Positions 1 to 34,416 of a stretch of 34,416 bases of DNA are shown one piece after another. Origin of the DNA: Halonotius pteroides (lineage in GTDB: Archaea > Halobacteriota > Halobacteria > Halobacteriales > Haloferacaceae); the NCBI RefSeq assembly GCF_003605635.1, contig NZ_QMDW01000027.1, positions 1 to 34,416 on the forward strand. Reading direction: 5' to 3'. Every line of letters starts with the position of its first letter. The stretch's first letter is position 1. Below the pieces are notes generated by a model, which searched no databases, was not told the DNA's origin, and saw only the letters and a program-made list of their open reading frames with translations. Position numbers and translations under genes: made by a program.

Positions 1-2
1 CT

Positions 3-404
3 AACGAGGGATATTTGGAGGCACATTACGCTCGGCGGGCGAGCGCGGTGGCACCGCTGCCCGACGAGGAGGGACGCAAACCCGGTGACCAGCAATCCTG
101 GACATCTGAACAACGCCACAAGCTTACCAGATATGTCGACGAGCGAGTCCAGGATACACTCAAGACGTACACGACACTCTCTGATGACGTCGATACCCTG
201 GATAGGCAACGTGTGCGTTACGAGGCTCTGAAGGCGGCTCGTGACCGTGCCCTTGTGTTTGTGCTCGCGTACACGGCTGTCCGGGTTGGTGAATTGCTCC
301 GAGACCCGAACGATCCACGTAGGCGCGGAATTCAGTGGGGCGAGCTATCGGTTGAGGATAGAGGTATGGATGTCTTCAGGAAAAAACAGCAATGGGATGT
401 AGCA
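3..404 (+). pseudogene. tyrosine recombinase/integrase, N-terminal part, interrupted by an IS
   Basis: Upstream portion of a site-specific tyrosine recombinase. The reading frame is open to the left edge, so the true start lies outside the window; a TTG at 15 is only the first possible start inside it. The segment holds the helical core region and the first catalytic arginine in the stretch TAVRVGELLRDPNDPRR, and ends at KKQQWDVA where the insertion sequence begins at 405. Beyond that point the frame runs into IS DNA and stops at 459-461, so those residues are not native. The C-terminal half resumes at 2330. Removing the IS and one copy of its target duplication gives QQWDVASLPDPVITPL without a frame change. 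The gene is presumably inactive while the IS is present. Confidence 0.8.
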
Positions 405-2323
405 CTCACTTTCGAGACCCAGATCAGTCAAGAGCATGATTTCTGTCACACAGGGTTCTAGTGATTAGCAGTTAGTCAAAATAATATCAGTATTAGAATA
501 TTTGTTGCTCTCTGCTTGAGACAACAATATTTTCATTTAGATATGAGCATAAATTATCTGAATTCCGAAAAAGAGGTCGTTTGAAGCACTTACTGTGCTT
601 CATCGACCCCGTAAACTTCTACACTCAGATCAAGCAGTTCGAGTACTCTTCTCGGAACTTCAACATTCTCAGGAAGCACACGCTTGCCATCAACACGGCT
701 GACAAGCATATTCTCGAAGCGTTGGAGAACACGCCGTCCGGTGGGCCGATACGTACTCGGCCCACCGGACAGCTCCATCGGCTCATCTGCATCCATCAGC
801 GCAAGTCGTGCACGCCGCTCAATCAACGAATACACCAATAACGCCATGATCAGCACATATCCTAACGCTTCGAGTCGTTGGTGATCTTTCAGATAGACAG
901 CTCCAACTCGCTTTGGGTCTTTCACCACCGGGAAAGATTGTTCAACGGTAATCTGCTGCTTATACTCCTTGAGAACACGTTTTGGCGGCCATTCTTCCGC
1001 ATCTTCGATACTCGTGACCAGCACGTAACAACTCTCTCGCTGCTTGTAGGTGGTTATCGCCGCCGCGTCCCGTTGGACGCTGGCGGCGATCTTGTACACC
1101 GTTTCGTAGGGCTCCCAGTCCTTTGGAGGCCGTCCTGGCTTGTCACGGCTCTTCTTCTGCTCAGTTTCAACGACCTCTGCCTCGACCTCAAAGCATTCTT
1201 CCTGATGATCGTTGAGCCATGTCTTGAGTTCCTGCTTCGCATCTCGTTCGCACGCGAAGACGCGGGTCGAGAGTTCCTCGACCGCGTCTTCCAGGTCTTC
1301 TTCAGTAGTGTCCAGCTCCTTATCGATCCGCTTCTCGCTTCGCCCGTCTATTGTCGATGGTTTCACCACCACACACCGCAGTTGCTGTCCAGAGATCGTC
1401 TGTGTGTAGGATTGGATGTCGTGTGAGACAGCGTCCTCGCGGGCAGCAACTGACCCAATATCCTCCCAGTTATCATCTTCCCACGCGCGGTCGATGAGCT
1501 CATCGACCGCTGCGTAGTTACCGGGTAAGCGCGAAATAAGCGGGAGATTTTGACAACTTGCCCGGGCAAGATTCTCACCGGTGACGGCTTTGCTGTCTGC
1601 GACATAGACAATCGATTCGTCAGTGGGTAAGCACTGACGAATCTCCGAGATGAGTTCTTTGTTCCAGGTCGTATCTGCGCCGTTTCCATCGAAAATGTCC
1701 CCAGTGACGGGAATACCGCGGCTGTTAACACCGAGACCAATGTTGAACTGCTTGAGCTGTCGATCTCCATCGCGGCTGTAGCCTTTGGCGATGTTGAGGT
1801 CATCTTGCTGTCCGTCTTGTTCATACTCTCCATGGACTGACTTGGAGGTGGTATCGGCGTGGACAACGCCGATGTCCACGCCTTCAGTGGTGACCGCATT
1901 TGCTATCACAGAGTTGAGAACATTGCGTGGTTCTGCGTCTGCGATCTTATCTAAGGCCCAGCCAAACCGCTGATCATAGAGGTCTTCTGTAGTGATATCG
2001 TCCCCAAAGAGATTTTGCGGATCTTTGTTTTCAAAGAATTCAGAGAGCCGATACATCGGCTCTCCTTCGGTCAAGAAGTTCATCACAAGTCCAGCCGTGA
2101 GTGACCCAGGCGAGATCTCGGCTTGTGTCTCGTCCCAATCAACAATCTCATCGATCACTTCGACCAACCCAACCTCTTCACAGACGGCGTTAATCACGGG
2201 CAAGGGGCCAGGAGCGAAGTTCTCTAATCTAGTCACTGATGTTCAGTAGGTCAACGTGAACTTAGAAATTCACGGTCACGTCGAAAAAAGCAGCAGCTGA
2301 CAAACTCGGGTCTCGAAAGTGAG
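405..2323 (-). mobile_element. complete IS1634-like insertion sequence (1,919 bp)
   Basis: The ends are a perfect 16-bp inverted repeat: CTCACTTTCGAGACCC at 405-420 and its complement at 2308-2323. The flanks carry a 6-bp direct duplication, GTAGCA, at 399-404 and 2324-2329. The element carries one transposase gene on the minus strand. Intact ends, an exact duplication and a clean integrase frame after removal point to a recent insertion. The family name rests on the transposase type, not on a database match. Confidence 0.88.
590..2236 (-). CDS. IS1634/IS4-superfamily DDE transposase
   Basis: Transposase of 548 aa that catalyses movement of the surrounding IS. The N-terminal ~100 residues resemble the DUF4277 domain of IS1634-type transposases. 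The DDE catalytic core is visible: first Asp in GVVHADTTSK, second Asp in IVYVADSKAV, and Glu in the signature QITVEQSFPVVKDPKR, which fits the Y-R-E-type motif of IS4-like enzymes. A low-complexity acidic/lysine insertion (about 310-380) separates the second Asp from the Glu. Translation begins at a GTG (2234-2236), 87 bp inside the right end of the element. No frameshift or stop is seen, so the enzyme is probably active. Its length suits a single-ORF element of this group. Confidence 0.85.
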   Translation of the reverse strand: MTRLENFAPGPLPVINAVCEEVGLVEVIDEIVDWDETQAEISPGSLTAGLVMNFLTEGEPMYRLSEFFENKDPQNLFGDDITTEDLYDQRFGWALDKIADAEPRNVLNSVIANAVTTEGVDIGVVHADTTSKSVHGEYEQDGQQDDLNIAKGYSRDGDRQLKQFNIGLGVNSRGIPVTGDIFDGNGADTTWNKELISEIRQCLPTDESIVYVADSKAVTGENLARASCQNLPLISRLPGNYAAVDELIDRAWEDDNWEDIGSVAAREDAVSHDIQSYTQTISGQQLRCVVVKPSTIDGRSEKRIDKELDTTEEDLEDAVEELSTRVFACERDAKQELKTWLNDHQEECFEVEAEVVETEQKKSRDKPGRPPKDWEPYETVYKIAASVQRDAAAITTYKQRESCYVLVTSIEDAEEWPPKRVLKEYKQQITVEQSFPVVKDPKRVGAVYLKDHQRLEALGYVLIMALLVYSLIERRARLALMDADEPMELSGGPSTYRPTGRRVLQRFENMLVSRVDGKRVLPENVEVPRRVLELLDLSVEVYGVDEAQ

Positions 2324-2329
2324 GTAGCA

Positions 2330-2812
2330 AGCCTCCCCGATCCAGTGATTACCCCACTTCGGAGCTATCGAACACTGCTTAACCCACCAACAGAACGGTG
2401 GCCGGTGTTTCCAACGTTCGATCAGCGGACACTCGCGGCACTTGTGAAGGGTCAATTGGACAAGCCAAAGACACACGATCAGCAGCGTGAAGAGTATGCC
2501 CGTGATTTCTTACTGGCCCTCGACAAGGATATTTGCCCGTCGTCGATCACAACGGATGGAGCCCGGTCGATACTCCGGCGACTCTCGAACGCAGCGGAAA
2601 TTGAAATCGAACATCCGAAACACGATTATCTGGCCCCACACGGGGGGCGGCGTGGAATGGGAGAAATTCTCGTCAGGAGCTTCGGATACACGGTTGCCGC
2701 CCGGTATCTCGATAACTCGGAGAAGATGGTTCGCAAGCGGTATTCGCACATCGAGGCTGATGAATTGGGAGATCTCGCGACCGAAGCAATTGCCGAGGTA
2801 GATTCTATTTGA
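2330..2812 (+). pseudogene. tyrosine recombinase/integrase, C-terminal catalytic part
   Basis: Downstream half of the integrase split by the IS. It continues the frame of the 3-404 segment with SLPDPVITPLRSY. It carries the rest of the catalytic set: the H-x-x-R-like box in APHGGRRGMG and the tyrosine nucleophile region MVRKRYSHIEADE near the C-terminus. An internal ATG-type start at 2345 would give about 155 aa lacking the first catalytic arginine, so this part alone should not recombine DNA. The stop lies 134 bp before the leader-distal end of the CRISPR array. In haloarchaea such integrases mark integrated plasmids or proviruses; no attachment site could be assigned. Confidence 0.8.
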
Positions 2813-2946
2813 TATAGTGGAGGGTGCAACTGGTTGCTGGCCAATGGGGCCGTGTCGGTTGGTTCAACCTGATTAGCGCGATAATCACGACCAGATGGTT
2901 CGTCCGTAACACGACTTGTCGCTCGGGTGGATGAGGCCACACGGAT

Positions 2947-5900
2947 TCTTCAACCCCACGAGGGTTCGTCTGAAACATACATCTTCGTCAGTGGGATTCG
3001 TGACGGTAATCGCTTCAACCCCACGAGGGTTCGTCTGAAACCCCGATACCCTCCGTTGAGTCGGCGATCTCATTCCGCTTCAACCCCACGAGGGTTCGTC
3101 TGAAACACATGATCGATGTCTTGCCCACTCGCCAAACGGTTGCTTCAACCCCACGAGGGTTCGTCTGAAACCATTGGAAGCGCGGTATCCTTCCATGCCA
3201 AGCAGCGGGCTTCAACCCCACGAGGGTTCGTCTGAAACTCATTGGGGATATGGCTGTTCAGTAGCTCACATTGCTTCAACCCCACGAGGGTTCGTCTGAA
3301 ACCGCTCTGTACGGCCTCTCATGTCGGTTGTTTCGACAGCTTCAACCCCACGAGGGTTCGTCTGAAACTCCGCGTGTTCCGGGGTGGCGACGATGAGTAG
3401 TTGCGCTTCAACCCCACGAGGGTTCGTCTGAAACCGCTGCGGAGTGTGATATCAAAAAGATTGTCGTCGCTTCAACCCCACGAGGGTTCGTCTGAAACTA
3501 AGAACGCCGACTTTGATGATGGCCCATTCGGTGAGCTTCAACCCCACGAGGGTTCGTCTGAAACGATCTTTCATAACTTCTATTCGTGATTTTTGTGTTG
3601 GCTTCAACCCCACGAGGGTTCGTCTGAAACCAGATCATCGCTGGGCTTGAGCCCGATCAAGCCGAGGCTTCAACCCCACGAGGGTTCGTCTGAAACGTAT
3701 CAGCGACAAGGGTTGCTGTTGCGTTGTCTGTGCTTCAACCCCACGAGGGTTCGTCTGAAACACAATGTCGTGGTGTGTATCGTAAATAATGTTGTTGCTT
3801 CAACCCCACGAGGGTTCGTCTGAAACTCGGCCAACCAGAGGCAGTTGAGTCATACGATACGAATGAGGGCTTCAACCCCACGAGGGTTCGTCTGAAACCC
3901 CAAGCAACCGCCACAAGTGGTTTCGCGGCAGTTGGCTTCAACCCCACGAGGGTTCGTCTGAAACACACATAGCCTATACGCCCGTACTACACACACGCGC
4001 TTCAACCCCACGAGGGTTCGTCTGAAACACTGATTCGCCTGCGTTGATTGAATCAATAGTCGGTGCTTCAACCCCACGAGGGTTCGTCTGAAACCCGATG
4101 GGGCCTACAATCTAAGCGATATGGTCTAATGCTTCAACCCCACGAGGGTTCGTCTGAAACCATCAACATCCCTGACGGCGTGGCTGAACAGTGGGCTTCA
4201 ACCCCACGAGGGTTCGTCTGAAACGGGCGACGCGATGGTCGCCAACCACGTCCCGCAAGCTTCAATCCCACGAGGGTTCGTCTGAAACGCCACTGTTCAT
4301 GCCGACGATCAACAACCACGCACCGCTTCAACCCCACGAGGGTTCGTCTGAAACTGGTTTTCTATCGCTTGCAGCCATTGCACGCCCTCAGCTTCAACCC
4401 CACGAGGGTTCGTCTGAAACTGGTTTTCTCAATATAGGTTGTCTCCCTTTCTGGGGCTTCAACCCCACGAGGGTTCGTCTGAAACTCACCGTCGAACCAA
4501 CAGCGTCGGCGCGGCGGCGTGCTTCAACCCCACGAGGGTTCGTCTGAAACTCTCGCCGTTCAACTCTTGGTAGGCGTCAAAGAGGCTTCAACCCCACGAG
4601 GGTTCGTCTGAAACTCTCAACGTCACGGAACAGATAGATACCGATGTTGGCTTCAACCCCACGAGGGTTCGTCTGAAACCGACAACAATTCCTGACTTCA
4701 CATTCCCACCCGCAGCTTCAACCCCACGAGGGTTCGTCTGAAACGTGAAGCATGAACGAGATAGGACATACACGCAGTACGCTTCAACCCCACGAGGGTT
4801 CGTCTGAAACTTGAGTGAGCTGGTGTCGGGCGGGCTTTCGTAGCGGCTTCAACCCCACGAGGGTTCGTCTGAAACCCGCGTTGGTCTTCAAGTTCCGAGG
4901 CGAGCGCGCTTCAACCCCACGAGGGTTCGTCTGAAACGATCGGTGTTGGCCCTGAGAGTCGACACATCGCGGCTTCAACCCCACGAGGGTTCGTCTGAAA
5001 CTCGAGAGTATGAGTGCGAGCCCGCTCAACAGGCCAAGCTTCAACCCCACGAGGGTTCGTCTGAAACCCTGAATCGAAACTCAGGAATGTCAGCAAGACC
5101 CCGCTTCAACCCCACGAGGGTTCGTCTGAAACGCTATAGATTCAATTCAAAAGCCAACGTAAACCATGCTTCAACCCCACGAGGGTTCGTCTGAAACCAG
5201 TCACTCTGCAATGCAATGTTAAAAACGCAGATTGCTTCAACCCCACGAGGGTTCGTCTGAAACTATCTGCACGGCCAGACCCTTGGGGTGACACCCTCGC
5301 TTCAACCCCACGAGGGTTCGTCTGAAACCACCGCTGCGATCAACAGCAAAGTCGTCTGCGTTGCTTCAACCCCACGAGGGTTCGTCTGAAACCCTCACCG
5401 ACTGGACACATGTCGACAATACAATCCCGCTTCAACCCCACGAGGGTTCGTCTGAAACCAACTGCAGTTGGTCAAGGCACTCATTGAGTTGCCGGCTTCA
5501 ACCCCACGAGGGTTCGTCTGAAACACAACTTTGAAGCCGCGAAAAAATCGTTCAAGGAGCTTCAACCCCACGAGGGTTCGTCTGAAACCTCGCTGTCGCC
5601 ACGCGGGATCTTGAGCCGATGGCGGCTTCAACCCCACGAGGGTTCGTCTGAAACGCGAGCTTGTCCGTCTGCTCTTCAGTCAGCGTGTGGCTTCAACCCC
5701 ACGAGGGTTCGTCTGAAACCACAGCAAGTCGCACGTGGCGATCTCGTTGAGGAAGCTTCAACCCCACGAGGGTTCGTCTGAAACGATGACGCTCCGGTGC
5801 CGATCACGTGGCGCAAGCAGGCTTCAACCCCACGAGGGTTCGTCTGAAACCGGCCGCCGCTCTTTTCTGTCGGCTGTTCTCCAACAGCTTCAACCCCACG

Positions 5901-6702
5901 AGGGTTCGTCTGAAACGATCGTCGATGAGCGGCAACCGCGACGAACTCCCCGCTTCAACCCCACGAGGGTTCGTCTGAAACCCGTCGTTGTCAACAATCG
6001 GCATCAGTGCCGCCGGCTTCAACCCCACGAGGGTTCGTCTGAAACGTATGCTGCAGGCATCATTACGTGCGTTTGATCAAGGCTTCAACCCCACGAGGGT
6101 TCGTCTGAAACCAGCGGATCAGACAGGCCGCCAGAGAGCAAATAAACGCTTCAACCCCACGAGGGTTCGTCTGAAACTCGGAGCCCTCGAAACCACGCCC
6201 TCAGCCTTCCAAGCTTCAACCCCACGAGGGTTCGTCTGAAACATCCAACGGGACGATGTTGACGCCAGCGTTGATCCCGCTTCAACCCCACGAGGGTTCG
6301 TCTGAAACTCTCAGGGTTGACGTTGGCAGCCACGTCGTCAGCCTGCTTCAACCCCACGAGGGTTCGTCTGAAACGCGATAGTCGACGTGGACAATTCGGT
6401 ACAATCGCCAGCTTCAACCCCACGAGGGTTCGTCTGAAACCGGAGGTCTGGGGGACATCGGCGTCGAGATTGCCCGCTTCAACCCCACGAGGGTTCGTCT
6501 GAAACTCGGGGCTGTCGATCCCCGCGACGTGACGGTTGAGAGCTTCAACCCCACGAGGGTTCGTCTGAAACACCGTTGTCGGTGACAGAGACCGTCTGTT
6601 CGGTCAGGCTTCAACCCCACGAGGGTTCGTCTGAAACACCTGATTTTCCACAACCTCACCTACGGCATACGGGCTTCAACCCCACGAGGGTTCGTCTGAA
6701 AC
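2947..6702 (-). CRISPR. type I-B CRISPR array, 58 repeats and 57 spacers
   Basis: Fifty-eight 30-bp repeats begin GCTTCAACCCC and end GTCTGAAAC on the plus strand, with 57 spacers of about 34-38 bp and a period of 64-68 bp. The reverse complement (starting GTTTCAGACG, ending GTTGAAGC) is the usual haloarchaeal I-B orientation, so transcription runs leftwards from the cas2 side. Almost all repeats are identical. The exceptions are the last one (2947), whose first base is T instead of G, and the one at 4259, which reads GCTTCAATCCC. A degenerate repeat at 2947, the end far from cas2, also places the leader at 6703-6806. No spacer was noticed to match another part of the window, but this was checked only by eye. 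Confidence 0.98.
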
Positions 6703-6806
6703 CATGCCCGAAATACGGGACATAGGCGTCCTAACGGCCGGTTCCAATAAAGTCCTTCCGTCAACCGTCAATAACCCGCGTACCCCCGGGGGGTTGACGG
6801 AAACGA
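6703..6806 (-). promoter_or_regulatory. CRISPR leader with inverted repeat and TATA-like box
   Basis: This 104-bp gap separates the cas2 stop from the first repeat and is the only room for a leader. On the minus strand it holds a TATA-like stretch, ACTTTATTGG, at 6744-6753, about 45 bp before the first repeat, which suits a promoter for pre-crRNA. Nearer cas2 is a perfect 11-bp inverted repeat, TTCCGTCAACC at 6756-6766 and GGTTGACGGAA at 6792-6802. The repeat could be a leader protein-binding site or the end of the cas transcript. Confidence 0.7.
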
Positions 6807-7067
6807 CTACAGGAACCGCTGATCCTCAGTCGGATCATCGCCGTAGACCGTCCGATTGAGGAGAGTATCCGAAGATAGCTCGTAGATGATCGTCGACTCC
6901 CCGGGCTTCAACAGATCATCAATCTCGTTTTTCAACTGGGTGAGGTCGCCTTCCGATATCTCGCCTTCAAGAACCGAGTTCTGGACGTGAGTCAGATACC
7001 GTCGCCCAATCTTGAGTGCTCTCTGCGTGCGTTCAGCTTCCAAATCGTAGACCATTACCACGTACAT
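6807..7067 (-). CDS. cas2: CRISPR-associated Cas2
   Basis: Cas2, the dimeric scaffold subunit of the Cas1-Cas2 spacer integrase. At 86 aa it has the expected length. The N-terminus MYVVMVYDLEAER is the hallmark first beta strand with its conserved aspartate, followed by a ferredoxin-like fold with the central segment GRRYLTHVQNSVLEGEI. The gene starts 1 nt after the cas1 remnant's stop and ends directly before the leader. It looks intact, with no stop or frameshift, but its partner Cas1 is truncated here. It can act in adaptation only if a complete Cas1 is made from another locus. Confidence 0.95.
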   Translation of the reverse strand: MYVVMVYDLEAERTQRALKIGRRYLTHVQNSVLEGEISEGDLTQLKNEIDDLLKPGESTIIYELSSDTLLNRTVYGDDPTEDQRFL

Positions 7068-7068
7068 C

Positions 7069-7416
7069 TCACCACCACCGCTGGAACGGATCGTACTGCT
7101 CGCCAGTGAGCAGGTGTTTCTTGAGCTTGTACGCTTCGAGCCGCATTAGGTACTGATAGCTGACCTTGCGGTTCAACTTCGGATGTTCAACCGTCTGTTC
7201 CAGCATCTCCTCGAACTCCTTCGTGTACGTCTTTCGACCCGATTCGTTCAACAGACATGAACCGAGTTCTGCCTCGAAATCGTCGTCCGAAATCTGGTTT
7301 CGGTTTATTAGCCGGAACAGGACACGGTCGGCGAGAACAGGTTTGAACAGATCGGCGAGATCAAGCGACAGCGAGTAGCGTCGCTCGCCCGGCTCGTGGA
7401 GGTAGCTGATTCCTTG
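7069..7416 (-). pseudogene. cas1: Cas1 remnant (C-terminal third only)
   Basis: The frame is open from just after a stop at 7417-7419 and reads QGISYLHEPGERRYSLSLDL and onward to TGEQYDPFQRWW, the C-terminal ~115 residues of a type I-B Cas1 (normally about 330 aa). The metal-binding His of the YLHE motif and the Asp cluster of SLDLADLFKP survive. The N-terminal beta domain and the catalytic Glu of the helical domain are gone. The homology begins only about 30 bp beyond the cas3 stop, so one deletion seems to have removed cas4, normally between cas3 and cas1 in this subtype, and about two thirds of cas1. The first ATG in the remnant is at 7251, giving a 60-aa product lacking even the His/Asp motifs. 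It cannot be a working integrase. Confidence 0.9.
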
Positions 7417-7445
7417 TTACGTCTTGGTATGGTGTTGTCTCGGCG

Positions 7446-10058
7446 TTATAGTTCGGTATCAAGGACGGCATCGTCGAGGGCAATTCCTTTTCCAGTGTTG
7501 ATCGCATACTTGTCGTCGTCTTCATCGATATCTGCGATTCTGAGATCCGCTGAAAGCTCCGTATCCGAGACTGGCACCGATACCAAACATGATTGAAGCT
7601 GTTGAAACATGGAACTCGCTTCCTGCCAGTGATTTTCATCTTTCGCCTGTTGATAGTTCTTGTACAGTTCTCGTTCGGAATCAGTGATCAACACCAATAC
7701 ATCGATAGTGGTGTACTCCTCGTCGATCAGTGAGGCAGTCCGTAGTTTATTTCCCTCGCCGTTGTTGTATGCAGTCACCAGCTCATCAGTCCGGTCACCG
7801 GTCTGAAGTTGGCCGTGCAGTTGATCATAATATCGCTCAATGCCATCAGAGATTACCGCTGACTCAGGCAGCGTAGTCCCGCGGTTAGTAACCAACTCAT
7901 TAAGCACAATTTGTGTTGGCCGAAGCAACGATGCATCGCCATAGATCAACGAACTCGGGATATACTCTTGTTGGGGTGGACTATCCAACCGCCAGATCGT
8001 CACTGGGCGAGTGGGCCCACCAAAGGAGCGATTACATCGCCCTGCCGCTTGGACGATCGCTGGCAAGGGCGCAAAGTCACGATACAGTCGATCAAAGCTA
8101 ATATCAACGCCAGCTTCGATCAACTGCGTCGAGATAGTCACCGTAGGCGTCCCGTCAAAGGGGGTCGTCGTGTCTGGATCAGTAATTAACCCAATTGCGT
8201 CGATCAAGAGCTGTCGATCAACCGGGCGTAGTCGAGTCGTCAACGTCGCTGTCAGCAATTCGGCCCCATCGCTACGGTCAGCTAAGTACTGAAGATAGTC
8301 ATCTGCAGATTGTGCGTCTGGATCTCGATTCCGATGATACGATAGCAGCTGATCACCTAACGCAACTGAGTCTGCTGAGGATGCTGCTGCAGACATTGTT
8401 ACCGCACAATCGACCGTATTGACGATCGACAATGTGTTCGAGGAGCCAGTTGTCTCACCAACAAGCTCCTCAGCAGCGGTCGCCAGTGGAAGCGGCCCGC
8501 CTTCACGTTCAAAGTATGCCTGCATGCTCTCATGGAGATCAAAGGTCACTCGGGGATTGTCAGCTAACACCGACCGACAGGCTTCGCCCAACCCAACCAA
8601 CGGCGTTGGCGTAGGCGTCTCATCCAACTGGTCTACGAACCGTGGTTGGGTCGCTGTCATCAGAATAACTGTGGCATCGTACAGCTCAACACACGTCGAT
8701 ATGAGGTGGCCGATGAGGCCCCACCACTCATGCGGTGCCGCCTGCGGTTCGTCAATGATGATGACACTGTCGTGGAGAGCAGGCAGCTTTATTGACTGAA
8801 CATTCCCGGGGCCAGCAAGGGTTTCGAAAAGTTGTGTGAAAGTCGTCAGTACCAACCCTGATCGCCATGCTTCAGCATGTAACGTTTCTCGGCCTGTGCT
8901 GTACCCCTCAGTGTGTAAGTCACTATCAGCAGTCCGTGTATCAGCTAGATGGTGATGTTTGGTATAGGGCTTTGAATGCGGTTTCAGTCCGAAGATAGAT
9001 TGAATCTCACTGTCGACCTGATCAATAATCGATGTATATGGAAGGCTGTAGATCACCCGACTGTCTCGATTGGCCGCCCTAGTGAGGGCTGCCCGGAGGC
9101 CAGTGTATGTCTTCCCAAACCCAGTCGGTAACGTGATCTCGAAGACATTTGTCTGGGGATTGGCTTCGATTGTTGATGTGGCCCGGCCGTTGGCGGCCGT
9201 CTGAATTGCAGCCACCCGCTGTCGGATGGTTGCTGAGGCATCCGGAAGCTCAGCATCGGGGTGTCGACGATACCAGCGTGCTGGCTCGCCGTTGGGAAGC
9301 CGTGTCGAAGACAATCGATCAACTCGTTGGGTGAGCAACGAGGGATCAGGGCGAACGGTGGTTGTGAGCTCTGTCACGTTATCGGCGGTCGTCAGTCTAC
9401 TGGCATCGCTCTTATCCGCAGCTACGAGCGTCGACCACAGATTCAGGCTGTACGCGTAGAAGTCATCGTTCCCGACAGTGCCGATGAGGTCACTGATTGC
9501 TCGCTGATAGTCGTCTGCTGAAAGCCCACGGATATCATCCCAGCTGAGGGCTCCCTCGGTTGTCGTCGTGATGATCTCGTCGGCAGCGTCAGCGGCCTGA
9601 TCATCGATCGCCTGGAGTTGGTCATCACATCGATCTAATCGCTGTTGAATGTACTCGTCTGAGCGTGTGTATTCAGTCAGTGCTGGCTGAATATTCGGCA
9701 GTACGGAGTGGTGTTTTGCAACGGCGATGAACCCTGCTGCTGCGGTGGCATCACTACAGCCCAAAGCGTTGAGAATAGGGAGAGTGATCAGCGCACTCAC
9801 CTCGCCGTGGTAGGTGTGTTTTGGACTGGGGGCCGCTGTGCGATCACCGGTCGCTACATACTCTTGGAACCACGGTGTGAGTTTTCCAAAATCGTGACTC
9901 CATGCGACGGCCCTTGCAACTGTCGACCACACCTCACCAAACGGCGTGTCTCCACGATCGGTGCTCAACGCGGCGGCTGCAGCTGCGACCCCACGACAGT
10001 GCGCATCAAGCGACTGGGTGGGGCGTGCATCGAAGGCTGCTAGGGCCCGCTGTGTCAT
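7446..10058 (-). CDS. cas3: CRISPR-associated helicase-nuclease Cas3 (type I-B)
   Basis: Cas3, recruited by Cascade to unwind and degrade target DNA. The N-terminal HD nuclease domain shows SHDFGK (about residues 54-59) plus later histidines KHTYH and AKHHS. The SF2 helicase follows, with Walker A PTGFGKT (about 311-317), the DEAD-like box IIIDEPQA (about 436), MTATQPR and motif VI QAAGRCNR. It is about 870 aa, as expected for a fused HD-helicase. ATG at 10056-10058 overlaps the cas5 stop as ATGA and is preferred over an upstream in-frame start three codons earlier. The reading frame is complete, so interference is probably retained even though the genes behind it are deleted. Confidence 0.95.
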   Translation of the reverse strand: MTQRALAAFDARPTQSLDAHCRGVAAAAAALSTDRGDTPFGEVWSTVARAVAWSHDFGKLTPWFQEYVATGDRTAAPSPKHTYHGEVSALITLPILNALGCSDATAAAGFIAVAKHHSVLPNIQPALTEYTRSDEYIQQRLDRCDDQLQAIDDQAADAADEIITTTTEGALSWDDIRGLSADDYQRAISDLIGTVGNDDFYAYSLNLWSTLVAADKSDASRLTTADNVTELTTTVRPDPSLLTQRVDRLSSTRLPNGEPARWYRRHPDAELPDASATIRQRVAAIQTAANGRATSTIEANPQTNVFEITLPTGFGKTYTGLRAALTRAANRDSRVIYSLPYTSIIDQVDSEIQSIFGLKPHSKPYTKHHHLADTRTADSDLHTEGYSTGRETLHAEAWRSGLVLTTFTQLFETLAGPGNVQSIKLPALHDSVIIIDEPQAAPHEWWGLIGHLISTCVELYDATVILMTATQPRFVDQLDETPTPTPLVGLGEACRSVLADNPRVTFDLHESMQAYFEREGGPLPLATAAEELVGETTGSSNTLSIVNTVDCAVTMSAAASSADSVALGDQLLSYHRNRDPDAQSADDYLQYLADRSDGAELLTATLTTRLRPVDRQLLIDAIGLITDPDTTTPFDGTPTVTISTQLIEAGVDISFDRLYRDFAPLPAIVQAAGRCNRSFGGPTRPVTIWRLDSPPQQEYIPSSLIYGDASLLRPTQIVLNELVTNRGTTLPESAVISDGIERYYDQLHGQLQTGDRTDELVTAYNNGEGNKLRTASLIDEEYTTIDVLVLITDSERELYKNYQQAKDENHWQEASSMFQQLQSCLVSVPVSDTELSADLRIADIDEDDDKYAINTGKGIALDDAVLDTEL

Positions 10059-10816
10059 CGGAAGCAAACGGTTCGATCACCGACTGTTGCCACCGCTGCA
10101 TCGGGAGCACTCAGTGTTTCGCCGGCCGGGGCATACGCATACGAGGCGAATCCGGTGGTTTTCCGGCCGTGATCGTCAGCTTCCATGAACGCTGGTGATC
10201 GTTCCATTTGGAGTGGTGTCCCGGGTGTGGGTACCACATGAGCCTCGGGAACTGTCGATGAGATTGCTTCGGTGTCGCCGCCCTCACTGACCGTCGTTCG
10301 CTCCACATCTTCGATTGAGGCCAGACATTCAGTCTTCCCCAGTGAGGGAGTATAGACAGCCCGTCCAGACTCAAGATAGTCGGTCAACCGATCGAAGGTT
10401 TCGGTGTCATCCAAGATCAGATCGATCCGATAGGACGCATCAACAACATACTCGAAGGTGCGACGTTTGCGCTCTGCAGCGATTGTTTTGGGATCGATGA
10501 CTGTCTTGCCTGAGATGCCCTCTGCTGATTTGATGTCGCCACTGGTCGTCGGGAGAGTCAACATCGGGATTGCCTGAGTGGTAAGCGAACACGCTGGTGA
10601 GATCGCCATCGCTGAGGCCTCCCGACTGAAGGTGTCATAGTAGGAGTCTCGAGGCTCACCGAGGATCGCCGCCAGCAATCCGGCAACGGTGGTTCGCGGG
10701 ATCACCCGATAGGTGAGCTTCTCGGTTGTGGCATCGATCCGTCTGAAATGGGCAAACGGGCCACTAACCGTAAAGGAGAGACACTCCCGGCCAGTGACAT
10801 CCAGTGAGGTACTCAT
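10055..10816 (-). CDS. cas5: CRISPR-associated Cas5 (type I-B)
   Basis: Cas5 (253 aa), the Cascade subunit that caps the 5' handle of the crRNA. The N-terminal RAMP strand and Cas5-type motif CLSFTVSGPFAHFRRIDAT is followed by TYRVIPRTTVAGLLAAILG, typical of Cas5 proteins. The start ATG overlaps the cas7 stop and the end overlaps the cas3 start, both as ATGA, which indicates translational coupling in one operon. No damage is visible. The assignment rests on the N-terminal motif and on its fixed place between cas7 and cas3. Confidence 0.93.
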   Translation of the reverse strand: MSTSLDVTGRECLSFTVSGPFAHFRRIDATTEKLTYRVIPRTTVAGLLAAILGEPRDSYYDTFSREASAMAISPACSLTTQAIPMLTLPTTSGDIKSAEGISGKTVIDPKTIAAERKRRTFEYVVDASYRIDLILDDTETFDRLTDYLESGRAVYTPSLGKTECLASIEDVERTTVSEGGDTEAISSTVPEAHVVPTPGTPLQMERSPAFMEADDHGRKTTGFASYAYAPAGETLSAPDAAVATVGDRTVCFR

Positions 10817-11856
10817 GCGTATGGATCGTGTTCGGTGACGGTATCGGCACCAACGGCGGCTTCCAGTGCCTCCACCAGTACGTCTGGGCCGCCCGTTTCG
10901 TCGCCGGCTTCAACGGTTAGATGTCGGTCGGTAGTGAGATGCACCGTCTCGATGTGATCGCTGTACGCTTCGAGATCGGCCAGCAACCCATCGATGTTCA
11001 GGGTGACATCTGTGATATTGCGCAACTCGGTGTCGGGTACATCGCCAGTCAGCTCCAGTCCATCATCGAGCGTGCCGATGTGGAATTCGTCGGTCGTATA
11101 CTCAACACGGAGGTACAGTCGCGGTTGATGGCCCATCTTTGAGCGTGTCAGCGTCTGGTTTTTAACGGCCCGCCAGAGGGCGGTATCCAGCCGATCAACA
11201 TCCGTCTCGCTAAGCAGTGTATCCTCCGCGGCGACCTCGTTGACAACACCATGGAATGGGATCAATGCATACTGAAGTCGGTTGTCGGTCGCAAACGTTC
11301 CCTGTTCATTTTCCTCACTACTGGAGACAACCGTCGAGAGCTGTTTTGATTCGCTCTTCTGGACAACCGTATTCAGACTCCGAGCATGGCTGAACTGTAC
11401 CGGGCCGATAAACTGGCCAGGGAAGCCCTCGCCAATCTGATCTTGGAACTCACTGCTGAACGAACATGTGGCACCGAAGTACCGAACATCGGTCGCATGC
11501 TGCAGGAAGCTGACGGCGGCTTCGTTGCCACCCATTTCTTCAAGTTCATCTTCCTCAAGCCCAGTGACCCGGGTAAACAGTTCATCACGGCCCGGAACAT
11601 CCTCAATCGTGCTTTTCGAGGGGTTTTTGACGTAGATTCCGAAGTCATCGTCGTCGAGTTGGTCGCGAAGATACCGCTTGAGACGGACATCGGTCACCAC
11701 GGCGGCGCCGGTTGTCTCATCAATACGAGGCTTATCGTTGGCAGACAGAGGATTCCCGTTGGGATTGGTATCTTCGGCATCATACAGGAAGACGATCTCT
11801 GAGCGGTTGTCTACAACATCGGTACCATCAGGGTGGGCGGCGGTAGTGTCTGTCAT
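10813..11856 (-). CDS. cas7: CRISPR-associated Cas7 (Csh2-like, type I-B)
   Basis: Cas7, the backbone subunit that polymerises along the crRNA in Cascade. The signature N-terminal region EIVFLYDAEDTNPNGNPL and the DVRLKRYLRD segment are typical of the Csh2/Cas7 family, and FIGPVQFSHARSLN lies mid-protein. ATG at 11854-11856 (MTDTTAAHPDG) is chosen because it lies 4 nt after the cas8b stop and precedes the conserved domain; a longer frame exists upstream but lies inside cas8b. That gives 347 aa, close to known haloarchaeal Cas7. Its stop overlaps cas5 by ATGA. Confidence 0.95.
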   Translation of the reverse strand: MTDTTAAHPDGTDVVDNRSEIVFLYDAEDTNPNGNPLSANDKPRIDETTGAAVVTDVRLKRYLRDQLDDDDFGIYVKNPSKSTIEDVPGRDELFTRVTGLEEDELEEMGGNEAAVSFLQHATDVRYFGATCSFSSEFQDQIGEGFPGQFIGPVQFSHARSLNTVVQKSESKQLSTVVSSSEENEQGTFATDNRLQYALIPFHGVVNEVAAEDTLLSETDVDRLDTALWRAVKNQTLTRSKMGHQPRLYLRVEYTTDEFHIGTLDDGLELTGDVPDTELRNITDVTLNIDGLLADLEAYSDHIETVHLTTDRHLTVEAGDETGGPDVLVEALEAAVGADTVTEHDPYA

Positions 11857-11860
11857 TGGC

Positions 11861-14074
11861 TTAGTTGGCGTCGGGGGCTGCAGCTTGTTCGTCGTCCTGT
11901 TCGTCAAGATTCGTATCGCTGAGGCCATAGGCAATACCTAAACTGTAGAGCCACTGCAGTTCGGCTTCGGTCAGTGACCACTCATCTGGATTGGCCGACA
12001 GCATGAGATCCGGCAGCCGATCGGTGTATCGGCTGTTGGTTCGATACGATCGGCTCTTGTCGGCCTCAGCATACGAGTTGTTCATCTGGAGTACCTCCTT
12101 GGTGACTTCCGTGATGGTCTGCTTGGTCAGGTAATCAACAGGGTACCGTCGCACCAAGGTTGAGCTAACCCCCTCGAAATCTTGGTAGGCAGTGATGCGG
12201 CCGACCAAGCCCCCAAGGAGGAAGATCGCTCGTTCAGGGTCAGCTTCTATGGCGGCATGGGAATCCAGGAACTGTTCAAGTCTGTCGTCGCGTGAATCGT
12301 ACTCGGTGTCCATAGGGTTGGTGTCGAATGAAAGCGTCTGTGCTGTATCAATGAGCCCAGCGTCGGTGAGGGCCCGAAGTTGTGCATACTGTTCGACGAC
12401 ACTGCGTTTTGGAAACGCGATATACCCATCGTCGGAATCGAATTGCTGTCGTTGCTCCTGTATCAACTGATGGATATATCGCTCAAGCAATGACGTAGCT
12501 GCCAACTTCCCGCCGGTGACCAGCGTTTTCACCGGTTGGAAGCGGCTGTCGTCGGCCGCTCCTGCCCCAGGTGTATCCGAGGCATTACGGCTGCTGCGAG
12601 TTGGTTCGGTTGTGCGTCGGAAATAGCCACCATAGAGGATGTACCGATGGAGGTTCAATTCCCTGCCCAACAGAGGGCTGGCATCCGGAGTTGGGTTGTC
12701 ATGGAAGATGCCATCGCCGCAAAATGGTGCTGTGTCGGTAGCCCGACTGTGAGCATTCGTCAGTGCCATCGCGCGTGAAACGCCATCCAACGAATCGAAA
12801 AATACGCGATCTGGGTTGCCAGTCACTTGATAGACGACAGCCACACGAACATTTGAATACTCCAAGTCGGTGCCTGAATCAAACGACAGGGCATCTGGGA
12901 GTGATTCCTCATCGGACATCTCACCACGAATCTCATCGAAGATATCCGAGACTGTGGCATCGAAGGTGCCGTCTTCACCGGTGTCTGCCCCTTGCAACGC
13001 CTTGTAAACCTCCGAATAGAAGGCCTCGAAGGTCTCAGGGTCGAGATCGGACTGACGGGTGGTGAGATACGGCAGGACATACAGCCGACGACTGTTGCCA
13101 AGCCCTCGGAAGAAGTCATCAAACACTGAACCGGCGACCGAAACCGCCGCGGCCACATCGAACGACAGTGGTCGGTTGCGCCACGCGGATTCACCTTCGG
13201 TGTCGAGATCGGCGAAGTGTTCGCGCTGCTTCTTTCCGAACATTCCGAAGAGACCGGGGGAGCCACCAGTGACGGGTTCGGTTTCATCGCTGACGTAGCC
13301 GGTGGATTCGCCGCGGGCATCCTCAACTGAGATGCTGGTGAGGCGATCGGCCTTTTTTGCCCGCATTACGTCATTGAAGATCGGAACTTCAGCGGGGAAC
13401 TTGTAGGAGTCTTCACCCGGAAGTTTCACTCGGACGGTGATCAAGGCCTCCAACTCATCCTCTTCGCTGTCGACCAACGACAAGAACGAGTCGGCCAGCT
13501 GCTCCATCGTGTTGTCGTCATCTCCCAGAGCAGCCATCGCCTCAAGAATGGCTGCATCCTCGGGTGCAGCGGCTTCTTTGACCGTCTCGGCGTACTCACT
13601 TTGGGCCCATCCAGTGAATCGATCTTGGATGTTGTTGGTGCCCCACGCATCATCGCGAAGCCCGGCCAGATGGTGGGCGTCGGCTCCCTTGTGGGTGGTA
13701 ATCGAGTAATCCGTCATTGAGCTTGTTTTGCCCTCGGGATAGGCGTGGCCGACGCGATAGCGATCACTCTCGGTGAGCGTTGTGATCTCGACGGGGCCAT
13801 CTGTTGTCTCAGCGGTTCCCAGAGTGGGATTTTCCGGATCCGACAGGTCGGCATACACCGTGATCAAGCTGTCTGGCTCACCGAAGAGACCGCTTTTTGC
13901 GCGTGGGGTGAGATATGCAAGATGTTCGGGTGCGAGATCCCAATCAAGGGCCTCGGAGGTGGCAGCATCGTACCAATCGAACAGTGAATACTGCCAGGCA
14001 ATCTCATAGAGTGAGGCCGGAATTCGATCTTGGAAGCGATCGACGGCCGTGCTGGCTGGTGTGTTACTAGACAT
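11861..14074 (-). CDS. cas8b: CRISPR-associated Cas8b (Csh1-like large subunit)
   Basis: Cas8b, the large Cascade subunit that takes part in PAM recognition and target-strand handling. The frame from ATG 14072-14074 (MSSNTPASTAVDRFQDRIP) encodes 737 aa, the usual size in haloarchaea. The ATG lies inside the end of cas6, with an 8-bp overlap; in-frame codons further upstream lie inside cas6 and are rejected. Family-like features are IPASLYEIAWQYSLFDWY at the N-terminus, SLFDWYDAATSEALDW shortly after, and a C-terminal helical part with FLLGGLVGRITAYQ and a terminal DEQDDEQAAAPDAN tail. Large subunits diverge strongly, so the call leans on length and operon position as well as similarity. Confidence 0.92.
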   Translation of the reverse strand: MSSNTPASTAVDRFQDRIPASLYEIAWQYSLFDWYDAATSEALDWDLAPEHLAYLTPRAKSGLFGEPDSLITVYADLSDPENPTLGTAETTDGPVEITTLTESDRYRVGHAYPEGKTSSMTDYSITTHKGADAHHLAGLRDDAWGTNNIQDRFTGWAQSEYAETVKEAAAPEDAAILEAMAALGDDDNTMEQLADSFLSLVDSEEDELEALITVRVKLPGEDSYKFPAEVPIFNDVMRAKKADRLTSISVEDARGESTGYVSDETEPVTGGSPGLFGMFGKKQREHFADLDTEGESAWRNRPLSFDVAAAVSVAGSVFDDFFRGLGNSRRLYVLPYLTTRQSDLDPETFEAFYSEVYKALQGADTGEDGTFDATVSDIFDEIRGEMSDEESLPDALSFDSGTDLEYSNVRVAVVYQVTGNPDRVFFDSLDGVSRAMALTNAHSRATDTAPFCGDGIFHDNPTPDASPLLGRELNLHRYILYGGYFRRTTEPTRSSRNASDTPGAGAADDSRFQPVKTLVTGGKLAATSLLERYIHQLIQEQRQQFDSDDGYIAFPKRSVVEQYAQLRALTDAGLIDTAQTLSFDTNPMDTEYDSRDDRLEQFLDSHAAIEADPERAIFLLGGLVGRITAYQDFEGVSSTLVRRYPVDYLTKQTITEVTKEVLQMNNSYAEADKSRSYRTNSRYTDRLPDLMLSANPDEWSLTEAELQWLYSLGIAYGLSDTNLDEQDDEQAAAPDAN

Positions 14075-14834
14075 TGGTGATGTTGAGAAAGCCCAGCCCG
14101 AGGCCATTTCGTTCGCCGATGCCGGTATCCAACGCCAAGTTGAGGTGGCGACGGTGGTCGTCATCCCGCACCTGATACTCGAATCGCCACTTGCTCAGGA
14201 CATAGGTCATCTCTTGGCCAGTGGTGACCGTCACCGGGATGGCGAAGGTTTTGATCAGCTCGTAGCTATCGAATAGCTCGTAGTCGGTGTCACTGGGCCC
14301 CGGGAGGTAGTCCGGACAGAAGCGATTGTGCTTCTGATCGAGATTGTTCTCAACTTGGGTGATGAACGGTTCCATCGTATGTTCTGGTTGCCAGAAAATA
14401 GCTTCATCACCGTCTGGTTTGATCCCATAATCATCAGCTTTCCATTGGGGGATACGGACTAATACACCGGTGCCGCTCTCGATGGTGCCTTCGGTACCGG
14501 GCTCGCCGACATCGGGTTCGAGTGAACTCACGTCGTCGACGTGGAACGGCATTTCGCCGATATTCAGCTCTCGGTCATCCAGCAAGTCTGCGGCAACGTT
14601 AGCCAGCAGCTCCTCGTCCGGTGAGCTAACTAACAGCTTTCGGTCGTCGCCGGCCTCCATGTCGTGTGGTGGGAACGGGTTCGAATACGCGAAGCCGGGG
14701 GGCTCGCCGTTGTCGTGGCGGTCGTCGTATGGTGTGTCTTCGAGTGCGTTCCAGATCCGACCTCGGAGTTTGTGGTGGTAGTCGTTCTGGTAGGCGGCGT
14801 CCGATCGGGCGGACAAATGGACCATTACACGCAC
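14067..14834 (-). CDS. cas6: CRISPR RNA endoribonuclease Cas6 (type I-B)
   Basis: Cas6 cuts the repeat RNA to make crRNAs with an 8-nt 5' handle, and is the first gene of the cas operon. The N-terminal strand MRVMVHLSARSD is followed by YQNDYHHKLRGRIW with His20/His21, the likely catalytic region. The C-terminus has the glycine-rich loop GIGERNGLGLGFLNI that defines the family. The start is taken as GTG at 14832-14834 because a Shine-Dalgarno-like GAGGTGA sits 9 nt upstream (14844-14850). An ATG at 14825 is the alternative. The 3' end overlaps cas8b by 8 bp. Confidence 0.94.
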   Translation of the reverse strand: MRVMVHLSARSDAAYQNDYHHKLRGRIWNALEDTPYDDRHDNGEPPGFAYSNPFPPHDMEAGDDRKLLVSSPDEELLANVAADLLDDRELNIGEMPFHVDDVSSLEPDVGEPGTEGTIESGTGVLVRIPQWKADDYGIKPDGDEAIFWQPEHTMEPFITQVENNLDQKHNRFCPDYLPGPSDTDYELFDSYELIKTFAIPVTVTTGQEMTYVLSKWRFEYQVRDDDHRRHLNLALDTGIGERNGLGLGFLNITNV

Positions 14835-15260
14835 TTGGATGACTCACCTCTGTAGCGGGGAAGCATACAGTCTGTCATACAAAGAACTAGTACTAAAAAT
14901 GATGTCACGCCGAGTGAAAGTAAAATAATTTATTCCGGTTTCTTAAACATGAACATAACCAGATGTACTAACGCAATCTAGTTATATTATTAATGAGTTT
15001 CAGATCATAATCCTGTGAGTCTTTAACGACTTGTGTATCAAATCGCTAACGCAAACAAACCCAAACCGCTGAAACCGGCGGATTCCACCGTTTTATCGAT
15101 GCCAGCGAGATTGGAACCAACGAACCGCTATCGGTTTGTTATGATAACCAGCTATGTTTACACGATCACCATTCAATTTCTATCTGAATTATGATAAAAA
15201 TCATTCAGATACACTGAATACACCGGAAAACTGTATATTCCCGGGAAATTGAGTAGCAAC
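14835..15260. other. intergenic: cas promoter region and divergent small-gene promoter
   Basis: No gene is supported here. On the minus strand, TATA-like stretches lie at 14891-14900 (ACTAAAAATG on plus) and 14926-14935; either could serve cas6, which has a Shine-Dalgarno-like site next to its start. Near 15181-15211 is a hairpin-forming inverted repeat, followed by a TATA-like CTGTATATTCC around 15228-15238 upstream of the rightward gene at 15261. The part between about 15040 and 15175 shows nothing recognisable. Confidence 0.5.
15181..15211. promoter_or_regulatory. inverted repeat upstream of the 15261 gene
   Basis: TATCTGAAT at 15181-15189 pairs perfectly with ATTCAGATA at 15203-15211, and an inner ATGAT/ATCAT pair (15191-15195 and 15200-15204) extends the symmetry. 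It sits just upstream of the TATA-like box of the next gene, a position suited to an activator or repressor site. An RNA terminator hairpin is the alternative, but no long T tract follows. Confidence 0.45.
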
Positions 15261-15812
15261 ATGCACGATGAAACAGACCTCGGTGAAGTCTGTCCCGAAT
15301 GTGGAACACACCACCGCGTTATTGAGTCGATACCTGCCCAGCCACTCACTCAATCGCTCGTAGAAGAGCTTCGAGAAAGCACCAACTTCACTTTCGTCCG
15401 AGGGACGAATTGGATAAGCGCGGAAGACCTCGGCCTGAGCACTGATCAAGAAGTGACTGAAGACCTTATCATCGGAACGCAAACAAAGGCACTCTATCTC
15501 CAGCTCTACGAACCAGGATGGGTCGTCGAAATTGAGGAGAAGCCCTTCGAAGACGAGGATGAAACCGTCGAGGATGTTGCCCAAGAGATATTGCTGTTTG
15601 TCAGTCACGACCGAGAAGAACTGCTGTTTGAGATGCTTGAAATAATTAGCACAGAACTTGATCCCACATACGATTGCCCAGAATGCGACTACCTCGAAAC
15701 CGGTGGAAGCACATTGGCTCGAAACTTCCTTTTCCATCTCACTGAAAGCCACAACTACACCGGTGAAAAGGCCCTTTCAGTTCTTGAAGAGTGCACGCTT
15801 GATTCCGGATGA
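15261..15812 (+). CDS. hypothetical protein with two putative zinc-binding sites
   Basis: Acidic 183-aa protein of no recognised family. Near the N-terminus is CPECGTHH (Cys11, Cys14, His17/His18). Near the C-terminus is CPEC-x16-H-x4-H (Cys139, Cys142, His159, His164), which has the spacing of a C2H2-like finger. The middle is acidic with EEKPFEDEDETVEDVAQEI. ATG at 15261 is preferred because a TATA-like box lies about 30 bp upstream; a TTG at 15249 is less likely. It stands divergent to the cas operon with its own promoter, so a CRISPR role is not implied. A DNA- or RNA-binding or regulatory role is an inference from the zinc motifs only. Confidence 0.8.
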   Translation: MHDETDLGEVCPECGTHHRVIESIPAQPLTQSLVEELRESTNFTFVRGTNWISAEDLGLSTDQEVTEDLIIGTQTKALYLQLYEPGWVVEIEEKPFEDEDETVEDVAQEILLFVSHDREELLFEMLEIISTELDPTYDCPECDYLETGGSTLARNFLFHLTESHNYTGEKALSVLEECTLDSG

Positions 15813-16183
15813 ATCACTCTATGACTCCGCTTGGTAAGGTTCCTCAGATTGTATATTTTTCGTGAACTTTGGATTCTCTGTGTAGAATCCTAAGTTGGGG
15901 ACGGATTAGCAAGGTTTCTTTATATATTACCGGACGCCCGGTACCGGTGGCTTGTAGTTTCCAAAGTTGAGTGGATGCCGAGTGCCCTCAATAGCCGACT
16001 GCGGACAACTCTGTGCCATGAGCACGGCCTACGTATCGAAACAACACCCCGTGTGCCGAGTGAAACACACCAGCCTGCAAGTGTATTTGCTCTCCGGACA
16101 TGGTGGGGTGTCTCCAGCACATCGCAAGCAGACACACCACATTTCCGCTGTAATCCAGTGCTCAACAGACTCGCTGCCGGGAA
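15813..16183. other. intergenic with origin-box-like sequences
   Basis: No gene is supported. A TATA-like TTTATATATTA lies near 15919-15930. At 16095-16111 the plus strand reads CGGACATGGTGGGGTGT, sharing its first 14 bases exactly with an origin box at 20781-20808. At 16044-16060 ACACCCCGTGTGCCGAG resembles the box at 20741-20756 in the opposite orientation. A weaker third copy lies at 16129-16146. See the findings. Confidence 0.5.
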
Positions 16184-16720
16184 TTACGAATCACCGCTCG
16201 TATCCGTCACTTCGAGCTGTTCGTCGGCCGCTGACTCTTGGGCTTCCTCGTCTGCTTCGTCGCTGGCGGCGTCGTCAGCCGTACTCTCAACTGGCTCTTC
16301 CGATTCCTCGTCACTGGAGGCGGCGGCTGAGGCCGACTGCACATCGACCGAATACCCAGCGAGGGCCTCACGCAACTCTTCGCTGGCCGATGCAATCGCT
16401 TCGAGTGTGGCTACCGTCTCCTCCAGCTCACTGATCGTTGTTTCTGTCTCCGTAGCATACTCCGAATCGAAGGCATCCGCACGCTGGCCAAGCAGGAACG
16501 TCTTCTTCACGTCTGCAACAGCCGCCTCAGCCGTGTCAGGATCTATCGTCTCCTCAACCAACTCCAAGGCAGCGACGACTGTCTCGGCATCGTGCTCGAC
16601 GATGTCAGCGTGACTCGGCAACGCTGTAGTGGCCGCTGTCAACGACTCCTCAATCTCTGACTGGATGTCTGCAGTCGCTTCCGTGAACAGCTCCTCATCA
16701 TCAAAGCTCGCCTGTGACAT
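16184..16720 (-). CDS. DUF5790 family haloarchaeal protein
   Basis: Protein of 178 aa beginning MSQASFDDEELFTEATADIQ, the characteristic opening of the haloarchaeal DUF5790 family, whose function is not known. The first ~130 residues are helical and acidic. The last ~50 are a low-complexity tail rich in Asp, Glu, Ser and Ala, probably disordered. ATG at 16718-16720 is used rather than the in-frame start four codons earlier, because the family begins at MSQA. It has no membrane segment or signal peptide and appears monocistronic. Confidence 0.8.
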   Translation of the reverse strand: MSQASFDDEELFTEATADIQSEIEESLTAATTALPSHADIVEHDAETVVAALELVEETIDPDTAEAAVADVKKTFLLGQRADAFDSEYATETETTISELEETVATLEAIASASEELREALAGYSVDVQSASAAASSDEESEEPVESTADDAASDEADEEAQESAADEQLEVTDTSGDS

Positions 16721-16797
16721 ACAGACGGCCACGGGAGGCGACCGAAAGAGGGTGTCGAAGGTGAAAGTATAGGATGATCCTGTGAGTCAGTCCCACC

Positions 16798-17243
16798 ATG
16801 CCCAGCTTTGCTATTCAGACGTACACTACGTACGAGGAATTTGCAGCAGACTGGTCAGCCCCTGACAAAGAGACACGGATGACGTGGCACTACTCGAACA
16901 GATCGACGATGACGAAGTGCTGGTTGAGCTGCCTCAGTGGCTTGCAGACGAAAACGTCGGCTACACACAGGGCTCAGTGCCCACAGCTTTCGTTGGCCGG
17001 ATCGCTACTGAATCCAATGAAGCAATTCAACTCGCCGACTCCGCCGCTGCCAGATCAATCCGAAAGCTCGCTCATCGGATTTCCCAATTAGAACAGAGCG
17101 ATTCCGACGAGCAAGACGACTGGTTAGACGACCGGCTTACTGAACACCGCGAGGAGTTCAACCAACGCAATGACGCTGTCTCACTGAACGATGAATGGCT
17201 CCCCAAATCAGCTATTGTCCAAGTCCTCAAGCGACAGGAGTGA
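16798..17243 (+). pseudogene. small hypothetical gene, apparently frameshifted
   Basis: Two overlapping frames look like one gene. From ATG 16798 the frame reads MPSFAIQTYTTYEEFAADWS and turns unlike coding sequence after about residue 27. From about 16866 another frame carries a plausible acidic protein, RDTDDVALLEQIDDDEVLVE and onward to SAIVQVLKRQE, ending at 17243. The switch corresponds to one extra or missing base near 16866-16880. The downstream part could instead be its own gene starting at GTG 16884 (119 aa). No family is recognised. The start at 16798 has nothing else to explain its coding-like N-terminus, which favours a broken single gene or a sequencing error. Confidence 0.45.
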
Positions 17244-17458
17244 TCTCTCACAGTGCGAGGCTACACCCCACCATGACGAGTGAAAACAACCCGTTATTTT
17301 CTGCCAGATTCTAATGGTGTGTGATCCGTCATGCAAGATGCACAGCGCGTATGCAGCATCTGTATTCTTCGTGAGGAGGTGGGCAACCCTCAAGACTGAA
17401 AAAGAGGAGACAAATGCTGATCAGCGACAACAACTATATTTCCTGAAATTTTGAGATT

Positions 17459-19165
17459 TCACCCCTCATTCGGGGACAATTCAACTGGGACTCTTAGTAC
17501 AAAATCAACTGTCGCTTCCGGTTCATCAGGGTCGATCTCCAATTTTATTGGCCCTCCGCTGTTCGTAACGTCAACTTTGTATGGGGTGCCAATCGCCCGT
17601 GGCTCGCCAACGTTCTCGACAGAAACACCTTCCGGCATGGTTATTGTGATATTGTCTGATTTCCCGTCTGCACTAATCTGTGAAAGAGTGACTACCAATT
17701 CCTGTTCATTTGATTCGCTAATATCCTCAGGAATAACGCATGAATTTGAAATTTGCACTGTTCCGCTTGTCGTCGCCGATGAAAGCGTTGTCAGCGAGGA
17801 GTCAGTATAGTACGGATACATTGTGACATTGTACCCTCCAATTGCGCCTCCTGATCCGCAGAAGGTTCCGCTGGGGCCATCAGCTGCTCCCCAATAGTTG
17901 CGAGAAGCGTTGATCATTTGCTTTGCATCCCATGCATCAAGCGTCCCTTCACTCCCACCAGTCAATATAGACTCATGAATTTGCCAACTCCCTTCAGAAT
18001 CAATCACATCAATCGACTTGTCCCCCATATTTCTGAACTCTGAGTCATGAACGGTGGCGTTACCAGTCGCGTTTGAGGCATCTATTCCGTCTCCGTCAGT
18101 ATCTCTTACCGTGAGATTACTTACCACAAACTTCCCATCAGATTTTTCTGCGTTAATTCCATTATCAGCAGTTCGGACACTCGTATTTCGAATTATTGCT
18201 TTACCCGAAAAACCGTCATCAATTTCAACTGCATCATCGGACGTATTTCGAAGAATAACCGATTCTATCCTCCAATTCCCATTTGTTTCTGCGAGATCAA
18301 TTCCTATATCCGGATTAATAATTGTCGTATTTTGTATGACTGCTTCGCCAGATGCTTTTCGAGCATTAACTCCAGTCTCTCTACTTTCCATCCCTGGATT
18401 CTCGATAATCGTGTCTTTTATTTTCCATTCTCCAGTGGCTTCGTAGGCATTAATACCTCCTTGTTTCAAATATGATGATTTTATTATCCAGTCAGCGTTT
18501 GATCTGAAAAACCTAATTCCGGGACTTAGATTTGTGATTTGCACCGATCTTATAACCGGATTTCCACCGGTTTCAGTAGCAATTATTCCTGCTCCGCTAT
18601 CATCTGATAGTGCCTTTATTTGTGTATTAACAATGGCTGGGCTGCCAGTACTATCATACATATCAATACCAACATCGTTCGTCTCAATCGTTGTATTGGC
18701 TACACGCCAGTCTCCGGTTGATCCATAGTTTAGAATACCACGTTCAACCTTTCTGATAGTTACATTACGAATTTCCAAATCGTTGTCTGAAAACTCATTA
18801 TCGATGCCAAACTGCCAACCGGTTATGTGAACTCCAACTATTTCGGGCTCCGCATCATCAGAAATGCTGATCCCTGTAGAGTCGGTTATTTCTGATTGAT
18901 TTGAAATATCGACAATTCCATCTGTGAAAATTACTACATTTTTGTCGATATTTATTGATTCTCTATACGTGCCTGATTGGATTTTGATACGATCAGAGTC
19001 ACTTGCGCTGTCTATTGCGTTTTGAATTGAACTGTGATCACCAGTCCCATCAGTGGCAACAACGATGTCTGCTGACTGTGCCGCTGCACTTCCAGTCATG
19101 GCTATTGAGAGTCCTACCAGAACAAGCACAGCCGTGGATATCCACGAATACGTCTGGTCATTCAT
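17459..19165 (-). CDS. secreted right-handed beta-helix (NosD-like/pectin-lyase-fold) protein
   Basis: Exported protein of about 568 aa. A Sec-type signal peptide is visible: a hydrophobic STAVLVLVGLSIAMTG followed by SAAAQSA. The start of the mature part, ATDGTGDHSSIQNAIDSASD, is typical of pectin-lyase-fold proteins. About eleven coils of 22-23 residues follow, each with a turn such as STGDWRV, ATGEWKI, TNGNWRI or SEGSWQI and an Asn- or Ile-rich strand. The NYWGAADGPSGTFC motif of NosD-like domains ends the helix, and a beta-rich tail follows. No C-terminal membrane anchor or sorting motif is seen. A TATA box at 19191-19200 would place transcription start near 19169, so ATG 19165 is preferred over ATG 19180. 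Base composition is more AT-rich than its neighbours. Substrate unknown. Confidence 0.8.
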   Translation of the reverse strand: MNDQTYSWISTAVLVLVGLSIAMTGSAAAQSADIVVATDGTGDHSSIQNAIDSASDSDRIKIQSGTYRESINIDKNVVIFTDGIVDISNQSEITDSTGISISDDAEPEIVGVHITGWQFGIDNEFSDNDLEIRNVTIRKVERGILNYGSTGDWRVANTTIETNDVGIDMYDSTGSPAIVNTQIKALSDDSGAGIIATETGGNPVIRSVQITNLSPGIRFFRSNADWIIKSSYLKQGGINAYEATGEWKIKDTIIENPGMESRETGVNARKASGEAVIQNTTIINPDIGIDLAETNGNWRIESVILRNTSDDAVEIDDGFSGKAIIRNTSVRTADNGINAEKSDGKFVVSNLTVRDTDGDGIDASNATGNATVHDSEFRNMGDKSIDVIDSEGSWQIHESILTGGSEGTLDAWDAKQMINASRNYWGAADGPSGTFCGSGGAIGGYNVTMYPYYTDSSLTTLSSATTSGTVQISNSCVIPEDISESNEQELVVTLSQISADGKSDNITITMPEGVSVENVGEPRAIGTPYKVDVTNSGGPIKLEIDPDEPEATVDFVLRVPVELSPNEG

Positions 19166-19532
19166 ATTATGCTCCACCATATTTGAATGAATTTATATTA
19201 TTACGGGTGATACCACTGCAAGCCGTGACACCAATATGTTGGTACCGTTTCCAACTTCGCACGCGTGACATTGAGTCATTATGCCTGTTGGATTGTAATA
19301 AAACTGTGTGTGCCACTGGCTTGGTGCACTCATACATGCTATCTAACGGATTTCAATTGGAATCGACTGCTGAATCCGACCTCTCTATCTCGTATGGTGT
19401 TCGTATCAAAAGATAGCACGGATGAACAGCCTTCGTATTATTCAACAGGACGAGTTCCAGTCGCCAGAGTAGCAAATCTACTAGCTCAGAACCTCAAACG
19501 ATTATATATGGGCGGTAGAATTCTATGATGGA
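19166..19532. other. intergenic: divergent promoters of the beta-helix gene and the DUF1931 gene
   Basis: Leftward TATA box (ATTTATATTA on plus, 19191-19200) for the beta-helix gene. A rightward TATA box, TTATATA at about 19502-19508, lies some 27 bp before the ATG at 19533, consistent with a nearly leaderless transcript. No gene is supported between them. Confidence 0.55.
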
Positions 19533-19700
19533 ATGACTGACCTCATTGTCAAATCAGGCGTGAAAGAAGCACTGGCAGATCACCCGGTTTCAGCTGATTT
19601 CTACGAAGCTGTCAACGACGAAGTCGGTGAACTGCTCACTGATGCTGCCGAACGAGCCGAGGCAAACGACCGGAAGACTGTCGAACCCCGAGATCTGTAG
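19533..19700 (+). CDS. DUF1931-type small histone-fold protein
   Basis: A 55-aa protein beginning MTDLIVKSGVKEALADHPVS and ending DRKTVEPRDL. This closely fits the haloarchaeal DUF1931 family of very small histone-fold-like proteins, in which VK-x3-KEAL starts the first helix and NDRKTVxPRDL ends the domain. The role is not established; DNA binding by the histone-like fold is an inference. A TATA-like TTATATA about 27 bp upstream and no obvious Shine-Dalgarno sequence suggest a leaderless mRNA. It is complete, with a stop at 19698-19700. Confidence 0.8.
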   Translation: MTDLIVKSGVKEALADHPVSADFYEAVNDEVGELLTDAAERAEANDRKTVEPRDL

Positions 19701-20181
19701 GTCGGCAACGAATATCGGGATTCAGTTCTCAAAACGATAGTGGCGGATCGGCTGCCCATTATTTGTTAGCAGTTTCTACTAACTACCGGTCGGCCAAATC
19801 GCCACACCATCTATATGTATCGGTGCCACCGGTGGAGTGAGCCACGAATAGCTGAAATGGTGGTGTGTTGGCGTAACCGAGTTATTGGATAACTCGACTA
19901 CTGAACCCGCGCAACCGCTCTATATCGGGGGTGATTTGGAGGAAATCAGTGCTTCTATAAGCGGATACTCAGAACAATTCGATTATATTTCGGATTAAAA
20001 ACGACGGGAGACTCACACCAAATGCCTGCTCGATCCATTCGATGGGGAGGCTTCTAACTCGAAGCTGCCGCGTGAGATATCGATTGAAAACGCAAAATTT
20101 CGATACAGTTGATTCTAATGGCCAACCTCATAGTGCTCATGGATACCAATTCGTAGTGCAGCCCAGGATGCACCGCCACTG
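19701..20181. other. intergenic, possible coding remnant at 19885-19998
   Basis: Nothing firm is seen. On the plus strand a frame without a good start codon reads LDNSTTEPAQPLYIGGDLEE and on to FDYISD before a TAA at 19996-19998. It looks more protein-like than its surroundings and could be the end of a decayed gene. The rest shows no gene, repeat or convincing promoter. Confidence 0.3.
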
Positions 20182-20514
20182 CTACTCATTGACGACACCC
20201 TCGTAATCCCAGACGAGACCACCCCCATCACGATGAACCTCGTATCGGTACGGCCCATGCGGGCATGTTGAGCACGATTCCTTGCCACAGGGCACTTTCT
20301 TGATGACTGTTGTCGTCTCACCCGTGTCATCAACTGTTTCAAGACGTTCTTCTTCGGCAACCTCGATCTCATCTGCCGAGAGATCAGATCGATACTCGAG
20401 CAACTCGTTAATCCACCCTTGCAGCTCTCGGAGAGTACCGTCGTTCTGTTTGGGAACACCTTCGGCGAGGTACTTTGGCAGACCCTCAGGCGGTTGAGGC
20501 TGTTCTGCTGGCAT
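20182..20514 (-). CDS. small protein with CGKxxCxxC-HGPY motif (DUF6788-like)
   Basis: Acidic 110-aa protein. The N-terminus MPAEQPQPPEGLPKYLAEGV leads into helical segments (LRELQGWINELLEYRSDLS), and the C-terminus carries VPCGKESCSTCPHGPYRYEV. The CGKxxCxxC plus HGPY pattern resembles the short DUF6788-type Cys motif and could bind a metal. ATG 20512-20514 is used; a TTG three codons upstream is less likely. An 11-bp inverted repeat surrounds a TATA-like box and overlaps the start region, so expression is probably tightly controlled, perhaps by its own product. Function unknown. Confidence 0.65.
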   Translation of the reverse strand: MPAEQPQPPEGLPKYLAEGVPKQNDGTLRELQGWINELLEYRSDLSADEIEVAEEERLETVDDTGETTTVIKKVPCGKESCSTCPHGPYRYEVHRDGGGLVWDYEGVVNE

Positions 20515-20560
20515 TCTTACCAAACAAAACGAGGAGATATAAGATTAAAGTTTGGTAAGA
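20515..20560 (-). promoter_or_regulatory. operator/promoter: 11-bp inverted repeat around a TATA box
   Basis: TCTTACCAAAC at 20515-20525 and GTTTGGTAAGA at 20550-20560 are perfect inverse copies. Between them, on the minus strand, lies CTTATATC, a TATA-like box (20535-20542). A bound dimer would cover the promoter and start site of the leftward gene. A near copy of the same arrangement is at 29056-29100. Confidence 0.6.
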
Positions 20561-20740
20561 TTCTAAATTCTAGTGAGGTGTAGGGAGGTTCTTTGCGTTC
20601 ACGTGTGAGAGTCAACAGCATAAGATGGATCGAGCTAGCCAAGAAGTGGATTTCTGGATGGGAAGATTTTGTCGTCGAGATCTGCCAGTCAACCTTAGAT
20701 CCGTATGAATGTTTTATTATGATTCTCGTGGAATATCTGA

Positions 20741-21195
20741 ACACCCCCGTGTCCGCAGAGTCTGCAGAGTGGATAACTTATAAAACACACACCCCCCACC
20801 ATGTCCGCAGAGTAGCGAGAAATAACAGGGGTTGATAGGATAAACACCGTTAAGAGAGTCTAAAAGGACGTTTTTTGAGGGAATACACGAAATATATCAG
20901 GCAGCGCAAAATGAATTCGCGTGACAAAGAAGTGTTCTAACATTTTCTTTATTTTATTTACCCACTACGGGTTTGGTTATTGAGTATTGGTAATAAAGAT
21001 ACCGGCTAGATTAGGCGTGATTCTAAGCAATAACTTTGTCAGGATCTATCGGCCTCTCAAATAGCCATGAGCGTCTGTACAACCGAAAGCCTAGGTGGAT
21101 TATCTTGAGATACAGCGGACGTAGTGGGGGGTGTGTGTTTTAAGCCAGATTTCTTCTCCAGACACAGAAGACACTCCGGACGCAGGGGTTTTAAG
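20741..21195. other. replication origin with four origin-recognition boxes
   Basis: Upstream of orc1/cdc6. On the minus strand, boxes at 20781-20808 (28 bp) and 20741-20756 read GCGGAC, four variable bases, then a G tract. On the plus strand matching boxes lie at 21115-21142 and 21176-21195. The two inner boxes agree at 26 of 28 positions (GCGGAC, N4, TGGGGGGTGTGTGTTTTA) in opposite orientation. Between them is an AT-rich stretch, densest around 20935-21000, suited to unwinding. Origin boxes with a G-string, arranged as inverted pairs next to orc1/cdc6, are known for haloarchaeal origins. Confidence 0.85.
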
Positions 21196-21219
21196 TACCA
21201 ACCGTGTTAGTAGTTCTCT

Positions 21220-22437
21220 ATGCCCTCTAAATATGCAGGCCAATCGACCATCTTCGATGACGAAGAAGTCTTGTCTGAAGATTGGACTCCGGACGATTTG
21301 CCTGAAAGGGATGACGAGATCAACCAGCTTGAATCAGCTTTTGCTCCAGCAACACGGGGTGCTGGAGCCGACAACGTTTTTCTCTACGGTAAGGCTGGAC
21401 AGGGAAAAACTGCGGCTGCACAAGTTGAGTTATCCGAACTTGAGTATCACGCAGAAAATGAATCCGATATCCTCGATCTCACTACGCTATTCGTCTCATG
21501 CGAAGATTTGACTACCTCATTTCAGGTTGTTAATCAAATCGTCTATCAGCTCACTGGTGAACGGATGAATGGACTTAGTACGTCAGAGGCATTTGACCGA
21601 ATGTTTGAGGAATTTAACAAAATAGGTGGGACTATTATTTTGGTTTTAGACGAAATTGATAATATTGGAACAGATGACAAAATTCTTTATTCTATTCCCC
21701 GTGCAAGATCAAAAGGGTATGTTAACGAGGATGTCTACCCGAGCATTGTAGGTATCTCAAATAACCTCAAGTGGCGAGATAACCTCTCACCTAAAGTCAA
21801 AGACTCCTTGTACGATGAAAGTGTCCATTTTGTTCCGTATGATGCTAAACAACTTGGAGAAATTCTTGAACGTCGTGCAGAAAAAGCGTTCATTGATGAG
21901 GATGTGCTAGGGAATGATGTCATACCAATAGCATCTGCTTTTGCTGCACAAGACAAAGGTTCGGCACGACAGGCTATCGGGTACCTACGCAAGGCTGCAA
22001 AGCTTGCTTCCTCCAAGGGTGATGAAACGGTTACTGAATCTCATGTTAGGGAAGCTGAGGCATTGATTGAGAAAGAGCGAGTTGAGGAGGGTATGCGAGG
22101 TCTCACAACTCAAGGTCATCTTGCCCTTGCTGCGACAACCGCACTAGAATTATCAAACGACACTCCAGCTAGAACCAAAATCATCTATGGTATTTATAAA
22201 ACTATGGCGAAAAAAATTGATGTCAATATTCTCGCTATGCGACGAATGAGAGATCAACTTCATGATCTCGATATGCAAGGTATCATGATTCGATCTGAAT
22301 TTAACGATGGATCTCAAGGCGGTCACTATTATAAATACGAACTCGGTATTGAGACCGAAGCAGCCGTTAGCGTGCTATCAAATATTTCGCGTCTTGATGA
22401 AATTGACCTCAATAGTATCGAGAGCGCACACCGGTGA
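21220..22437 (+). CDS. Orc1/Cdc6 replication initiator
   Basis: Origin-binding AAA+ initiator of 405 aa that should recognise the adjacent boxes and load the MCM helicase. Visible motifs are Walker A FLYGKAGQGKT (about residues 57-64), Walker B ILVLDEIDNIG (about 141-150), a sensor-1 region near YPSIVGISNNLKW and a sensor-2-like arginine in KGSARQAIGYLRKA. A C-terminal winged-helix domain (about 290-400) carries the DNA-binding part. The ATG at 21220 follows the last origin box by 24 bp, so boxes and promoter overlap and self-regulation is likely. It probably drives replication of this replicon; which of several paralogues it is cannot be told. Confidence 0.93.
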   Translation: MPSKYAGQSTIFDDEEVLSEDWTPDDLPERDDEINQLESAFAPATRGAGADNVFLYGKAGQGKTAAAQVELSELEYHAENESDILDLTTLFVSCEDLTTSFQVVNQIVYQLTGERMNGLSTSEAFDRMFEEFNKIGGTIILVLDEIDNIGTDDKILYSIPRARSKGYVNEDVYPSIVGISNNLKWRDNLSPKVKDSLYDESVHFVPYDAKQLGEILERRAEKAFIDEDVLGNDVIPIASAFAAQDKGSARQAIGYLRKAAKLASSKGDETVTESHVREAEALIEKERVEEGMRGLTTQGHLALAATTALELSNDTPARTKIIYGIYKTMAKKIDVNILAMRRMRDQLHDLDMQGIMIRSEFNDGSQGGHYYKYELGIETEAAVSVLSNISRLDEIDLNSIESAHR

Positions 22438-22820
22438 CGTTTCGATGCCCGAACGACGACTGTTAGTATCAAACTGACGTGAACGGAACGATAACCATTG
22501 CAGACTGTTACCATAGTGGAGAGAGCACTACCCAAGCGATTGCGCTTCTGCTCAAGAGACTATGTCGATGCCTCGACTATGGATGAGTTTCTTTGACTGG
22601 AACAAGATAACCAAACCAATGCTAGACGGCGAAACATTGTTTTTCGAAATCGCTAGTTCATACAACAAGAATCGACGGTTTGATCCTTCCAATCACTTCT
22701 GACGAGATTCGGAGAGAAGCTGCTCGTAACTCTCGACAGAAAACGCCTGGATACAAAGCCATTTTCTAAAAACGGAAACAGATACGAAAACGCAAACGCA
22801 AACGAGTACGCAAACGCAAA
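22438..22820. other. intergenic between orc1/cdc6 and the partition operon
   Basis: No gene is certain. A 46-aa frame at 22562-22702 (plus) begins MSMPRLWMSFFDWNKITKPM, and a partly overlapping frame just before it ends DASTMDEFL. They could be remnants of one decayed gene. The right end carries the repeats described at 22790-22821. Confidence 0.3.
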
Positions 22821-22821
22821 C
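22790..22821. repeat. tandem iterons, candidate centromere (parS-like)
   Basis: A 14-bp unit ACGCAAACGCAAAC occurs at 22790-22803 and again at 22808-22821, separated by GAGT; each unit is itself a double CGCAAA motif. A looser AAACGGAAACAG stretch precedes them. They end at the stop codon of the parA partner gene. The core GCAAACGC recurs in the parA promoter at 24071-24078, which points to one binding protein for both. Confidence 0.65.
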
Positions 22822-23201
22822 TAGTAGTCGTTTTCGACTCTTTGAACCCGTGCCCGCTTTTCAGCTTCGGCGAGCTCTGGTGTTACGTCCTGAATGCTAT
22901 ATCGAACTAATAACCGCAGTAACTCACTGCGGTCGCCTTTTGAATCCTTGTCAGACCCTAACTCGGAACGTAGGGTTTCGACCGTTGACTGAAGCCGTTC
23001 AGGATTCTGTTTTAATGCTTGGAAGAGTGCGGCTGTGCGCTCATCACGAAATGCAATGGTTTTTGACACATCTCCGGACTCGATACGACCCATCGCCTCT
23101 GCGAGGTCGTCAACAAAATGCTCGGTGGCTTTTGCTTCCTCATCGAGAGAACTGCCGCGATCATCTTTCATACTATCAGGAACTTGTATATCGTCGCTCA
23201 T
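22821..23201 (-). CDS. ParA-partner protein, probable centromere-binding factor
   Basis: Protein of 126 aa encoded directly behind parA. Its ATG overlaps the parA stop by 4 bp, so the two are translationally coupled. It has an acidic N-terminal half (KATEHFVDDLAEAMGRIESG), then FRDERTAALFQALKQNPERL, and a basic C-terminal helix ELAEAEKRARVQRVEN. No canonical ParB helix-turn-helix is visible, and it is too short for a full ParB. By position it should be the adaptor that binds the flanking GCAAACGC repeats and stimulates ParA, as in other small-partner partition systems. Binding itself is inference. Confidence 0.65.
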   Translation of the reverse strand: MSDDIQVPDSMKDDRGSSLDEEAKATEHFVDDLAEAMGRIESGDVSKTIAFRDERTAALFQALKQNPERLQSTVETLRSELGSDKDSKGDRSELLRLLVRYSIQDVTPELAEAEKRARVQRVENDY

Positions 23202-24052
23202 CGTTTACCTCCAATACGATCAACTAGTTCACGGGCGTTGGCGAGGTAGGCTTCCTTTGCACGGCTGGCTGTAGCCGAGGGCTCTTCGAGCTCGAAAATA
23301 GTCTTTCCTGCTTCAGTTGCGTTTCTGATGTCTTGTGATTTTGCCACCGGGTTAGGTGCCATTGCACCGTTGAACTCCTCTTGATAGCGGTTCATATAAT
23401 CATCAGCGAGAGTGGTTCCTCGCTCGAATTTATTTGGTATTACCATGGTAAGTTCTGCATCGATATCCCAGTTTGAACGATATTTATCGATATCCTCAGC
23501 TAATTGCTTAAGCTGACCAAACTCGTAACTCCCCATCTCTACAGGTGCGATTATGTTTTCAGCTGCCCACACTCCATTGTATGGTACAATCCTAGACAAT
23601 CCCGGTAGATCGATTAGGATAAAATCATATCGGCCTTCGAGATATTCGTCAACAAATGCTTTTAGCCGACCGTAGCGATCCTCTCGATCCTCAACATTGT
23701 TCAGTTCACCATCGACGCTATCGAGTCCTGGATGTGCCGGGATCAGATCCATGCCCTCGTTTGTCTCGTAGATTAAACGATCAAGGATGGCATCAGCACC
23801 GTTCATCTTCACGAGTTTTCCAAAGTCGTCGTCGAATACCGATGAGAGGTTAGGGAAATCCTCGTCATTCTCGATTGCCTTCTGTTGTGGTTCGTAGAGA
23901 CCGAACTGTTTGGCGAGATCCGACTGTTTCCCTGCTAAGTCAATCAAGATTCCTTCATGACCTAATTCAGTGAGTGCTCGCCCAAGATGAGCTGTAGTAG
24001 TTGTCTTTCCGGTTCCACCTTTGTCGAGGAATACTGCTGCACGTATTGTCAT
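23198..24052 (-). CDS. ParA family partition ATPase
   Basis: Partition ATPase of 284 aa that moves or positions the replicon. The deviant Walker A FLDKGGTGKTTTTAH (about residues 8-22), with the extra lysine typical of ParA/MinD proteins, is followed by EGILIDLAGKQSD and the Walker B-like YDFILIDLPGLSR. The downstream section MVIPNKFERGTTLADDYMN is typical for the family. The start ATG at 24050-24052 lies just downstream of an operator-like inverted repeat and TATA box. With the neighbouring origin it marks an autonomously maintained replicon. Confidence 0.92.
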   Translation of the reverse strand: MTIRAAVFLDKGGTGKTTTTAHLGRALTELGHEGILIDLAGKQSDLAKQFGLYEPQQKAIENDEDFPNLSSVFDDDFGKLVKMNGADAILDRLIYETNEGMDLIPAHPGLDSVDGELNNVEDREDRYGRLKAFVDEYLEGRYDFILIDLPGLSRIVPYNGVWAAENIIAPVEMGSYEFGQLKQLAEDIDKYRSNWDIDAELTMVIPNKFERGTTLADDYMNRYQEEFNGAMAPNPVAKSQDIRNATEAGKTIFELEEPSATASRAKEAYLANARELVDRIGGKR

Positions 24053-24059
24053 ATATACG

Positions 24060-24088
24060 TATGCGTTTCCGCAAACGCATATATTTAC
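24060..24088 (-). promoter_or_regulatory. parA promoter and operator
   Basis: TATGCGTTT (24060-24068) and AAACGCATA (24073-24081) form a perfect 9-bp inverted repeat, 8 bp upstream of the parA ATG, overlapping a minus-strand TATA-like TAAATATATG (24079-24088). Because it shares GCAAACGC with the repeats behind the partner gene, it is probably the site where the partition proteins repress their own operon. Confidence 0.65.
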
Positions 24089-24192
24089 GGGTGGTAAACC
24101 GCTTTGGAGTCAAACATCGTGGGATCAGCGTGTGATACTACGACTGGCAAGGTGAACCTCCTCGGGGTAACCCGAGGCACTCGGTCTACTCC

Positions 24193-24238
24193 GCCTGTAA
24201 AAGTGAGAATTAGTGTAATGTGGTAGCCTCTACAGGCT
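24193..24238 (-). terminator. possible terminator hairpin downstream of tbp
   Basis: Directly after the tbp stop, AGCCT (24225-24229) and AGGCT (24234-24238) can form a small hairpin, and GCCTGTA (24193-24199) pairs with TACAGGC (24231-24237). On the minus strand a T-containing stretch follows. The evidence is structural only. Confidence 0.35.
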
Positions 24239-24245
24239 CCGACAA

Positions 24246-24806
24246 TCAGCCGGCCAATCCAAGATCGTCAATCCGTTCGGTCATCTTCTCGACGCCTACA
24301 GTGGCGTCTTCTGGCGTTTTGCCACCGGTAATCACGATTTTTCCACTCCCGAAGAGTAGAATGACGACTTCAGGATCATCCATTCTATAGACGAGCCCTG
24401 GGAACTGCTCTGGTTCGTACTCGACATCTTCGAGTCCAAGTCCAATTGCAAGCGCGTTGAGATTGAGGCTGTAACCGAGGTCTGCACTGGAGACGATATT
24501 TTGGACGGTGACTTCAGGATCGTCACCGACTGGAATACCCAGCCCCTGTAATTTTTCGAAGACAATATCCAGTGCGCCGTGCACCTCATCGGTACTCGAT
24601 GCACCGGTACAGACGATCTTCCCGGAGCGAAAGATCAGTGCGGCGGCCTTCGGGTCATGCGTCCGGTAGACTAGTCCGGGGAAGTTATCAGGGTTAAAAT
24701 CGGCTCCTGGGATGTCGGTCGCAAGTGCTTCGAGATCAAGTTCCTGGCCGATCCCTGTGGAGGCAACGACGTTCTGGATTTCAATTGTTTCTGTCGGCTT
24801 GACCAT
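24246..24806 (-). CDS. tbp: TATA-box binding protein (TBP)
   Basis: General transcription factor that binds the TATA box and recruits TFB and RNA polymerase. At 186 aa it has standard archaeal length. The two symmetrical repeats are clear: IEIQNVVASTGIGQELDLEA, FPGLVYRTHDPKAAALIFRS and GKIVCTGASS in the first half, and VTVQNIVSSADLGYSLNLNA, FPGLVYRMDDPEVVILLFGS and GKIVITGGKT in the second. Haloarchaea often carry several tbp genes, some on plasmids, so this may be an additional or replicon-specific copy. The promoter is unusually structured: a TATA-like box at 24841-24848, more TATA-like runs up to 24872 and a perfect 14-bp palindrome at 24876-24889. Confidence 0.96.
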   Translation of the reverse strand: MVKPTETIEIQNVVASTGIGQELDLEALATDIPGADFNPDNFPGLVYRTHDPKAAALIFRSGKIVCTGASSTDEVHGALDIVFEKLQGLGIPVGDDPEVTVQNIVSSADLGYSLNLNALAIGLGLEDVEYEPEQFPGLVYRMDDPEVVILLFGSGKIVITGGKTPEDATVGVEKMTERIDDLGLAG

Positions 24807-24840
24807 GTGTTAGTAGTACAATCGGAGATACAGCGGACTG

Positions 24841-24889
24841 ATATAAAAGTGGTATATAAGAATATATAAAGGCAGCTCGGATATCCGAG
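24841..24889 (-). promoter_or_regulatory. tbp promoter with upstream palindrome
   Basis: Minus-strand TATA-like TTTTATAT at 24841-24848 would start transcription around 24819, some 13 nt before the ATG. Two further TATA-like runs (24853-24860 and 24862-24871) and the perfect palindrome CTCGGATATCCGAG at 24876-24889 lie upstream. The palindrome is a likely regulator site. Confidence 0.55.
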
Positions 24890-25097
24890 TGTGTACACTA
24901 AATTATAGTATTCCCAGAGTGCAGCAGCATAGCTGTGGTCAGCATGCCACTGCACACCCCACATACCAAGTGTAAAAACCCTGATTTCGACCATATAAAG
25001 CGAATATACGCCGTTAGTGGTTTGATCGCTGGTTGATTGATTCATTTGTGTTGTGACCCAGCAGCGACAAGTACGTCCCCGCTGTAGGCCGAACTGA

Positions 25098-26489
25098 ATG
25101 CGTCTCTCGTTCGACGACGGCACTCTCTTGATTGAGGATGCTCCCGATACTGTCCCTCACGCTGAATGGGACGACCGTGTTGAGGAGTATCGGGCCCAAG
25201 CCCAGCACTATCGAGAGATCTACGAGTGGGCCACCGGTGACGGCCAAGCCACGCTTCGGGAATCGCCGGCGAGTTCAGCGGGATTCGAGGACGCTGCTCG
25301 TTCGTTTTCTGAATTCGACCTCACGCCATCGGTCGCTATTGAACCACGAGACTACCAACAGGAGGCACTGACTGCGTGGCGAGAAAATAGCCGCCGTGGA
25401 AGTGTCGTCCTCCCGACTGGCAGTGGTAAAACGTTCCTTGCTGTCCAAGCCATCGCCGACGCCGGTGTTAGTACGCTTGTTGTCGTCCCGACGATTGATC
25501 TCATGAACCAGTGGCACGCCACCCTCACCAACGCCTTTGGCGAGCAACTGCCAAATGGCGTCGGCGTTCTCGGTGGTGGCAGCCACAACGTGACCGAAGT
25601 CACAGTCACGACGTACGACTCTGCCTACCGGTACATCAACGAGTACGGTGATCGATTCGGCCTGCTTGTCGTCGATGAGGTTCACCACCTTCCGGCACCC
25701 ACCTACCAGCAGATCCCCGAGATGACGATAGCACCGTATCGACTCGGGCTTACGGCTACCTACGAGCGAGCAGACGAGAAACACGAAGTCCTTGAAGATC
25801 TTCTCGGATCGGTCGTCTATCAGGAGGCCGTCGATGAGTTGACCGGCGAGTATCTCAGCGAGTACGAAACGATCCACCTACAGGTTGAACTCACTTCCGA
25901 CGAACGGGAGACCTACGACGAAGAGTACCAGATTTACCGCGATTATATCGATACTCACGATATCGAGCTCTGGAAGGAAAACGGCTACCAGGAGTTCCTC
26001 AAACGCACCTCGTATGATTCGCAGGGGCGGCGGGCTCTCATCGCTAAACAACGAGCAGAACGCATTGCTCGAACCGCCGAAAAGAAACTCGATACACTCG
26101 ATAACCTCCTGAAACGCCACTACGACGACCGGACGATCATCTTTACCGCCAACAACGAGTTCGCCTACGAGATCTCGCAAGAATTCATTGTTCCTTGCAT
26201 CACTCATCAGACAGCCACTGACGAACGAACAGAAATCTTGGAACGATTCCGCACTGGTGAATACTCAATGCTGGCGACCTCCCAAGTTCTCGATGAAGGG
26301 ATCGATGTCCCAGCTGCCAACGTCGGGATTATCCTTTCGGGGAGTGCGTCCAAACGGCAGTACGCCCAACGACTCGGCCGAATCCTCCGCCCGACTGAAG
26401 ACAACCAACCTGCTCGGCTCTATGAGATCATCACTGAAGATACGATGGAGACCTACGTGTCAGATCGCCGCCGACAGGGGGTGGCCTGA
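25098..26489 (+). CDS. XPB/Rad25-type SF2 DNA helicase
   Basis: Helicase of 463 aa that, with the nuclease Bax1, is thought to process DNA structures in repair. Motifs are PTGSGKT (Walker A, about residues 106-112), the DEVHH box (about 193), GLTATYERADE (motif III followed by an XPB-type RAD/RED element), ATSQVLDEGIDVP and QYAQRLGRILRP (motif VI). An N-terminal domain of about 80 residues with the damage-recognition position precedes the core. The stop TGA shares its A with the ATG of the next gene, so the two are co-translated. A TATA-like box at 24993-24999 could be the promoter. Haloarchaea usually hold other XPB copies, so this may be accessory. Confidence 0.92.
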   Translation: MRLSFDDGTLLIEDAPDTVPHAEWDDRVEEYRAQAQHYREIYEWATGDGQATLRESPASSAGFEDAARSFSEFDLTPSVAIEPRDYQQEALTAWRENSRRGSVVLPTGSGKTFLAVQAIADAGVSTLVVVPTIDLMNQWHATLTNAFGEQLPNGVGVLGGGSHNVTEVTVTTYDSAYRYINEYGDRFGLLVVDEVHHLPAPTYQQIPEMTIAPYRLGLTATYERADEKHEVLEDLLGSVVYQEAVDELTGEYLSEYETIHLQVELTSDERETYDEEYQIYRDYIDTHDIELWKENGYQEFLKRTSYDSQGRRALIAKQRAERIARTAEKKLDTLDNLLKRHYDDRTIIFTANNEFAYEISQEFIVPCITHQTATDERTEILERFRTGEYSMLATSQVLDEGIDVPAANVGIILSGSASKRQYAQRLGRILRPTEDNQPARLYEIITEDTMETYVSDRRRQGVA

Positions 26490-27832
26490 TGCTGACTGCC
26501 GACCTCGCTCGCTCCCGGACGGACGGCGACACGGTCACGCCATTGTTCGTTGATCCGGACGATGACCGATATCAACAGACAGCAACCGAACTCATCGAAA
26601 TTTTCACCGAGCATCTGGGCGAGCCGAAAGGCGAGGTAGAGGCGACGATTGACGAGCTAACCATCGCCGATACGGACTACAAAATTGTCCAAGGGCTAGC
26701 GAAACTCCTGCAAGACGAGTGTGAGTTCGAAGTCGTTGCCCCGGTTGATCCACAGGAAATCCGTCGGCGACTGTTCGAGAAGGCCAACGACTCGTATCCG
26801 GTCGTCCGCCAACCGACACTCGGGGATGATACTCAACCGCTGGATATCTATAGCAACATCGCTGACCGACTCGGCATCTCACTTGAGGAGTGCTACAAGG
26901 GAATGTATGCGGATCTCGACGAGAACAAGCGACTCGTCCGCTTCGGGAATCAGGCCATCGAGGGTCACGATGGTGAGGTGACGACGAGTACCACACAGCT
27001 CACCGGTGACAGTGCGGAATCGTATGCCGATGATACGATCACTGTTGAGTGGCTACTCACCCGCTACAATCTGGCGTTAGCGCAGGCTGTTCTCTATGAT
27101 GCCACAGAGATGCGGATTCGCGTGTGGGATTCCTTCTCGACGGTGTTCAGCTACGTCAAGCTCTTCGGGTTGATGCATCGGATCTATCCAATCGACAACG
27201 CCGGAAGCAGGGTTGAGAGTACGGACGTAGCCGATGGATACGAGGCTGTGCTTGATGGTGCTGCCTCACTGTTTTCGAAATCGCGGAAGTACGGCATTCG
27301 GATGGCGAATTTCCTGCCAGCTCTCCCGTTGTGTACGCGCTGGGAGATGGAAGCCGAGATTCTTGATGAGACAACCGGGACAACGGATCACCGCCGAACG
27401 CTTGCGTTGGATCACACTGACGGCCTCTCTTCACACTATTCGGCACAGAGCGACTTTGACAGCGATGTCGAACGAACCCTCGCTGACAAGTGGGAGCGGG
27501 CGAATACTGAATGGGAGCTCGTACGTGAGGATGATGTGCTCGATCTCGGTGCAGAGGTGATGTTACCCGATTTTGCAATTGAGCACCCTGATGGTCGGCG
27601 TGTAATCCTCGAAATCGTTGGCTTCTGGACGCCAGAGTATCTCTCCGAGAAATTGACGAAGATCAGGGAAGCAGACGCAGCAAATCTCGTAGTTGCGGTT
27701 TCAGAACGGCTCGACTGCTCGGCAGACGATTTCGAAGGGATGGACGACCGGGTGCTGTGGTTCAAATCTGGGATTCATGTGTATGACCTCGTGGAGTTGG
27801 CTGATGAGTATGCCTTGCCGACAAATACCTGA
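26489..27832 (+). CDS. Bax1 nuclease (DUF790), XPB partner
   Basis: Protein of 447 aa of the DUF790/Bax1 family, a structure-specific nuclease that forms a complex with XPB. The N-terminal segment MLTADLARSRTDGDTVTPLF and the mid-region WDSFSTVFSYVKLFGLMHRI are family-typical. The C-terminal restriction-fold nuclease core is seen as VMLPDFAIEHPDGRRVILEI followed by VGFWTPEYL, giving the Asp and Glu of a PD-(D/E)xK-like site. The start overlaps the helicase stop by 1 nt (TGATG). Both the neighbour and the family make the pairing well supported. Confidence 0.93.
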   Translation: MLTADLARSRTDGDTVTPLFVDPDDDRYQQTATELIEIFTEHLGEPKGEVEATIDELTIADTDYKIVQGLAKLLQDECEFEVVAPVDPQEIRRRLFEKANDSYPVVRQPTLGDDTQPLDIYSNIADRLGISLEECYKGMYADLDENKRLVRFGNQAIEGHDGEVTTSTTQLTGDSAESYADDTITVEWLLTRYNLALAQAVLYDATEMRIRVWDSFSTVFSYVKLFGLMHRIYPIDNAGSRVESTDVADGYEAVLDGAASLFSKSRKYGIRMANFLPALPLCTRWEMEAEILDETTGTTDHRRTLALDHTDGLSSHYSAQSDFDSDVERTLADKWERANTEWELVREDDVLDLGAEVMLPDFAIEHPDGRRVILEIVGFWTPEYLSEKLTKIREADAANLVVAVSERLDCSADDFEGMDDRVLWFKSGIHVYDLVELADEYALPTNT

Positions 27833-27916
27833 GATTCACAACTCAGTGGTTAGATTATTTCTTGGTTAGGAGACCTCTATCGACAGATTTAGTGAAATTC
27901 GGATCTATGTCATTGT

Positions 27917-28270
27917 GTGAGCGTTGCTGAACCTCCCGTTGAGCTATCCGAATCCCAACACCGTGGACTGGAACTGATCGAGGAGACTGGCGGTCTCCAC
28001 CAAAGTGAGCTCTGGAAAGAACTGGATGTCTCTTCGCGCACGGGGAGCCGCATCGTTGATCGGCTGTTAGAAGCCGAGTTGATTGAGCGTACGGAAACGA
28101 TGTACAATGGCAGGAAGACATACTACCTGACACCGACTGGTGCAGATCTCGATTACCGCTTGTTGATGGCTGGTGATATGCTCTCACCGCTTATTGGTGA
28201 GGATGATGTCGATTCGCAAAGCGATGTGTTCACTCAGTGGGTGATGAATCTCCAGTATGAGCAAGAGTAA
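27917..28270 (+). CDS. winged-helix (MarR-like) transcriptional regulator
   Basis: DNA-binding protein of 117 aa. The helix-turn-helix GGLHQSELWKELDVSSRTGS is followed by the recognition-side helix RIVDRLLEAELIERTE and the beta wing MYNGRKTYYLTPTG. This pattern is common among haloarchaeal MarR/DUF7343-like regulators. It starts at GTG 27917-27919, since no ATG is in frame. It stands alone downstream of bax1 and before the tRNA-like gene; its targets are unknown. Confidence 0.8.
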   Translation: MSVAEPPVELSESQHRGLELIEETGGLHQSELWKELDVSSRTGSRIVDRLLEAELIERTETMYNGRKTYYLTPTGADLDYRLLMAGDMLSPLIGEDDVDSQSDVFTQWVMNLQYEQE

Positions 28271-28295
28271 CTCTGATCGGTTGGTGCCTTCTGAT

Positions 28296-28429
28296 AGGTA
28301 CGCTAGGATTCGAACCCAGGGCCTTCCGGACGCCTTACCAGCGTTTCAGTCAGTGGCCGTGCCGCGCGGACTCACGGCCCTGCTGGTGAGACGCGCTCCG
28401 GTTGTTCTGCCGGACTGAACTACGCACCC
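28296..28429 (-). tRNA. tRNA-like gene with an interrupted anticodon arm
   Basis: On the minus strand the 5' end GGGTGCG pairs with the 3' end CGTACCT across 7 positions (two G-U). TA, a D arm GTTC-loop-GAAC and a T arm CTGGG-TTCGAAT-CCTAG are all in the right order. Between D and T arms, CCGGA pairs with TCCGG as an anticodon stem, but the loop holds about 66 nt with inner hairpins (ACCAGC/GCTGGT and GGCCGTG/CACGGCC). Treated as an intron of about 59 nt in a bulge-helix-bulge-like fold, a 75-nt tRNA with a 7-nt loop would result. However, the joined loop has no U33, so no anticodon could be assigned. It may be an unusual intron tRNA or a disrupted one. Confidence 0.55.
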
Positions 28430-28621
28430 GCTGAATAGCTTCTCTGTTCCGGTGGCAAAACAAGTGGTGATCTGCACAAGCAACACCTCACAGAGCTAGT
28501 TTTCCCGTCTCGTATCATCGTGTTCAGTTTCGCTGCGGGTGGATGAGTATTTTGTAGATACAATTTGTATGACTAGCTGGAACTTGGCAGGTCGTCACAC
28601 GCTCCAAGTTCCTCTTCGCGT

Positions 28622-28771
28622 ATGACCAAACACGATCAGTCGGTTGGTGTTTGTCCGTTCTGTGGTTCGGTACTCACAACTGGGTCAGTGTTGATCAGAT
28701 ACGAGTCTGATGGTGAGCAGCGTGTTTTTGCTCGGTGTTCGGAATGCCGCGAACCAGTCCATCCTGAGTGA
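28622..28771 (+). CDS. 49-aa CPxCG zinc-finger protein
   Basis: Micro-protein MTKHDQSVGVCPFCGSVLTT continuing to RCSECREPVHPE. Two cysteine pairs, CPFCG (Cys11, Cys14) and CSEC (Cys39, Cys42), form a four-cysteine zinc ribbon, the pattern of the numerous haloarchaeal small CPxCG proteins. Function unknown; relatives have been linked to regulation in haloarchaea. The frame is complete from ATG 28622 to TGA 28769-28771, and the codon use and motif make a chance frame unlikely. Confidence 0.8.
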   Translation: MTKHDQSVGVCPFCGSVLTTGSVLIRYESDGEQRVFARCSECREPVHPE

Positions 28772-29352
28772 ATCCACCGGTGGACAAGCCGACTGTAGTC
28801 GTTGAGGAACTCTGAGTGAGCGACGATCAACTAGCGGTTTATCGAAAGGAGTGGGAGAGTGAAAGTGGGGCCGTAAGTCTCCCTACAAGTTGTGGATGAG
28901 TAGCACCAGTAGGGTGGTTATGGATCTGGCTGTTGGATCGGAATCAGCCACTGGCTATCTTCGCTGCTCAGAATAAGTACTTTCTGTCGGTGACAGTGGT
29001 GGGTACTTCTAAAGCGATGAAAGCAGCAGGTATATCGAGTAACGCTGGTTCAAATTCTTACCTAACGACCTGGCGTTTACCGGTTCTCTGTTTGGTAAGA
29101 TAACCGACTCAGCTCAGTGTGTAGATACCGGATCTCAATCACTGATGAGGCACTATTGTAAAATATGTTTGATTACATACAATTGCAGGCAGTTGTATGC
29201 GATGCAACGAACAGAGAGTGAATACAGTAAAGATCATCAGCATCGTTGCCTTGCATCTAAGAGTGCCAATAACGGCATTCAAGTAGTTGTAGCCCCTGTA
29301 TATGGTAAAATGAATAAGCCAGAGATAGCAGGTATCCAGGGGGCAGTGCTGC
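28772..29352. other. intergenic with operator-like inverted repeats
   Basis: No gene is supported; short frames on both strands lack convincing features. TCTTACCTAAC (29056-29066) and GTTTGGTAAGA (29090-29100) form the same inverted arrangement as the operator at 20515-20560. Further right, ATACAA at 29177-29182 and TTGTAT at 29193-29198 make another small inverted repeat upstream of cheF. A TATA-like TGTATATGG near 29296-29304 could drive cheF. Confidence 0.4.
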
Positions 29353-30249
29353 ATGAGTGGTAAGGCAGACCGCACTGAGACGAGGGTGATAAATCAGACA
29401 GAAAATAAAATATCTGATACGACTGGTAAGTTCACTATAGCTGTCAAAAACGGCACACAGGTTGATCAAGTTTCATGGCTGGAAGGCCGAATTATTTTAT
29501 CTGATCAGCGGCTGATCCTCCTCGGCGATAGTGGACAGCTCGCTATTGATTTCTCAGATATCACTGGACTTTCAGGGCAGAAGCAACCTAATCAATCGTT
29601 AGCTGCACTCTCAGATTATATGCGAGTCGAGTTAGGAAGCGACGTTGTTATTATCGTCCCAGAAGCGTACGAGTCGTTCAGGGAACGGTTCTATACGGCC
29701 ACACTTGAGGGAGAAACGGTCAGATGTAAGCATCCAGCGGTCAGCGGCGGTGTGGTACAGACGGCGAGTTGGGAAACAGCCAGATTAGGGATTAACCCGA
29801 ATCATGTCGTGGTAACCCTAAATGACGGTACACAGGCGACTTTGGAGTTTGAAGAACTATCTGACACAACTGTGACCAAGCAAACAATTAACGGAGCAGA
29901 ACGAACTGTTATTCGTGCCTCACATCTGTCTGATGAAACCATGGTAGAGACCCACATTGCGGTTCCACAGCGAGCTCGTGTGTTCGCTCAATCGCTATTC
30001 AAGCAGGCAGAACGGCGCAGTCAGACAGATATTGAACTGACACGAACTGAGCAGGAGGTGCTGTTGGCACTACATACCGGAGTCCGACCGTTTGATATTC
30101 CATCGTTCGTCGGGAGCGACGTGACGACGATTGAAGAGACATTTGACCAACTTATTGAATACGGTATTATAGATCGGGTACGGATGAGACAAGAGGTTGA
30201 ATTGAACGCCAGCGGTCGTAACATTGCTGCCAACGCGCTTGATGACTGA
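29353..30249 (+). CDS. CheF-type chemotaxis adaptor protein
   Basis: Protein of 298 aa of the CheF (DUF439) family, which links the chemotaxis response regulator CheY to the archaellum motor in haloarchaea. Family-like parts are GKFTIAVKNGTQVDQVSWLE with GRIILSDQRLILLGDSGQ (N-terminal beta domain), the central VQTASWETARLGI and the C-terminal winged-helix part ELTRTEQEVLLALHTGVRPF leading to FDQLIEYGIIDRVRM. The neighbouring HEAT-repeat gene on the opposite strand is the usual companion. No other che or arl genes are in the window, so this may be the edge of a larger cluster or an outlying copy. Confidence 0.88.
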   Translation: MSGKADRTETRVINQTENKISDTTGKFTIAVKNGTQVDQVSWLEGRIILSDQRLILLGDSGQLAIDFSDITGLSGQKQPNQSLAALSDYMRVELGSDVVIIVPEAYESFRERFYTATLEGETVRCKHPAVSGGVVQTASWETARLGINPNHVVVTLNDGTQATLEFEELSDTTVTKQTINGAERTVIRASHLSDETMVETHIAVPQRARVFAQSLFKQAERRSQTDIELTRTEQEVLLALHTGVRPFDIPSFVGSDVTTIEETFDQLIEYGIIDRVRMRQEVELNASGRNIAANALDD

Positions 30250-30439
30250 TGACGGTGAGACACCAGCATCGTCGTAAACCGAGAAATTGTGTTCTATCGC
30301 CGTCATATTGTGGTTGAAACTTAGTGTTGCAGTCCTGCAATTTACTATCACAAATACCTAAATCAACTGTTGAACTCAGTCATACTCACAGAGGTGGTAT
30401 ATTATAATTTGCCTCTCAGTCGTGTTGTGGTCTGTGGTG

Positions 30440-30718
30440 TCATTCAAAGACATCTGCAAAGGCGACATTCTGTTTTGCAGTCTCAATCCGAACGGTTGCC
30501 CGGCCGCAAACCTTCGTGTCCGGAGCGATGATAACATAGCCTTGACCAATCCGGGCAGTCCCGCCATCTTTGTTCCCGATGCTATTGATCTTGACTTCAG
30601 GTGTCTCGCCGGCATCGACAGGCGGTTGCTGATCGCTCTCTGATTCAGGCGTCGGTTCTGTTGGTTGATCAGCTGGGGAGTCAGATATCACTACTTCTGG
30701 GTTTAATCTCGTTCCCAC
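30440..30718 (-). CDS. TRAM-domain protein
   Basis: Protein of 92 aa. The N-terminal ~45 residues are acidic and Pro-rich (SDSPADQPTEPTPESESDQQ), probably disordered. The rest is a TRAM domain, a small beta-barrel found in RNA-modifying enzymes and in stand-alone archaeal RNA-binding proteins: EVKINSIGNKDGGTARIGQG, then YVIIAPDTK and RATVRIETAKQNVAFADVFE. Archaeal TRAM proteins bind RNA, and some act as cold-shock chaperones. It is convergent with cheF; co-regulation is not evident. Confidence 0.82.
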   Translation of the reverse strand: MGTRLNPEVVISDSPADQPTEPTPESESDQQPPVDAGETPEVKINSIGNKDGGTARIGQGYVIIAPDTKVCGRATVRIETAKQNVAFADVFE

Positions 30719-30772
30719 CGTCTCAAATACAAATTATCATAAATTTATATCAAGCGTACGCTGTCGTGCGTT

Positions 30773-30976
30773 TTACTCACTTTCTTGATTGTCCAGACGG
30801 TGGTGCAGAGGTCGTGCGAGCTTAGCGTTGGTCAGTTTTTTTCCTCCAATTACGAGATCCGTCGCATAATCGATTGCATGGCCCATTGAATCCACTTCGT
30901 GTTTGATCATTACCGTGGATAGCTTCGCTGCCGTCTCGGTACTAATCGTCACTATTGTGTAGCCATCTGGAGGCAT
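30773..30976 (-). CDS. small ribbon-helix-helix-like protein
   Basis: Protein of 67 aa. The N-terminal strand GYTIVTISTETAAKLSTVMI with a following helix SMGHAIDYATDLVI looks like a ribbon-helix-helix DNA-binding fold, followed by a basic C-terminal tail. ATG is at 30974-30976. A transcriptional regulator or an antitoxin-like role would fit, but no toxin partner is adjacent. The family is not firmly recognised. Confidence 0.5.
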   Translation of the reverse strand: MPPDGYTIVTISTETAAKLSTVMIKHEVDSMGHAIDYATDLVIGGKKLTNAKLARPLHHRLDNQESE

Positions 30977-31355
30977 ATTCGGTAGAGGGCGTTGGGTTAC
31001 TGTAAGATTACCGTAATACTGCTGAGGAAGGCACTGCTAGATTGAGCCCTCCTGGTTGAGTGCTTCTACCGGCGGTTGGTTGTCGGGGGATTAGTGATTG
31101 CGGTGGTGATTATAGTGGGCTGTATAGGCAGTCAGCCAGTGCTCAGCACTGTACTGACTGTCGTTCCATATTTCACAGGATCGATTAATCCGCATCGTGA
31201 ACGTCTAAAACAGCCTTTCAACAATGTTTCGTCAGGGTAATTGAGGTCACCACTGAGGTCTGTTCGAATGTTACCAGCCGGTCGTAGTCCTGAGCTGTGA
31301 TTTCACTAGCGTGGGGGCCGTCTCGTGCTCGTACGTCATAGCGTACGACTGGTAA
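30977..31355. other. intergenic with two weak coding-like stretches
   Basis: On the minus strand, immediately after the HEAT-protein stop and in the same frame, 45 codons stay open (31218-31355) and look protein-like. On the plus strand, a 54-codon frame from TTG 31076 to TAA 31240 encodes a hydrophobic stretch LVIAVVIIVGCIG. Neither has a good start signal; they are noted, not called. Confidence 0.3.
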
Positions 31356-32612
31356 TTATTCATCCGCATGCTTTTTCGTGTAGTCAGCAGGGTTACTCAC
31401 TTTCGTGTATTCGATAGCCTCTTTGCGTCTATCATCTGCGGTTTTCGTCTTGATTTGATCTCGAATATAATCGATTCGCTGCATCACCCGCGAATTGATC
31501 TCATGTGTTTCAACGAACTCGTCAAGCTGGTCAAGGACAACTGTATCAGTGCATTTCGCAAGCTTTGAGACGGTCATTTTGGCTGTAGTTTCATCATCAT
31601 CCCCGATTGCTGCAATCAATTTGTCCAGACTCTCGATGTGAACTGATGGATCGATGAGCTGACAGAGCACCCAGATTGCATTCCGTCGAATTTGTGGAGT
31701 TGGTGAATCCACAACAGCAGCCAACTTATTGATCGTATCTTGATCGGCAACCTGCTGTAGATGTGTTCCAACAGTTATCCTAACAGCATGACTATTTGCT
31801 GAGTCGGCGTGAGCAATTAGCTCAACTGCTGACTGTATTGCTAAGTCCTTGAGTTGGCTCTCGGGATCAGCAATCTCATTAAGCAATATCCCGAAAACAG
31901 ACAATGAGCCAGTTTTTCCGAGCTCTGAGACAATCGCTCGGCGTAAGCGAAGATCGTCTTCTTTACACAGGGCCATGACTCCCCCGATAGCGTCAGGGGT
32001 TCCAATTTGCACAAGACAGCGAGCAGCGGCCGTTTTGACATCTCGATCCGTCGTCTGGAGACAATTTCTGGCAACAGCAACGCACCGTGGGTCGCCAATA
32101 CGACCACACTCTTTCAACGCCCGAATTTGAATGCGCTTGTCACTATCCTGACAGGCGATAATAAGCTTTGAGACAACTTGTGGGGTGCCGATTTGACCGA
32201 GTCCAGTGACAGCTACCAACCGAAGTTCAACATGTCTACTATCAAACCATTCTACATACACTAATGGAGAAGGTGAGTCCGTCGGCGTTGGATACTCTCC
32301 TGATTCAATCTTAGATACAAGCCTATCGACTGCATTATCCTCAACATAAATTAGCACTTCTATGATATCTGCACGGACAGAATCAGTCGTTTCTGTCAAA
32401 GCAGCATGATATAATTCATCAACAACTGAGTCAGTCTCTTGATCAACAAGTGACTCAAGCGACTGCGTCAACAAATCAGCAGCCTTTCTCCGGACAGCAA
32501 GTGGTTCGTTACTGCCCAGATAGGTTACTAACCGATCATATTGTCCACTAGTAGCTATCGAGTAAAGAAATCTGGTCTCAGTTGATTGCCCATCGCTTGC
32601 CATTATGTTCAC
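31356..32612 (-). CDS. HEAT-repeat protein associated with chemotaxis loci
   Basis: Protein of 418 aa built of about ten HEAT/PBS-lyase-type helical repeats, for example VRRKAADLLTQSLESL, VELRLVAVTGLGQIGTPQVV, IQIRALKECGRIGDPRCVAV, VKTAAARCLVQIGTPDAIGG and LRRAIVSELGKTGSLSVFGI. Such proteins act as scaffolds. In Halobacterium salinarum a HEAT_PBS protein lies next to the two CheF proteins and interacts with chemotaxis components. With CheF close by, the same role is likely. The C-terminus is charged and Lys-rich. ATG at 32610-32612 lies after an AT-rich promoter region; MASD three codons further is an alternative start. Confidence 0.85.
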   Translation of the reverse strand: MNIMASDGQSTETRFLYSIATSGQYDRLVTYLGSNEPLAVRRKAADLLTQSLESLVDQETDSVVDELYHAALTETTDSVRADIIEVLIYVEDNAVDRLVSKIESGEYPTPTDSPSPLVYVEWFDSRHVELRLVAVTGLGQIGTPQVVSKLIIACQDSDKRIQIRALKECGRIGDPRCVAVARNCLQTTDRDVKTAAARCLVQIGTPDAIGGVMALCKEDDLRLRRAIVSELGKTGSLSVFGILLNEIADPESQLKDLAIQSAVELIAHADSANSHAVRITVGTHLQQVADQDTINKLAAVVDSPTPQIRRNAIWVLCQLIDPSVHIESLDKLIAAIGDDDETTAKMTVSKLAKCTDTVVLDQLDEFVETHEINSRVMQRIDYIRDQIKTKTADDRRKEAIEYTKVSNPADYTKKHADE

Positions 32613-32865
32613 TAATTAATTTTTATTTGGTGATTCCTTACTGTGAGTCTTCAAATTCGATTTGATTCAGTATATTATTCAACTAACCGTGTGTATAGTT
32701 TGAATGTTTTGCAACTAATTAGACACTAGTACATAATTGCATAGAATTATGTTAGATAATTATAAAATATGGATGTAGCCAGACGAGAGCGGTGGCGAAT
32801 GTATCGTTATAGGGACTAACCACTGAAATCACAAGAATTTACTTACTTTAGAGGAATAACTAACC

Positions 32866-33207
32866 ATGAGTATCGGAATAATTGATAAAATAACAAAAGC
32901 CACAGGAGCCCAACAAGTAAGCAAAGAATTCGTTTATAATGACATTAAGCGAGTGTGTTTCGATGCAGATACTGATTATACGTCTATTGTTGAAGCTACG
33001 GCAGAAATTAATGATGAGGTAGCTGATCGTGTAGTAGTATGGGGATGTGGAGTATCAGAAGAGGGTTATCCGCGGGTTGCTATCCAGCGATTTGAATCGA
33101 TCGATCCCGATGATATTGATGGCATAGATACGTTTGACTCTGATTCAAGTTCATCTGGTGGTGCGGCCGTAAAACGATCTTTTAGCACCCAGACAGATGG
33201 GAATTAG
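32866..33207 (+). CDS. hypothetical acidic protein
   Basis: Protein of 113 aa of no family I recognise. Residues 1-80 (MSIGIIDKITKATGAQQVSK; DYTSIVEATAEINDEVADRV; VVVWGCGVSEEGYPRVAIQR) look folded with beta strands. The last ~30 residues are Asp/Ser-rich (DPDDIDGIDTFDSDSSSSGG) and probably disordered. A TATA-rich region precedes it. It lies between the HEAT/CheF genes and a histidine kinase, so a signalling role is possible but unproven. Confidence 0.7.
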   Translation: MSIGIIDKITKATGAQQVSKEFVYNDIKRVCFDADTDYTSIVEATAEINDEVADRVVVWGCGVSEEGYPRVAIQRFESIDPDDIDGIDTFDSDSSSSGGAAVKRSFSTQTDGN

Positions 33208-33270
33208 GTTCGCTGAATAGGTTGGAATATTTTATTGCGATATTGACAAACAGTTGTCTTGATCCAGACT

Positions 33271-34416
33271 TTATTCATCGATGATCTCGACATCGGTAAT
33301 TTCAAATCGGGCTCCACCGTCAGAGCCTTCAGTAATACGAACTTCCCAGTCGTGAGCGGTTACGACCTCTTTGGCGATTGCTAACCCGAATCCGGTTCCA
33401 TCTTTCCTACCCGAGTACCCAGATTCCCAAACGTCCTGCCGCTTGTCTCGCGGGATGCCGGGGCCATCATCTTCGATATAAAATCCTCCGGATATGCACC
33501 CCACTCTGACTGTAACATCTTTGCGTCCATGTTCAACGGCATTGTAGAATAGATTCTCTAACAGCTGGTGGAGACGGCTTCTATCAGCCTGTATTATAGA
33601 GTTGAGATCTACCCTTATTTCTGCATCTGCTGTTTCAACGGTATCCCAGCAGGCCTGGGCAGTGTCATGAATCGCAACCGGTTCTGTCTCGCAGATTGTT
33701 TGGCCTGCTCGTGCAAGGTCAAGCATATCTTCGATCAGCTCAAGACTCCGGTCAACCGCCTTTGTTGCGGCGTCAAGATGTTCGGTTTCACATGTCTTCT
33801 GAGCAAGGCTGATTCGACCCTGCGCGACATTCAACGGGTTACGGAGGTCGTGGGAAACAATGCTGGCGAACCGATCAAGCCGATCTCGTTCTTGTTCTAA
33901 AGACTGCTGGTATGACTTGGATTCATGAATGTCGATATGAATCCCCACCGCTCGAACTGGATCACCCTTTTCGTTACGTTGGAAGATTTTCCCTACATCA
34001 CGAATCCACTTCCAGTCTCCATCAGCAGTTTCCATTCGATGTTCAGTGGTATAAAAATCGGTTTTGCCAGCGATATGGTCATTGAGTGCCGCCTCAGCAG
34101 CATCGATATCGTCGGGATGGACACGACTTTTCCACGCCTGCAGATGTGGTTCGATTTCATCAAGCGAGTGGCCGAGCATTGCTGCCCACTCCTCGTTGAA
34201 TTCGACATGGTCAGTTTGCATATCCCAATCCCATACACCGAGTTTGCCCCCTTTTACGGCCAGTTCGAACCTATTTTTGAGTTCCTGAATTTCTTCTTTG
34301 CGCTGTTTACGTTTGGTGATGTCAATCCCTGAGGAGAGAATGCCGGTTGTATTTCCTTCTTCGCTCTTGTGGCGTAGATTGTTGGTGAGTTAGAGCACAG
34401 TTTCAAGAATTGTCTC
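33271..34416 (-). pseudogene. PAS-domain histidine kinase with an in-frame stop
   Basis: Sensor histidine kinase running off the right edge. The C-terminal part is complete: PAS/PAC with VHPDDIDAAEAALNDHIAGK and WKWIRDVGKIF, HisKA with SHDLRNPL (His about 124 from ATG 34221), N box LENLFYNAVEHG, G1 EDDGPGIP and G2 GTGFGLAIAKEV. Upstream of ATG 34221 the frame continues in family-like sequence, SSGIDITKRKQRKEEIQELK and RFELAVKGGKLGVWDWD, so the PAS domain begins before that ATG. No start codon exists there, and a TAA lies at 34390-34392 with more PAS-like frame (ETILETVL) beyond. This suggests a nonsense mutation or sequencing error. A shorter 316-aa kinase from 34221 is the alternative. Confidence 0.7.

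Follow-up and report, generated by a model that had tools for sequence, protein, structure and literature searches.

The window analysed here is one contig of 34,416 nucleotides from the 3.0-Mb assembly of the haloarchaeon Halonotius pteroides. Its minus strand carries a TBP gene, parA and a gene for a 126-aa partner protein. The parA gene (23198-24052, minus strand) encodes a ParA-type ATPase of 284 aa, which matched AAA_31 (8e-19), CbiA (1e-13), the ParA-like partition protein phrog_164 (7e-36) and ParA/Soj chains in the PDB. Its P-loop (KGGTGKTT) starts at residue 11 of 284, and the protein therefore has no N-terminal HTH domain. The partner gene (22821-23201, minus strand) overlaps parA by 4 bp, and its product is proposed to be a SegB-like ribbon-helix-helix protein that binds specific sites, given the fold match of a relative (L135) to SegB. 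An Orc1/Cdc6 initiator gene (21220-22437, plus strand; TIGR02928, 6e-108) is convergent with the par operon. Upstream of orc1 we found an inverted pair of 28 nt each (20781-20808 and 21115-21142; 93% complementary and 306 nt apart), a possible candidate for a replication origin adjoining the par module.

Two other features of the same contig were observed. CRISPR-like repeats, recognized from recurring peptides among the listed open reading frames, and a type I-B cas set (Cas3b, Cas7b) occupy positions 3000-6700 and 7446-14834. Adjoining the TBP gene, an XPB-like helicase gene overlaps a DUF790 gene (25098-27832), and this pair looks conserved.

Just 3' of the partner stop codon, and 334 bp from the end of orc1, lies an array of eight hexamers of the ACGCAA type (22772-22819), which we propose as the centromere (parS). 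All eight hexamers are in one phase, and 40 of the 48 positions match ACGCAA, compared with a maximum of 29 in 60 random windows of equal dinucleotide make-up. The minus strand reached 28. Tandem Repeats Finder reported a period of 6 (also 6.3 copies, at 22784-22821). The preliminary description of this DNA had recognized two 14-bp tandem units at the 3' end of the partner gene. Both copies of ACGCAAACGCAAAC are exact (22790-22803 and 22808-22821) and directly follow the partner stop codon, but the true unit is the hexamer, and the two copies are part of the eight-hexamer array. The left boundary of 22790 given in that description also had to be moved, as the array begins 18 bp earlier, at 22772. 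The word GCAAACGCAAAC has only two copies in the entire 3.0-Mb genome, both at the par module. The repeat observation holds and is stronger than it was first stated.

An inverted version of the repeat had likewise been reported over the parA promoter, and we identified it as a 20-bp palindrome, ATGCGTTT-CCGC-AAACGCAT, which spans 24061-24080 (9 to 28 bp ahead of the parA start codon). This proposed operator is built from the word of the array (CGCAAA), and 0.04 occurrences of it are expected in the window at up to 3 mismatches. It fills the gap between the ATG and a putative TATA-like box, TAAATATA (24080-24087, minus strand; 28-35 bp before the ATG), which was read from the sequence. Given the layout of archaeal promoters, a protein on the parA palindrome would be expected to block transcription initiation.

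To describe the distribution of the family, we searched for relatives of the partner by tblastn and found them in 27 haloarchaeal plasmid records (PLSDB), where nearly all are annotated as 'hypothetical protein'; large contigs carry the module too. Partner relatives were present in 87 of the 392 sampled genomes of the order. A profile search at the level of the phylum found 11/392 genomes, all of them the own genome or members of the same family or the same order. Annotated phage records and viral contigs were also searched, and no partner relative was found in them. From about 105 listed loci of relatives, 80 were fetched; near-duplicates and the weakest ones were omitted. By blastp, 78 of the 80 contained ORFs for both ParA and the partner, the exceptions being L040 with no ParA match and L115 with no partner match. 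An Orc1/Cdc6 match was found in 11/80 loci. No description of this ParA-partner pair was found in the open-access literature searched. The module is real, widespread and, in that literature, undescribed.

Several loci are worth recording individually. On a Halobaculum rubrum plasmid (L040/L138), a partner homologue with no adjoining ParA follows a type B DNA polymerase gene and has no obvious flanking repeats; it is either a copy in decay or an orphan that serves a different function. The scaffold of the nanohaloarchaeal Candidatus Nanosalinarum sp. J07AB56 (L134) carries a close partner relative with promoter words of the CTATAG type, which reflects either transfer between the host and its symbiont or a mistake in binning. 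Two to four par modules per genome were observed in six genomes (G190, G166, G362, G017, G062 and G069). The site classes of such co-resident modules often differ, and two genomes hold two modules of one kind.

We then compared the two ends of the operon across the family. Starting from 79 loci with both genes (window included), 7 were dropped for having no clear P-loop or start or for lying too close to the end of a contig. Another 20 had partners over 85% alike and were dropped as well, leaving 52 non-redundant loci. In each, we counted the 7-mers that the parA promoter (-60 to -1) has in common with the 100 bp immediately following the partner gene. The number of shared 7-mers was 262, compared with a mean of 83.9 and a maximum of 154 when downstream regions were swapped between loci (0/5000 permutations). 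At least one 7-mer was shared in 42/52 loci (permutation mean 25.8, maximum 39). In windows 400-500 and 800-900 bp downstream, the sharing was at background.

The words themselves fall into site classes: CGCAAA (10 loci, window included), CTATAG (18), CGTATA (5) and a GTATCTG type (11), with 8 loci unclassed. These classes and words were set after inspecting the data, and the permutation test is independent of them. Wherever the two ends of a locus could each be classed, the classes agreed (20 of 20 loci; after shuffling, mean 7.3 and maximum 16). Under the strict rule, 21 of the 52 loci had a class at just one end, and 11 had none at either end; 15/52 had a classed promoter and an unclassed downstream region, so that a downstream array is not universal. 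Over the 60 bp immediately ahead of parA, site density reached 20-53 per kb, and over the 60 bp immediately downstream of the operon 17-38 per kb, compared with 0-3 per kb inside genes and more than 300 bp away on both sides. Within the downstream arrays, the spacing on the same strand was mostly 6, 12 or 13 bp.

A different element was seen further upstream in relatives. In 33 of the 52 parA promoters, GTCTGAC lies ahead of the TATA box, about -41 to -85 from the ATG (e.g., L047, L051 and L103). In 6/7 genomes searched, the pattern GTCTGACG-N4-TTTA had between 1 and 9 copies per genome (reversed control at most 1), whereas the genome of the window itself gave no match. We rejected the GTCTGACG element as a partition site because it recurs at other sites in those genomes and is missing from the window promoter. 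The pattern is a haloarchaeal promoter element.

The partner has no family above the cut-off in Pfam, NCBIfam or PHROGs, and PADLOC gave no match either. The preliminary description was right that it lacks a ParB-type motif: Pfam and NCBIfam gave no ParB match above the cut-off for the window partner, and there was none among the families listed for the 52 members. Sub-threshold matches to RHH_1 (3/52 members, best E 0.016) and aCcr1 (4/52, best E 0.039) were weak and were not used as evidence.

A ribbon-helix-helix fold had been suggested as a target for structure prediction, which we applied to the window partner and to a relative. The AlphaFold2 model of the window partner was poor (pLDDT 64.8) and had no useful structure match, SegB included. 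The relative L135 gave a better model (pLDDT 80.4), whose top two matches among 350,542 PDB chains were both Sulfolobus SegB, 7duv_A and 7dv2_A (SegB-DNA). Foldseek aligned L135 to 7duv_A with a probability of 0.99, a TM of 0.78 by SegB length and an E-value of 0.25, and VIA-align matched 7dv2_A with a Z of 6.5 over 76/76 SegB residues (rmsd 2.6). The next row (Z 5.1) spans only the N-terminal long helix. Since the Foldseek E-value was 0.25 and the Z was below 8, the SegB match is a strong lead, not proof. By sequence, profiles A1 and A4 were compared with all PDB sequences, SegB included, and no SegB row appeared up to E 10. The remaining PDB matches, such as spectrin repeats and helical bundles, were judged to be common helix arrangements, and WD-repeat matches of profile A4 were rejected as a short look-alike of the strand. 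The earlier proposal of a "new class" of centromere-binding protein was overstated, because the best PDB matches of the L135 model are SegB, an archaeal ribbon-helix-helix segregation protein. The family is nevertheless absent from the libraries and undescribed, and, judging from the model, the partner is probably better called a member of an undescribed, SegB-like family.

The predicted DNA-reading strand of the partner is formed by residues 46-53 (SKTIAFRD; codons at 23043-23066, minus strand). This short stretch has helices on both sides, the place expected for such a strand in a ribbon-helix-helix protein, and its residues 50 and 52 vary together with the sequence of the sites. Residue 52 is W or Y in 18/18 CTATAG loci and R in all 26 others, while residue 50 is A in 10/10 CGCAAA loci (window included) and in 1/34 others. 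Position 52 for CTATAG and position 50 for CGCAAA were the best single partner columns tested for those classes. The window partner, with A50 and R52, is of the CGCAAA type, in agreement with its sites. This covariation is limited by phylogeny, because independent contrasts on the ParA tree numbered only 3 and 2, all in the expected direction and far too few for significance. The window ParA clusters with four loci, three of the CTATAG class and one unclassed (SH-aLRT 96), and since it forms a long branch, this placement is unsure. From the covariation, it is well supported that the partner would bind these sites. We put forward, as a tentative and rather doubtful extension, that residues 50 and 52 of one beta-strand choose the CGCAAA, CTATAG, CGTATA or GTATCTG set at both ends and thereby create separate specificity (incompatibility) groups, that the window module has switched group relative to its ParA ancestry, and that SegB and the plasmid partners have one archaeal origin. 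The last part would follow if the partner fold is truly the SegB fold.

We consider it quite probable that parA and the partner gene form a two-gene ParA/SegB-like partition operon, in which the partner is predicted to have two targets, the promoter for autorepression and the array downstream as the centromere. It would be a dimeric SegB-like ribbon-helix-helix protein, whose beta-strand (residues about 46-53) would read a word of ~6 bp, CGCAAA in the window. Bound to the inverted copies that separate the TATA-like box from the ATG, it would block transcription of its own operon, as the position of the site suggests. Several partner dimers may load onto the eight direct hexamers to form a partition complex, and the array would thus act as the centromere, a role suggested by the array itself, by the accompanying ParA and by the adjacent replication gene. 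ParA, attached to the nucleoid without sequence specificity and presumably stimulated by the partner, would move the centromere arrays, and with them the plasmids, apart. The preliminary description had likewise suggested a partner that binds a centromere downstream and represses the operon upstream. The paired end sites found family-wide, the word that tracks partner residues and the repressor-like promoter site lend this mechanism good comparative support, and the centromere function as such is probable.

The most serious alternative is that the partner is an autorepressor only, and that the array is an extra regulatory site, for example against read-through towards orc1. The centromere would then be the promoter itself, as it is in bacterial type Ib systems and SegAB, or lie at another place. 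The 15/52 relatives with a classed promoter and an unclassed downstream region fit this explanation, as do the known SegB sites, which lie upstream of segA in the available text of PMC12284271 and PMC5120986. However, the eight units of the window array outnumber those of the promoter palindrome, and downstream arrays recur in the family, yet Orc1/Cdc6 is found in only 11/80 loci. Direct arrays with 6/12-bp phasing also resemble loading sites more than a single operator. We regard a purely autoregulatory partner as unlikely.

Far less probable is that ParA, Orc1/Cdc6 or a host factor binds the sites and the partner has no DNA contact. An Orc1/Cdc6 gene does adjoin the array in the window, with a possible origin upstream of it, but the same gene is found in just 11/80 relative loci, and ParA has no N-terminal HTH domain. 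Moreover, the site word follows two neighbouring residues of the partner strand better than any other column tested, and the L135 model matches a DNA-binding protein. Chance or low complexity can practically be dismissed. Short words such as CGCAAACG are indeed not unusual (the window holds 6 copies compared with 1.3 expected), but hexamers at 40/48 against a maximum of 29, a palindrome expected 0.04 times and end pairing reached in none of 5000 permutations speak against it, and the family-wide test refutes it.

Molecular detail of archaeal plasmid and chromosome segregation exists for very few systems. Haloarchaea are a group with genetic tools. The module, present in 87/392 genomes of the order, comes with a candidate centromere, operator and specificity residues named, the question of euryarchaeal replicon centromeres becomes directly testable, and the module suggests a route to predicting the compatibility of haloarchaeal plasmids. 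The available parts of reviews of archaeal segregation cover Sulfolobales systems (PMC5120986, PMC9178275, PMC7617429).

Among the known partition systems, SegAB, which serves chromosome segregation in Sulfolobales and some Euryarchaea, is the closest in several respects. Both have a ParA-type ATPase with no HTH and a small overlapping partner gene directly downstream, and SegB is the best fold match of the L135 model. Palindromic sites upstream of the ATPase gene are also common to both, as far as the accessible text of PMC12284271 and PMC5120986 describes them. In contrast, the haloarchaeal partner has no detectable sequence similarity to SegB, and the SegB consensus TCTAGA-S-TCTAGA gave 8 matches in the window at up to 3 mismatches (6.3 expected), none of them in the par region. 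The haloarchaeal module also adds a downstream array of direct repeats and is found on plasmids (27 PLSDB records) as well as on large contigs. Because the tests of sequence similarity and site motif failed, we did not file the module as SegAB proper, only as SegB-like.

The bacterial type Ib systems (ParF-ParG of TP228, delta-omega of pSM19035) share a short ParA with no N-terminal HTH, a small partner downstream and promoter-proximal repeats, and omega of pSM19035 reads short direct repeats. The window sites also lie where a type Ib-like partner would be expected to repress the operon and to bind a centromere. The type Ib systems differ in that no sequence similarity was found, and in that the haloarchaeal module is archaeal, with a longer array downstream in the window. 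Type Ia (SopAB-sopC of F) resembles the module in the repeat array downstream of the partner gene, as given in the available text of PMC9178275, whereas the haloarchaeal ParA has no regulatory HTH and the partner is not a ParB-CTPase/HTH protein. The AspA-ParB-ParA system of the Sulfolobus plasmid pNOB8 is likewise an archaeal plasmid partition system with an upstream palindrome (PMC5120986, available text), but it consists of three genes, including those for a winged-helix AspA and a 470-aa ParB, whereas the haloarchaeal module has two. In the accessible part of a 2025 survey of ParB-CTPases, archaeal ParAB detection was put down to likely contamination (PMC12704722). The haloarchaeal partner differs from ParB-CTPases, and the module would therefore probably fall outside that survey, as far as its accessible text indicates. 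By analogy with these systems, we propose that the module would work like type Ib partition and archaeal SegAB, with the addition of a downstream array like that of type Ia.
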